Below, one piece after another: positions 1-64,000 of a stretch of 64,000 nucleotides of DNA. This stretch comes from an uncultured Cryomorphaceae bacterium (lineage in GTDB: Bacteria > Bacteroidota > Bacteroidia > Flavobacteriales > Schleiferiaceae), in contig CAJWZE010000004.1 in the NCBI GenBank assembly GCA_913049845.1, positions 1 to 64,000 of the forward strand, read 5' to 3'. The first letter of the stretch is position 1; every line of letters begins with the position of its first letter. The notes beneath the pieces are model-generated. The model searched no databases, had not been told where the DNA came from, and saw nothing but the letters and a program-made list of their open reading frames with translations. The position numbers and the translations under genes were made by a program.

Positions 1-799
1 ACACAGCGCCTACGATTACCACACTCAGTGGTACGGTTACAATAGCCTTGGATGCTAATGGTGCTGCGACGATTACTTCATCGGATGTGGTAAGTGCTAC
101 AACGGACAACTGTTCTTCGACACTTACGGTATCTGTTTCACCAAGTACGTTTGATTGTGACGATATAGGAAGCAACACAGTAACCATTACGGCTACGGAT
201 GGAGCTGGAAATGCTACTACAGCGACCAAGTCGGTTACAGTAGTAGATAATACAGCGCCAAGTATTGCGGTGGTATCTTCTGCGGTGACTGTAGCCTTGG
301 ATGCAAATGGTGCTGCGACGATTACTTCATCGAGTGTAATGTCTAGCACATCAGACAACTGTACGAGTTCACCAACGGTGACTATTACTCCGAGCACGTT
401 TAGCTGTTCAGACTTAGGAAGTAACACAGTAACTATTACCTCTACTGATGGATCGGGCAATGCTACTACGGCTACGAAAGCGATAACAGTAGTAGACAAT
501 ACGGCACCGACGATTACGGCGAACGCTGCGACATTGACTTTAGATGCTAATGGTGTTGCAGTTCTATCTAGTTCAGCGGCAACGGCAGCGGACAACTGTT
601 CGTCATCGCCGAGCATCTCTTACAGCCAGAGCACGTTTACTTGTGCGGACTTAGGATCGAACTCTGTAACGGTAACGGCTACGGATGCTAGTGGTAATGC
701 TGCTACTGCGACTATGACGGTTACAGTTCAGGACAACACAGCGCCTACGATTACCACACTCAGTGGTACGGTTACAATAGCCTTGGATGCCAATGGTGC
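1..799 (+). repeat. Long near-identical direct repeat inside the adhesin gene: 1-64 matches 736-799 at 63/64 bases, period 735 bp
   Basis: Direct comparison: bases 1-55 equal 736-790, one mismatch at 56/791, then 57-64 equal 792-799. Confidence 0.95.
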
Positions 800-3647
800 G
801 GCAACTGTCGGCACGAATGATGTGGTTTCTAGCGTAACTGATAACTGCGGTACTCCAACGGTAACTATTACTCCAAGCAACTTCGGTTGTGCGGATTTAG
901 GTACGAATACTGTAACGATATCTGCAATTGATGCTTCTGGTAACTCGGCTACATCACAAGTCACATTGACTGTAGTTGATAACAGTGCTCCTACAATTAC
1001 AACAGTATCTGGCGCGGTTACCGTCGCACTAGATGCGAATGGTGCGGGCTCTGTTTCTCTAAGCGATATTGTGGCAAGCGTAACAGATAACTGTACCGCT
1101 TCAGCAACTGTAACATTGAGCACAACAAGCTTCGACTGTAGTGATATAGGTAGTAATACCATTACAATCACTGCTACAGACGCTTCAGGGAATGTTAAAA
1201 CTGCTACTAAAACCGTAACGGTAGTAGATAATACAGCACCGATAATTACTGCGCCAGTTTCAATTACACTAAACTTGGGTTCAAGCGGTGCGGTTAGTTT
1301 GCCATTGAGCACAGCTTCTGCTACGGACAACTGTTCCGGTGCGCCAAGCATAATTTACAGTGCGACAAACTTTAGCTGTACCGATTTAGGGTCTAACACG
1401 GTAAATATTACGAGTCAAGATGCTAGTGGCAATATTTCATCAGCAACAATGATCGTTATTATACAGGACAATATAGCACCATTGCTTTCTCTGTCTCCGA
1501 TACCAGTCACCTTGGCTCTTGATGCAAATGGATTAGCAAGCTTATCGATAGCACAACTTGTGAGCTCTGCCTCAGACAACTGTTCAAACGTTACTTTAAG
1601 CGTTTCTGCGAGCAGCTTCGGTTGTTCAGACCTTGGCGCCAATACAGTAACTGTAACAGCCACTGATGCTTCTGGAAATAGTACAACAGCTACTGCGTTG
1701 GTAACCGTTACGGATCAAATGGCACCAACAATTTCAATTATAGGGTCAGCAGTTACAGTATACCTTGATGCGAATGGATCAGGTTCAATCTCAACTTCTG
1801 ATGTGGTATCTAGTACAACAGATAATTGTACGACAGCCCCAACAGTTACCCTGAGCAATACGAGCTACAGCTGTGCGGATCTAGGGAGTAATACGGTAAT
1901 AATCACTGCAACTGATGGTAGCGGTAATTCTTCTACGGCTTCAAAAAATGTTACAGTAGTTGACACAATCGCTCCAACAATTACTACTCCAGCTTCATTG
2001 ACCTTGAATTTGGGTTCGGGCGGGACAGTAAGTTTGCCAGCAACAACTGCATCAGCAACAGATAACTGTTCAGGTTCTGTAACTCTAACCTATAGTGCAT
2101 CCTCATTTGATTGCTCAGACGTTGGTTCCAATACGGTTACAGTTACTTCTACAGATGCTAATGGTAATGCTGCGACTGCGACCATGACGGTTACAGTTCA
2201 AGATAATATCGCGCCAGTATTAGCACTGTACACTTCGGTACCATCGTTAGCACTTGATGCTTCTGGTTCAGCTTCACTTTCTGCAGGTCAGCTTATAAGT
2301 TCAGTATCTGATAATTGTAGTGGTGTAACTATTTCGATTAGCCCGAGCAGCTTCGGATGTTCTGACCTCGGCTCGAATACTGTAACCGTAACAGCAACAG
2401 ATGCGAACGGAAACAGTACGACAGCAACAACTTCCGTAACGGTAGTTGATAACATTGACCCGGTAGTTACAACGGTGGCTGCTCCAGCAGATGTTGTTCT
2501 AGGTGCGAACGGTACGGCGACTATCACTCAAGCGATGGTGGTAGCTAGTGCGACAGATAACTGTACAACTTCGCCAACTGTTACAATTACACCTTCGATA
2601 GTGGACTGTTCGGAACTTGGTTCCACTACCATCACTATCCTAGCGACAGATGGTTCAGGTAACGTTGGAATGGCAACAGTAAATGTTACAGTAGTAGACC
2701 AAGATGCTCCGGTTATTGTTTCTGCACCAGCAGATACGACGCTGGCAGCATGTAATGCACAATTAGTTTACAACTACAACGTAACGGATAACTGTGGTTA
2801 CACTGCGAATCTGCTTACGGGTAATGCTTCTGGTTCGATATTCCCTGTAGGAACCACTACGGTGACCTACGAATTTAGCGATGCGAGTGGAAATAGTGTT
2901 ACACACTCGTTCGATGTAACGGTAGATACCTTAGGAACATACAACTTGCCGGCGAATACAGAATTCTGTGTTGACAATGGACCAGTTGATTTATCAGTGG
3001 GTCAGACAGGCCTAACCTACGTAGGTGACGGTATGTCTGTTGACGGTCAAACGTTCCAGCCAGCTACAGCAGGTGTGGGTTTACACACTTTGAGCTTCAC
3101 ATTCACAGATCCTAATGGCTGTGTTCAGGTAGGCAGCTTATCTGTAAGAGTATACCCAGTACCAGCCCAACCGACAGTTCTTCAAGTATTGCCAACTGTC
3201 CTCGAATCATCGGTGACAGGAGCGAGATACCAGTGGTTCAAGAACGGTGTATGGATGCCAGGTGAGAATTCTAAGCAACTGAACATTGTAATGGGTGGTA
3301 ACTACCAAGTGAAAGTGTTTAACGCTTACGATTGTGATAGAATGTCGACAGGTTTAGTGATCTCATCGACTGGTTTATCTATCGATGAAGTGTTCAGTAC
3401 ATTGAACATTTTCCCCAATCCAACCCAATCTGCAGTTGTACTTGAGTTTGGTGTATCGCTTGAAAGCGACATGACGATTCAAGTAATGGACATTGCAGGT
3501 CGAACGATTTATTCAAATACAATTACTGCAGGTACGCAGGTATACAGAATCGACCTTTCTCAATTCATGGCTGGGTCATACCAGATGATTTTGAGAGACA
3601 ACGTAACTGGCGCAGCTTCAGTAGAACAAATTATTAAAGTAGACTAA
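3..3647 (+). CDS. Giant HYR/Ig-like repeat surface protein with T9SS type A C-terminal sorting domain; 5' end lies outside the window
   Basis: Reading frame is open from base 3 (TAPTITTLSGTVTIALDAN...), so ATG 48 is not the true start. About 12 repeats of ~80 aa with DNC...F.C.DLGSNTVTVTATD.SGN...VDNTAP. C-terminus (LNIFPNPTQSAVVLEF...GRTIYSNTI...GSYQMIL) is typical of a type A CTD. Confidence 0.9.
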   Translation, partial: TAPTITTLSGTVTIALDANGAATITSSDVVSATTDNCSSTLTVSVSPSTFDCDDIGSNTVTITATDGAGNATTATKSVTVVDNTAPSIAVVSSAVTVALDANGAATITSSSVMSSTSDNCTSSPTVTITPSTFSCSDLGSNTVTITSTDGSGNATTATKAITVVDNTAPTITANAATLTLDANGVAVLSSSAATAADNCSSSPSISYSQSTFTCADLGSNSVTVTATDASGNAATATMTVTVQDNTAPTITTLSGTVTIALDANGAATVGTNDVVSSVTDNCGTPTVTITPSNFGCADLGTNTVTISAIDASGNSATSQVTLTVVDNSAPTITTVSGAVTVALDANGAGSVSLSDIVASVTDNCTASATVTLSTTSFDCSDIGSNTITITATDASGNVKTATKTVTVVDNTAPIITAPVSITLNLGSSGAVSLPLSTASATDNCSGAPSIIYSATNFSCTDLGSNTVNITSQDASGNISSATMIVIIQDNIAPLLSLSPIPVTLALDANGLASLSIAQLVSSASDNCSNVTLSVSASSFGCSDLGANTVTVTATDASGNSTTATALVTVTDQMAPTISIIGSAVTVYLDANGSGSISTSDVVSSTTDNCTTAPTVTLSNTSYSCADLGSNTVIITATDGSGNSSTASKNVTVVDTIAPTITTPASLTLNLGSGGTVSLPATTASATDNCSGSVTLTYSASSFDCSDVGSNTVTVTSTDANGNAATATMTVTVQDNIAPVLALYTSVPSLALDASGSASLSAGQLISSVSDNCSGVTISISPSSFGCSDLGSNTVTVTATDANGNSTTATTSVTVVDNIDPVVTTVAAPADVVLGANGTATITQAMVVASATDNCTTSPTVTITPSIVDCSELGSTTITILATDGSGNVGMATVNVTVVDQDAPVIVSAPADTTLAACNAQLVYNYNVTDNCGYTANLLTGNASGSIFPVGTTTVTYEFSDASGNSVTHSFDVTVDTLGTYNLPANTEFCVDNGPVDLSVGQTGLTYVGDGMSVDGQTFQPATAGVGLHTLSFTFTDPNGCVQVGSLSVRVYPVPAQPTVLQVLPTVLESSVTGARYQWFKNGVWMPGENSKQLNIVMGGNYQVKVFNAYDCDRMSTGLVISSTGLSIDEVFSTLNIFPNPTQSAVVLEFGVSLESDMTIQVMDIAGRTIYSNTITAGTQVYRIDLSQFMAGSYQMILRDNVTGAASVEQIIKVD

Positions 3648-3649
3648 CC

Positions 3650-4852
3650 ATGAAAGGATTTAAATCCGCATTATGTTTCTTGGCAATCGTATGCAGTGCT
3701 GCTGTTTACGGCCAATCTGATGAAGCCATTCGCCGCAGCGAATTGACCGTTTCATTCAACGCCAATATGGTAGAAGGAGTAAACGGCCTTGGTAATAGTG
3801 ACCTTGGCACTTTTGCCACAAATTGGGGAGCAAGCCCATTCGGAAGTTCATTGACCTACACATACAATTTCAGCCCCATAGCCGGATTGTGGGCAGGAGG
3901 TTTTTATGGCCAAGTAGCTGGATTGAATGAGGTAGAGCAATTTGACACCGAAGCCTTCGGTTTCGGAGCCGGTTTACGCCTACACCCATTATCATTCACT
4001 TCAAGCTTTCTAAATGGTATTTACGTTGATGGCGGTATTGGTTACACTTCTTATACAGCCTCGCGTCACTTTATTAGTGACGCCGCGATGATGGTTCCTC
4101 CTTTTACTGGGGCAGCATTGACCTACCTGGGAAAACTTGGATATGAAACAGGATTAACACAAAACTTGAAATTAGATATTGGATTAGGTTTTACTTCAGT
4201 CCAGTCTGATGACTTCGACGGTTGGGCTTTTGACGGCGAGCCATCAGATGGGATTTTTAGCCCTTCTGTTGGCATTACTTATGTGTTTGGTGATAAATCA
4301 ACGCGCTCTATGAGCGAGATGACGGCAATGGACCTTATTAACAGCGAAATGCAGTTGGATGGATACGCGACGGACGAGGATGTTGCGAAGCTCGAGAAAG
4401 CTCTTAAGCGCGACGCTAGGGCCCTCAAAGAACTTCGTAATAGCTTAAGCAAATATGTTCCAGAAGATCAGTTAGAGGGTATTATACTGGAGATCATGAA
4501 GAGCACTACCAATCTCACTGTTGAACGCGGCGAGTTGAAAGGCGTAATTTCTGTGTACTTTGACTTTGATTCATACATCATCAAGGAGGAGTACAGAAAA
4601 GAGATAAACGAGTTCTTTAAAGAGTACAACGACGCGTCGAACAAAATTCTTCTCGTAGGCTATGCTGATATTTACGGCACACAAACGTACAACGAGAATT
4701 TGAAGAGCGATCGAGTTCAAGCGGTTATTGAAATGTTGATCAATGATTACGACATTAATAAAGATGTGATTAACTCTCAAATCGGTGAGATTAAGGTGAG
4801 CAATGTTGCACAGCAATATTTAAACCGCCGTGTAGATATCTTCGTATACTAG
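3650..4852 (+). CDS. OmpA-family outer membrane protein (N-terminal barrel-like region, C-terminal OmpA-like domain)
   Basis: Signal peptide; C-terminus VYFDFDSYIIKEEYRKEINEF...ILLVGYADIYGTQTYNENLKSDRVQAV; starts 2 bp after the adhesin stop. Confidence 0.85.
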   Translation: MKGFKSALCFLAIVCSAAVYGQSDEAIRRSELTVSFNANMVEGVNGLGNSDLGTFATNWGASPFGSSLTYTYNFSPIAGLWAGGFYGQVAGLNEVEQFDTEAFGFGAGLRLHPLSFTSSFLNGIYVDGGIGYTSYTASRHFISDAAMMVPPFTGAALTYLGKLGYETGLTQNLKLDIGLGFTSVQSDDFDGWAFDGEPSDGIFSPSVGITYVFGDKSTRSMSEMTAMDLINSEMQLDGYATDEDVAKLEKALKRDARALKELRNSLSKYVPEDQLEGIILEIMKSTTNLTVERGELKGVISVYFDFDSYIIKEEYRKEINEFFKEYNDASNKILLVGYADIYGTQTYNENLKSDRVQAVIEMLINDYDINKDVINSQIGEIKVSNVAQQYLNRRVDIFVY

Positions 4853-4873
4853 CAAAAGAGTATTACCTATTTG

Positions 4874-4903
4874 GACCCTGGAGCCTGGGCTTCAGGGTCT
4901 TTT
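4874..4903 (+). terminator. Rho-independent terminator
   Basis: gaccctg (4874-4880) pairs with cagggtc (4893-4899), followed by tttt, downstream of the OmpA-family gene. Confidence 0.65.
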
Positions 4904-5010
4904 CGTTCAAACGTCCACTCCATTTCTGGAATGGGCGTTTTTTGTGCCAATTCACACCGTAAACCCTCAGTTGTTTTTCGTAAATTTTACCAAACTAAAA
5001 CACTCTATTT

Positions 5011-7452
5011 ATGTCAACTTCAATTATTGACGTGACCGCGTCATTGAATTTGACCCCTACCTACCTACTCATTATTGGTGCTTTAGTCGGTTATTTCCGA
5101 CATCAGCACGAAGGCAAAAAAGTTCCTGGATCGTTAAGTATTCCTAAAGACCTTTTGAAGTCAACAGACTTTAACAAGCTGTGGACACTACTCTACGTCT
5201 TACTACTTCCACTATCTTGGGTGGTAAACGTATTTGCACATGCAGTCTACGCATTGATGTGGCTAGTCAACAGCATAGGCATCATTGTTCGCTGGGCTGC
5301 CATTAAACTCTATTGGTTGTGGCACCAAATCGTAATCGGCTTAGGCGGATTTTTGTTTTACATATTATGGCATTACCTAGTTAAATGGCCGTATCGGTTG
5401 TTTAGCAGAATGCTCAGCACATTCTTTAGCTCGTTCGACTGGGGGGCTTATAAAAACACCTACAGAACAGCAGCTATAGCCTCTCTAATCGGAGTATCGG
5501 GATTCTTGATTGACGATATTTTAGATTTAGAGATGTTCCAATTTTCTGATGTATCCCCCTTGTTAGGGGCAATCGTTCTTCTTAGCGCTGTGGGTTCACA
5601 TATGTCGGCAGCAATGGGAGTGAAGGAAAAAGGAATGCGTCCAACATATGCAGCACTATTAATCACGGCGGTTCTGGCATTCGCAGCACAGACTATTGCG
5701 CAAGATTATTTGATGCTTAATGAAGCAGCTGGAATTCTTGGGGGTGTCGTACTGGGCGTATCGTTTGTAACCTGGGTATATAGCATCCTTATTTCTGCTG
5801 CCCTGGTCCAATTCCTTTCTCTTCTAGTCCCAGCATACTTATCTACCGAAGGTCCATTCAAATGGTTAGATGCACTACGAGTAGCATTTGCCTCAAGATG
5901 GCTAAAGAGTATTGGCTCTATTGCTGTAGCTGTGATTGCATACAACACACTAGGCCTTTGGATATACGAAAACGTGAAGCAGGTTGCTGCGGAACCTTAC
6001 AGTGAATACGTAGCTGTTGTCGATGATAGGATGACAGAAAACGATTCTGATATGGTTGAAGCACAAGCGGATTTAATGGCTGCCATATCTGCAGAGGAGC
6101 CTTCGGCAGATGATTTGGCAAGCGCATACAGGAAGATCAGAGCTATCGAAGCTGGAAATTCTTTTTGGAGCGCAGTTCCTATAGAGCTAAGCGATGTCAT
6201 TTACATAGATGTAAACAAGCCATTTACTACAGAGGAATCGGATGTTGAAGTTGCCCAAAGCGCAGTTGCAGACTTTGATTCATTAGCCGCCTTTAAAGTT
6301 TCAGAATTTGATGCGGCAATCGAGCAAGCCCTCGTTGATGTTTCCATCGCGGAGGCAGAGAGAAATAGAATATTAAGCAGTGGCATTACTGCCAGTGAAG
6401 ACGGCCGTATAGAAAATGGTGAGCGTATGCGTTTCGGTATGCCCATTCCAGTGGATGCGGATAATCTCAAATGGCGTATCACAGACGACGAAGGCGATAC
6501 AATATCGCGCAGAATAGGATCTACGCTTGCTTACAAATTTAGCTCCGGCTCCTACGAAGTTTATGCCGCACCTATCAATGGTTGCGGTACTGGACAGTGG
6601 TCTTCGTTCAGTTTAGGTGTTAATGAATCACCAGAATCACCGCTTCGCATAGGTGTTCCAAGAGGACGCAAAGAAGTATGTGTTGGCGACGAGTATACCT
6701 ATACTGTTCAAGGAGGAATGGACATCTATGTGTGGACCGTTCCTAGCGGCGCTGAGATTGTCGAGGAGAAAGACAATAGAGCCACAGTGAACTGGGGAAG
6801 CACCTCGGGGGATGTGAGTGTGTACGGTATACTGGATGGCGAGCAGTCAAACACTTCTAATCTTTATGTTACTGTTAGCGGTATACCTGGTGCGTCATTG
6901 AGTGATGCAGGAAGTGCGAGTAACGATAGCCCTGAAGAATTTGAAAACGTTCAAGACAACTACTCAGTTTTGGCTGAGGAAGCTGACGCGAAGGTGGATG
7001 CAGCACAAGAGGCACTCACTTCCTTAGAAGAAGATAAAGCAGTATACGAAGTTTATGCAGCGAACGAATCGACAAGACTAAATGCTAAGATGGTAGACGT
7101 TGAAAAACGTTACTCATCGAATACCACTCAGATGATTATGAGCTGGTTGGGTAAGGCACTCTTCTTGTTTGTGGCTTGTCTACTGCTTGCCATCGTATTG
7201 AACTTCCTAGTTCTTTGGGCTTCAAGATACTTCGGCGGACTCTACAACTACGACCAAGACGGCCCAACGTACTTCCGTAGTTCGTTAGGAGACTACCAGA
7301 GCAATTACGACGGCTTCCCGTACTTAGGGCTATTCGTACTTGTAGTAATAATTGTAGGTGGCGGCCTCTTAGGAATTTCAGCCACACAAGATCTATCTCA
7401 AACTCTTCAAGAGGGTGATTTTCCAACTTTATACGAGCTGATTCGACGATAA
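5011..7452 (+). CDS. Large multi-spanning membrane protein of unknown function with central PKD/Ig-like domain and coiled coils
   Basis: Many hydrophobic N-terminal segments, extramembrane middle containing EVCVGDEYTYTVQGGMDIYVWTVPSGAEIVEE...ATVNWGS, then coiled coil and two C-terminal hydrophobic segments. Confidence 0.75.
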   Translation: MSTSIIDVTASLNLTPTYLLIIGALVGYFRHQHEGKKVPGSLSIPKDLLKSTDFNKLWTLLYVLLLPLSWVVNVFAHAVYALMWLVNSIGIIVRWAAIKLYWLWHQIVIGLGGFLFYILWHYLVKWPYRLFSRMLSTFFSSFDWGAYKNTYRTAAIASLIGVSGFLIDDILDLEMFQFSDVSPLLGAIVLLSAVGSHMSAAMGVKEKGMRPTYAALLITAVLAFAAQTIAQDYLMLNEAAGILGGVVLGVSFVTWVYSILISAALVQFLSLLVPAYLSTEGPFKWLDALRVAFASRWLKSIGSIAVAVIAYNTLGLWIYENVKQVAAEPYSEYVAVVDDRMTENDSDMVEAQADLMAAISAEEPSADDLASAYRKIRAIEAGNSFWSAVPIELSDVIYIDVNKPFTTEESDVEVAQSAVADFDSLAAFKVSEFDAAIEQALVDVSIAEAERNRILSSGITASEDGRIENGERMRFGMPIPVDADNLKWRITDDEGDTISRRIGSTLAYKFSSGSYEVYAAPINGCGTGQWSSFSLGVNESPESPLRIGVPRGRKEVCVGDEYTYTVQGGMDIYVWTVPSGAEIVEEKDNRATVNWGSTSGDVSVYGILDGEQSNTSNLYVTVSGIPGASLSDAGSASNDSPEEFENVQDNYSVLAEEADAKVDAAQEALTSLEEDKAVYEVYAANESTRLNAKMVDVEKRYSSNTTQMIMSWLGKALFLFVACLLLAIVLNFLVLWASRYFGGLYNYDQDGPTYFRSSLGDYQSNYDGFPYLGLFVLVVIIVGGGLLGISATQDLSQTLQEGDFPTLYELIRR

Positions 7453-7473
7453 TAGAAATTTCAGTATGTTTAG

Positions 7474-7506
7474 AGGGCTCGCCGTAAGGCGGGCCCTTCT
7501 TTTTCT
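7474..7506 (+). terminator. Rho-independent terminator
   Basis: agggctcgcc-gtaa-ggcgggccct 10-bp stem (one G-T pair) followed by a T-rich tract. Confidence 0.8.
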
Positions 7507-7633
7507 ATCTCATAGTTGTCAATTACCACAGGGGTTTATCCAGCTTCTTTAAGAGTCACAAAGGCTTATTATCCAATGTGTCCTAAGCCACTGGTTATCA
7601 GTATTCTTTTCATTGGTAAATAGTTTTGGTCTG

Positions 7634-8911
7634 TTATCTGACCATCCCCGCTGCAACTGTTTCGTTGGTTGCTTCGTCAACTAGAATGATAGACCCGGTC
7701 ACTCTGTTGACCGTGTAGTAGTCTGCGAAAAGAGGTTTTGTTGACCTGAGTTTTACTCGGGCGATGTCATTCATTTTGATGGCCTTGTCCCCTTGGATTC
7801 TGTGGAGAGTGTTGATGTCCATTTTGTATTGAATATCTGTGATCATTGCTCTTGCTTCGGCTGTGGTGTGTTTGATCACATACTTTGCTCTTGGGCGTGG
7901 TGGCTTCGCGTTTAGCCAGCAAAGCATTACGTCAAGGTCTTGCTGCCCTTCAGGTCTGTTCTCACTGCGTACTAATACATCCCCTCTGCTGATGTCTATG
8001 TCATGTTCTAAGGTGATAGTAACACTTTGAGGAGGGAAAGCTTCTTCAAGCTCACCTGTCATTGTGTGGATGGCGTCAATCCTACTCTCCAATCCTGAAG
8101 GCAAGGCTACCACGCTGTCTCCTTTTTTGAAGATACCACCGGCTACTCGTCCAGCGTATCCCCTAAAGTCGTGGTATTGGTCACTGTGAGGGCGAATAAC
8201 TGTTTGAACCGGGAACCGGCAATCTCTAAGGTTATGGTCCGAAGAGATGTGAACGGTTTCTAGGTTGTGGAGGAGGGTACCGCCTTCATACCAGCTCATT
8301 TTATCTCCGCGAGATACTACGTTGTCTCCGTGGAGGGCAGACATAGGTACAAAGCGTACGTCTTTAACACTGAGCTTAGCGGCAAAATCGGTATATTCTT
8401 TAACTACTTTATCGTAGGCAAGCTGGCTGTAGTCTACGAGGTCCATCTTGTTGATACAAACGAAGATGTGTGGTATCTGTAGGAGGGAAGCTATGAAAGT
8501 ATGGCGCTTCGTTTGTTCAATAACTCCATTGCGCGCATCTACAAGGATGAGTGCAAGGTTAGCTGTTGAGGCACCAGTTACCATGTTGCGTGTGTATTGA
8601 ACGTGTCCTGGTGTATCTGCTATAATAAACTTACGCTTTGGCGTTGCGAAGTAGCGGTAGGCTACATCAATGGTAATGCCTTGCTCACGCTCGTCTTTTA
8701 AACCGTCGGTAAAGAGACTCAGGTCTACGTGCTCGAGGCCTTTCTTTTTTGAGGATTGTTCAACCTGCTGGACCTGGTCCTCGAAAATGCTCTTGCTATC
8801 GTAAAGGAGACGTCCAATCAAAGTGGATTTACCATCGTCAACACTACCCGCAGTGGTGAAGCGAAGTAGTTCCATATCTAAATATCCTTGGGTATCGAAA
8901 TTGTTTTCCAT
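7634..8911 (-). CDS. cysN: Sulfate adenylyltransferase subunit 1 (GTPase)
   Basis: GTPase motifs GSVDDGKSTLIGRLLYD, DTPGHVQYTRNM, NKMDLV; adjacent to cysD. Confidence 0.95.
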   Translation of the reverse strand: MENNFDTQGYLDMELLRFTTAGSVDDGKSTLIGRLLYDSKSIFEDQVQQVEQSSKKKGLEHVDLSLFTDGLKDEREQGITIDVAYRYFATPKRKFIIADTPGHVQYTRNMVTGASTANLALILVDARNGVIEQTKRHTFIASLLQIPHIFVCINKMDLVDYSQLAYDKVVKEYTDFAAKLSVKDVRFVPMSALHGDNVVSRGDKMSWYEGGTLLHNLETVHISSDHNLRDCRFPVQTVIRPHSDQYHDFRGYAGRVAGGIFKKGDSVVALPSGLESRIDAIHTMTGELEEAFPPQSVTITLEHDIDISRGDVLVRSENRPEGQQDLDVMLCWLNAKPPRPRAKYVIKHTTAEARAMITDIQYKMDINTLHRIQGDKAIKMNDIARVKLRSTKPLFADYYTVNRVTGSIILVDEATNETVAAGMVR

Positions 8912-8931
8912 CGTTTCTTATGCTTTGATGG

Positions 8932-9837
8932 TTAGAAGTAACCTTGACGCTTCCTATCTTCCATGGAGCTTTCACTGCGCTTGTCGTCTTCACGATTACC
9001 ACGCTCTGTTTGACGAGAAGAAGCTACTTCTTGAATAATTTTCTCGAGCGTATTTGCATCGCTTTCCTGACCACCAGTGATGGTAATGTCCCCTAAGGTT
9101 CGGAAGCGAACCATTTTTATTTGAGGCTCGTCGGTGTCTTTCAAAGTGATGAATTCACTAACTGGAAGCCAAGAACCGTTTCTCCAGATCACATTGCGCT
9201 CTTTGGCAAAATAGAGCTCGGGAATAGCGATGTTCTCTTGTAAGATGTACTGCCATACGTCCATCTCTGTCCAATTTGAGATTGGGAAGACACGGAAGTG
9301 TTCTCCCATACGCTTCTTACCGTTGAAGAGGTTCCAAAGCTCTGGACGTTGGTTTTTAGGATCCCACTGGCCGAAATCGTCACGGTGAGAGAAGAATCGC
9401 TCTTTTGCTCTTGCTTTCTCCTCATCACGACGAGCACCTCCCATACAGGCATCAAAGTTGTTGAATTCGATGGTATCTAAAAGGGTAGTGGTTTGAAGGG
9501 CATTACGCGATGCGTTCATACCAGTTTCCTCGATTACTGCACCTTCATCTATTGACTGCTGTACAGAACCTACGATAAGGTTGGCACCCATCTCTTTGAT
9601 GAGGTTGTCGCGGAATTCCATTGTCTCCGGGAAGTTGTGACCGGTGTCAATGTGTACTAGCGGGAAAGGGATCTTCGCCGGCCAGAATGCTTTGCGCGCT
9701 AGGTGCGCTACAACAATACTGTCTTTACCTCCAGAAAAGAGGATAGCGGGGTTGTCGAATTGAGCGAAAACTTCTCTAATGATATAGATTGCTTCCGCTT
9801 CTAATTCTTCCAAATGTGTCAATGAATAGTCAGACAT
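8932..9837 (-). CDS. cysD: Sulfate adenylyltransferase subunit 2
   Basis: LFSGGKDSIVVAHLARKAF PP-loop motif, GGARRDEEKARAKER; C-terminus RKRQGYF. Confidence 0.95.
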   Translation of the reverse strand: MSDYSLTHLEELEAEAIYIIREVFAQFDNPAILFSGGKDSIVVAHLARKAFWPAKIPFPLVHIDTGHNFPETMEFRDNLIKEMGANLIVGSVQQSIDEGAVIEETGMNASRNALQTTTLLDTIEFNNFDACMGGARRDEEKARAKERFFSHRDDFGQWDPKNQRPELWNLFNGKKRMGEHFRVFPISNWTEMDVWQYILQENIAIPELYFAKERNVIWRNGSWLPVSEFITLKDTDEPQIKMVRFRTLGDITITGGQESDANTLEKIIQEVASSRQTERGNREDDKRSESSMEDRKRQGYF

Positions 9838-9846
9838 CTTGGTTTT

Positions 9847-10443
9847 TTATAGTTTGATCTTTTCTGATATGTAGTCCACAACCATAGCGGTTGCTTCAGG
9901 TATATTCATTTCGTGTGTAGGCACATTAAGCTCTGGGTTAGTGGGCTCTTCAAATGTCGCACTAATGCCCGTGAAGTTACTGATTTCTCCGGCTCTTGCT
10001 TTGGCATACAATCCTTTTACATCGCGCTGCTCGCATACTTCAAGCGGGGTGCTGATGAAGATTTCTGAGAATCCACCTTCGGCACATTTTCGAACGAAAT
10101 CGCGGTTCTTTTGATACGGGCTTACAAAGGCGCTTAATACTACAAGACCAGCATTTTTCATTAGGGCACTTACGTGTGCGATGCGTCGGATGTTTTCTAC
10201 TCTAGAAGCAGCACTAAAGTCGAGATCGCTATTTAGACCTGTACGGACATTGTCGCCGTCTAAGATAAAAGTTCTGATACCTCGTTGGTGGAGTTCACGT
10301 TCCACTGCCGAAGCTAACGTGCTCTTTCCACTGCCACTCAAACCGGTGAACCACAACACATGACCTTTATGTCTGTTTTGGCGTTCGCGGTCTTCTTTTG
10401 AAATCGCGTGTTGGTGAGGAATAATATGGAGCTTTTCAGCCAC
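9847..10443 (-). CDS. cysC: Adenylylsulfate kinase
   Basis: GLSGSGKSTLASAVE P-loop, LDGDNVRTGLNSDL, FVSPYQKNRD. Confidence 0.95.
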   Translation of the reverse strand: MAEKLHIIPHQHAISKEDRERQNRHKGHVLWFTGLSGSGKSTLASAVERELHQRGIRTFILDGDNVRTGLNSDLDFSAASRVENIRRIAHVSALMKNAGLVVLSAFVSPYQKNRDFVRKCAEGGFSEIFISTPLEVCEQRDVKGLYAKARAGEISNFTGISATFEEPTNPELNVPTHEMNIPEATAMVVDYISEKIKL

Positions 10444-10587
10444 GATGCCTTGTTATTGCTTGATTAGTGGGACAATTTCCAATTTCTGTAGACTAATTCC
10501 TAATTGAAGTGGTCTAAGAATGACTTAATCAAGGAACTATATTTATTATCTTCCAGATTGACCCAAAGACTTAGCCAGTTATAATTC

Positions 10588-10641
10588 TAGGTAAGTTTTA
10601 AAAGATGAGCTAGGATAAGTTGAAAAGAGTTTAGATAAGTA
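10588..10641. promoter_or_regulatory. Three imperfect direct repeats (taggtaagt / taggataagt / tagataagt) in the divergent cysC-10710 intergenic region
   Basis: Copies begin at 10588, 10611 and 10632, spacing 23 and 21 bp (about two helical turns). Confidence 0.35.
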
Positions 10642-10709
10642 AGGGTGTGAGGCAGAGAAATTTTGCCTATCTTCTGGAGGTAAAACATAAACCATAAAAC
10701 ATACTAAAA

Positions 10710-11012
10710 ATGGCAGATTTTAACATTTCAGGAAGAATGAAAATCAAATCTCTTAAAGACGACTTTAAAGCGGAATTCGGAGGCACACTAAGGGTATATG
10801 ACGGAAGAAGTCATGCTGATGATTCGGCTACAGTAGGTAGCGTGGCAAAGAAAACGGTTTCGAGAGGAAGCGAGGTAAGCGCGAATGGTAATCTCTTGGT
10901 TAGGACATTCGAGGAAAGAGTCAAAGAGGCTTATGGAATTAGAGTTGAGGTTGCAACTGCAGACGACTCTAAACTTGCAGACGACGGCTGTCGTTTAGGT
11001 TCAATTTCATAA
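10710..11012 (+). CDS. Small conserved-hypothetical-type protein (paralog 1)
   Basis: 100 aa, MADFNISGRMKIKSLKDDFKAEFGGTLRVYDG...LVRTFEERVKEAYGIRVEVATADDSKLADD; aligns over its length with the next ORF. Confidence 0.7.
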   Translation: MADFNISGRMKIKSLKDDFKAEFGGTLRVYDGRSHADDSATVGSVAKKTVSRGSEVSANGNLLVRTFEERVKEAYGIRVEVATADDSKLADDGCRLGSIS

Positions 11013-11020
11013 CTAACGCT

Positions 11021-11044
11021 GTGAGACCTTCGGGTCTCACTTTT
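11021..11044 (+). terminator. Intra-cluster rho-independent terminator or attenuator with UUCG tetraloop
   Basis: gtgagacc-ttcg-ggtctcac perfect 8-bp stem followed by tttt, between the two paralogs. Confidence 0.75.
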
Positions 11045-11056
11045 ACTTTACAAATC

Positions 11057-11425
11057 ATGGGATTTTTTGACAGTATTAAAGACCGCTTCAATAAAGCTGA
11101 GTTTTCTGTTTCACCAAACAAAAAGCTTAAAACCATTTCGAAATCATTCAAAGATAATTTTGAGCTGTCCCTTATCTTTTACAAGGGAAACCTAATCGCC
11201 GATGGGAATCTAACAATCGCTGCTTTAAATAAACTAACTAGTAAAACGGTAAACAAACAGTCTAATGACGAACTTAAAATAAAAGGGAGTATGAAGGTAG
11301 GAGATGTAGAAAACGAATTTATGCGCCTTTACAACATAAAAGTTCAAATTAAGGATGTAGCGGAAAAGAAGCTCATTCCAAATGATATTACAATCGGTAA
11401 AGGGGCTCGAGGCGAGTATAAGTAA
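11057..11425 (+). CDS. Small hypothetical protein (paralog 2)
   Basis: ORF track starts at GTG 11021 inside the hairpin; ATG 11057 (MGFFDSIKDRFNKAEFSVS...) is more plausible. Shares the xxFKxxFxxxLxxYxG...NExMRLYNIKVQIKD pattern with paralog 1. Confidence 0.7.
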   Translation: MGFFDSIKDRFNKAEFSVSPNKKLKTISKSFKDNFELSLIFYKGNLIADGNLTIAALNKLTSKTVNKQSNDELKIKGSMKVGDVENEFMRLYNIKVQIKDVAEKKLIPNDITIGKGARGEYK

Positions 11426-11760
11426 TGTCTGTTTCTAGTTACCTTAATTATATTGATCGTGAGAAACGTGAGATTGAAACACATCGTCGCTATATAATAT
11501 CTTATCAGAAGGAAATTACCAAATGGAGAGACGATGTTAAAGACGAGAGAGATAAGGCAAAAAGCAGACTTAAGTATGCCTCTTCATCTTCTGAAAAATC
11601 CAGAATTCGCGATCAGCGCGACAGGCAAATATCCAGACTGAGATCGAAGATTGATCGTCGCAAAGAGGACATAGTTTCTAAGCGCAAAAGAATCAAGAGC
11701 TGTAGAGAGGATATTCGAGGTTATAGAGAAAAGATTAGAGACATAAAGCGTAGAAGATAA
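11425..11760 (+). CDS. Basic coiled-coil protein, unknown function
   Basis: 111 aa, Lys/Arg/Glu-rich heptad-like sequence; TAATG overlap with the upstream ORF. Confidence 0.65.
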   Translation: MSVSSYLNYIDREKREIETHRRYIISYQKEITKWRDDVKDERDKAKSRLKYASSSSEKSRIRDQRDRQISRLRSKIDRRKEDIVSKRKRIKSCREDIRGYREKIRDIKRRR

Positions 11761-11866
11761 TTTAACCTTTTAGGACTCTTATTCAGTTATCTATACTTAA
11801 AAGAAACAAAATATCTTATTGAGTGATGACTTAAAGTCATAGTTAATCTTGGCTGGGGCAGTAGCA

Positions 11867-11983
11867 ATGATGTCTTTATTCAAAAAGATAATTGGGATTG
11901 AAAAATATGCCGCGGGCTCGGTTGATAAGAACAATCTAGATGCCCAGGAGCTAGATAATGGTCAAGTTAAAGTGGTTTGTTAG
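11867..11983 (+). CDS. Possible 38-aa small protein MMSLFKKIIGIEKYAAGSVDKNNLDAQELDNGQVKVVC
   Basis: Complete ORF below the 60-aa track cutoff, same strand as the small-protein cluster. No clear ribosome-binding site. Confidence 0.25.
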   Translation: MMSLFKKIIGIEKYAAGSVDKNNLDAQELDNGQVKVVC

Positions 11984-12039
11984 AACGTATGCCTTCTCAC
12001 AACGAAAATTTCCCAGTAACCGATTGTAAGAAAACAGCT

Positions 12040-13242
12040 TTACTTTTCGTAGTTAAAGATAGAGGCAAAATCTGCAATTAGCTTGTAGTAAACAATAGCT
12101 TTTTTTTTCAGAATTCCACTATTTACATGTAATAACAATACATTGCTTTTTGTCCTTTCGTGAATGAAGTGTGTGATATGATCACTCGGTGGCAAACCAA
12201 CTGTATGATGAATGCCGAATTCCATTTCATGATTTTTACATACTTCGCCAGCACGTTTAGAATAGTCCTCTAAGCGATCAATTTTTTTGAAGAATTTACC
12301 TATTGAAAAATCAGGATTCTCTTTTTCACCTCCGTTATTGAATTGCATTAAAAATTCATTTCTACTTGCATTAACAAAGTAAATACAAGTACTGTTTGGC
12401 CGAACTATCTCAGTTATATCTTTTATTAACTCTTGAAGGCTGGGATGACTTTTATCATTTTCTTCGAAAGAGTTCCTTTTTAAATTTAAGGAGCGTTCCT
12501 CAATGAACGACATAGGACTGTACAATTCGTTAGAGATGTAATTAGCATTCGTTAACTCTGCGATACATCGGGTAAAATGTCCGAAAAAGGGCTGCATAAC
12601 TGCGGTCATATTCATAATGGTTAAGTCACTATCTCTATTGATTACCTGGCCATAACTTCGATTAAGCGTTATGAGCTCTAATCCTATCGTATCTTCCCCA
12701 TTAAATTTGACATTACGTAATCTGAATAAATTAGAGTATTCACAGACTTTGATGACTTCCTCCATAGAGATACCCATCTTAAATTGAATGTCGTTAGTGC
12801 TCAGCCATTTTCTGGGTAGGTGCGATATTCCCAAATCTTCTTTGACGTCTTTAACCGGCATGAAGTACTCTATATTGAAGGCATAACGAATTTTTTGCTC
12901 TACGATAGACATTCTTTTGAGATGTTTATCTTTTTCAATTTCTTCGATAAATCCAGAGGCAATGATACCCGCTGGCAAGGCGAATAAACCAACCCCAAGA
13001 ACTGCAATAAAGCTGCCTAAAATTTTACCTAATGGAGTTATTGGGTCAGCAGAGGATATTCCTAGAGACGTTAGATATTTATCTATTCCCCAGAGTAGTG
13101 ATGATTGAATAGAAGGGAAGCTTTCAGGCTGCGCACTATGCTCTAAAAAATACATAAGTATCGAGGCTACCATTAAAAGGGCGATAACCAAGCCTAGAGA
13201 TACGGTCAACTCTTTCCTTTTATTTTTTACTGCTGAAATCAT
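12040..13242 (-). CDS. Two-TM ion-channel-like protein with degenerate selectivity filter and ~290-aa C-terminal domain of unknown function
   Basis: LMYFLEHSAQPESFPSIQSSLLWGIDKYLTSLGISSADPITPLGKILGSFIAVLGVGLFALPAGIIASGF matches the S5-pore-S6 layout of K+ channel homologs, but TVGYGD is absent. Confidence 0.7.
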   Translation of the reverse strand: MISAVKNKRKELTVSLGLVIALLMVASILMYFLEHSAQPESFPSIQSSLLWGIDKYLTSLGISSADPITPLGKILGSFIAVLGVGLFALPAGIIASGFIEEIEKDKHLKRMSIVEQKIRYAFNIEYFMPVKDVKEDLGISHLPRKWLSTNDIQFKMGISMEEVIKVCEYSNLFRLRNVKFNGEDTIGLELITLNRSYGQVINRDSDLTIMNMTAVMQPFFGHFTRCIAELTNANYISNELYSPMSFIEERSLNLKRNSFEENDKSHPSLQELIKDITEIVRPNSTCIYFVNASRNEFLMQFNNGGEKENPDFSIGKFFKKIDRLEDYSKRAGEVCKNHEMEFGIHHTVGLPPSDHITHFIHERTKSNVLLLHVNSGILKKKAIVYYKLIADFASIFNYEK

Positions 13243-13271
13243 TTGTTTTTTTTGTTTATGTAACTGCGCCT

Positions 13272-15029
13272 TTACAGCAATATTAGAAGTGTGATAATTG
13301 AATAAATGATTAAAACGGGGATTCCCATTTTTAGAAAATCTCTGTTTGAGTAGTTACCAGCACCCATAACCATCAGGTGGGTTTGGTAGCTAGTCGGGGT
13401 CAAGAAACTTGCACTTGCCGCGAAAGCTACAGGTAAAAGTACGTCAAGGTTGGAAAGATCGTAGTGTTGCATTATTGCTGCTGCGATTGGGAATGCAATG
13501 GCCACTGCACTAACGTTGGTCATGAAGTTGGTAAAGAGCACAGTCAGTCCAAAAAGTCCAGCAACGGCAAGTGTGCTGTTTTCGGGGAGATTTATTTTCT
13601 CCAAGAAGAAATGAGCATGTCCGCCTTCCACTATTGCGGATCCAAAAGCAACAGAAAGAATTAGAAGCGCATAAAGCTGAGCATTGAATTCATTCTTGAG
13701 TTTTTCAGCATGAGAAAGGCCACAGGCGACGGCACTAATTAAAAGTAATGCTACGGTAATGAGAAGCGTCCATTTCATGAAGAACGCTGTAGCTATAATG
13801 ACAAGTACACTAGGCAAGAAGAAGCGCTCACGGCCTAATCTCTTCTCTGATAATCTATTGTGTTGTTCGATTGCAATGAGGGTAGTTTCTTCTTGGTTGC
13901 GTTCAATGAAGTCTTTACCAGTAGCGAGTAAAAGCAAATCGCCAGCTTGTAAGACTAACCTTCCAATCTTTCCTTTAAGCGGTTGACCGCCGCGTTGAAC
14001 GCCTATAACGACGGCATCGTAGCGAAGACGGAAGTTGGTTTTTTTCAATGGCCTTCCGATGAGGTCAGAATTATTGGGGATTATTACCTCAATGAGGTTA
14101 GAACGTCCTTGTACTTTGAATTTCTCCTCGACGTTTTTCAATCCTTTAGGAAATTGATCAAGCAGCTCGTTAACATTCTCGATAGCACCTGTAAAGTAAA
14201 GTGTGTCGTTGGCTTGAAGCACTTCTTCTGGTGCTACTGGGGAGATGAATTCACCATTTCTATAGACCTCTGTTAAGAACAAGTCGTTGAGGTTCCTGAG
14301 GCGGGCCTTTTTGACGGTTTTTCCGTCCATAGAACCTCCAGGAATTACTTTGAGTTCCGTGGTGTAGTTTCTTGCAGATACTAGCTCCTGTCCTTCGTTA
14401 TTATCCTCAGATTTCAATATGATAGGTGCGAGGAAAATAGAGACGCTTAAGACTCCAATGGTAACTAAGGCACCAGGTATCAGGAAGTCGAAGAACTGAA
14501 AACCTTCAATACCATTTTCGATCATCATACCGTTCAGAACTAGGTTGGTGGAGGTGCCAATCAAAGTAGTGGTACCACCGGCAACCGCGGCAAACGATAT
14601 CGGAAGTAAAAAGAGTGAGGCGTTCCATCCTTTTGCCGCCGAGCGCTGTTTGATGGTTGGTATGAGTAAAGCTACAATAGGAGTGTTGTTCACAAGGCCG
14701 CTAAGTAGTGCTGTGAATGCGGAGGTTGAGAAGAGGAAGGATTTTTCAGAATTGCCGAATCTGCTTAGGAGAAGGTCTATTCGAATTTGCTTTTTAAGCA
14801 CACCGGTTAAGGCAATAAGTGCCATTACCGTTAGTAGTGAAGGGTTGACCGCGGCACTATAAATATGCTTAATACCCATGAAGCCAGACAGCAGGAGAGC
14901 GAGCACTGTTAAACCGAAGATATGCATAGATTTAAATCGGCCCCAAAGTAGGCCAATGACAATGCACAAAAAAGCCACTACATAAATGTAATGGCTCATT
15001 TCTGGAGTATGTGAGAATGTTTCTGTCAA
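13272..15029 (-). CDS. SLC13-family permease with two TrkA-C (RCK_C)-like domains, probable sulfate/anion transporter
   Basis: 585 aa; GLVNNTPIVALLIPTI, AGGTTTLIGTSTNLVLNG, C-terminal NVSAVAIAFPIAAAI; central RCK_C-like repeats. Confidence 0.85.
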   Translation of the reverse strand: MTETFSHTPEMSHYIYVVAFLCIVIGLLWGRFKSMHIFGLTVLALLLSGFMGIKHIYSAAVNPSLLTVMALIALTGVLKKQIRIDLLLSRFGNSEKSFLFSTSAFTALLSGLVNNTPIVALLIPTIKQRSAAKGWNASLFLLPISFAAVAGGTTTLIGTSTNLVLNGMMIENGIEGFQFFDFLIPGALVTIGVLSVSIFLAPIILKSEDNNEGQELVSARNYTTELKVIPGGSMDGKTVKKARLRNLNDLFLTEVYRNGEFISPVAPEEVLQANDTLYFTGAIENVNELLDQFPKGLKNVEEKFKVQGRSNLIEVIIPNNSDLIGRPLKKTNFRLRYDAVVIGVQRGGQPLKGKIGRLVLQAGDLLLLATGKDFIERNQEETTLIAIEQHNRLSEKRLGRERFFLPSVLVIIATAFFMKWTLLITVALLLISAVACGLSHAEKLKNEFNAQLYALLILSVAFGSAIVEGGHAHFFLEKINLPENSTLAVAGLFGLTVLFTNFMTNVSAVAIAFPIAAAIMQHYDLSNLDVLLPVAFAASASFLTPTSYQTHLMVMGAGNYSNRDFLKMGIPVLIIYSIITLLILL

Positions 15030-15347
15030 ACTAATTTATTACGTATCTCGACCACACTTTTTTCACAGGATAAGAATCGCTAGTGAGAAAGAGCACTAAA
15101 AAGTACGCAATTGTACCGAACTATGGCGAACAAATAGGTTAATTACTAAGACTAGGTATAGGTTTAATAGGATTATTAAATGATTATTTAAGTGCGGCGC
15201 ACATATTTTGCTCGCGAATACAAAACTTCTGACACCGGCCATGATGAAAGTTATAGTGCCAATCAAGACTTGTAATGAAAAAATCTGCACGAATCTTCAC
15301 AGTACCTTAATTGTTTCAGCTTAGCTTTGGTTGAAAATCTAACCTCT

Positions 15348-15845
15348 ATGAATTCACTCTTTTCTGACATTGCTGAAAAACTCGCTAAGCAAGGATTAAA
15401 AGTTGTGTCCAAAGACTTTGACCGCCCTTGGGGTGGGTTCTTTGTTGTTGATGAAAAGCAGGCTCAAGAGTTTGCCAACATCTACTTTGATGGGTTGGAC
15501 GTGAGTGGGCTTAGATTAGCAGGAAAGTTGAGTCCAAAGATTATTTTAGTAAAGCCGGAAGCGCGTTTGAGTTGGCAGTACCACAACCGACGTAAGGAAA
15601 CTTGGCGTGTAGTTGATGGACCTGTCGGTATTACACGTAGTTTGACAGATGAGCAAGGCTCTGTTCAAGTTTTTCAATCCAATCAAACAGTGGTTATGGA
15701 TATTGGCGAACGCCACCGTTTGATTGGATTGAAAAACTGGGGCGTGGTTGCTGAATTCTGGCAGCACACGGATCCTGAGCATCCTTCAGATGAGGACGAT
15801 ATCGTGCGTATTCATGATGATTACGATCGTTCTACACCGACTTAA
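15348..15845 (+). CDS. Cupin-fold sugar-phosphate isomerase-like protein (mannose-6-P isomerase type II C-terminal family)
   Basis: RPWGGFFVVDE, KEARLSWQYHNRR-type motif, GERHRLIGLKNWGVVAEFWQH; ATG 15348 (MNSLF) preferred over 15327. Confidence 0.75.
   Translation: MNSLFSDIAEKLAKQGLKVVSKDFDRPWGGFFVVDEKQAQEFANIYFDGLDVSGLRLAGKLSPKIILVKPEARLSWQYHNRRKETWRVVDGPVGITRSLTDEQGSVQVFQSNQTVVMDIGERHRLIGLKNWGVVAEFWQHTDPEHPSDEDDIVRIHDDYDRSTPT
15668..15738. repeat. 26-bp inverted repeat (25/26 paired, 19-bp loop) inside the cupin gene
   Basis: agtttttcaatccaatcaaacagtgg (15668-15693) and ccaccgtttgattggattgaaaaact (15713-15738). Confidence 0.95.
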
Positions 15846-17098
15846 AGACGTTTATCTACGTCGGTTCTTGGAAGAATTCCTTTGAGATCGTAAACTACTT
15901 TATTAGGTGCAGTTTTTATTTGAAGATCTTTAAAGTCGTCATGTGCAACGGCGATAAGAATGACTTTATAGTCGTTGAGATTGAGGTGTGGAATGAGTTC
16001 AATGCCGTACTCTTTATTGACTTGGTAAGCATCGGCAAGAGGGTCGTAAACTTCTACGTGTAATCCAAACTCTTTCAGCTCTTTATAAACATGAACCACT
16101 CCGCTGTTTCTGGTATCACCGGTATTTTCTTTGAAGGTGATACCGAGAATAAGTGCTTTTGAAGTTAGCGGCAGTTCTTTTTGCTGCATGAGCTTCACAA
16201 TGCTGCTGGCCACGTGCAAGCCCATACCCTCGTTGATTCTTCTCCCGGATAGGATTACCAAAGAGTTATGACCTACTTCTTGTGCTTTATGCGCTAGGTA
16301 ATAGGGGTCAACACTTATACAGTGCCCGCCTACGAGTCCAGGCTTGAACGGGAGGAAGTTCCATTTGGTACCAGCGGCTGCGAGGACATCGCCGGTATCA
16401 ATATCTAGTTTGTCAAAAATGACGGCAAGCTCATTCATAAAGCTGATGTTGACGTCGCGCTGCGCGTTTTCGATGGCTTTCGCTGCTTCAGCAACCTTAA
16501 TGCTCGGTGCCAGATATGTTCCAGCAGTGATTACGCTTTTGTAAAGAGCATTTACTTCGAGGCCAGCCTGTTCTGTAGAGCCTGATGTGACTTTAATAAT
16601 ATTGGTCACATTTCGCTCTTTATCTCCTGGATTGATTCGCTCAGGGCTGTACCCAACAGTAAAGTCAACATTGAATTTAAGCCCACTTGTACTTTCTAGT
16701 ATCGGCACACAAATTTCTTCAGTACAACCGGGATAGGTAGTACTCTCGTATATTACAAGATCGCCTTGCTTGAGGATAATACCAATAGCCTCACTCGCCT
16801 TCTTTAACGGATTTAAGTTTGGTGTTTTGTCCTCGTGGATGTCTGTAGGAACTGTGATGATATAAACGTTTGAATCAACTATAGCCTCCAGTTCAGTAGT
16901 AGTAACAAAACCGTCGTTTAGAGCCCCTTGGAGTTGTTTGTTGCCAAGCTCAGCGGTTGGATCAAAACCTTTATTGATGGCATCAACCTTTTCCTTGTCG
17001 ATGTCGTATCCAATTGTAGGATACTTTTTGGAGAATATAGCTGCCAAGGGCAGACCTACGTAGCCCAATCCAATTATTGCTATATGTTTTTTCTCCAT
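15842..17098 (-). CDS. Nucleotide sugar dehydrogenase (UDP-N-acetyl-hexosamine dehydrogenase type, WbpA/VipA-like)
   Basis: MEKKHIAIIGLGYVGLPLAAIFSKKYPTIGYDID, GGHCISVDPYYLAHKA; the ORF-track start at 17161 is probably too far upstream. Confidence 0.9.
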   Translation of the reverse strand: MEKKHIAIIGLGYVGLPLAAIFSKKYPTIGYDIDKEKVDAINKGFDPTAELGNKQLQGALNDGFVTTTELEAIVDSNVYIITVPTDIHEDKTPNLNPLKKASEAIGIILKQGDLVIYESTTYPGCTEEICVPILESTSGLKFNVDFTVGYSPERINPGDKERNVTNIIKVTSGSTEQAGLEVNALYKSVITAGTYLAPSIKVAEAAKAIENAQRDVNISFMNELAVIFDKLDIDTGDVLAAAGTKWNFLPFKPGLVGGHCISVDPYYLAHKAQEVGHNSLVILSGRRINEGMGLHVASSIVKLMQQKELPLTSKALILGITFKENTGDTRNSGVVHVYKELKEFGLHVEVYDPLADAYQVNKEYGIELIPHLNLNDYKVILIAVAHDDFKDLQIKTAPNKVVYDLKGILPRTDVDKRL

Positions 17099-17288
17099 AA
17101 AGTCAAAGGTAGGCAATACCTTTATTAGCACTGTTTTAAGTCTTTGAAATAACGGCATCAAGGTTAGAAAAGTATCGTTTAATGTAGCCGAAATATTAAA
17201 TATTTAAGAACAAACTCCTTGGGGTCAAAATGAAACAGCGTTTTGATTTTGAATCCCTAATTTTTCCATTAATAAAATTCAAAACACT

Positions 17289-18185
17289 ATGAAACGTATT
17301 GCATTATTGATGCTGTTGCCTGTATTGGCGATAGGTCAAAAAAAAGCGGGTGCAGTTTATCACGAGCACCCTGCTTATGACGTGGTAACACAATCTTACC
17401 GCATTTGGGAATCTGGATCAGAGGAAGAATTGCGCGCTTTATATACCGACGATGCCAAGATTTGGGGCCCTGGGGATAAAGAAGCTGGAACAATGGACGA
17501 AGAGGTTCAAGGCATGCTTTGGTGGCAGAAGAACTTTGATATTTTGATTACAAATATGGATCCTGCTAAGCCAGATATCATTCAATATAAGGGCGAGAAA
17601 GGTGCTTGGACGCTTGACTGGATGATTTTTACTGGTATTAATAAGGAGAGCGGGGATACCGTAACTCAACCTTTACACACGGCCAACTACGTGAATGAAG
17701 ATGGTAAAATTACAATGACGGTTAACTACTTTGACCGTGAGACGCTTGGCGCACAGATTCAAGAATCTTTTGGCTTGCATAGAAATGGACGTGTTTTTGA
17801 CGAACACCCTTTCATAGAAATCTTGAAAGAGATTGTTGCTGGCTGGGAAGCAGGCGATGCCGATGCAATGGCAACACATTTTGCTGAAGACTGTAAGTTC
17901 CACAGATTGGGCGACGGAGACGGCTACAGAGATAAAGATTTAGCCTTTAGAAAAGAAACTTGGTCGGCAGGTATCACAGGGACAAGTTCACGAAAGATGA
18001 ATGTGTACGGATATCCAGATGCTATTTACTACGAGAAAGGTGAAGGCGGCTGGGAGATTCTCTCTTGGTGGAACCATACTTTTGTAAGCACTGAAACCGG
18101 TGAAGAGGACACGGTCTTTTTACATCTCAGCCATTCGTTCAATAATGATGGGAAAATTACAAGAGAAGTCCTTTGGGTAGATTAA
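17289..18185 (+). CDS. Exported protein with two tandem NTF2/SnoaL-like domains
   Basis: Signal peptide; two halves each begin (Y/D)EHPxxxxxxxxxxxWExGxxxxxxxxxxxDxKxx and end DGKIT-type. Confidence 0.6.
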   Translation: MKRIALLMLLPVLAIGQKKAGAVYHEHPAYDVVTQSYRIWESGSEEELRALYTDDAKIWGPGDKEAGTMDEEVQGMLWWQKNFDILITNMDPAKPDIIQYKGEKGAWTLDWMIFTGINKESGDTVTQPLHTANYVNEDGKITMTVNYFDRETLGAQIQESFGLHRNGRVFDEHPFIEILKEIVAGWEAGDADAMATHFAEDCKFHRLGDGDGYRDKDLAFRKETWSAGITGTSSRKMNVYGYPDAIYYEKGEGGWEILSWWNHTFVSTETGEEDTVFLHLSHSFNNDGKITREVLWVD

Positions 18186-18202
18186 CAATAAACTAAACAA
18201 TT

Positions 18203-19306
18203 ATGAAGAATTATATAGTCATTGGGTTGTGCGGTTCGCTCTTAGTGAGTTGCATGCAACCTAGTTTAAGCGAGGAAGAAGTAAGGGAGTTTGCCACCTC
18301 GCACATTGAAAACCAAATCGGCTATGCCGATGCTGTTGAGCCTTATTATGCTGGCTTGTCGGACGACCTAAAGGTTTGGAATAATCCTGTTTGGAAAAAC
18401 ATACCGCGGGACTATGAGAAAGACCCTAATGATGATGGGAGTTTCTTTTACGAAGACTCAATCAAAGTAACTCTACACGACGTGTACATGATGGGTACTC
18501 ACGCTAACGTCATGGGAACTATTCAGTGGTATATTACTGGTGTAAATACGACGTATAGAAATTTCTCAGGAGTGGTTACTAAAGAAGACGGTCAAATGAA
18601 GTGGGCACGCTTTATGGGTGCGGACAATTCAGAATTGGCTTGGGGGTTCTTATGGCCAAGCAACGAAATTGAAGGTGGTTTAGAGCCTTACAACGAGATG
18701 CGTAATGCCATGATGAATTTAGACAACAAGCGCGCTTTAGAACTTTCAGATTCTTTGGTGGCCGCAGACCCTTCTTGGGCTACTGCACACCTTGGCCAGC
18801 TTCATTACTATTGGATGAATCAAGACGTCGAAAACTTTACTGCAGCACATACTGCAGCAGTATCGAAACTAGACGGTGCGAGTAGAGCTGAGAAGCACTT
18901 CATCCTATCATACACAACCGATCGTGAAAAGGCCAACATGCATATGGAGCAAGCCTTACTTTTTGCGCCTGTAGATCCTATGATTCGCACATGGTATGCT
19001 TGGGGTGAAAAAGATGCGGATCGCGCTTTGGATATTATGAGACATGCGTGGGCACGCCTACCAGAAAATGGTGGAGTCAATAATATGATGGGCTACAAGT
19101 ACATGGCGGCAGGCAATATGGACAAGGCTAAGCAACACTTCGAAATCTTCCTGCGTGTGCACCCAGAGGTTGCGAACGCATATGACTCTTATGCAGATTA
19201 TTATCTCGCAGCAGGCGATACTGCTATGGCGAAGGAGATGTATATGAAAGCTTATGAAACTGATAATAATTGGACCTCTTCTAAAGAACGCGCAGATGAA
19301 CTATAA
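18203..19306 (+). CDS. Lipoprotein with N-terminal NTF2-like region and C-terminal TPR-like region
   Basis: Lipobox-like LLVSC; C-terminus GYKYMAAGNMDKAKQHFEIFLRVHPEVANAYDSYADYYLAAGDTAMAKEMYMKAYE. Confidence 0.6.
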   Translation: MKNYIVIGLCGSLLVSCMQPSLSEEEVREFATSHIENQIGYADAVEPYYAGLSDDLKVWNNPVWKNIPRDYEKDPNDDGSFFYEDSIKVTLHDVYMMGTHANVMGTIQWYITGVNTTYRNFSGVVTKEDGQMKWARFMGADNSELAWGFLWPSNEIEGGLEPYNEMRNAMMNLDNKRALELSDSLVAADPSWATAHLGQLHYYWMNQDVENFTAAHTAAVSKLDGASRAEKHFILSYTTDREKANMHMEQALLFAPVDPMIRTWYAWGEKDADRALDIMRHAWARLPENGGVNNMMGYKYMAAGNMDKAKQHFEIFLRVHPEVANAYDSYADYYLAAGDTAMAKEMYMKAYETDNNWTSSKERADEL

Positions 19307-19811
19307 ACCACTTTTATGGCTAGGTATAGTAGTCACTGGACTTCACCTTTCATCATGTGTTTCCAATGAAAGCGCTGAATTAGATGAACGCTTTGCTAGA
19401 AACTGCGAAGTTATTCGTGCCAATAACGCCGGATTTATTAGTGAGAATCAAGATTACAGCATGTATGCTGATGATTTTTTCATGGTTAACACAAACCTTA
19501 ATGGTTCACCTGATACCCTGCGCTTAGAAGATCTAATGGCAGAAGACGCTTATCTATGGAGCAAATATGACTTTCAATTTCTATTAGATCCAGTGCTTCT
19601 TCCCGGGGTAGATTCAGAAACACAAGAGCCTAATGCCAGTGTTCGCTATTATGCGCCCATGAAAATTAGCAAAGCAGCCACGGATTCATCTGAAGAGCGC
19701 ACGGTTGTGGTGCGTATGTATCAGACTTTTGATTTGAACGAGGAGGGCAAGATTACTATACAGATGTACTATGGTGATTTTACTGCTGCTGGAATTTATT
19801 TAAACAGTTAA
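19296..19811 (+). CDS. Lipoprotein, paralog of the next gene
   Basis: Start MNYKPLLWLGIVVTGLHLSSC (19296) gives a lipoprotein signal and overlaps the upstream stop by 11 bp; shares DYSxYxDDF...LLPGV...GSVRYY-like...YGDFTAA with 19814-20320. Confidence 0.65.
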   Translation: MNYKPLLWLGIVVTGLHLSSCVSNESAELDERFARNCEVIRANNAGFISENQDYSMYADDFFMVNTNLNGSPDTLRLEDLMAEDAYLWSKYDFQFLLDPVLLPGVDSETQEPNASVRYYAPMKISKAATDSSEERTVVVRMYQTFDLNEEGKITIQMYYGDFTAAGIYLNS

Positions 19812-19813
19812 TT

Positions 19814-20320
19814 ATGAAAAAGATACTTTTAGTCGCAACGATTGGATTGGCAGCAGCGGCTTGTCAAGTGCCCGAAGGAGGCCCTGATGTGAGCGCAATT
19901 TTTGAAGCAAACTGTGTAACTGTGAGAGCTGTATTGAGTGATTTTCAGAACGAGGTGGCAGATTACAGTCACTACAGTGACGACTTCATTAGCGCTCAAA
20001 CTAGCATGAACCCATCGGGGGATTCAACGAATTTGGAAGAGTTTAAAGCAAACCGCCCTAACTGGTGGGCGAAGTATGATGCTGAACTACTGACTGAATT
20101 AAGACTCTTGCCTGGGGTGAATCCGCAGACGAATGAAGTAGATGGTTCAGTTCGCTATTACGGTCAGTGGAAAGTAACTAAGAGCTCAACAGATTCTACT
20201 GAAGCTACATCAGTGGTTATTCCATTGTATAGCTCGTTTGACTTTGATGCCGACGGTAAATTATTGTACCAACAAAACTACGGTGACTTCACTGCAGCAT
20301 TGACTGCATTGAATGAATAG
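19814..20320 (+). CDS. Lipoprotein, paralog of the previous gene
   Basis: MKKILLVATIGLAAAAC lipobox; collinear match to the upstream paralog. Confidence 0.65.
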   Translation: MKKILLVATIGLAAAACQVPEGGPDVSAIFEANCVTVRAVLSDFQNEVADYSHYSDDFISAQTSMNPSGDSTNLEEFKANRPNWWAKYDAELLTELRLLPGVNPQTNEVDGSVRYYGQWKVTKSSTDSTEATSVVIPLYSSFDFDADGKLLYQQNYGDFTAALTALNE

Positions 20321-20348
20321 CTAAGTTAAGTTTAGAGTTTCAAAGTGG

Positions 20349-20376
20349 ACCCACCTTGCCAACCCAGGGTGGGTTT
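20349..20376. terminator. Hairpin between convergent genes, possible terminator
   Basis: acccacc (20349-20355) / ggtgggt (20368-20374); short T-run only. Confidence 0.4.
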
Positions 20377-20433
20377 ATGTTGTAAAATCGAACTAAAACC
20401 GTTTTGCGACCATCCCTAGTTCTTGATCTTAAC

Positions 20434-21732
20434 CTACAAGCTTTGTAAGCCCGTGCTCAGTATCCAAGCGCGGTTACCTTTGTCGTTAATTGAGGCTTTG
20501 GTGGCGCTGGCTTCTGTACGGCTTTTGTGCATGCTGTGGACTACATAGTATTTATCGTTGTAGCGTGATAAGAAGGCTTCAGAGGCCCAATCCTTTGAAA
20601 TCTCTTCCAAGAACTTATCGGCAAGTTTGCGTTTTAAAAAACCGCCCACAATAATGCTGTAGCCTTTTAACGTTCCTGGTTCTAGGGTTTCGTCGGTGAC
20701 CCAAGTGTTTTTTTTCGGCGTTGAAGCTTCGCTTTCCTCTGTTTCAGTGGTTAGGGCAGATGTGGCGTCTGTTTCTTCTTCTTTGGCTCCTATGGCGGTG
20801 CTTTCGGTTGCCGTGCTGTCTGTCTCTTCCTCTGCTGATAGGACAGGGGCTGGTTCCGGAAGTGGCGTGTAGAACATAAAGTTGGATACGCTGCCTTTGC
20901 GCTTGCCTTGGGCCGCCATAAAGGTGCTATCGTTGATTTGTAGCAATCCCATATCGTCGCCGCGGCCGTTGATAGCTAAGGCAGTGGCTGCTGTGTCGCC
21001 AGGGGCGATGGCATGCAGCTGTAGGCCGTAGTTGCGTGTGACTCTTGAGAAGGCCATAATTTGCCCCGGGAGTAGTGTCGGGAATATCTCGCTTGCCTCT
21101 GTATTTACATTGACGACTGCCGAAGGTTGGCTCCATACACCGTCAAAGCTTAGGGTGCTTTGGTAGATGTCATAGTTGCCTGCGTGTTCAACATCTGAGG
21201 CGAAGTATAGGGTGTAGTTCTCCTCGTTAAAGAATGGGTGTACGTAGTTGGCAGCCGGGTCGATGAATGGGAGTTCACTGTTGCCTGCGCCAATGAATGA
21301 GAATTGGCTCAGGGTTATCTTCACGTTTCCTTTACTGTCTGGTTTCTGACGGCTGTGGTTCATTATTATGGCTGAGCTATCTGGTAGAAGGGCCGCAGGA
21401 CCTACATAGTATTTGAGATCGTTTATTGCTTCGTTGCCCTTGTATGCGGTCACCTTGCGGTCGCTTAGACGCATAAGGTATAGCGAAGGAAGCGGCGTGT
21501 TGCTCTTTGGATCTTTCGGTGTAAGTGCTGTGGCGTCTCTGTTTGAGCTGAAGAGTATATGGTTGTTGCCGTAAGGCACAGCGCCGTAGTCTTCGGCCGT
21601 TGGGTCACCCATTATATCGACCTGCAAAGAATCTGGCGTATTGAGCAGGTCTAGAGAAATCTGTGCCTGCAGCGTCGCGGCGCATAACAATGCACCAACA
21701 AGGAACGAGAAGGTGTATTTCGTGCGCATCAT
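20434..21732 (-). CDS. PD40/WD40-like protein with C-terminal SPOR-like domain
   Basis: PD40-like FFNEENYTLYFASDVEHAGNYDIYQS; C-terminal GYSIIVGGFLKRKLADKFLEEI...YYVVHSMHKSRTEASATKA. Confidence 0.7.
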   Translation of the reverse strand: MMRTKYTFSFLVGALLCAATLQAQISLDLLNTPDSLQVDIMGDPTAEDYGAVPYGNNHILFSSNRDATALTPKDPKSNTPLPSLYLMRLSDRKVTAYKGNEAINDLKYYVGPAALLPDSSAIIMNHSRQKPDSKGNVKITLSQFSFIGAGNSELPFIDPAANYVHPFFNEENYTLYFASDVEHAGNYDIYQSTLSFDGVWSQPSAVVNVNTEASEIFPTLLPGQIMAFSRVTRNYGLQLHAIAPGDTAATALAINGRGDDMGLLQINDSTFMAAQGKRKGSVSNFMFYTPLPEPAPVLSAEEETDSTATESTAIGAKEEETDATSALTTETEESEASTPKKNTWVTDETLEPGTLKGYSIIVGGFLKRKLADKFLEEISKDWASEAFLSRYNDKYYVVHSMHKSRTEASATKASINDKGNRAWILSTGLQSL

Positions 21733-22643
21733 AGGAAGAATCTTGGAGAGGTTAGTGACGTCGCCTTGTTGCTTATGTTGAATGCGAAGCCCATCACATG
21801 GCTGCTGCGCGTTACATAAACGAGGTCGGTGAGCGGGAAGTTGTATTGGTAGTACAAGTTCCAGTCTTTGGCAGTGCTGATTTTCATCATCATACCCATT
21901 TCGTCTTCAGGGCTGTAGTGAAGCCCCATACCCCATTTCTGGTTGTAATCCATAAACAGGTGGAAGTTTAAGTCCGCAGGGCTGTTGGTCGTTCCAGTAG
22001 CGAGGAAGCTTGTGCGAGCTGTCCAGCCATTCTTTAGGGCTTTACTGTAGCCGCCAAATACGTGGAGGATTTGAGCGGTATAGTTGCTCTGGTAAATTTC
22101 TGCACGATTGACGTTTTTATAGCTCAGACCGAAGTAGGAGTTTTTACCGTTGAGGGTAGTTCCGAGGTCGATATTTGCAATGAACGGTCCAGCCAAGGTA
22201 TAGATGCTCGGGTCGAGCTGGTCGTAGTAAACTTCATTGCTGAGATCGACGGTAGTGCGGCCGACAGTAGTTCGAATACCGGTACTCAGAGTCATATTTT
22301 CACTTACCGGAAGGTGGTAGGCGGTGCTGAGGGCAACCTGTCCTGTGCTCATCGGGCCTACCGCATCAGTGATGGCGGTAAGGTTCAACCCGAGGCCTTT
22401 CAGTGTTCTGAAATCTGCCGATAGGATGCCCGTGCGTGGTGCTCCTGGGACTCCGACTAGCTGTGCGTCGACCAAGCTTATAACGTCTTGGTTCTGCATT
22501 CCTGCGTGGGCGGGGGAGATGGCCACGGGGGTAAATAGATAATTGTCTAAGGACGGGTGCTGCTGCGCCCAAAGTCCGTTTGCGAGGAGACACACGAGGA
22601 GTGCCGAACGCATTTGCTTGAAAAATGTCATTGGGTTACTCAT
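21729..22643 (-). CDS. PorP/SprF-family T9SS membrane protein
   Basis: QQHPSLDNYLFTPVAISPAHAGMQN, GKNSYFGLSYKNVNRAEI; start MSNPMTFF (22643) or the ORF-track start 22673; 4-bp overlap with the next gene. Confidence 0.85.
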   Translation of the reverse strand: MSNPMTFFKQMRSALLVCLLANGLWAQQHPSLDNYLFTPVAISPAHAGMQNQDVISLVDAQLVGVPGAPRTGILSADFRTLKGLGLNLTAITDAVGPMSTGQVALSTAYHLPVSENMTLSTGIRTTVGRTTVDLSNEVYYDQLDPSIYTLAGPFIANIDLGTTLNGKNSYFGLSYKNVNRAEIYQSNYTAQILHVFGGYSKALKNGWTARTSFLATGTTNSPADLNFHLFMDYNQKWGMGLHYSPEDEMGMMMKISTAKDWNLYYQYNFPLTDLVYVTRSSHVMGFAFNISNKATSLTSPRFFL

Positions 22644-22647
22644 GATC

Positions 22648-25600
22648 TTATCTGTTAATAAAGAGGTATCCATTCATGGTCAAATCGGTTCCACCGAATA
22701 GGATGTAATAATAATAAGTACCTGTAGGTAGCTCGCGTTTATCGTTTGTGAGGTACGTCTGTACGTTCGCGTTGCCGTTAAATTCGTTGGCGTAGTTATC
22801 GCTGAAGTACACCAAGATACCGTGGCGGTTGTAGATGCGCACGGAAGTATTTGGGTACTGCAGTAGTTCTGGTATCTCCCAGAAGTCATTGCGACCGTCG
22901 CCGTTTGGCGTCATTACGGTTGCCGGTTTTGGTGCACATAGGTCAGCATCTAAGAAGTCTGGGATGCCGTCGCCGTCACAATCGTCGAAAGGGATGCCGT
23001 CGCCGTTGGTGTCGTACTCTAATGCATCGGCAATACCGTCGCCGTCGCTATCGCTGTCCTGCTGATTTGGGATGCCGTCTCCGTCTGTATCCGCCATACC
23101 CCCTCCGCCGCCAGGGATGCCGCCCTCGTCATCGTTGAGGATGCCGTCACAATCTTCATCGTAAGAGATGATGTAGGCGCTGTCGGTAGCAAATGCACCG
23201 TTGGTATCTACTACGGTGACGATGTACAGCCCGCTGTTCAATCCGGTGAGAGTATCGCCGGAAAATCCGTTGAGCCAAGTGATGGTCATTGGACCTACAC
23301 CTCCACTGAAACCGGCATAAATAATACCATCGTTATCGTCAGGACAGATGTTATCGCTTAATACGATGACATCTACGCTGAGCTCGTCCGGTTCAGACAG
23401 GGTGATAGTATCTGAGATGAAACAGCCGTTGGTATCGGTTACGATGACGATATAGGTGCCTTCGCTGAGGCCGCTCTGATCTTCCGTGGTTACATTGTTG
23501 TTCCAGCTGTAGCTGTATGGTGTCGCACCACCACCTACGGTGATGTCGATGGATCCGTCATTAGCACCTTCAGAACTGATGCCGTATCCGTTGTAATCTG
23601 AAGTGTTGTGGCTAATGGTTAGTGCCGCTGGTGAGCCAATCGTGAAGTTGGTTTGGAATACACAACCATTGGTGTCGCTGACGTGGTAGTTGTACGTGCC
23701 TGCTGCCAAACCTGAGATGCTTTGGGTAGTATCTCCTGTCGTCCAGCTGTAAGCGTACGGCAAACTACCGCCCGTAGCACCGATTGTTGCTGTACCATTG
23801 CTGTCCCCGAAACAGAGAACGTCGGTAGTAGCCAATATGCTTTGGATAACACCTGCAGGGTTTGGTAAGACGGTAAGTGGTACTTGAACACTATCGTGGT
23901 AGCCCAAGCTGTCAATCCCGTGGAACCAAACTACTGGAGAACCTACGTCTGTACATACAAAAAGCTCTTGGGTAATCCAGAGTGTATCAATCCCGCTACA
24001 GTCGAACGACCCACTGTCCACTTGTGCTACGGAGAGGGTGGCGAAGCCGTCGCTGTCTAGGGTAAGCGACTGGGTGTTGGTGTAAAGCGCAGGACCAAGG
24101 TTGTCAACTACGGTTATGGTAAAGCCAATGGAATCGGAAAGACCGGCAGCATCAATTACAGTGTAGTAAACGGTGTGTGTGCCGATACCAAAGTTTCCGT
24201 TTGGTGCTGCTACGTTCGAAGTTGATGTGAAATTAGTCGAGTTCTCCTCAATAGTTGGCTGTATCCACGCGTAGTACACGGAGCAGCTGTCTTGTGTGGT
24301 GTAGAGCGTGGTATCACTCAATGTACCTACAAAGGCTGGTGCTGTGGTGTCTAGAATGTCGATAAAGAAACTACAGGTATCGCTGTTTCCGCTTACATCA
24401 AAGGCGAAGAAATCGATCTTAAAGAAGCCTAGCGGAAGGTAGCCGCCGTTGGCGAGTGAGAAATAAGAGGTATCCATACCACAGACGTCCCAAACGCTAT
24501 CGCCGGTCCAAGTGACTTGTGTCCAGGTGCTATCTGCGGCGGCGGCGAACACTAAGGTATCGCCCGGGCAGTAGATTTCTGGCGCAACGGTTTCTTCGAT
24601 AACGAGCTTTTGAAGAATGCTATCGGTGTTGCCGTGAACGTCCGTAACGAACCAGTAGATGTCGTGCGATCCAAGTGCGTAGTAAGTATCGGCATTGTTG
24701 TAGAGAGTATCGATGCCGCAGGCCTCTACAATAGGAGGGGCTGTTAGGCTCACACTGTCGCTGAACAGGCCACAAGTATCCATACCGGCTTGAACTATTA
24801 GGGTGTCTAAACTACCAGTCCACGAAGGCGCAATGGTATCGATGACGGTTACGATAAACGAACAAGTATCGGTGTTTCCACTGAGGTCGTGGGCGAAGAT
24901 CATTACGGTATCTATACCCACAATAAAGAAGGCACCGGAAGTATCTGTACTGGTGTAGAAGATACTGTCGCTGTTGTCGTTAGCTGTTGGTGTGGTCCAG
25001 GTTAAATTAGCCCCACAGTTCAAGGCATCTGCATACATAGTGGTATCCAATAGACAGCTCGTGAAGCTTGGTGCTAGATTATCTGCTACAGTTAACGTGA
25101 AGCTGCAAGAATCTAAGTTGCCTGATGCATCTATTGCGTAGGTGTAGATGTCGTAGATGCCAATAGCAAACCAAGCGCCGCTGCTGTCGGAAGACCAGCT
25201 CGAATCCACACCACAGTTGTCATACAAAATCGGCGCTGCCCAGTTGTAGGGGGCTCCTGAAGTATCTAATGCGGTGTAAATGGTCGTGTCTGCGCCGCAA
25301 GTGATTTGTGGTGCGCTTAGGTCGACAATGGTGATTACCGCTAAATCTGTATCGCTCTGGCTGCCGTCTGTACCAATCAGCATGATCGTATCGGCGCCTA
25401 TCTGAGTGCAGTTCCAAATGGAATCGCTAATGCTCAAGTCTAGGTTACAGTTGTCGCTACTAGCGCTATCTATATCTGCCGTTGTGATGCTCACTTGTCC
25501 TAAGGAATCTAGAGCAATGGTGATATCCTTCGCATATACTATTGGCGCTACGCCGTCACTATCGCTCACAGTAATGGAGGCGCTACCCTCACATCCGATA

Positions 25601-27327
25601 GGATCCAACATAGTCACCGTATACGAACCGCTAGGGATGTTACTGAGGTCTTCCGTACTGAACCCATTGCTCCACTGGTAAGTCATTGGCAGCTGGCCGC
25701 TATTTTGCGTTAGGTCGATGGCTCCATCGGCAGTACCTGGACAGCTCGCTGGAGTACTTACGAGCGCCGCTGTAGGAAGGCCGTGTACGTTGGCTGCTAC
25801 TCTTGGCGCCGTCCAACGACAGCCTGCGGCTGAAGTAACACGTACGTCGAAGTATGCGGTGTCTGTAAGCGATGCAGTGGTGTAGGTGGTTAGTGTTGCG
25901 CCGGTCAGATTGGCCCAGCTATTGGCTGCGAAGTTGCGCCATTGATAGGTTACTGTTGTTCCCGTGGTAATAACCCCAAAGGTGGTGGTGTTGCCGATAC
26001 AAAGGTCCTTGTCAGTAGGTGAATAGTTGACGGTAAAGTCGATTGGTTCACTTAGCGTGATGTTTTTCCCCATTTCTGTAGAACAGCCCGAGCTATCCGT
26101 AAGCACGACATCTAAATAATGGCCTTCTTCGAGATTTGAAATGGTTGCGACACCCCCAGACACAGTGGCTGTATCCATACCGCCTTGGTAGGAGATGGGG
26201 TAAGACCCGTCGGCGACATTTTCAATGTTGAAGGTAATGCTTCCGTCACTTGCGCCACAGGCATTTGGGTTGGTGCCGGCAAAATTTGATACATTTAAGG
26301 TGCCGCCTTTAGTCCCGCTTACCGCTACGCTTGATCCGCTATACCCAGGGGTGCTTATCGCGATGGAGGTTACATTAGCTAGTGGGGTGCTACCGTTCAT
26401 GCGTACATAAACGGTGGTATCCATCCGGCCGGTGGAATCTGCATTAATGACTAGTGAAGTCGTCCAGCCAGCGGTGCTTTGGTTGCTGATTTCATAGCCG
26501 CTTGGCGCGTTAAGGGTGAGCGCTCCAGTGAGGTTGCGTCCTTCTACCAAGAAAGTTTGCGCGGCGGAGGCGGCCGCATCACAGGTAAAGAATGGGCTTA
26601 GGGAAGTATAGGTGGTCAGCGTTGGAAAGGACGTTGAAACTTCTGTAGTTGGGAACCAAGAATTTGGGTTCGCACTGGAAATAAGGTAAGTTTTATTGCC
26701 AGCGCTGGCACTACCGATTGAAAAGTCGATGCGATTGGTGCTCGCATAGCTTACTGTAACCCTTGAGCGGCCGTCTGTTCCGGTGGTGTTCGATGTAGTT
26801 GCGCTGTTTGTGAAGCGTCCATTGCCAGCACCTGAAGTGGTGTAGCTCAAGAAGCTCAGAGCGCCTAGACTATAACTATCGACACCATCGGATTCGAAGT
26901 ACACTCCTGCAGGCCCAATACCGTCAAGGTCCCAAGCGCTGAGGTGAAAGTCCCCAATGTTTACCAGAACCGGTGCAGCCGCTGTGCCGTCTTCGACGAA
27001 GGTTATGGAATAGTCAATGCTACCTGCGGCGGTCCAAAGTACTTCTGGCGAGAAGTGGGCTGCGGTGTTGCTGTTGGTGGTCGAGGTATTGTCGAAATCG
27101 CTGATCAGTGCGTTGTTAATCGTTTCGATTCGGACAATGGCGTCATAGGAGTTGGCTCCTACGGTAAATACATTGTCGTACACACAGGTTCCGCCAGCAA
27201 TTAGAGATGGGTTGGCGGTCAACGGTGCGCTAAAGTCGAGGCTTTGGCCGGCTAGGGAAGTGGTCTGTGCGGACAGTCCTAAACTTATCAGCACGGTGAC
27301 CAAGGAATAGAGGAACCTTTGTCTCAT
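22648..27327 (-). CDS. Giant T9SS type B (CHU_C/gliding-motility-associated) adhesin with HYR, SprB-like and thrombospondin type 3-like repeats
   Basis: 1559 aa; signal peptide; C-terminus KPATVMTPNGDGRNDFWEIPELLQYPNTSVRIYNRHGILVYFSDNYANEFNG; DGDGIPDFLDADLC repeats. Confidence 0.9.
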   Translation of the reverse strand: MRQRFLYSLVTVLISLGLSAQTTSLAGQSLDFSAPLTANPSLIAGGTCVYDNVFTVGANSYDAIVRIETINNALISDFDNTSTTNSNTAAHFSPEVLWTAAGSIDYSITFVEDGTAAAPVLVNIGDFHLSAWDLDGIGPAGVYFESDGVDSYSLGALSFLSYTTSGAGNGRFTNSATTSNTTGTDGRSRVTVSYASTNRIDFSIGSASAGNKTYLISSANPNSWFPTTEVSTSFPTLTTYTSLSPFFTCDAAASAAQTFLVEGRNLTGALTLNAPSGYEISNQSTAGWTTSLVINADSTGRMDTTVYVRMNGSTPLANVTSIAISTPGYSGSSVAVSGTKGGTLNVSNFAGTNPNACGASDGSITFNIENVADGSYPISYQGGMDTATVSGGVATISNLEEGHYLDVVLTDSSGCSTEMGKNITLSEPIDFTVNYSPTDKDLCIGNTTTFGVITTGTTVTYQWRNFAANSWANLTGATLTTYTTASLTDTAYFDVRVTSAAGCRWTAPRVAANVHGLPTAALVSTPASCPGTADGAIDLTQNSGQLPMTYQWSNGFSTEDLSNIPSGSYTVTMLDPIGCEGSASITVSDSDGVAPIVYAKDITIALDSLGQVSITTADIDSASSDNCNLDLSISDSIWNCTQIGADTIMLIGTDGSQSDTDLAVITIVDLSAPQITCGADTTIYTALDTSGAPYNWAAPILYDNCGVDSSWSSDSSGAWFAIGIYDIYTYAIDASGNLDSCSFTLTVADNLAPSFTSCLLDTTMYADALNCGANLTWTTPTANDNSDSIFYTSTDTSGAFFIVGIDTVMIFAHDLSGNTDTCSFIVTVIDTIAPSWTGSLDTLIVQAGMDTCGLFSDSVSLTAPPIVEACGIDTLYNNADTYYALGSHDIYWFVTDVHGNTDSILQKLVIEETVAPEIYCPGDTLVFAAAADSTWTQVTWTGDSVWDVCGMDTSYFSLANGGYLPLGFFKIDFFAFDVSGNSDTCSFFIDILDTTAPAFVGTLSDTTLYTTQDSCSVYYAWIQPTIEENSTNFTSTSNVAAPNGNFGIGTHTVYYTVIDAAGLSDSIGFTITVVDNLGPALYTNTQSLTLDSDGFATLSVAQVDSGSFDCSGIDTLWITQELFVCTDVGSPVVWFHGIDSLGYHDSVQVPLTVLPNPAGVIQSILATTDVLCFGDSNGTATIGATGGSLPYAYSWTTGDTTQSISGLAAGTYNYHVSDTNGCVFQTNFTIGSPAALTISHNTSDYNGYGISSEGANDGSIDITVGGGATPYSYSWNNNVTTEDQSGLSEGTYIVIVTDTNGCFISDTITLSEPDELSVDVIVLSDNICPDDNDGIIYAGFSGGVGPMTITWLNGFSGDTLTGLNSGLYIVTVVDTNGAFATDSAYIISYDEDCDGILNDDEGGIPGGGGGMADTDGDGIPNQQDSDSDGDGIADALEYDTNGDGIPFDDCDGDGIPDFLDADLCAPKPATVMTPNGDGRNDFWEIPELLQYPNTSVRIYNRHGILVYFSDNYANEFNGNANVQTYLTNDKRELPTGTYYYYILFGGTDLTMNGYLFINR

Positions 27328-27672
27328 AAATTATCGCTTAAAGACGTGTTTGTTTTGGGTCGTCTTTAAAGTACTAATTTACATCCAACTGAGCGGTAAT
27401 TAATCTTATGTAAACCAAGTTGTTAACCAAAAATTACATTCCATTTCTACGCTGTTTTTGCGCGCTGCGCTTGTTTTCGAATCATCTCAAAGTATATACA
27501 GCGAGTTATGGAGATAAGTTGGGAAGAGAATAGGGCAATTAAATTCAAGATGTGACTTTTGATACTGTATCAAGTTTAAGCGTATGCAGGTCTACGAACG
27601 CCTATATATCACAACGCTTAATGACATCTTTAGACCACTTCAACTAAAGCAGAGTATCATTCAACTTATTTA

Positions 27673-28233
27673 TTAAATATTGGAGTAAAATACCTGCGTA
27701 TTCTCATCCGCAGGTGCACACGGGTCGTACTTTGTCGGTATAGATTCGTAGTTAATGACACCATCTCTTGCCGCTTCTTCTGAGGTGAAGTAGCCGAGAA
27801 GGGTTAACTCTTTGAGAGTTCGAAAGAAGTGATCCCGGTCCGCTTGGGCTGCTTCGTCAAAAGCGTTCAGGAATTCTTCACGTTCCATCTGAGTCGCTTC
27901 TTCAAACGGACGGCCAATAGCACTTTTACCTTCCACGGCGATTTCCTTGATGCCTGAGTTTAATTTCTCTTGCATGTCTGGATAGTAGCAATCGCGAATC
28001 ATCACGTCAATAAACGCGCCAATCTTCGCATCGCGGGCACCAGCCGTTGCCGTGCGGGGGATGATGGTCTCCGCAATAGCGTCGAGCATCGCGAGGCGCA
28101 GAGGTCCAGCAGTTGTAGTATCTGGATCAAAAGAGCAGCTCTCCAACAATACGGTTGGTGTTACCAGGGTACCTCCGATGGCCATAGCCATACGTTGTAC
28201 CATTTGTCTACGAGTCAATTTTTGTTGTTCCAT
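27673..28233 (-). CDS. Gluconate 2-dehydrogenase subunit 3 family protein (small subunit of a GMC dehydrogenase)
   Basis: TRRQMVQRMAMAIGGTLVTP twin-arginine-like leader, LDAIAETIIPRTATAGARDAKIGAFID; adjacent to a GMC oxidoreductase. Confidence 0.85.
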   Translation of the reverse strand: MEQQKLTRRQMVQRMAMAIGGTLVTPTVLLESCSFDPDTTTAGPLRLAMLDAIAETIIPRTATAGARDAKIGAFIDVMIRDCYYPDMQEKLNSGIKEIAVEGKSAIGRPFEEATQMEREEFLNAFDEAAQADRDHFFRTLKELTLLGYFTSEEAARDGVINYESIPTKYDPCAPADENTQVFYSNI

Positions 28234-28244
28234 TGCGCTGTGGA

Positions 28245-29930
28245 TTAAAGGTTACCTTTTTTCAATTCCTTAAAAGCATAGTCGGCTGCGCGAGCAGTCA
28301 TTGCCATATAGGTTAGCGAAGGGTTTACACAAGAAGCCGACGCCATCGCTGCACCGTCGGTCACGAAGACGTTAGGAGCATCCCATACTTGGTTCCATTT
28401 GTTCAAGACAGAGTTCGAAGCATCTGCACCCATACGTGCCGTACCCATCTCGTGGATACCCATACCCAGGGCATAATCGCTTTCCCACGGGTAGACGTCC
28501 TTGAAGCCTGCCGCCTCCAGCATATCAACAGCATCCTGTGCCATATCTACGCGCATTTTCTTCTCGTTTTCTTTGAGTTCAGCATCAAACGAAAGTACAG
28601 GTAGGCCCCATTTATCCCTTTTCGAACGGTCGAGTTCTATTTTATTTTCATGGTACGGGAGTACCTCACCGAAGCCTGTCATACCCATGGTCCAAGGCCC
28701 CGGTTTGCGAATGGAATCTTTGAAATTGGCCCCAATGCCCATCTCACGAACACCACGCCGCCAGTCGCCACGTGACGCTGATCCTTGGTAGCCGAAGCCG
28801 CGCAAGTAATCGCGCCTATCGCCATACCAGTTGCGGAATCTAGGGACGTAGAAGCCTGTAGGCCGTCCACCGAAGTAGTATTTGTCCTGGTCGCCTTCCC
28901 AGGTTCCGGATGCACCTACACGGAAGTGGTGGTCCATTAGATTATGGCCAAGCTCCCCTGAGCTAGATCCCAATCCGCCTTCCCATTCATCGGTGGCACT
29001 GTTCATGAGCACCCATGTTGAGTTCAAGGCCGAGGCATTTAAGAAAACCACTGGTGCGGTAAATTCATAGGTCATATTAGTCTCTGCATCCAAGACTTCA
29101 ACACCTTTTACGCGCTTTTTGTCTTTGTCGTAGATGAGTTCCTTCACGATACTGTGTGGACGTAGGGTCAAATTACCTGTCGTCATGGCTGCAGGAAGGG
29201 TAGAAGCCTGTGTGCTGAAATAGCCGCCGTACGGACAGCCCAACCAACATTTGTTTCTGTATTGACATCCTGCGCGTCCCTTGTGCGGCACGGCGATGTT
29301 TGATGTACGTCCGATGATCAAACGACGCTTTTCGTCAAAGGCCTTACGGATGCGGTCTGCCGCTGTCCGCTCTACGCAGTTAAGTTCCATCGCGTGCAAA
29401 TACAAACTGTCAGGAAGCACATCCATATCTTCGTGCGAACCACTTAAACCGGCATGGCGTTCAACATGCTCGTACCAAGGAGCCAGGTCGTCATAACCAA
29501 TGGGCCACGGTGTTCCAACACCTTCTTTGGCATTGGCCAGAAAGTCTTCTCGGTTCCAACGGTAGCTCTGACGGCCCCAGGTCAATGAGCGGCCTCCTAC
29601 ATGGTACCCACGGTACCAGTCAAAGCGCTTTTTCTCTGTGTAGGGACAATCCTGATCGTCTACCCAGAATTGTGGGTTTAACTCATTCAAAGGATAATCT
29701 CGGCGCAACACTGGATTGCGGTCCTTCTGCGCTGTAGTTGGCTTGCCACGGTGTGGGAACTCCCACGGGTCCATGTTGGTGGTCGTATAGTCCTTAATGT
29801 GCTCTAAATTTCTGCCGCGTTCGAGCATTAAGACCTTCAGACCCTTTTCAGTCAGCTCTTTTGCTGCCCAACCGCCGGTAATTCCCGAACCGACAACAAT
29901 CGCGTCATAGCGCATTTTATCTTCTGCCAT
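28245..29930 (-). CDS. GMC-family oxidoreductase, large subunit
   Basis: DAIVVGSGITGGWAAKELTEKGLKVLMLERG, GGRSLTWGRQS, HEMGTARMGAD, NVFVTDGAAMASASCVNPSLT. Confidence 0.9.
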   Translation of the reverse strand: MAEDKMRYDAIVVGSGITGGWAAKELTEKGLKVLMLERGRNLEHIKDYTTTNMDPWEFPHRGKPTTAQKDRNPVLRRDYPLNELNPQFWVDDQDCPYTEKKRFDWYRGYHVGGRSLTWGRQSYRWNREDFLANAKEGVGTPWPIGYDDLAPWYEHVERHAGLSGSHEDMDVLPDSLYLHAMELNCVERTAADRIRKAFDEKRRLIIGRTSNIAVPHKGRAGCQYRNKCWLGCPYGGYFSTQASTLPAAMTTGNLTLRPHSIVKELIYDKDKKRVKGVEVLDAETNMTYEFTAPVVFLNASALNSTWVLMNSATDEWEGGLGSSSGELGHNLMDHHFRVGASGTWEGDQDKYYFGGRPTGFYVPRFRNWYGDRRDYLRGFGYQGSASRGDWRRGVREMGIGANFKDSIRKPGPWTMGMTGFGEVLPYHENKIELDRSKRDKWGLPVLSFDAELKENEKKMRVDMAQDAVDMLEAAGFKDVYPWESDYALGMGIHEMGTARMGADASNSVLNKWNQVWDAPNVFVTDGAAMASASCVNPSLTYMAMTARAADYAFKELKKGNL

Positions 29931-29941
29931 TGTTTCTGGGG

Positions 29942-30808
29942 TTATTTTATAAACTCATTATAGCTTTTTTGCATACTCTCTTTAATGGGATGAGCAAACA
30001 CGTATTCGAGCGCGACGTAACCATCGAAACCTACCTTATTTATAGCCTCCATGACGGCGGGATAATTAATTTCTTGGTCGTTCCATGGCTCATTTCTTCC
30101 TGGCACGCCAGCGACGTGATAATGGCCATAGAAGTTATGATTCTCCTGAATGTTCTGGATCAGGTTGCCCTCCATGATTTGCATGTGATAAATGTCGTAA
30201 AGCAGTTTGAAGGATGGACTGGCCAATTCCTTTGCGAGCGCAATCCCCCAGCGCGACGAATCCGCCATGTAGTCCGGGTGATCCACAATGCTGTTGAACA
30301 ATTCCATCTGCAAGACAACGCTGTGCTCTTCGGCTAGTTGTACCAATGGCCGCAGGGCCTGCACGGCTTGCTGTAGCCCATCCTCTTCACTAAGCCCACG
30401 TCTGTTGCCGCTGAAGCAGATCAAATTTTGGTAGCCTGCTTTGGCCACACGAGGAATCATCTCCATATACCTTTGGTGAAGCACACTTTCAAATTCTTCG
30501 TGGATGAAGCCGTCCATTAGGTTAAGTTCGGCACCATTGCACATCGAGCTGTCCAATCCGTGCCTCTTTAAATGATGCCAATTTTCGGGTCCCACCAAAT
30601 CAATAGCTTCAATGCCTTGACCGGCGAGCCATGGGCACAGTTCTTCCCACTCCAAATCCGATACGGTCCAGTGGCTTACACTGCGTTTGTATCCGAAGTG
30701 ACGAGATGAGCGACTACTCGCCAGGGACTCCGAAGCATAAATATGCGAAGGCAGCGCAGTCGCTGCTGCCAGGCTCATCAAGGATTTTATATGCGTTCTG
30801 CGATCCAA
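29942..30808 (-). CDS. Sugar-phosphate isomerase/epimerase-like TIM barrel (hydroxypyruvate isomerase-like), exported
   Basis: Leader MDRRTHIKSLMSLAAATALPSHIYA; LQMELFNS, LLYDIYHMQIMEGN, GHYHVAGVPGRNEP. Confidence 0.8.
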   Translation of the reverse strand: MDRRTHIKSLMSLAAATALPSHIYASESLASSRSSRHFGYKRSVSHWTVSDLEWEELCPWLAGQGIEAIDLVGPENWHHLKRHGLDSSMCNGAELNLMDGFIHEEFESVLHQRYMEMIPRVAKAGYQNLICFSGNRRGLSEEDGLQQAVQALRPLVQLAEEHSVVLQMELFNSIVDHPDYMADSSRWGIALAKELASPSFKLLYDIYHMQIMEGNLIQNIQENHNFYGHYHVAGVPGRNEPWNDQEINYPAVMEAINKVGFDGYVALEYVFAHPIKESMQKSYNEFIK

Positions 30809-30819
30809 GCTCCTAGGAA

Positions 30820-32004
30820 TTAAGCTTCTTGCTTGCCTTTTATGTAAAAATGAATTCCTGCGAAAATCACAATTAGGGCAAATGGTATATATAGTGTAGT
30901 CTTAATGACGGCGCGTCCGGCTTCAACCTCACTTAAGTTTGAAATAAGTCCATCGTAATAGCCCCCCATAATCTGCGTATAGATGGAAACGGCAAACATT
31001 CCTGCTGCACCAATCACCGCCATACCAACGGCACCCGTGTTTGGTAAGTAGGTCGCAACAAAGCCGATCATCGTTGGCCAGAAGTAGGTGACACCAATAC
31101 CGAAGATGACCGCGCTTAAGAACACCATATTTCCGTCTATCGACGACATCATGAACAGACCGATGGTGGTGAATACGGCGCTAAACAAAAGCATACCTGT
31201 AGTCGAGAATCTGTTCACGACTGGAGCGGCCATACCACGACCTAAGGTCATTACACCGGAGGTGATTAAAAGAATAAGGATGGCATTATCGCTGACGCTG
31301 CGAAGTAGTACATCCATCCACTGGTTGATGAAGAGCTCCGAAATAGCGGTCCCAAACATGGCAATGGTTATGATGATAAATAATGGATTTAATAGCGCAC
31401 GGCACATTTCGCTGTCCGAAATGGAATTGGCCACACGTTCTGTAACTGGAAATTCAAGGCGTTCCATTTGAATGGCGTACCAGATGGTTGGGATCAACAT
31501 CACCGCCATCATCAGTTGCCAATTCAGGCCTGCCTTCCCAAAAGCAAAGGCGACCAATGACCCAATAACAATACCACCCGGAAACCAAAGATGGAACTGG
31601 TTCAACTTCGTGGTCTTCTCTTCAGGGTAAATTGAAGCGACCAACGGGTTACATACTGCTTCCACCATACCGTTGGCTAGGCCAATTAAAAGAGTAGATG
31701 TCCACAAGGTCCAAAAGCCCCCTGCAAAGATGGTGATTAGGATTCCAGCGAAATGGCCCAGATAGGCAAGGCGCATCAAATTTTTCATACCGACCTTGTC
31801 CACAATAGCACCTCCAATGATCATAGAAACTGGGAATCCCCAGAATGCTGTAGCTGCTATACGGCTGAGTTCGCTGGTATTTAATTGAAATTCTACTCCC
31901 AGATCGCCCAAAATCCCGGCTCGGATTCCAAAACTCAAACTGGTAACCAAAAGACTTGCACAGCTGGCTGTAAATAGTGCACTTCTGTTCGACGTATTAG
32001 TCAT
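30820..32004 (-). CDS. MFS transporter
   Basis: Multi-TM protein; start MTNTSNRSALFTAS (32004) preferred over 32127. Confidence 0.8.
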   Translation of the reverse strand: MTNTSNRSALFTASCASLLVTSLSFGIRAGILGDLGVEFQLNTSELSRIAATAFWGFPVSMIIGGAIVDKVGMKNLMRLAYLGHFAGILITIFAGGFWTLWTSTLLIGLANGMVEAVCNPLVASIYPEEKTTKLNQFHLWFPGGIVIGSLVAFAFGKAGLNWQLMMAVMLIPTIWYAIQMERLEFPVTERVANSISDSEMCRALLNPLFIIITIAMFGTAISELFINQWMDVLLRSVSDNAILILLITSGVMTLGRGMAAPVVNRFSTTGMLLFSAVFTTIGLFMMSSIDGNMVFLSAVIFGIGVTYFWPTMIGFVATYLPNTGAVGMAVIGAAGMFAVSIYTQIMGGYYDGLISNLSEVEAGRAVIKTTLYIPFALIVIFAGIHFYIKGKQEA

Positions 32005-32072
32005 CGTTAGAAAGCTTGTTAGTGCTACAAGTGTACAATATACATTTTCTAACTTTAAGATGTTTGCAAATG

Positions 32073-32086
32073 TGTTACAGGTAACA
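32073..32086. promoter_or_regulatory. Candidate operator tgttac-ag-gtaaca in a divergent promoter region
   Basis: Perfect 6-bp arms; lies between the MFS start (32004, minus) and the Gfo/Idh/MocA start (32192, plus). Confidence 0.35.
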
Positions 32087-32191
32087 GGATGTATTTTGCG
32101 AGCTCTGAATCCTCGTAAATTCAACACCTTAGTGAGAAGTCTGTTTTGGACATTTATGGCTACTTTGCAATTCTAAACGCATCATATACCT

Positions 32192-33340
32192 ATGAAAGCC
32201 AGATTGAGAGCCGCAATGATTGGCGGCGGTCCAGGAAGTTTTATTGGCGGTGTTCACCGCATTGCTGCACGTATGGACGGCGACTATGATTTGGTTGCCG
32301 GTGCCTTCTCAAGCAAACCAGAAAAGTGTTTGGAAACGGCGCGCACGCTCGGTATTTCAGAAGACAGAGCCTATGGGAGCTGGAAGGAGTTGATCGAAAA
32401 AGAATTGGACCGTCCAGAATATGAACGCGTTCAGGTAATCATGATTACTACGCCCAACTATGTGCATGCAGCACCAACAATTGCTGCTTTGGAAGCCGGC
32501 TACCACGTTGTCTTAGACAAGCCGCTTTGTAACTCTATGGAGGAGGCTTATGCCATCGAGAAAGCGGTTGCTGCGGCTTCAGGATTGTTTTGTCTAACCC
32601 ACACTTACACAGGGTATCCTATGGTTAAAGAGGCCAAACATCAGGTTGCTTCGGGCGCTTTGGGGAAGGTTCGCAAGATATATGTCGAGTACCCGCAAGG
32701 TTGGTTGTCTACCTTCTTAGAAAGCGAGGGGCAGAAGCAGGCCGCTTGGCGCACGGATCCTTCAAAATCCGGAAAGGTTGGTGCGATGGGCGACATCGGA
32801 ACTCATGCTTTCAATTTGGCTGAATATGTTTCGGGTGAAATCATCACTGAAGTATGTGCGCAGCTGAATATTGTGGTCGACGGTCGTGCATTGGACGACG
32901 ACGGTGCAGTACTATTCAAGACCTCTTCAGGCGCAACGGGTGTTTTGATGGCTACTCAGATTGCAGCTGGTGAAGAGAACAACCTCAAAGTCCGTGTATT
33001 TGGAGAAAAGGGCGGTCTCTGCTGGGAGCAGAAAGATAACAATACATTAACGATGATGCCGTTGGATGCTCAGATGCAAGTATTACGCACTGGAGGCCCA
33101 GGAACATCAGAATTTAGCTTGGTCAACCATCGCGTACCACCCGGGCACCCAGAAGGCTATTTGGAGGCCTTTGCCAATTTGTACAAGAATTTCGCCGCTC
33201 ACGTAAGAGCACGCGAATTAGGTACGGAGAAAGACGAAAATTTAGATTATCCAGGCATTGAAGATGGCATTCGTGGAATGAAATTCATCGAGGCCATTGT
33301 GGAGAACAATGCAGGGAACGAAAAATACACAGCACTATGA
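32192..33340 (+). CDS. Gfo/Idh/MocA-family oxidoreductase
   Basis: AMIGGGPGSFIGGVHRIAA, VVLDKPLCNSMEEA, GAMGDIGTHAFNLAEYVSG. Confidence 0.9.
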   Translation: MKARLRAAMIGGGPGSFIGGVHRIAARMDGDYDLVAGAFSSKPEKCLETARTLGISEDRAYGSWKELIEKELDRPEYERVQVIMITTPNYVHAAPTIAALEAGYHVVLDKPLCNSMEEAYAIEKAVAAASGLFCLTHTYTGYPMVKEAKHQVASGALGKVRKIYVEYPQGWLSTFLESEGQKQAAWRTDPSKSGKVGAMGDIGTHAFNLAEYVSGEIITEVCAQLNIVVDGRALDDDGAVLFKTSSGATGVLMATQIAAGEENNLKVRVFGEKGGLCWEQKDNNTLTMMPLDAQMQVLRTGGPGTSEFSLVNHRVPPGHPEGYLEAFANLYKNFAAHVRARELGTEKDENLDYPGIEDGIRGMKFIEAIVENNAGNEKYTAL

Positions 33341-34392
33341 AAACGCTGAAAGGACCCGCCATTTTTGTGGCGCAATTCGCAGACGACCTTGCTCCCTTTA
33401 ACTCATGGCCATCCATTTGTAAATGGGCGGCGCATCTTGGCTACAAAGGCATTCAAATTCCTTCTTGGGACGCTCGATTTATAAACCTTGAAAAGGTTGC
33501 TGCTAGCCAAGATGCTGCTGATGAATTAAAAGGCGTGGCTGCTGAGTACGGCATCGCAATCACGGAATTAAGCACGCACTTACAAGGCCAATTGGTCGCT
33601 GTTCATCCAGCCTTTGACTCACAGTTTGATGCATTCGCCCCCGCTGAGGTGCACGGCAATAGCAAGGCGCGCACTGCCTGGGCCGTGAACCAAGTTAAAC
33701 TCGCAGGAATTGCTTCTCAGCGCCTCGGCCTCACAGCACACCCTACCTTTTCAGGCGCCCTCGCCTGGCCGTACTTCTACCCGTGGCCTCAACGCTCGGA
33801 AGGATTGGTGGAAGAAGCCTTCAAAGAATTGGGCCAGCGCTGGATGCCCATACTCAACCACTTCGAGGACTGCGGCGTAGACCTCGCTTACGAGATTCAC
33901 CCTGGAGAAGACCTACACGATGGTGCCACTTTTGAAAGATTTTTGGATGAAGTAGGTAGTCACAACCGCGCCAATATGTTGTACGATCCATCACACCTTG
34001 TGCTACAAGGCGTAGACTACCTCGGATACATTGATTTATATCACGAACGCATCAAAGCCTTCCACGTGAAGGACGCAGAATTTAACCCAGATGCAAGAAC
34101 CGGTGCCTATGGCGGCTACCTTCCTTGGATAGAGCGTGCGGGCCGATTCCGTTCCGTGGGCGATGGGCAGATTGACTTCCCGGCCATCTTTGCCAAACTT
34201 GCGCAGTACGACTACGGCGGGTGGTCTGTTTTGGAGTGGGAGTGTTGCCTAAAAGATTCCGCTTTTGGTGCGCGCGAGGGAGCAGAGCGCATCGCCAACT
34301 GGATCATACCAGTCGCATCGCGCGCCTTCGACGACTTCGCAGCTACAGGCGTAGATACTAAAGCCAACCGTAAAGCACTAGGCCTTGAGTAA
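33337..34392 (+). CDS. Sugar-phosphate isomerase/epimerase
   Basis: LAYEIHPGEDLHDG, NMLYDPSHLVLQGVDY, KAFHVKDAEFNP; 4-bp overlap with the upstream gene. Confidence 0.85.
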   Translation: MKTLKGPAIFVAQFADDLAPFNSWPSICKWAAHLGYKGIQIPSWDARFINLEKVAASQDAADELKGVAAEYGIAITELSTHLQGQLVAVHPAFDSQFDAFAPAEVHGNSKARTAWAVNQVKLAGIASQRLGLTAHPTFSGALAWPYFYPWPQRSEGLVEEAFKELGQRWMPILNHFEDCGVDLAYEIHPGEDLHDGATFERFLDEVGSHNRANMLYDPSHLVLQGVDYLGYIDLYHERIKAFHVKDAEFNPDARTGAYGGYLPWIERAGRFRSVGDGQIDFPAIFAKLAQYDYGGWSVLEWECCLKDSAFGAREGAERIANWIIPVASRAFDDFAATGVDTKANRKALGLE

Positions 34393-34453
34393 AACAGTTC
34401 TCATTACGGCCGCCACTGAGATGGTGGACAGCTACATATTAAAGATTTAGAAA

Positions 34454-35293
34454 GTGATGAAATATACCATAGTAAGTTTTGTTACATTGCTTATAGCATC
34501 ATGCAATACGGCCACTGAAGCGCCAGCTGAAACTACCGAAGCTGTAGTGGTAGAGCAGAAACACAATACCCTCACTGACGCTGAGATTGTGGACGGCTGG
34601 GAGCTGATGTTTGATGGGCAGTGTACCGCGAACTTCCGTAAGTATGGCGATAAAGTAATAGGCAAGGCATGGGTCATCCAAGACGAAGCCCTACATCTTG
34701 ATGCGAGCAACAAGGAAGATTGGCAAACGAATGGCGGCGGTGATATAGTCTACCAAGATTTTGACAGTTCGCTTCGCGAATTCGAGAACTTTCACTTTAA
34801 AGGCGAATGGAAAATAGCCGAACGTGGAAATTCAGGTATCATTTATCTTATTCACGAGGACACCGAGAAGTATCCGTATTGCTGGATGTCCGGTTTAGAG
34901 ATGCAAGTATTGGATAACGGTACCGACTCTAATGAAGGCCATCCAGACGCTGTCATCTACAAACACCGCGCAGGAGATTTGTACGACATCAATGCCGCTT
35001 CAGGGGCGGCATCAAAGCTTGCAGGCGAGTGGAATAAGTTTGAAATCATCGTTCAAGACGGGCACCTTACGCAGATTCTCAATGGCGTTGTAACTGTAGA
35101 CCGTCAACTTTTTGACGACCAGTGGCGCATCGATGTGGCCGCTTCTAAGTTCCACCAGTGGGCCGGCTACGGGACTTACACCAAAGGAGGAATTGCTTTG
35201 CAAGACCACGGCGATGACGTGTGGTACCGCAACCTAAAGATCAAGAGTCTTGAGAATGACGCTGCGGAAGCAGAAGAAGCCGCTCAAGAGTAG
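34454..35293 (+). CDS. DUF1080 (3-keto-disaccharide hydrolase family) lipoprotein
   Basis: LIASC lipobox; DGWELMFDGQ, NFHFKGEWKIAERGNSGIIYLIHED, HRAGDLYDI, WNKFEIIVQDGHLTQILNGV. Confidence 0.85.
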   Translation: MMKYTIVSFVTLLIASCNTATEAPAETTEAVVVEQKHNTLTDAEIVDGWELMFDGQCTANFRKYGDKVIGKAWVIQDEALHLDASNKEDWQTNGGGDIVYQDFDSSLREFENFHFKGEWKIAERGNSGIIYLIHEDTEKYPYCWMSGLEMQVLDNGTDSNEGHPDAVIYKHRAGDLYDINAASGAASKLAGEWNKFEIIVQDGHLTQILNGVVTVDRQLFDDQWRIDVAASKFHQWAGYGTYTKGGIALQDHGDDVWYRNLKIKSLENDAAEAEEAAQE

Positions 35294-35308
35294 CAACGAG
35301 AAAAATTA

Positions 35309-35353
35309 AGACCCACATCTAAGAACCGCTCTTAGAGCGGGTCTTGGTCTTTT
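35309..35353 (+). terminator. Terminator-like hairpin
   Basis: aagaccc...gggtctt outer pairing with ccgctct/agagcgg-type inner pairing, then a T-rich tract. Confidence 0.55.
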
Positions 35354-35368
35354 AGCTAACTTAGCCTT

Positions 35369-36094
35369 ATGGCCCAATACCATTCGAGCAAAGCAATTGT
35401 TTTAAGTGCGCTGAAATACGGTGACACCTCGCGTATCGTTCGACTCTACACCGATCAGTTCGGTCTTATTTCTGTGCTCATTAATTCAGTGTCTTCAAAG
35501 AAATCAGCGGTACGCCCTTCCATGCTTTTGCCGCTTACATTACTAGATATTGTGCATACATATAAGGGAGACGGCAAGCTCGAGCGCATCAAGGAGGCGA
35601 AGATGGACCTGACCTACACCGCCATCCCTTACGATCCGGTGCGCAATGCCTTAACCTTGTTTTTGACAGAGCTATTTGGGAAGGTCTTACGTGAGGAGAC
35701 TGAGAACCGAGAAAAGTTTGATTTTGTCCGCTCAGCCTGTCTTGCATTAGATACCTTAGAGAAGGTACCGCCGGCATTTCACCTGAGCATTTGGGCAAAG
35801 TTGATGCTGTATTTAGGGTTCTCCCCTGACATTCAAAAGGAGCAGAGCGGTAGTTACTTTGATTTACAAGACGGACTCTTTCTCGACCACCCCTCATTGC
35901 TCCATCCTTACCTCGACGAACAAACCACGGCCTACCTTCTTGCGGCCATAAAATGGGACTTTAGTTCGCCGCTTCATATCCCCAAACAAGGGCGTAGCGA
36001 TTTGCTCGAAGGATTACTCCGGTTCATGAATATTCACTTAGACGGATTTGGGAGCTTCAAAAGCCTCGAAGTGCTCGGAGATATTTTTAGCTAA
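35369..36094 (+). CDS. recO: DNA repair protein RecO
   Basis: SSKAIVLSALKYGDTSRIVRLYTDQFGLISVLINSVSSKKSA N-terminal OB-fold pattern. Confidence 0.85.
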   Translation: MAQYHSSKAIVLSALKYGDTSRIVRLYTDQFGLISVLINSVSSKKSAVRPSMLLPLTLLDIVHTYKGDGKLERIKEAKMDLTYTAIPYDPVRNALTLFLTELFGKVLREETENREKFDFVRSACLALDTLEKVPPAFHLSIWAKLMLYLGFSPDIQKEQSGSYFDLQDGLFLDHPSLLHPYLDEQTTAYLLAAIKWDFSSPLHIPKQGRSDLLEGLLRFMNIHLDGFGSFKSLEVLGDIFS

Positions 36095-36177
36095 AAAGTG
36101 TCAAAAAGGTGAAAAACGAGATAAAATGAGCCAATAATGCTCGAAAACATCCAAAAATGTCCAAAAATCAGTCAAAA
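36093..36177. promoter_or_regulatory. Phased A-tract (probably intrinsically curved) region upstream of the SPFH gene
   Basis: A4-A5 tracts begin at 36093, 36103, 36112, 36123, 36144, 36153, 36163, 36174; mean period ~10.1 bp if one missing phase is allowed. Confidence 0.65.
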
Positions 36178-36237
36178 TGACATCCTGATAAAATTGGACA
36201 GATAATTGCTACATTCATTTTATAACTAATAGAAAAC

Positions 36238-37056
36238 ATGCCCATGAATTCACAATTCCCAAAATGGTTGATTCCTGCCTTTGGAGCCTTCCTATTTATC
36301 CTTGTTTTTTCCTCGCGTCTCTTCGTAAAGATAGATGCAGGAGAGGCGGGTGTACAGTACGACCTGTTTTCCGGACTGAACGAGGACAAGGTCTACGGCC
36401 AAGGCTTGAAAATCATAGCACCTTGGAACAAAATGTTCATCTACTCAACTCGTATCCAAGAGGATCGCTCTGTAATGGAGGTGTTGAGTGCCAACGGTCT
36501 TACAATCCGTACAGAACTGTCTTACCGCTACCGACCTGTTCAAGAAAAGATTGGTGTCCTTCATAACAACGTTGGAGAGAACTACCACGAGCGCATTGTC
36601 ATTCCTGAGATTCGTTCTGCCACCCGTGAGGTCATCGGTAAATATTTACCAGAGGAGCTATACAGTTCTAAGCGTGACAGTATTCAGACGGAGATTTTCG
36701 ATCTAGCCGCGACGCGCATCCAAGAAAAGAACATTGCACTAGATGCCGTTTTGATTCGCGATGTAGGTCTTCCAGAGAAACTCAAGCAAGCCATCGAGCG
36801 TAAATTACAAGAAGAGCAGAGTTCCCTAGAGTACGAATTCCGTTTGACGCGTGCAGAAAAAGAAGCCGAGCGCCAACGTATCGAAGCTGAAGGTAAAGCA
36901 GCTGCAAACCGCATCTTGAGCCAGTCTTTGACGGACAAGGTATTGAGAGATAAAGGTATCGAAGCGACGCTGCGTTTGGCAGAAAGCCCGAACGCCAAAG
37001 TGATTGTTGTTGGTGGTGGTGACGAAGGTTTGCCACTAATCCTTGGCAATAACTAA
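36238..37056 (+). CDS. SPFH/prohibitin-family protein
   Basis: VKIDAGEAGVQYDLFSG, IIAPWNKMFIYSTRIQE, REVIGKYLPEELYSSKRDSIQTEI. Confidence 0.9.
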   Translation: MPMNSQFPKWLIPAFGAFLFILVFSSRLFVKIDAGEAGVQYDLFSGLNEDKVYGQGLKIIAPWNKMFIYSTRIQEDRSVMEVLSANGLTIRTELSYRYRPVQEKIGVLHNNVGENYHERIVIPEIRSATREVIGKYLPEELYSSKRDSIQTEIFDLAATRIQEKNIALDAVLIRDVGLPEKLKQAIERKLQEEQSSLEYEFRLTRAEKEAERQRIEAEGKAAANRILSQSLTDKVLRDKGIEATLRLAESPNAKVIVVGGGDEGLPLILGNN

Positions 37057-37083
37057 TTCACTTTCATTGAATTGTAAGCAAGG

Positions 37084-37113
37084 AGGTGACCAATTTTTGG
37101 TCACCTTTTTTTA
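37084..37113 (+). terminator. Rho-independent terminator
   Basis: aggtgacca-attttt-ggtcacct stem followed by a T7 tract. Confidence 0.85.
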
Positions 37114-37185
37114 TTTTAGTGCAAACCGTGATGAAACCAATTTTCCAAATGCCTATACTCACAACGCACTAACACTAACTTACAC

Positions 37186-37896
37186 ATGGATTTGCACGTT
37201 GCAATAACTTCAGACCACCCCCTTTATTTCATTGGCTGGGGAGTAGTTTTGTTTATGATATTCTTTCCCATTTTCGTCGCAAATAATGCCAGTATTCGAA
37301 TTCGTAAGAACTTCGAAATAGGCTGGGCTATCCTTTTGGTTGCCTCTTATTTTGCAATGACCGGCGTAAGTATGTTTCGCGGTGAGGCCTCTTGGTCGAC
37401 TAGTTTGCTGTGTCACATGTGTGGCTTTTCGCGTATGCTCGCCATTGGATATTTGCTTACCCGTAAGAAATGGATGGGAGAGATGGTTACTTTTATGGGT
37501 ATTGTTGGTGGACTTCAAAGTTTTATTACACCAGAATTTACACACGGGCTGCATCCAGTATACATTTTCGACTATCACTTTAACCATGCCTCTATTGTAG
37601 CCATTGGATTTTACATCATTTTTGGCCATAAGCAAGCACTGCGGAAAGGTGCGTGGCTTAGAACTTTTGGTCGCATTCAATTGCTTGCGCTTCTAGCCTT
37701 GGTGGTGAACTTCATTACTGGAGGAAACTATATGTATCTGATGGAGCCGCCTATCGTAGACAATCCGCTCATCGTTCAGAGCGAATCTTTCCCGCATATG
37801 TACGTGATATTTTTCCAGATATTCGCAGCGGCGCTTTTCTTCCTGCTTCAGGTGGTACTTTCTAGGTTGAAAATAAAACCAACGCTCAGTTACTAA
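37186..37896 (+). CDS. TIGR02206/YwaF-like integral membrane protein
   Basis: 236 aa, TM-rich; GGNYMYLMEPP motif and HYHFNHASI-like segment. Confidence 0.7.
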   Translation: MDLHVAITSDHPLYFIGWGVVLFMIFFPIFVANNASIRIRKNFEIGWAILLVASYFAMTGVSMFRGEASWSTSLLCHMCGFSRMLAIGYLLTRKKWMGEMVTFMGIVGGLQSFITPEFTHGLHPVYIFDYHFNHASIVAIGFYIIFGHKQALRKGAWLRTFGRIQLLALLALVVNFITGGNYMYLMEPPIVDNPLIVQSESFPHMYVIFFQIFAAALFFLLQVVLSRLKIKPTLSY

Positions 37897-38020
37897 CTCG
37901 TTGTAATTTTCACGCATCTTAAGGCTCTGGGCAGGTAGAGTTAGTTTAAATTCGTGGCTGATTCGCACAAAAGTTCTTATGATAGTTAAACCTGATACTC
38001 AAATACTTCTCCTAGAAGAG

Positions 38021-40486
38021 ATGAAAAGAGTTACCCTATTGGTCCTAGGACTGTTTATGAGCCTTGGTCTTTTGGCGCAGCAGCCAGGCGGACGTGGTGG
38101 TTTTGACCCAGCCAAACTACCTAAAATAGGCGTTATCGCCGGAACTCTTGTGGACGCTGAATCTGGCCAGCCCTTGCCCTACGCTGCGGTGAAGATTACC
38201 CATAAAATGGATGCCAATATCGTAACTGGCGGTATGACTGATACCAAAGGCCGGTTTAAGGTTGAGCAAATCACTTTAGGTCCCAATGTCCTTGAATTTG
38301 CTTTTGTGGGCTACAAGACCAATAGACAAGAAGTGCGCTTGGGACGCGACGGCACTGAAAAAGACCTAGGAAAGATAGGTCTTCAAAGTTCCGGTGTAGA
38401 ACTTAAAGAGGTGGTGGTAGAAGCCGAACGCCAATTCATGACAAATGAAATTGACCGTAAAGTATACGATCCTTCAAAGCTTATCCTTTCCAAAACAGGA
38501 TCAGCTACCGATATCCTAGAAAATATTCCGGCCGTTGAGCTCGATTTGGACGGAAATATTACCCTTCGAGGCTCTTCAGCTGTACGTATCATGATTGACG
38601 GTCGCCCATCAAGATTCACAGGGGAAGACCTAAGTGCACTGCTGCAGAGCCTGCCGGCCAATAGTGTAGAGAAGATAGAGGTGATGACGAACCCATCGGC
38701 TAAATACGATCCAGACGGTACCGCCGGTATGATCAATATTGTCCTTAAGAAATCAGCCCTACAGGGCCTCAACGGTTCAGTAAACAGCTCCTACAGCGGC
38801 GCTGATCGTGTGCGTGCAGGCATCAATCTCAACTACAAGGTTGACGATATAAACTTCTTCATCAATGCAGGCCACAGTTTGGGCAAGTATCCGCGTTCCT
38901 CTTGGGCATTGAGAGACAACTTCTTGGGAGAAGATACCTTGAGCTTTTATCAAGAAGTAGATGGATATGGCGGTCGCAACGGAAACAACATTAAGGCAGG
39001 CTTTGATTGGTCACCCGGCACTAAGCACGTATTTACTGTGCAGGGTACCTTAAACCAAGGCTTACGTCCGCGCGTAAGTAATAATTCTACAGATTGGACC
39101 ACGCCCTATCTTGATTATACCCTAGTTCAGTTCAGTGACCGTCAAGGCGAGCGCTGGAACAACAGCTACGACGTGATTTACGACTACAAGCCCAGAAAAG
39201 GGGAGGAGTGGAATGCTCGTTTATCTTACACAGACGGGAACAATAATGATGTATTGATCTTCACTCAAGACACTTTGCTCAATGAGCTTAAGTTTCCATC
39301 GGATAAATACCGTACGAATAGTATTGGTAATCAGTGGGAGTTCAACGGCATTTTAGATTACACTAAGAAGTGGGACGACGACAGAAAACTAGAGGCAGGG
39401 GCCAAAATTATCAGTCGCGAAGACTTGGACGGCTTCAACCGCACGAATATTGATATCCGCGACAGCACTGAAATCTATTTGGCCAGCAGCGAGAACGAAT
39501 TCCTGTACGGTGAAGACATTGTTGCAGTATATACGAACTACGGCTTTAAAAAAGGACCCTGGGGCTTTCAGCTGGGACTCCGAGCCGAGCAAGCGAACAT
39601 TACAGCAAGACAGGTTACCCAAGACAGTACCTTCTACAACAACTACTTCCAGGTATATCCTAGTGCGTTTATTACCTACGAGATTGCTCCTGGTCGTGAA
39701 CTGAACCTGAGTTATTCGCGCAGGGTTCAACGTCCAGGCGAGCGACAGCTCAATCCATTCGTTGATTACGGCGACCCGTTTAACTTACGATCAGGAAATC
39801 CATATTTGTTGCCAGCGTTCACAGGCGCCTATGAGATGGGTTACACACAAATTCTAAAAAAGGGAACTACTTTGACTGCGAATCTGTATTTCCGAGATAA
39901 AAGCAACTTAATTACATGGTATTCAGAGGTGGACAGCAACGGGGTCAATTTGACCACCTACCAGAATTTGAACAGCGGTGAAGACCTTGGTTTCGATATG
40001 AATTTCCGTGGCCGGTTAGGTAAGAAAGGCGGATTTTTTTCTTTGGGGGGAAACTACTTCTACAGTCAGGTTTCTGGAGATATCAGAGGCCAAGGTTGGG
40101 TCAACCAAGGGAGTGGCTACGGCTTGAACAGCATGGTAAGCACGCCGCTCTGGAAAAATGCGAGCCTCCAAATTATGGGGAACTACAGAAGCCGTCGCGT
40201 AATGGCGCAGGGTTTTGGAAAACCCTTCTACTTCATCGGCGGGGGCTTTAAGCAGGGCTTTGTGGACGACCGCTTGAACCTAAGCGTGAATTGTCGAGAT
40301 ATTTTCAACACAATGGGTTGGAACTACGAGACTAGAGGCCCAGGCTTTTACTCAGTAGGTCAATTCAGATGGATTAACCGCGTCGTGGAGGTAGGATTAA
40401 CCTACAACTTCGGTGAAGTGCAACGCAAACGTCGCCAGATGGAACGCTTTACTCGGGGCGGTGGGATGGAAATGGAAATGTTCTAA
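38021..40486 (+). CDS. TonB-dependent outer membrane receptor with CarboxypepD_reg-like N-terminal domain
   Basis: AGTLVDAESGQPLPYAAVKI, VRIMIDGRPSRFTGEDLSALLQSLPANSVEKIEVMTNPSAKYDPDGTAGMINIVLKK; start MKRVTLL (38021) preferred. Confidence 0.9.
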   Translation: MKRVTLLVLGLFMSLGLLAQQPGGRGGFDPAKLPKIGVIAGTLVDAESGQPLPYAAVKITHKMDANIVTGGMTDTKGRFKVEQITLGPNVLEFAFVGYKTNRQEVRLGRDGTEKDLGKIGLQSSGVELKEVVVEAERQFMTNEIDRKVYDPSKLILSKTGSATDILENIPAVELDLDGNITLRGSSAVRIMIDGRPSRFTGEDLSALLQSLPANSVEKIEVMTNPSAKYDPDGTAGMINIVLKKSALQGLNGSVNSSYSGADRVRAGINLNYKVDDINFFINAGHSLGKYPRSSWALRDNFLGEDTLSFYQEVDGYGGRNGNNIKAGFDWSPGTKHVFTVQGTLNQGLRPRVSNNSTDWTTPYLDYTLVQFSDRQGERWNNSYDVIYDYKPRKGEEWNARLSYTDGNNNDVLIFTQDTLLNELKFPSDKYRTNSIGNQWEFNGILDYTKKWDDDRKLEAGAKIISREDLDGFNRTNIDIRDSTEIYLASSENEFLYGEDIVAVYTNYGFKKGPWGFQLGLRAEQANITARQVTQDSTFYNNYFQVYPSAFITYEIAPGRELNLSYSRRVQRPGERQLNPFVDYGDPFNLRSGNPYLLPAFTGAYEMGYTQILKKGTTLTANLYFRDKSNLITWYSEVDSNGVNLTTYQNLNSGEDLGFDMNFRGRLGKKGGFFSLGGNYFYSQVSGDIRGQGWVNQGSGYGLNSMVSTPLWKNASLQIMGNYRSRRVMAQGFGKPFYFIGGGFKQGFVDDRLNLSVNCRDIFNTMGWNYETRGPGFYSVGQFRWINRVVEVGLTYNFGEVQRKRRQMERFTRGGGMEMEMF

Positions 40487-40496
40487 GAGAATTAAT

Positions 40497-40528
40497 ACAC
40501 ATCCCTGACTTAAAAGTCAGGGATGTGT
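40497..40528 (+). terminator. Perfect 14-bp stem-loop, terminator-like
   Basis: acacatccctgact-taaa-agtcagggatgtgt; weak downstream T-run. Confidence 0.65.
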
Positions 40529-40554
40529 TACCTTTTAGTGCTAAACGTCATTCA

Positions 40555-41220
40555 ATGAAAGAGCTGCTACTTCTTTTACTCCTGCCTTTAGGCCTTTTCG
40601 CCAACACGCCTGCGAGCGTTATGTCGCCTACCATTTACGACCTTACCGGTATCCTAGAACCAGGGCAAGAAGTTGTCAGTATGATTACCGACGAAGGAAA
40701 GCTTGCAGAATTTGAGCTCAACCCAGATAACAATTACCTTGTTATTCCTACGTACGGCACCTTCTACTATGCTGCCGTGGCAGATAGCTCGGGCAATATG
40801 AGTTACCTCTATCTCGGTCCAAAATCAGTCGTAGAAAAACCATTGATTCAGGAACTTTCCACAGGACTTACACCTATTCAAGCCGGGCTCGATGTTGCTG
40901 GAAAAGGAACGGCCATTTCATGGATAACCGGCTTATCTTGTTTTGGCGTTGGAGCAGCGGTAGCAAATAATTCTTCAGACCTTTGGGCCGGTCTTGCATG
41001 GATGGTTGTTGGCGCGGTAATCGCAGTATACGGAACCATAGCTTCTGTGGTGTACGGCACCTTCAAAGGCGTACAAACCTCTATACGAAACAATAGTGAT
41101 AGCTATAAGCGATTACAACTCGCTAATCAAGGTATTGGCGTGAGTTTTGTCGTGGAACACGTCCCGTTAGAATTAATTCCTGAAGTGCTTAGAGTCCCTT
41201 TGCTTGTCGGTCAACGATAG
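40555..41220 (+). CDS. Hypothetical exported/membrane protein
   Basis: Signal peptide MKELLLLLLLPLGLFA and a central hydrophobic Gly/Ala-rich segment; the GTG start at 40525 lies in the upstream hairpin. Confidence 0.6.
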   Translation: MKELLLLLLLPLGLFANTPASVMSPTIYDLTGILEPGQEVVSMITDEGKLAEFELNPDNNYLVIPTYGTFYYAAVADSSGNMSYLYLGPKSVVEKPLIQELSTGLTPIQAGLDVAGKGTAISWITGLSCFGVGAAVANNSSDLWAGLAWMVVGAVIAVYGTIASVVYGTFKGVQTSIRNNSDSYKRLQLANQGIGVSFVVEHVPLELIPEVLRVPLLVGQR

Positions 41221-41221
41221 G

Positions 41222-43528
41222 TTAGAATTCCTCGTTGTAATTCACCCCGGTTTCTAGATCGGAAATGGCTGTATTACAATCTACATCGATGTCGAGCTTC
41301 CCTTGAGGACGCTCAAACGGATCTTTGCTGATCCCTAATGCTGGATTTGCATAGTTCTTCTTCATGTACACTCCCCAGATTGGTAGGGCAGCGGTAGCCC
41401 CTTGTCCGTAGTAGGTTCCCCAGCCTCCGCCAAAGTGTGCCGAACGGTCTTCACAGCCGGTCCACACGCCGGTAATTAAATTAGGGACAACACCCATAAA
41501 CCAACCGTCAGAGTTGTTCTGTGTGGTTCCGGTTTTTCCAGCTATCTCGTTGGTGAATTCGTACGGATATCCTGTCACAGCATTGTTGCGGTAGAATTTT
41601 TCTCCGTAGTTGTGGCGCAGGCGCTGACCGGTACCGTCTTCTGTTACACCCATTAAGAGTTTAAGTATGGCATAGGCATCTTTCTCACCCATCACTTGGC
41701 GTGTGACAGGGGTAAATTCTTCAAGTACAACTCCATTTTTATCTTCGATACGTGTGATCACAATCGGTGAAACATAGCGGCCTTTGTTGGCGAAGGTGGT
41801 GTAAGATCCAACCATTTCAAAGACACTGAGGTCGACTGTTCCCAATGCGATGGACGGCACCTCAGGAATATCCCCTGTGATACCCATCTTCCGCGCAAGT
41901 TTAATCACGGGTTTCGGACCTATTTGCTTCATCAGGAAGGTGGTTACTGTATTCATAGAGTTGGCCAATGCGTGCTTCAAGGATTTGGTTCCACCGTATT
42001 CGTCGTCGGAATTGGACGGGCACCAATCTTCCAATAGCCCATATTCTCCGCGCTCAATACAGATTTTAGCATTAGGCACTTCCATACAAGGGCTGTAATT
42101 CTTCTCGATAATTGCTGAGGCATAGACAAACGGCTTGAAGGTCGAGCCCACCTGACGCTTACCCTGCTTGACATGGTCGTATTTTAAGTACTGGTAGTCG
42201 TTTCCGCCGACCCATGCTTTTACATAACCGGTTTGCGGCTCCATAGACATCATTCCTACCTGGTACAATCCCTTGTAGTACATAATGCTGTCTCTTGGAC
42301 TCATTGTGGTATCGATGTCGCCGTTCCAGCTAAACACAGTCATCGGGATAGGCGTATTGAAGACCTGCTGGATGCTGTCAATCGAAGCACCGCGTTTTTT
42401 CATGCCGCGGTAACGTTGCGTGCGGCGCATAGCCTGGTCTACAATCTTATGAACGTTCCCTGTAGGGTCTTTATCGAAATAGAACGGACCGTATTTCCGA
42501 TCCTCCTTGATAATATCGAAGATACGCTGAAGGTTGCTCATATGCTCTTGCACGGATTCCTCAGCGTTGCGCTGCAGTATAGAATTGATTGTAGTATAAA
42601 TTTTCAGGCCACCCGTATACAGATCCAATTCATTTCCAGTTCGCTTCTCATAGTCTTTAATCCAATCTTTCATATAGCCGCGCAGGTACTCACGGAAATA
42701 CGGTGCAAGACCAGCCGTATGGCTCTGTGGTCGGAATTCTAGCTGTATAGGCAACCCCTTCAAGCTGTCTTTAGCTTCGACTGTCAACAACCCATTCTTG
42801 ACCATCTGTACAAAGACTTGGTCACGGCGTTGTTTTGCGCGCTCTGGATAGCGACGAGGGTTGTATAGCGAAGGGTTCTTGGCCATAGCTACCAATATCG
42901 CTGCTTCTTCTAGCCGAAGGTCAATAGGTTTCTTATTAAAGTATACTCGGGCTGCAGAGTTGATGCCAACAGCTTGGTAGAGGAAGTCAAATTCATTGAG
43001 GTACAAAGCGATAATTTCTTCTTTGGTGTACATTCTCTCAAGTTGTACTGCAATGATCCACTCACCCAATTTCTGTCCGATACGCTCCACAATATTTCGA
43101 GCAGGGTCGTTAAATTGCATCTTCGCCAACTGCTGGGTTAGCGTGGAACCACCTCCCTTTCGGCCGAGTCCAGAGAGTGCACGCGCTAAAGCGCGGGCAT
43201 CAATCCCGCTGTGCTCAAAGAAGCGTTCGTCTTCCGTAGCAACCAAGGCATTGATGAGGTTCGGAGAGATTTCGTCGTAGGTAACCGCAGTTCTGTTTTC
43301 GCGGAAAAAAGTTCCCAAAACTTCATTGTCCTCCGTAATGATTTCAGTGGCCAATTTGGTGTCGGGATTTGCAATTTGTTCGATCGAGGGTAATTTTCCA
43401 AAGGCACTCAAAGAGGTCAAATACAAGGCCAACGCCAACCCCCAAACAGGACCGGTTAAAATGACTAATGACCAAACAATCTGTTTGGTGTACTTGCGCT
43501 TTGCGCCGTCTTGGTTTTGTTTTACCAT
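41222..43528 (-). CDS. Penicillin-binding protein 1A-type transglycosylase/transpeptidase
   Basis: ATEDERFFEHSGIDARALARAL, GGSTLTQQLAK, GSTFKPFVYASAI, GKTGTTQNNSDGWF. Confidence 0.9.
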   Translation of the reverse strand: MVKQNQDGAKRKYTKQIVWSLVILTGPVWGLALALYLTSLSAFGKLPSIEQIANPDTKLATEIITEDNEVLGTFFRENRTAVTYDEISPNLINALVATEDERFFEHSGIDARALARALSGLGRKGGGSTLTQQLAKMQFNDPARNIVERIGQKLGEWIIAVQLERMYTKEEIIALYLNEFDFLYQAVGINSAARVYFNKKPIDLRLEEAAILVAMAKNPSLYNPRRYPERAKQRRDQVFVQMVKNGLLTVEAKDSLKGLPIQLEFRPQSHTAGLAPYFREYLRGYMKDWIKDYEKRTGNELDLYTGGLKIYTTINSILQRNAEESVQEHMSNLQRIFDIIKEDRKYGPFYFDKDPTGNVHKIVDQAMRRTQRYRGMKKRGASIDSIQQVFNTPIPMTVFSWNGDIDTTMSPRDSIMYYKGLYQVGMMSMEPQTGYVKAWVGGNDYQYLKYDHVKQGKRQVGSTFKPFVYASAIIEKNYSPCMEVPNAKICIERGEYGLLEDWCPSNSDDEYGGTKSLKHALANSMNTVTTFLMKQIGPKPVIKLARKMGITGDIPEVPSIALGTVDLSVFEMVGSYTTFANKGRYVSPIVITRIEDKNGVVLEEFTPVTRQVMGEKDAYAILKLLMGVTEDGTGQRLRHNYGEKFYRNNAVTGYPYEFTNEIAGKTGTTQNNSDGWFMGVVPNLITGVWTGCEDRSAHFGGGWGTYYGQGATAALPIWGVYMKKNYANPALGISKDPFERPQGKLDIDVDCNTAISDLETGVNYNEEF

Positions 43529-43561
43529 AGTTCAAAAATAGCCTTTTGCTCCTCTGCTCTA

Positions 43562-46045
43562 TTAACGAACGATAAGAACTTTTCCTTGTGCCGTCACTGC
43601 TCCTAAATCGTCTGTAGCGTAGATGAGGTACACACCGGAGGCTACAGGATGACCGTTCAATTTTGTACCGTTCCACTGCGCTTGTCCACCGGCTGCCTGC
43701 ATATCGTTGACCAAAGCGCCACTTACATCTGTCACTTTGATCCTTGCATCTTCGCCGTTCCCTTGAATGAAAATAGGCCCTTCGTAGCCAGGACGAACAG
43801 GGTTAGGATAGATGTGCAGTTCCGGGTAATAGCCAGTATATCCCGGCGTGGCATCACCTCTGAAACCGATTAATCCGGCATCAGTGGAAATCAATACTTC
43901 GCCTGTTGTTGGATCAGTAGCGATGCTTAAAATGTTGTTGCTCAATAGCGGACTGTTTTCTGTGGTGAACTGATGTATGGTCTGCAAGCCGTCCGGACTG
44001 ACTAAGAATAAACCCGCTCCTCGACTACCGATCCACTTTTGATTGCCGCCATCCACATAAATAGCACTCACCGGATTTTCACCAAGGAGCTTCTGAATCA
44101 CACCTTCCTCTTCGAAAAGAATGGGCAGCGCGTCTCTGCTTCCCGTGCCGTCAAACAAATTTTCTGGGCTGTACAAAACGACTAAACCTTCATCTGTTCC
44201 TATCCAAAGCTCTCCGTCGTTGTCGAAGGCCATACTAAGTACTTTATCTGAGGGTAGATTACCATTTCCGACACCGGAACTTATCTGACGTTTGAGGCCC
44301 ACTCCGTTACTTTCGTAATAGCCGTACAGACCATTTGTCCTACTTTGAATAAACACCATACCGTATTTTGTAACTACGTCTTTCAAAGCCACCGCATCTG
44401 CCCCTGGACTTAAGCTGTAGGCACTAAAGTTGCCTTCCTCGTCAATGCTATATAGCGGAGTGCTTACTAGAGACTGCACACCCCAAAGCGTACCGTTTTC
44501 GTCGAAGACGATGCCGCCAGTGCGGAGGTCGCTGGCATTTCCACCAACCCCTTTTAATACTCCGCCAGTATTCGCAGTATTAAATAGGGCGACGGTGTCA
44601 GCAAACGAAGGGTCGCTAATGCCCTCGAGCTTTATGAGTCCACTACCCCAAGAGCTGAGATAAAGTTCACTAGCGCCGGTGCCTGATATTTTGAACGCGG
44701 CATCCACAATGTCTGTGGCGCTGTAGAGTTTTTCATAGCCTAGATTGGTCCAATCTTGGCTGGAATATACGCTAGCTCCATCGGCAACGAAGGTTTTGGT
44801 CCATAGATCGGTCAATGCTCCAGGCGCGAGGATCACACCGCCAAAGCTTTTGGGACCGCTTGGGTCCGCAGCATTAGAGAAGGTGAAGTTTCTCCCTTGG
44901 CCGTAGCTAATCACCTTGAATGAACGATCGCCGTAGGGAGAGGCAGGCAGGAATCTTTTAACCCTACTGCCGTCGCGTACGCGGATGAGTCCCGTTTTAA
45001 AGTTGCCGATATAGATGGAGCCGTCGGCTTCATTGTGCACTGCCGCGATTGGACGCAAAACACCCTGCGCAAAAAGGGCGCTTGATATGTTTAGGGAGTC
45101 GCCAAAGGTGTTTTTCGCGGTTGATTCACGTGCTAGTACATTGAATTCTCTGGTTATAATTAGCCAATTTTCTGTGGTGCTCAAATCTTGGATACTTTGT
45201 CCACCAACACCCGATTGATAAGGCGTGCTGTAGCCTTCTGCCGTCCATTGCCCGGCGGTGTTTTTTGCCAAGGCCAATAAATATGATCCAGAGGTAAAAT
45301 CGTCTACAGCATAGATGAAGCGGCCCTCAGCAGGGAAGTATGAGATGTGCTTCGGATCAAATTGGTCCATACCTAAACGGTAATCCGTCGTGCTCCATAC
45401 TGGTAACGTTTCTTTCAAATCTCCGACTAAAAGTTCAGTATTCATCGACGGAGAATACGCTACGGCCATACCTGCAGGGTCGATATCGAAAGAGTTTACC
45501 GCTATTGGGGAGAAATTATCACCAAGCAGAAGGGTACGACCGGCGAGGCGGGTGGCGATGTCAAATTCTACGATGCCGAAGTCGGTCGCGATATAGGCCT
45601 TTCCGCTATAAAAGGAGATGTCATTAATGCGCTTAAGTCCTGTATAAGAAGGAGTTTCTTCGATCGCTACGATAGAGGAGATACCCAAAGAGGTCCAGAT
45701 ATCTAAGCGCCCGTTGGCGTAGCCAACCCATACAGTGCCGGAGGCATCATCGGCCTTCAGTGCCGTGATATTTGAACCGGTCAATCCATTAATACGCGAA
45801 TAGCGAGAGATTTCGTCCGAATTAGAATTGACCACTAATAAATTATTCGAGGATGCGGCGAAAACATAGTCGTCTAGTGCCACGGTATGGTTGAAGGTGT
45901 TGTACGGCAGGTGATCGACCCAGAAATCAAAGCGTTCGGCACCGGCTATTACATCCTTATCCTGAGCATATAAGGACGCCAAGGGCAGGCAAACACTTAG
46001 GATTGATATCGGTATGATAAAAAATAACCGGAGCTGTCTGTACAT
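43562..46045 (-). CDS. porZ: PorZ-like T9SS protein (beta-propeller domains and type A CTD)
   Basis: WVDHLPYNTFNHTVALDDYVFAASSNNLLVVN, propeller repeats, LHIYPNPVRPGYEGPIFI...SGVYLIYATDDLGAVTAQGKVLIVR CTD. Confidence 0.8.
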   Translation of the reverse strand: MYRQLRLFFIIPISILSVCLPLASLYAQDKDVIAGAERFDFWVDHLPYNTFNHTVALDDYVFAASSNNLLVVNSNSDEISRYSRINGLTGSNITALKADDASGTVWVGYANGRLDIWTSLGISSIVAIEETPSYTGLKRINDISFYSGKAYIATDFGIVEFDIATRLAGRTLLLGDNFSPIAVNSFDIDPAGMAVAYSPSMNTELLVGDLKETLPVWSTTDYRLGMDQFDPKHISYFPAEGRFIYAVDDFTSGSYLLALAKNTAGQWTAEGYSTPYQSGVGGQSIQDLSTTENWLIITREFNVLARESTAKNTFGDSLNISSALFAQGVLRPIAAVHNEADGSIYIGNFKTGLIRVRDGSRVKRFLPASPYGDRSFKVISYGQGRNFTFSNAADPSGPKSFGGVILAPGALTDLWTKTFVADGASVYSSQDWTNLGYEKLYSATDIVDAAFKISGTGASELYLSSWGSGLIKLEGISDPSFADTVALFNTANTGGVLKGVGGNASDLRTGGIVFDENGTLWGVQSLVSTPLYSIDEEGNFSAYSLSPGADAVALKDVVTKYGMVFIQSRTNGLYGYYESNGVGLKRQISSGVGNGNLPSDKVLSMAFDNDGELWIGTDEGLVVLYSPENLFDGTGSRDALPILFEEEGVIQKLLGENPVSAIYVDGGNQKWIGSRGAGLFLVSPDGLQTIHQFTTENSPLLSNNILSIATDPTTGEVLISTDAGLIGFRGDATPGYTGYYPELHIYPNPVRPGYEGPIFIQGNGEDARIKVTDVSGALVNDMQAAGGQAQWNGTKLNGHPVASGVYLIYATDDLGAVTAQGKVLIVR

Positions 46046-46073
46046 ACGTTCAATTTACGACCTTAGTAAAGGA

Positions 46074-46099
46074 ATAAACGTATAGAATTGTACGTTTAT
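46074..46099. promoter_or_regulatory. Perfect 9-bp inverted repeat in the divergent porZ/ricT promoter region
   Basis: ataaacgta-tagaattg-tacgtttat between porZ (5' end 46045, minus) and ricT (start 46120, plus). Confidence 0.45.
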
Positions 46100-46119
46100 G
46101 ATGTAAAATAATAACGACC

Positions 46120-47310
46120 ATGGCGTGCAGTAATTGTAGTAGCGGTGGTAGCGTTCCTAAAGGCTGTAAAAGTAACGGCTCGTGTGGAACTGGAGGATGC
46201 AACAAATTGCCAGTCTTTGATTGGCTTTCAAATATGAAACTTCCCTCAACTCTGAAACCATTTGATTGGGTTGAGGTCAGATTTAAGAACGGGCGCAAGG
46301 AATTTTACCATAATGCGAACCAATTAACACTCCAGGTCGGAGATGCAGTGGCGGTCGAAGCCCACTCCGGACATGATTTAGGCAACGTTTCCATCGCCGG
46401 GGAGCTGGTAAAGCTCCAAATGAGTAAGAAAAAATTCAATTATGAGAAGCAGGAACACCGTGTGAAGGTGTATCGCCATGCTTCTGAGAAAGATCTCGAA
46501 AAATGGGCAGAAGTCCGTGCTTTGGAGAAAGATACTATGATGCGCAGCCGCGAGGTAGCGCTGAGATTGGGTCTGAAAATGAAGATTTCCGATGTAGAAT
46601 ACCAAGGGGACGGGACCAAGGCCATCTTCTACTATACGGCAGACGAACGTGTTGATTTCCGTCAATTGATTCGTGAGCTCGCGCAGCTCTTCGGCATTCG
46701 CATTGAAATGAAACAAATTGGCGCGCGTCAAGAGGCACAGCGTCTGGGTGGTATAGGTTCTTGTGGACGCGAACTTTGTTGTTCTACCTGGCTTTCAGAT
46801 TTCCGTAGTGTAAATACATCAGCAGCGCGCTACCAGCAACTGAGCTTGAATCCTCAGAAATTGGCCGGACAGTGTGGCAAATTGAAGTGTTGTTTGAACT
46901 ACGAATTGGACAGCTACATGGAGGCTGTGAAGCGCTTCCCATCGCCGAACAAGAAGCTCAAGCTCAAGGGAGGTGTCGCATTCTTCCAAAAGATGGACAT
47001 CTTTAAAGAGATGTTGTGGTACGCCACGAATACTAATCCAAACGATTGGGTGCCGTTAAAGCTGGACCAAGTCAATGAAATACTTGAAGCCAACGATAAC
47101 GGTGAGTTTCCAGTGGATTTGGGAGAGTTTCGCTTCGAAGAAGTGAAGGCTGCAAAAGCTTCCGGTTTGGAGGTGGCGGACTTTGTGGGCGGTAATGCAG
47201 AAGATAGTATTACACGTTTTGACCAACCGAAAAAGCGGCGTGGCCGAGGCAACAACCGTAACCGCAACCGTAACAGGAATAAAAAGTTAGGCGATACTCC
47301 TAAGAAATAA
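46120..47310 (+). CDS. ricT: RicT/PSP1-domain protein
   Basis: GIGSCGRELCCSTWLSDF, LAGQCGKLKCCLNYELDSYMEAVKRFP. Confidence 0.9.
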   Translation: MACSNCSSGGSVPKGCKSNGSCGTGGCNKLPVFDWLSNMKLPSTLKPFDWVEVRFKNGRKEFYHNANQLTLQVGDAVAVEAHSGHDLGNVSIAGELVKLQMSKKKFNYEKQEHRVKVYRHASEKDLEKWAEVRALEKDTMMRSREVALRLGLKMKISDVEYQGDGTKAIFYYTADERVDFRQLIRELAQLFGIRIEMKQIGARQEAQRLGGIGSCGRELCCSTWLSDFRSVNTSAARYQQLSLNPQKLAGQCGKLKCCLNYELDSYMEAVKRFPSPNKKLKLKGGVAFFQKMDIFKEMLWYATNTNPNDWVPLKLDQVNEILEANDNGEFPVDLGEFRFEEVKAAKASGLEVADFVGGNAEDSITRFDQPKKRRGRGNNRNRNRNRNKKLGDTPKK

Positions 47311-47780
47311 TGCAAAAGCTGTTACCTTTTTTGATTGTATTTCTTTTGGCCTCTTGTGGAAAGAATGTGGTGCTGGACCAATTGCACAGCTTTGAGGGGA
47401 GTACTTGGTATATGGATTCTGTCGTAACTGTAGTTTGGGAGCCTAAGCAATCGGATGACCCTGTTTTCATGAGCATGTACATCCGTCATTCTACAGATTA
47501 TCCGTACAACAATCTCTTCCTATTTAGAAGTATTGAAAGCACCCAAGGGGTAGAGTATACGGACACGGTGAATGTGGCACTTGCCGACCCTCTAGGAGTG
47601 TGGAACGGTACGGGGATGAGCAATGTGAAGACGTTAGAAATTCCAATAGGTCAGGGAGCCGTACGCTTTCGTGAAGACGAGCGCTACACCCTGAAAATCA
47701 CTCAGGGCATGCGCGATACCGTTCTGTACGGCATTCAAAATGTCGGGGTCCGCTTCGAGCAGATCAAATCAACCGATTAG
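47310..47780 (+). CDS. gldH: Gliding motility lipoprotein GldH
   Basis: LLASC lipobox, YNNLFLFRSIESTQGVEYTDTVNVALADPLGVWNGTG; directly after ricT (TAATG). Confidence 0.85.
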   Translation: MQKLLPFLIVFLLASCGKNVVLDQLHSFEGSTWYMDSVVTVVWEPKQSDDPVFMSMYIRHSTDYPYNNLFLFRSIESTQGVEYTDTVNVALADPLGVWNGTGMSNVKTLEIPIGQGAVRFREDERYTLKITQGMRDTVLYGIQNVGVRFEQIKSTD

Positions 47781-47784
47781 TGTT

Positions 47785-50568
47785 CTAAAACCTTTTTAAT
47801 TGTGCCCATAATGTATCAATGAGGTGTTCTGCCTTTCGTTCACTGAAATCTGCAATTTGATGACGGCAAGATGTTCCTGTAGCTACAATGACCTCACCTT
47901 GAAAAGCTTCAATTTTTGGAAGCAGGACTAATTCTGCCATCTTTCTACTCATTGCATAATTCTCGGCTTTCATCCCATACGACCCTGCCATACCACAGCA
48001 ACTGCTCTTCACGCGGTCAACTTTGGCGCCCAACAACACTTGAAGTACATAGGCGGTATCTCCAGCGCTTTCCAAACTCTTTTGGTGGCAGTGTACATGC
48101 AACAAGATCTCTTCTTCGTAAGACTCAAAAGAAGCCTTGGCATTCTTTAATTTCGGCAACTCATCCGCCAAAAATTTATCGACTGTAGCAATCCTTTTGC
48201 TTTGAATCCAATCTTTTTCCCCTGGCAATAATCGCCCATACTCGTCTACAGCGCTCAACACAGCACTTGCTTCCAATCCTATAATAGGCGCATATTTTAA
48301 GACTGTGCAAGCTGCACGCAAGTTTTTAATCGTCGTCTTCGCGAGTTCCTTAGCTTCCGGCAAAAACCCCCCGCTTATTGCAGCTCGTCCACTCGGGCTG
48401 CACACCACCGCGGGTGCATAGCCAAGCGCTACCAACACATCACAAGCTTTAACCACTAGGAGCGCGTCGTTGGCCTGGGTAAATTCATCCACCCACAAGA
48501 TTACGGCGTGCTCGTGGCCTGCAGCACTTTCTACGGAACAGGATTTTTCACAGGCCTTAATGTAGGCAGGAGTCACGAGTCCTGGAATAGAGCGCTCTGG
48601 GTGAATACCCATCAATCGCTTAGTCACTCCGGATTTCAAAATGGGATTGAGAAAACGCCACAGTCCTTGATAGCTTAAGCTCTTATGGAAGTTGGCAAAG
48701 GCGCGGTCTGCAAACCCTCGCTTCGATGGGTTTTGATAGAGGTATTCAGATTTCATTGCGGCCATATCGACTCCGGAAGGACATTCCTTTGTACAGCCTT
48801 TACAGCCGACACAATGCTGCATAGCTTCGGCTAGTTCGGGCGCTTTAAACCCACGGATGTTTTGCTCTGTCAATACACTGCGAAGTACGTTGGCGCGCCC
48901 TCGGGTGCTATCCCATTCATCCCTTGAGGCCATGTACGAAGGACACATCAGGGCACCAGTGAAAGGTAATCTGCGGCAATCACCAGATCCATTACACTTT
49001 TCGACAGCTCTTAAAAATCCTCCTTCCTCGCTAAACGGAAATTGGGTATCAAGTGAAGGCTCCTCGCGGTCGACTTCATAGCGCAAATCTTCGTTCATAG
49101 GCTTGGCGCCTACAATCTTGCCTGGGTTCAATCTGTTCTCTGGATCCCAAGCTTTCTTGAAGCTTTCCATCCAAGGATACACCTCTGGGCCATAAAATTC
49201 TTTGATAAATCCTGCACGAACCCGACCATCTCCGTGTTCCCCGGATAAAGAGCCACCGTATTTTTTGACCAATTTTGCGCTGGCCTTGCTAATATCATAA
49301 AGTAATTGGACTCCCTTGGAAGTCTTCAAATTTAAAATGGGTCTTAGGTGCAATTCCCCGGCGCCCGCGTGGGCGTAGTATACACTGTCTTGGCCGAAGC
49401 CTTGCATCAATACATCAAACTCGCGTATATAATCCTGGAGCACATCTAAGCGCACAGCGGTATCTTCAACACAAGCTATGGGTTTTGCGTCGCCTGGCAT
49501 GTTGGAGAGCAATCCCAACCCTGCGGCACGGAGTTTCCAAACTTTGCTGGTGTCGTCGCCAAAGAGCTCGGCTCTAGCATAGCTGCTCTCGCATTGCAGG
49601 GTGGCTAAATTGGCCCTTAACTCTTCTTCAGAACGACCGCGAACTTCCACCAAAAGTATGGCAGCGGGGTCGCCTTCGACGAAATCGCGGTAGCTTGAAT
49701 ATTCTTTGCTCTCACGCGTACATTCCAGGATGATACGGTCTATGAGTTCGAGTTGATAGGGCTTGCAGGCCATCAACTTAGGCACGGCGCCCATAGTTTC
49801 GTCTATGCTGCGGTAGTGCAAAGCGGCTACAGCGACACAATCAGGCGGTAGAGGATCCAAGGCCACTCGGATCTTAGTTGTAATTCCCAAGGTACCTTCT
49901 GAACCGCACATAACCTGCAGTAGAGCGTCCGCATTTGGGCCAATCAAATCGATAGCATATCCTGTATTTCTTCTGTGGATACTCGAGTCGGGAAAATGTC
50001 TCTTCAGGTTATGAGTGGACCAAGCAGATGACCATAGTGCCAGCCATTGCTCAACAGCTTCCGGTATTTCACGCAGCCCATCTGAATTTATATCGCCCAT
50101 AGCACGTAATACCCCATCTGCGGAGACCATCTCAAGGCCCAGCAATTTTTCGCGCGTGGTCCCGTAGGAAATAGAGGTAGAGCCCGAGCTGTTATTGCCC
50201 ACCATTCCACCGATCATACAGCGGTTCGAGGTAGAGGTATTTGGGCCGAAAAACAGTCCGTATTCTTTTAGGTGGTGGTTGAGTTCGTCGCGGACGACAC
50301 CAGGTTGAACCTCTGCCCAGCACTCCTCCAGGTTGATTTGGAGAATGGCGTTCATCTGCCTTCCGGTATCTAGTACGGTACCATCGCCTACGACTTGGCC
50401 GGCGAGGGAGGTTCCTGCGGCGCGCGCGATTATTGGTTTGTAGGATTTAACGAGAGCGACTACCTCTTCTGCTGAGATGGGAAAAGCAACGTTCTGTGGT
50501 GTTTCCTGGTAAATGGAAGCGTCCTGCGCATAAGCCCGCTTTAGTAGTTCGTTGCTAGGTTTGGTCAT
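47785..50568 (-). CDS. FAD-binding oxidase fused to 4Fe-4S/CCG domain (D-lactate/D-2-hydroxyacid dehydrogenase-like)
   Basis: IIARAAGTSLAGQVVGDG, GMVGNNSSGSTSISYGTT, CVGCKGCTKECPSGVDM, CCGMAGSYGMK. Confidence 0.85.
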   Translation of the reverse strand: MTKPSNELLKRAYAQDASIYQETPQNVAFPISAEEVVALVKSYKPIIARAAGTSLAGQVVGDGTVLDTGRQMNAILQINLEECWAEVQPGVVRDELNHHLKEYGLFFGPNTSTSNRCMIGGMVGNNSSGSTSISYGTTREKLLGLEMVSADGVLRAMGDINSDGLREIPEAVEQWLALWSSAWSTHNLKRHFPDSSIHRRNTGYAIDLIGPNADALLQVMCGSEGTLGITTKIRVALDPLPPDCVAVAALHYRSIDETMGAVPKLMACKPYQLELIDRIILECTRESKEYSSYRDFVEGDPAAILLVEVRGRSEEELRANLATLQCESSYARAELFGDDTSKVWKLRAAGLGLLSNMPGDAKPIACVEDTAVRLDVLQDYIREFDVLMQGFGQDSVYYAHAGAGELHLRPILNLKTSKGVQLLYDISKASAKLVKKYGGSLSGEHGDGRVRAGFIKEFYGPEVYPWMESFKKAWDPENRLNPGKIVGAKPMNEDLRYEVDREEPSLDTQFPFSEEGGFLRAVEKCNGSGDCRRLPFTGALMCPSYMASRDEWDSTRGRANVLRSVLTEQNIRGFKAPELAEAMQHCVGCKGCTKECPSGVDMAAMKSEYLYQNPSKRGFADRAFANFHKSLSYQGLWRFLNPILKSGVTKRLMGIHPERSIPGLVTPAYIKACEKSCSVESAAGHEHAVILWVDEFTQANDALLVVKACDVLVALGYAPAVVCSPSGRAAISGGFLPEAKELAKTTIKNLRAACTVLKYAPIIGLEASAVLSAVDEYGRLLPGEKDWIQSKRIATVDKFLADELPKLKNAKASFESYEEEILLHVHCHQKSLESAGDTAYVLQVLLGAKVDRVKSSCCGMAGSYGMKAENYAMSRKMAELVLLPKIEAFQGEVIVATGTSCRHQIADFSERKAEHLIDTLWAQLKRF

Positions 50569-50572
50569 GGTG

Positions 50573-51769
50573 TTAGACCATAAAATTATCAGTGAGCTGC
50601 CCTTCGCCTAGCTCTGCGTTGCCGGAATTTAGGTGGCGCAGCAGCGGACAAGGACGGTAGCGGTCGTCGCCATAGTGCTCGTGGCAGCGCTTTAGGGTAT
50701 CAAGAACTTGGTCCCAGCCTATTTCACGGCCCCACTGTATAGGTCCCTTCGGGTAGTTAACACCCTTTGTCATTGCCAGATCCACATTCTCGGGGTCTGC
50801 AATTCCTTGCCATACGGCGTCCAGTGCTTCATTTATAATTAAACACAGGATTCGCTCCACAATCTTTTCACTTAAAAGTGGGTCAATCTCAGCGGCTTCT
50901 TGGGCCACGACGGCTGCATCCATACCAGAGGCATAATTGTAAAAGCCACGGCCAGTCTTGCGGCCTAGCAATCCAGCTTCTTTTAAGCGTTTTTGGGTAA
51001 TGGATGGACGGAAACGGGGGTCGTAGAAAAATTGGCCCCAAACGGTCTCAGTAACGGTATAATTCACGTCGTGTCCGATCAAATCTGTCAGTTCGAAAGG
51101 CCCCATTCTAAATCCAATACTCTTTACTGCCGCGTCGATTTCGGCGACACTTGCCACACCCTCTTCGTAGAGCTTGATGGCTTCGCTGTAGAATGGTCGG
51201 GCCACTTTATTCACTATGAATCCTGGGGTGTCTTTCGCCAATACGGGCGTTTTGCCCCAACTGTTCATCAGTTCGAGCATAATTTCACCGAACTCTTCGC
51301 CCGTCTTTACACCTGGAACAATCTCCACGAGCGGCATCAAAGGTGCTGGGTTGAAAAAGTGTAACCCGCCGAAGCGCTCTGGGTGTTTTAGGTCTTCCGA
51401 AAGTGCGGCGATGCTGAGGCTCGAGGTGTTGGTACACAGCCAAGAAGTTTCAGCAATAAGAGGCTCAACTTTCATAAATAGGGCTTTTTTCACCTCTAGA
51501 TTTTCTATCACGGCTTCGATAATGAGGTCTGCACCTGATATAGCACTAAGGTCTTCCGTCCAGCTCATTTTCGACAAGGTAGCTGTGCGTTGCTCCTCGC
51601 TAATGCGTCCTTTCTCAACCAAGCGTCTAAAGATTTTTTCTATAGAGGATTTACTGCGGTCTGTGGCTCCAGGGAAGCTGTCGTAATACATAACGTCACA
51701 ACCGTTCTGCGCTGCAATCTGTCCAATCCCAGTGCCCATAGCACCTGCTCCTAATACGACTACTTTCAT
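50573..51769 (-). CDS. 3-hydroxyacyl-CoA dehydrogenase (PaaH-like)
   Basis: MKVVVLGAGAMGTGIGQIAAQNG, GLHFFNPAPLMPLVEIV, DTPGFIVNKVARPFYSEA. Confidence 0.85.
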   Translation of the reverse strand: MKVVVLGAGAMGTGIGQIAAQNGCDVMYYDSFPGATDRSKSSIEKIFRRLVEKGRISEEQRTATLSKMSWTEDLSAISGADLIIEAVIENLEVKKALFMKVEPLIAETSWLCTNTSSLSIAALSEDLKHPERFGGLHFFNPAPLMPLVEIVPGVKTGEEFGEIMLELMNSWGKTPVLAKDTPGFIVNKVARPFYSEAIKLYEEGVASVAEIDAAVKSIGFRMGPFELTDLIGHDVNYTVTETVWGQFFYDPRFRPSITQKRLKEAGLLGRKTGRGFYNYASGMDAAVVAQEAAEIDPLLSEKIVERILCLIINEALDAVWQGIADPENVDLAMTKGVNYPKGPIQWGREIGWDQVLDTLKRCHEHYGDDRYRPCPLLRHLNSGNAELGEGQLTDNFMV

Positions 51770-51770
51770 A

Positions 51771-52562
51771 TTATTCTCCTTTGAATTCAGGTGCACGCTT
51801 CTCTAAGAATGCTTGTACACCTTCATTAAAATCATATGTTTTGCTCGCACGAACTTGAAGTGTTTCTTCGAGTTCGAGTTGCTGTTGCAACTCGTTCACG
51901 TAGGCTTTGTTGAGGGCAGCCTTGGTCAGCGCCAACCCCTTTGTAGGCATCTGCGCCATTTTTAAGGCTAGGCTGTGAACCTGTCCTTCGTACTCTTCTG
52001 CAGTGAAGACTTGGTAAATCATACCCATCTGTAAACCTTGGTTGGCAGAAACTTTATCTCCAGTCATCATTAATGCACTGGCGCGCTGGAAACCGACCAA
52101 CCTCGGCAAGGTGAAGGTACCTCCGCTATCAGGGATTAAGCCAATTTTACTAAAAGCCTGAATGAAGCTCGCCTTTTCGTGCGCTACAATAATATCACAA
52201 GCCAGCGCAATGTTCGCTCCTGCACCTGCTGCTACGCCATTTACAGCAGCAATCACGGGTTTTGGTAGGTTGCGAATGGCCAAAATTATGGGGTTGTAAT
52301 GCTCACGAACGATAGTGCTGAGCTCGGGGCCTTCAGAATCAATGGCCTCGGAAAGATCTTGTCCAGCGCAGAAGGCTTTGCCGTTACCCGTGATGACAAC
52401 ACAACGAATAGCATCATCGCCAGCCGCCTGTTCGAGGGCCGATTGAACGTCTAGGGCTAATTCTCGATTAAAGGAATTGAATTTATCTGGTCGATCAAAG
52501 GTGATGGTCATTACGCCATCAGCAATGCTGGTGAGTATCATGCTTCTTGGGTTTACCCCCAA
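51771..52562 (-). CDS. Enoyl-CoA hydratase/isomerase (PaaG-like)
   Basis: GKAFCAGQDLSEA, AAVNGVAAGAGANIALACDI, IGLIPDSGGTFTLPRLVG. Confidence 0.85.
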   Translation of the reverse strand: MGVNPRSMILTSIADGVMTITFDRPDKFNSFNRELALDVQSALEQAAGDDAIRCVVITGNGKAFCAGQDLSEAIDSEGPELSTIVREHYNPIILAIRNLPKPVIAAVNGVAAGAGANIALACDIIVAHEKASFIQAFSKIGLIPDSGGTFTLPRLVGFQRASALMMTGDKVSANQGLQMGMIYQVFTAEEYEGQVHSLALKMAQMPTKGLALTKAALNKAYVNELQQQLELEETLQVRASKTYDFNEGVQAFLEKRAPEFKGE

Positions 52563-52607
52563 GGTACTGCACTATTCGCTTTTGGTCAACCGATTTTTAT
52601 ATCAGTT

Positions 52608-53603
52608 TTACAGCTTGATGGAACGCATCATAGCTTCCATTTCGAGGACTACATTGCGCTTCTTCGCTGTAGGGCCGTAGATTAAACTTTCGACCGTTAA
52701 GATGCGGTCGTTCTTCTCGTCGTAAATCGTATAAGAAAGGAATGGACCACCCATGAAATCACCCTCCATACGCCACAAGCCACGTGTTTCGAGCGCGAAC
52801 ATGCCGCTGATTTTTGTGGTCTCAAGAGACGGTGGAATCATTAGCTCAGTCTCCATATATGAGCCTTCGTGTGTACCTTCAAAGTAGTTTTTACCAATAT
52901 TGTCGCGGTGGGCAATGATATCATCGACGTTCACCATACCCTCGGTCATTGCTCGCTCGCTTACAATGATGTATTGAATAGTATTCACGGTTTTCGTGGC
53001 GAAAATCTTCAACTCTTCTTTATCAAGGGTAGGATCGAATCCTTCGTGAAGGAGCATGCTTTTAATGCCAATTTTCTTTAGATTTTCGTGCGTGTAGGCA
53101 TAGGCGCTCTTGCGCAATCTGCTTTGTATGACAAACATGTCGTGCTGCTGAAAAGCATCCATCAATTCCTTGGCGCTAACCTTAATTTCTTTTGTGATAT
53201 CTTTTTCTGAAGGAGCGGTGATGCGTACGATGCGCTGTGGTCGAGCCCAAAGGTCTTTCTGCATATTTACAAAGGATGTATCGCTCTTTTCGACCCACAT
53301 AATGCTCTTGGTCTTTTGCAAAATCTTGTTGACATCTTTCGGCTCTACACGCGAAGCATCAAAGTAGGCCTCGGACTGCGGCAGACCCTCTTGATCCGCC
53401 AGGTAGATTTTGCGGAATGCATCACCAGCAGGACCTTCCCACAACTCGTCCGGCATTACCAACAACAGTTCACTGTGTGTTCCGCTCGAGGGAGGTAAGA
53501 TACGTGTATCTTTCTTCGAATTTTTGTCCTCTTCCAACGAGGAACAAGAGCTCATTGAAACGACAATAGCGAGCGTTAAAAGAGAAATGAGTTTGCCGGT
53601 CAT
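52608..53603 (-). CDS. DUF4837-family lipoprotein
   Basis: SSGTHSELLLVMPDELWEGPAGDAFRKI, WRMEGDFMGGPFLSY; lipobox-like MSSC. Confidence 0.75.
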   Translation of the reverse strand: MTGKLISLLTLAIVVSMSSCSSLEEDKNSKKDTRILPPSSGTHSELLLVMPDELWEGPAGDAFRKIYLADQEGLPQSEAYFDASRVEPKDVNKILQKTKSIMWVEKSDTSFVNMQKDLWARPQRIVRITAPSEKDITKEIKVSAKELMDAFQQHDMFVIQSRLRKSAYAYTHENLKKIGIKSMLLHEGFDPTLDKEELKIFATKTVNTIQYIIVSERAMTEGMVNVDDIIAHRDNIGKNYFEGTHEGSYMETELMIPPSLETTKISGMFALETRGLWRMEGDFMGGPFLSYTIYDEKNDRILTVESLIYGPTAKKRNVVLEMEAMMRSIKL

Positions 53604-53659
53604 AGTAGAAGTTTTTGCTTAAAGTAGTCAAAAAGTAAGCCAAAGGGGCCGATGTGAAA

Positions 53660-54955
53660 TTAGAGGCGTCGTGGGTAAACCACAATACGCTGACCCACCC
53701 GAATCATATCGCTTTTCAAACCGTTCCAGCGTTTGATTTCGCTCACTCGGACACCGTATTTTCCTGCAATATGTCCCAAAGTTTCACCACTCTTTATACG
53801 GTGAACGGTACGTTTGTTCATCTGGATCAAATCTGGAATGCTGCTGGCGCGCGATTCAAAGTAGCTTTCGGCTATCTTATAGATAGAATCTTGTTCTATG
53901 CGGAAATGATTGGCGGCATCTTTCGGTAAGCTCAAACAGTAATCTTGCCCCTTAACCACGGGTACAATATTGTATTTGTACTGCGGGTTTAAGAATTCCA
54001 TCAAAGCTTCTTCAACCCCTAATTCTTCCTGGATTTGCTTAAAGTGCAGTTGCTGGGTGACACGTACAGTATCAGTTTCTAGGTAGTATACTGGAATATC
54101 TGCGGGGCCAATGCCGTAGAGATTACCGTATTCCATAGCATAGGTCGCCGCAATAAAGAGAGGTACATAGGCCGAAGTCTCTCTAGGCAGGAATGGGCGT
54201 ATTTCCCAATAGGAGGTTTTACCACCACTGCGGCGAATGGCTTTGCGAACATTTCCGGGGCCCGAATTATAGGCGGCCAGCACGAGGTTCCAATCTTCAA
54301 AGACATCGTACATTTTTAGCATATACTGGCAAGCGGCCTCGGTACTCTTCAATGGATCGTTGCGATCGTCCACATAGCTATTGACTTTGAGGTCATATAA
54401 TTTCCCTGTGCTGTACATGAATTGCCATAAACCGGTGGCGCCAACATACGATTGTGCCTTTGGGTTTAGGGCACTTTCTACTACTGCGAGGTATTTGATT
54501 TCAAGGGGGATGTCATATTTATCGAGATGCTCCTCAAACATAGGGAAGTAATACTGCCCGTGGGCCATCATTCGCGACAAGCGCGCTGTTCCGTATTTGA
54601 GGTAACGTTCGAGATAACGCTTGACTACGGGGTTGTAGATCATTTCAAAAGGAGTTTTCGCGTCCAATTCTGCCATGTAATGTTCAAAAACACTATCCGT
54701 TAACGGTAATGGGCTGATGGTATCTACCTTGGGCAGGTTGTGGAAGGCAAACATGAGGTGTTCACTGTCCAATCTCGCTAGACGCTCATCCAATGCATAT
54801 AAGGCCACTGAATCTAAATCTGTCGTTGGAGCTAGGGCTGAATCGGCAACTGCTATATACGAATCTACTGCTGCTTCTTGACCAAAGGTAGAGAGGGTCA
54901 GAAGGCCTGCAAATACAGGCGATAATACGCGTATGTTTATTGCTTTTGAATCCAT
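53660..54955 (-). CDS. MltD-like lytic transglycosylase with C-terminal LysM
   Basis: LAVVESALNPKAQSYVGATGLWQFMYSTGK, NLVLAAYNSGPGNVRKAI, HRIKSGETLGHIAGKYGVRVSEIKRWNGL. Confidence 0.9.
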   Translation of the reverse strand: MDSKAINIRVLSPVFAGLLTLSTFGQEAAVDSYIAVADSALAPTTDLDSVALYALDERLARLDSEHLMFAFHNLPKVDTISPLPLTDSVFEHYMAELDAKTPFEMIYNPVVKRYLERYLKYGTARLSRMMAHGQYYFPMFEEHLDKYDIPLEIKYLAVVESALNPKAQSYVGATGLWQFMYSTGKLYDLKVNSYVDDRNDPLKSTEAACQYMLKMYDVFEDWNLVLAAYNSGPGNVRKAIRRSGGKTSYWEIRPFLPRETSAYVPLFIAATYAMEYGNLYGIGPADIPVYYLETDTVRVTQQLHFKQIQEELGVEEALMEFLNPQYKYNIVPVVKGQDYCLSLPKDAANHFRIEQDSIYKIAESYFESRASSIPDLIQMNKRTVHRIKSGETLGHIAGKYGVRVSEIKRWNGLKSDMIRVGQRIVVYPRRL

Positions 54956-56295
54956 GCTGCAATGGCCAACGTATCCATATCTGAACCGTTTGCACCCATC
55001 ACCTGAAGACCGATAGGGAGCCCATTTGGATCTATACCGATAGGAAGACTGACGGCGGGTGTACCGGCAATGTTGGCTTGAACAGTGAAAATATCTTCAA
55101 GGTAGTTCACTGTAGGATCGCTTACTTCGCGGCCCAGTTGAAACGCGGTAGAAGGTGTTGTTGGACAAAGTAATACATCGTATTCACTTAAAGTCTTATC
55201 CGTCCATTCTTTCACCATACGCCGAACCGCTTGCGCTTTTCCAAAATAAGCATCGTAATATCCTGCGCTCAATACGAATGTACCAAGCATAATTCTGCGT
55301 TTTACCTCTTTACCGAAACCGGCACTGCGGCTTTTCTTGTATACGCTTTCTAAATCGCTTACCTCTTTAGCGCGGAATCCTGCGTGAACACCATCGAAAC
55401 GTGCGAGATTAGAGCTGGCTTCAGCCGTCGTAAGAATGTAGTAGACCGGAACAAGTGCGTCAAGTAAATCAAACTCTACGGGTTCCACTATACAACCTGC
55501 GTTTTCGATCAGTTCTAGCTGTGCTTGGAATGCTGTCTTTACGTTGACATCCACCTTTGGGTGATTGAGTGCAGTTTTTAGGTATGCCACCTTTTTTGGA
55601 GCTTCTTTTGCTACTGAAGCCATCGGTTTTTGCATCGCGGTGGAATCATAATCGTCCGCGCCAGCCATTACTTCCATTACCTTGGCCGCATCTACTATGT
55701 TTGCTGCAAATGGACCGATTTGGTCGAAGCTTGAAGCATATGCGATTAGGCCGTGACGGCTAATTCTACCGTACGAAGGTTTGAAACCAACGGTTCCTGT
55801 GAAGGCCGCTGGCTGTCGGATTGAGCCGCCTGTGTCCGAACCAAGGGCAACGTGGCATAAACCCGCAGCAACTGCGGCAGCAGATCCACCAGAAGAACCA
55901 CCTGGAACTTTCGTTGGGTCTACGGGATTTTTCACTGCTCCAAAAGCGGAGTTTTCATTGGCCGAGCCCATTGCAAATTCGTCACAGTTGGTGCGGCCAA
56001 TAAAAATCGCATCTTCAGCTAAAAGACGTTCTACTGCAGTCGCAGAAAATTGGCTTTCAAAGCCTTCTAAAATCTTCGAAGCAGCACTCACTTTGTGACC
56101 GCGGTAACAAATATTGTCTTTCAGCGCGACGACCATACCGGCTAACTTCCCTGCAGTTCCTTGAGCGATTTTTTCGTCGACTTGCTGCGCTTTTTCACGT
56201 GCTTCGTCTGCCCATACTTCCAAGAAGATGTTTAGATCTTTCGTTTGCTCAATTTTGGACAAAAAAGTCTCAACCGCTTGTGCAGTGCTGCTCAT
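54937..56295 (-). CDS. gatA: Asp/Glu-tRNA amidotransferase subunit A
   Basis: VALKDNICYRGHKVSAASKIL, GSSGGSAAAVAAGLCHVALGSDTGGSIRQPAAF. Confidence 0.9.
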   Translation of the reverse strand: MSSTAQAVETFLSKIEQTKDLNIFLEVWADEAREKAQQVDEKIAQGTAGKLAGMVVALKDNICYRGHKVSAASKILEGFESQFSATAVERLLAEDAIFIGRTNCDEFAMGSANENSAFGAVKNPVDPTKVPGGSSGGSAAAVAAGLCHVALGSDTGGSIRQPAAFTGTVGFKPSYGRISRHGLIAYASSFDQIGPFAANIVDAAKVMEVMAGADDYDSTAMQKPMASVAKEAPKKVAYLKTALNHPKVDVNVKTAFQAQLELIENAGCIVEPVEFDLLDALVPVYYILTTAEASSNLARFDGVHAGFRAKEVSDLESVYKKSRSAGFGKEVKRRIMLGTFVLSAGYYDAYFGKAQAVRRMVKEWTDKTLSEYDVLLCPTTPSTAFQLGREVSDPTVNYLEDIFTVQANIAGTPAVSLPIGIDPNGLPIGLQVMGANGSDMDTLAIAAWIQKQ

Positions 56296-56316
56296 AATCG
56301 AATGATTTAGGGCCTA

Positions 56317-56493
56317 TTATTTAGTATCTTCTGTGTTTTCGTCGTCTGCTACGCCGTCCTTGAATTCCTTCACGCCACGACCTAGTCCGCGCATTAGCTC
56401 AGGGATTTTACGACCACCGAACAAAAGCAATACTACTACAAGAATCAAAATCATTTGGCTGGAACCCGGGATACCTAGAAATGCTGTGCTCAT
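56317..56493 (-). CDS. tatA: Sec-independent protein translocase TatA (58 aa)
   Basis: Reverse-strand translation MSTAFLGIPGSSQMILILVVVLLLFGGRKIPELMRGLGRGVKEFKDGVADDENTEDTK; absent from the ORF track because it is under 60 aa. Confidence 0.9.
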   Translation of the reverse strand: MSTAFLGIPGSSQMILILVVVLLLFGGRKIPELMRGLGRGVKEFKDGVADDENTEDTK

Positions 56494-56546
56494 TTGCTTG
56501 AATTTTGAACGACTAAAATACCGATTTTTTACTGGATAACCCGCTG

Positions 56547-58604
56547 CTAATATTTGAGCAATTCACGGAGCTTCGCAGCCAATTTTTCAGCATTCGGAAG
56601 CATTGCATATTCTAGGGTGCTGTTGAGCGGTATAGCAGGCATATCTTCAGCACCCATCAACAGTACTGGAGCGTCAAGACTTTCGAAGCAGTCCGACTGT
56701 ATTGCGCCTTGAACGGCACCAGCAAAAGAAGGGGATGCGCTTTCCTCGGTGAGCGCGAGTACGCGTCCGTGCTTTCGGCTTTGTTCCATAACTAATTCGC
56801 TATCCCACGGGGCCAATGTTCTCAAATCAACAATACTGATCTTACCGTTAAATTCTTTGGCAGCCTTCTGCGCCCAATAAACACCCATCCCATATGTGAT
56901 CACAACGGCAGCTTCACCATTTTCCACCTTTTCCGGGTCTGCTTCGAGCGCGATGCGGCCTTTTCCAAATGGAATGACGTAATCAGCGCTAGGCTCTGGT
57001 GTTTTAGCACCTTCAGTGCCTGGAATTTTGCTCCAGTACAGCCCTTTGTGTTCAAAAATAACCACTGGGTTTGGGTCGTAATAGGCGCTTTTTATAAGAC
57101 CTTTTAAATCTGCCCCGGTAGAAGGGTAGGCAATCTTAATACCTCGAATGTTGGTAACCACGCTTTCGATGGAAGAAGAGTGGAAGGGGCCTCCAGAGCC
57201 GTAGGCACCAATAGGTACGCGAATGACGGTGCTCGTCGGCCATTTTCCATTACTGAGGTAATAGCTGCGGCTGACTTCAGTGAATAATTGGTTCATTCCA
57301 GGCCAAAGGTAATCGGCAAACTGAACCTCTACAAGCGGTTTGAGACCCACCGCTGACATACCAACAGTAGAACCAATGATAAAGGCCTCTTGAATTGGGG
57401 TGTTAAAGACGCGTTCGTCTCCAAAATTATGGGCGAGTGTTGCTGCCTCCCGAAATACTCCTCCCAAACGACTACCCACATCTTGACCGTAAAGCAGGGC
57501 CTCAGGATGCTCGGCCATCAGTTCCTTAATGGCAAAAAGTGCGGCGTCTACCATAACAGTTGGCTCCGCATTTTTTGGTGCTCGTTCGCCTTTTTCTTCT
57601 GTTATAGGAGTATGGGCAAACTGATGGTTGAAGAGGTCTTCGGGTTTCGGATCGGGCATGCTCAAAGCATCCTCGTATGATGCTTCCACAAGAGCCTGTG
57701 CCTCCTTTTCCCATTGGTTCAATTCATTTTCGCTTATTCCAGCTTCAATACATTCCCTGCGCAATATGGGGTATGGATCACGTTTTTTTGCATCTTCTAA
57801 ATCATCTCTGTACCATTCTTTACGTACTCCCGAAGTGTGGTGGTTAAGCAGCGGCACGTCGCAACGAACCAAAAAAGGTCGGCGCTCTTTGCGCATAATT
57901 TCAATAACCTTTTCGAGGGCCTCATAGCACTCTTTGAAGCTTGAGCCGTTGAGGTCTCTCGTTTCAATTCTATTAAATCCTTTGGCATATTCCACTGCGT
58001 TACTGTGGTGCACCTCTTCAGCCTTAGCACTTATGTCCCAGCCATTGTCTTGAACGAACATGAGCAGTGGAAACTGCTTCAATGCAGCCATGTGCAGTGC
58101 TTCGGAAATCTCCCCCTCAGTCATGGCACTATCGCCAATGCTGCACACCGCTATAGCACCTTTTTCTTCTTCAGAAAAAAGGCCTTGATTTTCGCGGTAT
58201 TGAATGCCCATGGCAATGCCAGCAGTTGGGATAGCTTGCATCCCAGTTGCCGAGCTTTGGTGGGGGATTTTAGGCTTATCGCTGTCCTTCAGTGAAGGGT
58301 GGCTATAATAAGTACGACCTCCTGAAAAAGGGTCGTCGATTTTAGCGAGAAGCTGAAGCATTAAATCTTTTGGAGTCATCCCAATACCTAATAGAATACT
58401 ATCGTCTCGGTAGTAAGGTGCAACGTAGTCTTTTGACTCTAGTTGTAGCGCTAAAGCGAGCTGCGCTGCCTCGTGCCCGCGGCTTGTTGCATGCACGTAT
58501 TTGGAAGTAGTGTCCTTTTCGCGCTCGTACAATTCTGCCATACTCTTGGCGGTGGCCATGAGTTTGTAGGCTTTGGACCATGGAATGGTCGGGCTTTTAG
58601 GCAT
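56547..58604 (-). CDS. 2-oxo acid dehydrogenase E1 alpha-beta fusion (branched-chain type)
   Basis: AVCSIGDSAMTEGEISEALHMAAL, YGQDVGSRLGGVFREAATL, VEVQFADYLWPGMNQL. Confidence 0.9.
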   Translation of the reverse strand: MPKSPTIPWSKAYKLMATAKSMAELYEREKDTTSKYVHATSRGHEAAQLALALQLESKDYVAPYYRDDSILLGIGMTPKDLMLQLLAKIDDPFSGGRTYYSHPSLKDSDKPKIPHQSSATGMQAIPTAGIAMGIQYRENQGLFSEEEKGAIAVCSIGDSAMTEGEISEALHMAALKQFPLLMFVQDNGWDISAKAEEVHHSNAVEYAKGFNRIETRDLNGSSFKECYEALEKVIEIMRKERRPFLVRCDVPLLNHHTSGVRKEWYRDDLEDAKKRDPYPILRRECIEAGISENELNQWEKEAQALVEASYEDALSMPDPKPEDLFNHQFAHTPITEEKGERAPKNAEPTVMVDAALFAIKELMAEHPEALLYGQDVGSRLGGVFREAATLAHNFGDERVFNTPIQEAFIIGSTVGMSAVGLKPLVEVQFADYLWPGMNQLFTEVSRSYYLSNGKWPTSTVIRVPIGAYGSGGPFHSSSIESVVTNIRGIKIAYPSTGADLKGLIKSAYYDPNPVVIFEHKGLYWSKIPGTEGAKTPEPSADYVIPFGKGRIALEADPEKVENGEAAVVITYGMGVYWAQKAAKEFNGKISIVDLRTLAPWDSELVMEQSRKHGRVLALTEESASPSFAGAVQGAIQSDCFESLDAPVLLMGAEDMPAIPLNSTLEYAMLPNAEKLAAKLRELLKY

Positions 58605-58652
58605 GTCTGTGATAGTTTTTGGGAATTCTAATTTACGGCCTTTCGATCGAAC

Positions 58653-59213
58653 TTAAAGACACTTGAAGTATTCAAAAGGCTCCAAGCAATAATTGCAGGC
58701 GTATTGGCTTTTACAGGCAGTACTTCCATGCCTACTCAACATTCGCGTATCCTCACTTTTGCATTTGGGACAATTCACTTTTGGAGCTTCTTCAAACAAT
58801 ACCCGTTTATCGGCACTTTCATCGACGGGTGGAGCAATCCCATATTCCTCCATTTTTGCACGACCTTCTTCAGAAATCCAATCGGTGGTCCATGAGGGCT
58901 GTAGTTGCTGTTCTATTACAAATGGCAATCGCATGACATACATCGCCTCGCGAATATCCTGTTCCATTCGGTCCATCGCGGGACATCCAACATAGGTTGG
59001 GCTGATTGTAATTTTATATACAAAGCGAACACTTGACTCGGGAGTATCAGGGTGCGTAGTGTAGAATTTCTCTAAGGCATCTTTGTAGCGAGCGTCTTCC
59101 TTTTCAAGAACATCTACGCTTCTGAGAATTCCCATTTCGTGCAAGCTTAATACGGGTATCTCAGGGTCTTTAACCCTGCCAAGATGCTCATATATTCCCT
59201 GACTTCTGTTCAT
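58653..59213 (-). CDS. paaD: PaaD-like phenylacetate epoxidase-associated protein
   Basis: VKDPEIPVLSLHEMGILRSV and C-terminal Zn-ribbon-like CPKCKSEDTRMLSRHGSTACKSQYACNYCLEPFEYFKCL. Confidence 0.8.
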   Translation of the reverse strand: MNRSQGIYEHLGRVKDPEIPVLSLHEMGILRSVDVLEKEDARYKDALEKFYTTHPDTPESSVRFVYKITISPTYVGCPAMDRMEQDIREAMYVMRLPFVIEQQLQPSWTTDWISEEGRAKMEEYGIAPPVDESADKRVLFEEAPKVNCPKCKSEDTRMLSRHGSTACKSQYACNYCLEPFEYFKCL

Positions 59214-60539
59214 TTATCCGAATAATGCGCGAATTACGTCATTGCCGTTAGCGAAAATGAGCAATGCGAGGAGCAAGAAGAACCCGATTATCTGGGCAAT
59301 CTCGAGTACTTTGATTGAAGGCTTCTTACCGGTAATCATCTCTATTACTGTGAATACGACATGGCCGCCATCCAGCGCTGGAATCGGCAAGATGTTCAAG
59401 AATCCTAGCATGATACTTAGGAAGGCAGTAAACTCCCAAAAATGTTTCCAATCCCAAGCCTTTTCGTATTGCTGCAGGATGGTTAAGAAACCACCTACTT
59501 CCTTATATGCTTCTGTTTTAGGGTTGAAGATGAGTTTGAATTGACGAATGTATCCGTCTAATTTGGCAACAACTTCGTTACCCGCACCGCCAATGGCTGA
59601 AGTAAAATTGTATTTTTTGTTTTTAATCTCGTAGTATTTGAATACTGCAGTGGTATTATACACGTTCAATCGACCTGATTCAGGAAGTTTGAAAGTCAAT
59701 GTATCTGCTTTCCCATCGCGGAAGTATGTGAGATACACTTCTTTTCCGGCATAATCTGGTAGCGTCGATTTGTATTGGTCAAAAAACAACATTTCTTGAC
59801 CGTTCAAGCCCACAATACTATCGCCTACTTGCAAGCCGAGAGATTCTCCGAAGCTATTCTCAGCAAAGGAGCCTACCACATAGGGCATACGAGGCTTAAT
59901 TAAACCCGGGAATTTTTTCTCCTTAATCATCTTCTCAATAAATTCCACAGCGATTGGTATACGAACTTCTCTGCCGTCTCTTTCAACCACAATGTCTTCG
60001 CCTTGGCTCAAAAGTATTTCCAGAGCTGTTTCACTGTAGCTTTCTGGCGTGTAGTCGCCGATTCGTAGAACTTTATCGCCGTTCTCAAGACCCATTTCTA
60101 GACCTATTTCATTGGTCCATATTCCATTGACTAAGGAGTCATTTGGCAAGTAATCTTTACCGTAGTTCATCAAAAGAAATACATAGATGAAATAAGCAGT
60201 TAGGAAGTTCATAAATACTCCACCGGTCAACACTATAATACGCTGCCATGCTGGTTTTGCACGGAATTCCCATTCTTCCGCTTCCTCACCCAAGTTTTCG
60301 GTGTCCATGCTTTCGTCTACCATTCCTTCGATCTTTACATAACCGCCTAATGGAATCCATCCAATTCCCCACTCTGTTTCTCCAATTTGCTTTTTCAGTA
60401 GCGAAAACTTATAGTCAAAGAAGAGGTAGAACTTAGACACCTTGACACCAAAGTATTTGGCGGGCAAAAAGTGTCCGAATTCGTGAATAACAATAAGTAA
60501 AGAAAGTCCCAATAGGAACTGTGCGATTTGGATCAGCAT
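59214..60539 (-). CDS. rseP: RseP-type site-2 intramembrane metalloprotease
   Basis: VIHEFGHFLPAKYFGVKV, NILPIPALDGGHVVF, PDZ-like centre. Confidence 0.9.
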   Translation of the reverse strand: MLIQIAQFLLGLSLLIVIHEFGHFLPAKYFGVKVSKFYLFFDYKFSLLKKQIGETEWGIGWIPLGGYVKIEGMVDESMDTENLGEEAEEWEFRAKPAWQRIIVLTGGVFMNFLTAYFIYVFLLMNYGKDYLPNDSLVNGIWTNEIGLEMGLENGDKVLRIGDYTPESYSETALEILLSQGEDIVVERDGREVRIPIAVEFIEKMIKEKKFPGLIKPRMPYVVGSFAENSFGESLGLQVGDSIVGLNGQEMLFFDQYKSTLPDYAGKEVYLTYFRDGKADTLTFKLPESGRLNVYNTTAVFKYYEIKNKKYNFTSAIGGAGNEVVAKLDGYIRQFKLIFNPKTEAYKEVGGFLTILQQYEKAWDWKHFWEFTAFLSIMLGFLNILPIPALDGGHVVFTVIEMITGKKPSIKVLEIAQIIGFFLLLALLIFANGNDVIRALFG

Positions 60540-60628
60540 GCCGAAGAGCTTTTATTTAAGCTGTAAAAGTAACGCCTCGATGCTTAGAGTGTTTACCCTT
60601 AAACAGTATTAGCCACTAAAAAAGGTTT

Positions 60629-61828
60629 TTAAAATGTATTTTCTATCACGCCAAGCTCTTTGCCCACTTTAGTAAACGCAGCAATAGCGCGGTCTAAATG
60701 GCCTTTGTTATGACCAGCGCTCAACTGAACACGGATACGCGCTTGCTCTTTGGGCACTACTGGGTAAAAGAATCCGATGACGTAAATACCTTCCTTTAAT
60801 AGACGATCGGCAAACTCTTGGCTTAGCGCTGCATCGTATAACATTATAGGGATAATAGCGCTCTCCCCGTCTTTGTAATCAAATCCCGCAGCTTTGACAC
60901 CTTCCTTGAAGTAATTAATGTTCCACTCAAGCTTATCGCGCAATTCTGTGCTTTCGCTGAGAAGATTGAAGACTTCAATGGAAGCACCCACAATAGTAGG
61001 CGCCAACGAGTTTGAGAATAAATACGGTCTCGATTTTTGACGAAGCATCTCAATAATCTCCTTACGGCCTGTAGTAAAACCACCCATAGCACCGCCCAAG
61101 GCTTTACCGAGGGTCCCAGTAATGATGTCTACACGACCAAGTACATTTTTAAGCTCTATTGTACCTCGACCAGTTTTGCCAATAAATCCGGTGGCATGAC
61201 ATTCGTCTACCATCACCAAGGCGTTATACTTTTCAGCGAGGTCACAAATCTTGTCCAATTGTGCTACATAGCCGTCCATTGAGAACACGCCGTCGGTTAC
61301 GATAATTTTGAATCGGGCGCCGTCGGCAGCCTGAAGTTGTTTTTCAAGATCTGCGATGTCATTGTTGGCGTAGCGGAACCTTGCAGCCTTACATAAGCGA
61401 ACGCCGTCAATTATAGACGCGTGGTTCAAGCTGTCCGAAATGATGGCATCTGCGGCAGTCAACAGGGGCTCAAATACTCCGCCATTGGCGTCAAAAGCCG
61501 CTGCATACAGAATGGTATCTTCCGTATGGAGGAATTTGGCAATTTTCGCCTCGAGTTCCTTGTGAATGTCCTGCGTACCGCATATAAAGCGCACTGAACT
61601 CATTCCAAAGCCGTGTGTTTCGAGCGTTTTGTGTGCTGCTTCAAGTACGCGCGGGTGTGAGCTAAGCCCGAGGTAATTGTTAGCACAGAAGTTTAATACC
61701 TCCGCTCCCTCTGTGGTATTAATTACCGCATCTTGAGGAGTAGTAATAATGCGCTCTCTTTTGAACAGGCCTGCTTTTTCTATATTGGCCAATTCTTTTT
61801 GTAAGTGGTCTTTTAGGTCTCCGTACAT
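60629..61828 (-). CDS. kbl: Glycine C-acetyltransferase (2-amino-3-ketobutyrate CoA ligase)
   Basis: [62 protein letters not shown]. Confidence 0.9.
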
Positions 61829-61857
61829 CTAGCTTGTATTTGGGTGTTGTCTTTTGC

Positions 61858-62766
61858 TTATTTCATAAAAGGCTGTTCTACCGCCCAATCGATGCTTTCT
61901 TTTAAGCAATCTAATGCGCGGTCGGCACTACAAACATCTTGTTCAATATAATAGTGTTTCATACCGCTTAGTTCAGCGTTTGCAAAAACTCGTTTCCAAT
62001 CAATCACACCTTGTCCTACAGGAACTTGATTCAAAGTGTCGGGAGCAAAATCCTTTACATGCCAAAGCGGGAACATGCCCGGGTATTTCTCAAACCATTT
62101 CACAGGGTCTTCGCCGGCAAAGGCCAACCAGTGTATGTCCATTTCAAATACAACGCCTTCTCCTTTTAAATTTTTGATGAGGTAGTCGTAAGGAACAGTG
62201 CCATTTTCGAGTGGTTGAAATTCAAATTCATGATTGTGCCAAGCAGCCACCATGCCGCGCTCTTTACAAGCCGTGCCCAAAGCTTTCAGGTAATTTATCA
62301 AGTGCTCATAGCCTTCAGCATTCCTCCAAGCCTCGCTCATCCACGGGATGACAACCCATTTCTGACCTAAAGCTTCAGCGGCATTTATAATATCTGGGAT
62401 GGTAGAAGTGTCTAACGTACCCACTTCATTCATAGCCAATTGCGTTGGCATATAATGCCCGCTCGGTGAACTTAACGAAGCACAGTCAATGGTCATCTTA
62501 AACTTCTCGGGACCTTGTCCAAAGAAGGATCCCCCCTTGTAGCCAAATGACTCTACTTGAACATAGCCCATCTTTCGTGTGGCTTGTAACGCTTCTTCAA
62601 TAGCCGAATCACTAACCATTTCTTCGCGAATGGTGTAAAGCTGATAACCCTTCTTGTAGGTCTCCATAGTCTGAGTTTCTCCTAAAGTAGGGTCAGAAGT
62701 ACTGTTATTACAGGCGATTAGGGTTGCAGCTCCCAAAAATGCGGCCGCGAAAGCGTTGGTTTTCAT
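61858..62766 (-). CDS. Sugar-phosphate isomerase/epimerase-like TIM-barrel lipoprotein
   Basis: LIAC lipobox; GYKGGSFFGQ, AAWHNHEFEFQPLENG, FEMDIHWLAFAGEDP, HVKDF. Confidence 0.8.
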   Translation of the reverse strand: MKTNAFAAAFLGAATLIACNNSTSDPTLGETQTMETYKKGYQLYTIREEMVSDSAIEEALQATRKMGYVQVESFGYKGGSFFGQGPEKFKMTIDCASLSSPSGHYMPTQLAMNEVGTLDTSTIPDIINAAEALGQKWVVIPWMSEAWRNAEGYEHLINYLKALGTACKERGMVAAWHNHEFEFQPLENGTVPYDYLIKNLKGEGVVFEMDIHWLAFAGEDPVKWFEKYPGMFPLWHVKDFAPDTLNQVPVGQGVIDWKRVFANAELSGMKHYYIEQDVCSADRALDCLKESIDWAVEQPFMK

Positions 62767-62819
62767 ATTTAGGCATTATTCAGGCCTTAAAATACCCGAA
62801 ATGTTTCAAATTTGCCTTC

Positions 62820-63182
62820 ATGAGAATTGACAAATTTCTTTGGTGTGTCCGTCTTTTTAAAACCCGCAGTATTTCTGTCGATCAGGTGCGTTCTAGTCGC
62901 GTCTTAATGGAGAATGTGACGGTGAAACCGTCTCGTGAGGTTAAAATTGGGGATGAAATCACTATTAAACGCCACGGTTTTGACCAAGTTTTTGAGGTAT
63001 TGTCCATTCCTAAGAGTCGTGTTGGTGCAAAGCTCGTAGAAGAGCTCGTCAAGGATATTACGCCTCAGGATGAGCTAGATAAGCAGGAATTTCTTCGATT
63101 AGCCCACAATGTAACCCGTAAAAAGGGGTTAGGAAGACCTACAAAAAAAGACCGTCGCGATTTGGACGATTTTACGGTCTAA
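62820..63182 (+). CDS. S4-domain RNA-binding protein (Hsp15-like)
   Basis: MRIDKFLWCVRLFKTRSISVDQV...VKPSREVKIGDEITIKR; start at 62820 rather than 62724. Confidence 0.85.
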   Translation: MRIDKFLWCVRLFKTRSISVDQVRSSRVLMENVTVKPSREVKIGDEITIKRHGFDQVFEVLSIPKSRVGAKLVEELVKDITPQDELDKQEFLRLAHNVTRKKGLGRPTKKDRRDLDDFTV

Positions 63183-63354
63183 AAGACCTATTTTGGAGCC
63201 TGTTCGGTTTCCTCAGGCATTAATTTTATTGGCTTTATAACGAAAATCAATAATTCTGTCCGGTTTTTGTCCGGTAAGGGTGGTTGTATACCTAAATACA
63301 ATTCAAGACTTTTGAATGTACATCAAACACTTTTAAAATAACTATAAGTCGATC

Positions 63355-64000
63355 ATGATTAACAACAAACACTTAATGTCGCTTGCTGCAACATTCGTTC
63401 TGGTGCTTTCTTCGTTTACGACGAGCGCTCAGTACAAAGGAGTAGTAATGGATGCGGCGGACAACTCACCTTTGCCTGGTGCGGTTGTAAACGCTGGCCA
63501 ACAATCCGCGATGACAGATATGGACGGTCGCTGGTCTCTAGATGTTTCGAAAGGAACGCAAGTATTCATTTCATTCGTTGGGTACGAGAGCAAAAGCATA
63601 ACGCTTTCTGACAACAAGCAAATTATTACAAAACTAAGCTATGATCAAGCTTCATCCACATTGGATGAGGTTGTTGTTGTTGGTTATGGGGTGCAGAAAA
63701 AATCAAACGTAACAGGAGCCATTTCCAGTGTGAAATCTGAAGATCTTGAGGACCTTCAATTACCGCGTATTGAAACCGCTCTCCAAGGCCGTACTTCCGG
63801 GGTAAGTGTTGTTCAAAGTTCAGGTCAGCCTGGTTCAGGTTCGGTCATCCGTATTCGCGGAACGTCTTCAATCAACGGTTCGGATCCGCTTTATGTAGTC
63901 GATGGTGTGATCATCGGTGGAGGAATTGATTTCTTGAACCCTGGTGATATTGAAACAATCGAGGTTTTAAAGGATGCTGCTTCTGCTGCAATCTATGGTG
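63355..64000 (+). CDS. SusC/RagA-type TonB-linked outer membrane protein, 3' truncated by the window end
   Basis: MINNKHLMSLAATFVLVLSSFTTSAQYKGVVMDAADNSPLPGAVVNAG...LDEVVVVGYGVQKKSNVTGAISSV...VIRIRGTSSINGSDPLYVVDGV; absent from the ORF track because no stop lies in the window. Confidence 0.9.
   Translation, partial: MINNKHLMSLAATFVLVLSSFTTSAQYKGVVMDAADNSPLPGAVVNAGQQSAMTDMDGRWSLDVSKGTQVFISFVGYESKSITLSDNKQIITKLSYDQASSTLDEVVVVGYGVQKKSNVTGAISSVKSEDLEDLQLPRIETALQGRTSGVSVVQSSGQPGSGSVIRIRGTSSINGSDPLYVVDGVIIGGGIDFLNPGDIETIEVLKDAASAAIYG

Follow-up and report, generated by a model that had tools for sequence, protein, structure and literature searches.

Small ubiquitin-like proteins of prokaryotes are known from polyUbl and other ubiquitin-like conjugation operons (PMC1779556), and conjugation of cGAS has been described in CBASS (PMC10097602). 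The locus described here resembles the polyUbl and conjugation operons, some of which are linked to defence, in that it holds small, predicted tandem ubiquitin-like proteins in an accessory operon. It shares its pore architecture with Kv/KCNQ and bacterial Nav-type channels (Pfam Ion_trans), and full-length homologues of its channel keep S1-S6. Homologues of PD-T4-3 (CMoRE), a proven anti-phage nuclease (PMC12923530), of the KAP NTPases PifA and QatA and of the PD-T4-6 kinase occur in fuller cassettes of the same kind, where a TerB-domain gene recurs as in TerB/Ter-type stress clusters. The window, i.e. the whole stretch of 64,000 nucleotides that was analysed, belongs to the genome of a marine bacterium, 1.79 Mb in 106 contigs.

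Insertion of the block at a hotspot

The block (10588-13242) sits between an SLC13 permease gene and cysCDN, 2,828 bp (~2.8 kb) separating cysC from SLC13. Its four main ORFs, cysC/D/N and the permease lie where the preliminary description had placed them (Table 1), and the insertion that it suspected is borne out by same-genus genomes with an uninterrupted SLC13-cysCDN locus and a gap of ~65-260 bp on one contig (~83 bp in G017, ~66 bp in G013, where the contig ends within cysC, and ~261 bp in G003). SLC13 orthologues were present in 8 of 25 genomes of the genus, cysD in 5. In G001 the junction is occupied by 3.85 kb of other genes, among them those of a rhomboid protease and of small secreted proteins (L078:4793-8639), and in G016 by 1.6 kb with three other genes (L079:7426-9026); a 182-aa protein is common to both. 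Given the contiguous arrangement in three genomes and the other genes in two more, the ancestral order was probably contiguous, with the SLC13-cysC junction being a hotspot for insertions. The G+C content of the block is 35-39% vs 43-48% in its flanks, and no integrase, transposase, tRNA site or Rfam element was found in it.

Since the hotspot accepts unrelated genes too, insertion at this place is uninformative on a function in sulfate metabolism. Such a role was rejected because the block is absent from related SLC13-cysCDN loci, because the copy in same-genus genome G008 occurs without cysD and without an SLC13 orthologue, and because the module has other neighbours in other genomes. G017, G013 and G001 all have the conserved leader found upstream of cysC (10478-10515; plus-strand sequence CAATTTCCAATTTCT..ACTAATTCCTAAT), despite differing adjoining genes; no Rfam match at the gathering threshold was found for it. 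Beside cysN lies the gene of an 813-aa multi-TM protein (5011-7452) with one PKD-like domain and otherwise no Pfam match.

Table 1. Features of the block and its flanks (window coordinates)
Feature	Position	Strand	Description
cysC/D/N	7634-10443		as in the preliminary description
cysC	9847-10443	-	left neighbour; host gene, outside the module
Left junction	10520-10709		cysC leader retained, inserted sequence begins at ~10520-10545; from comparison with G017, G013 and G001
P1 (paralog 1)	10710-11012	+	100 aa; a ~48-residue beta-alpha-beta unit occurs twice by internal duplication; tandem ubiquitin-like beta-grasp predicted
P2 (paralog 2)	11057-11425	+	122-aa paralogue of P1; family end G-[QK]-[AG]-A-R-G-E-Y
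CC	11425-11760	+	basic coiled-coil protein of 111 aa; TAATG overlap with P2
Channel (P0004)	12040-13242	-	S5-pore-S6 (residues 9-127) and ~300-residue C-terminal domain; no S1-S4 voltage sensor
Right junction	13243-13271		29 bp from channel start to SLC13 stop codon
SLC13/DASS-type permease	13272-15029	-	CitMHS and two TrkA-C domains; right neighbour; host gene, outside the module

Protein families of the block

The two plus-strand proteins of ~100 aa, which had been called paralogous, are true paralogues (29% identity, BLASTP E=1e-11; profile-profile probability 99.7%, E=4e-25). They had also been considered functionally unrecognisable, and models of Pfam, NCBIfam, PADLOC and PHROGs indeed gave no match to P1 or P2. 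Synonymous change exceeds amino-acid change relative to G008 in P1 (86% identical, dN 0.11, dS saturated), in P2 (dN 0.36, dS 1.72) and in CC (73% identical to the equivalently placed gene, dN 0.25, dS saturated); this purifying selection, together with distant homologues, led us to reject chance ORFs. The basic coiled-coil protein with its TAATG overlap was recovered as described, and gave a weak profile match (prob 76, E=2e-5) to an 80-aa coiled-coil protein of Bacteroidales cassettes. The 38-aa ORF at 11867-11983 (+), previously listed as a possible gene, has no homologue in any locus compared and is probably not a gene.

P1 is built from two mutually homologous halves (hhalign 95.6%, E=1e-8), the repeat unit consisting of strand, helix and strand followed by a conserved 'ADD.aTL' turn. 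P2, like P1, is an internal duplication. An AlphaFold2 model of P1 (28 sequences; pLDDT 75, pTM 0.59) has the order E-H-E-h-E-H-E, and the PDB matches listed for it by Foldseek are nearly all ubiquitin-like and mostly tandem, led by ISG15 and linear di-ubiquitin. The best of these PDB matches is weak (E=0.015), with none from Foldseek at E<0.001. Sequence profiles of the small proteins match ubiquitin weakly; that of P2 gave a weak match to FERM F1 (ubiquitin-like) domains (E=0.07) and runs in register with ubiquitin residues 12-59, without significance. A ubiquitin-like (beta-grasp) fold is likely for P1 and P2, and moderately supported. In some cassettes the P1 domain is fused to OmpA, PspC or WG-repeat-like parts, which shows that it is a modular domain and fits an adaptor. 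Fusion to a membrane-anchored OmpA protein is found at L013:4595-5908 and L018:3122-4015, and standalone OmpA relatives match ZorB weakly (E=2e-4).

The minus-strand channel had been taken for a degenerate gene unrelated to its neighbours, a view that has to be revised, as it belongs to a conserved family linked to the module. The whole protein can be aligned (27% identity) with the pore and C-terminal domain of Bacteroidales channels of 563-577 aa, in which the transmembrane part is KCNQ-like (profile E=2e-28 to KCNQ2); as these channels are linked to the module and the homology is end to end, the idea of an unrelated or decayed gene was dropped. Profile and Foldseek searches identify S5-pore-S6 by its similarity to the pores of KCNQ and MloK1 (E to 2e-5), and the Pfam Ion_trans match is weak (E=8e-4, below the curated cut-off). 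The filter region reads KYLTSLGISSADPITPLG where TVGYGD would be; the window copy has TSLGISSAD (YLTSLGISSADP) and no TVGYG. Because TVGYGD is also absent from all these Bacteroidales channels, which have YIGDPGGFADTPP in common, the non-canonical filter is a property of the family and not decay of the window copy. The model of the C-terminal domain has a pLDDT of about 50, and the Foldseek matches listed for it are channel structures. Channels with Nav/Cav-type pore loops (e.g. TLFRILTGEDW) accompany P1 in G779, L015 (268 aa) and L130, so that different channel types are paired with the same small proteins. In a Flagellimonas cassette the voltage sensor and the pore of the canonical TVGYGD channel are encoded by separate ORFs (L010:10371-11107), which lie in different frames with a 4 bp overlap, owing to a frameshift or sequencing error.

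Distribution and linkage

An alignment-based scan of 84,980 species genomes for P1, which undercounts loci because it used short patterns, gave 23 other loci across Bacteroidota and in a Kapaibacterium. Within the genus, P1 was found only in the window genome and in G008, on a different contig, where GIY-YIG, KAP NTPase, P1, P2, PH-like and CC genes follow one another before more genes. By HMM, P1 was detected in 13/295 Bacteroidales genomes (about 4% of those sampled) and in 3/298 Flavobacteriales genomes (about 1%), with P2 adjacent in all three of the latter. Of 22 P1-positive loci that were inspected, 15 have P2 at most 7 kb from P1, a count made after merging two fragments of one genome and including some close relatives. 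The small genes are thus not unlinked singletons, and the expectation that both paralogs and the coiled-coil gene travel together was supported by coiled-coil proteins and channels linked to P1 in many loci. Many of the 34 loci whose architecture was tabulated have a channel in one co-directional row with P1, P2 and a coiled-coil protein of 80 or 111 aa.

Strict P2 matches were found in 3/295 Bacteroidales genomes, all P1-positive (hypergeometric p=7e-5). The channel C-terminal domain occurs in six of these 295, and five of the six carry P1 1.2-5.8 kb away (hypergeometric p=4e-7); G459 and G741 look closely related, leaving about four of the five linked cases independent, and because several Bacteroidales loci are close kin the counts overstate the number of independent events. 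In G612 the channel occurs without P1. Among 268 Flavobacteriales the domain was seen only in the window genome, beside P1/P2, and it was present in 8 of the 14 genomes reached via P1 loci. In G779, from another Flavobacteriales family, a Nav-type channel, a MORN/aspartyl protease, P1, P2 and a 253-aa protein form an operon-like row. Two near-identical copies of the channel-MORN/protease-P1-P2 part lie on two contigs of this genome (L124, L125), reflecting duplication or strain mixture, and on L125 cysN/cysD are located ~5 kb from the channel. With the same families linked across Bacteroidota, and no description of them found in the open-access literature searched, the case for a real module is strong and the earlier suggestion of an undescribed multi-gene module stands.

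Cassette partners and proposed function

Fuller cassettes add a KAP NTPase, a GIY-YIG nuclease, PD-(D/E)XK nucleases, a Ser/Thr kinase and TerB, and also hold PspC, OmpA, DUF4230, pyroglutamyl peptidase and lipoprotein genes. In many Bacteroidales cassettes the pyroglutamyl peptidase (Peptidase_C15) gene is directly upstream of the long-channel gene (L017:7945-8565 and equivalents), often overlapping it. The GIY-YIG protein matches the PD-T4-3 anti-phage model (E=1e-56) and a nuclease the PDC-S26 model (E=3e-8), while the KAP NTPase (Pfam E=8e-39) matches PDC-S20/PifA/QatA models (E to 6e-33) and the kinase the PD-T4-6 model (E=4e-38), both at family level, KAP and kinase proteins occurring in many roles. 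The recurrence of the module beside known virus-defence genes suggests that it could be a defence or stress module not described before. A role in conflict or defence is favoured by its patchy occurrence, its insertion at a hotspot and its nuclease and KAP partners, and the TerB/PspC/OmpA partners leave open a role in stress.

We see an even chance that the window block was acquired horizontally and represents a reduced copy of a conserved Bacteroidota defence/stress module in which ubiquitin-fold adaptors control a channel. The core would consist of two small soluble tandem ubiquitin-like proteins, joined by the basic coiled-coil protein and by a cation channel that is tetrameric and belongs to the voltage-gated superfamily. 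We infer a role for the ubiquitin-fold proteins as adaptors or switches that work non-covalently, independently of E1/E2 conjugation. They might couple the cytoplasmic C-terminal domain of the channel to an intracellular sensor of stress or infection, for which fuller cassettes offer the KAP NTPase, the kinase or the nucleases. Upon sensing, the pore would be opened or blocked and membrane potential or ion content altered, resulting in a protective or abortive response. The window would retain only the adaptor-coiled-coil unit and a channel devoid of its voltage sensor, on the opposite strand. A broader claim, which we advance tentatively and regard as somewhat improbable, is that the module constitutes an undescribed signalling system in which tandem ubiquitin-fold adaptors gate voltage-gated-type ion channels through a new cytoplasmic domain, with no conjugation, for anti-phage or stress use in Bacteroidota.

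A housekeeping-type system for stress or envelope homeostasis (osmotic, metal or membrane stress; Ter/PspC-like), with adaptors and channel regulating ion balance, is a lesser but appreciable possibility. It would suit the TerB, PspC, OmpA, DUF4230 and lipoprotein genes of the cassettes, the voltage-gated channels and our failure to find P1 on viral contigs, phages or plasmids, but sits poorly with a very patchy distribution (3/298 Flavobacteriales, 13/295 Bacteroidales), with insertion at a hotspot and with the repeated nucleases, including the PD-T4-3 relative.

KAP, GIY-YIG, kinase and TerB genes are all missing from the window block, so its function must persist without them or the copy is decaying. 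In the latter case P1, P2 and CC would be kept by inertia and the channel would be a non-conducting fragment, which we consider rather unlikely. The window copy lacks the KAP, GIY-YIG and PH-like genes that are present in G008, its channel is inverted relative to P1-P2-CC unlike in other loci, its filter is altered, and no remnant of S1-S4, which other full-length members have, was found upstream or elsewhere in the window, the SLC13 gene starting 29 bp from the channel. However, all four ORFs are intact, P1, P2 and CC are under purifying selection, and the channel keeps 27% identity over its full length to distant homologues that themselves lack TVGYGD.

The resemblance to ISG15 and di-ubiquitin might suggest conjugated modifiers as in Bub/Bil or polyUbl operons, a reading that is very improbable. 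The C-terminal ends (..AAGK or ..SASGK in the P1 family, GSIS in its window copy, GQAARGEY in P2) include no di-glycine or glycine tail in either family, no E1 (ThiF), E2 or JAB was seen in the window block, and none was matched by Pfam among the cassette proteins scanned; E1/E2-type conjugation was rejected on these grounds. An accidental pile-up of unrelated genes, such as the hotspot holds in G001 and G016, is hardly credible and contradicted by the linkage statistics and by the same families being linked across different families, orders and genomic sites.

Comparison with known systems

Unlike polyUbl operons, the module shows no E1, E2 or JAB among the proteins scanned and no di-glycine tail, its units of ~48 residues are shorter than ubiquitin, and its partners are channels and coiled coils. 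The module channel differs from Kv/KCNQ and Nav channels by a conserved ~300-residue C-terminal domain that belongs to no known family, and from Kv/KCNQ by YIGDPGGFADTPP instead of TVGYGD in the filter and, in the window copy, by the missing voltage sensor. To our knowledge, PD-T4-3/CMoRE, PifA, QatA and PD-T4-6 have no P1/P2, coiled-coil or channel partner, and the window copy, in turn, has none of the components of those systems. As a difference from Ter-type clusters, no TerD-type gene was present among the proteins examined, and TerB is absent from the window.

If the proposed reading is true, the module unites small ubiquitin-fold proteins and voltage-gated-type channels, which are not known to be joined in bacteria, and offers a tractable four-gene unit for studying channel control by a ubiquitin-fold adaptor. 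In gut and oral Bacteroidota, three protein families and a channel domain, all without Pfam, NCBIfam or PADLOC models, recur beside genes known from anti-phage defence, and are thus candidate components of a new system of defence or stress. In content, the module resembles known defence/stress cassettes, and in one part the ubiquitin-like systems of bacteria.
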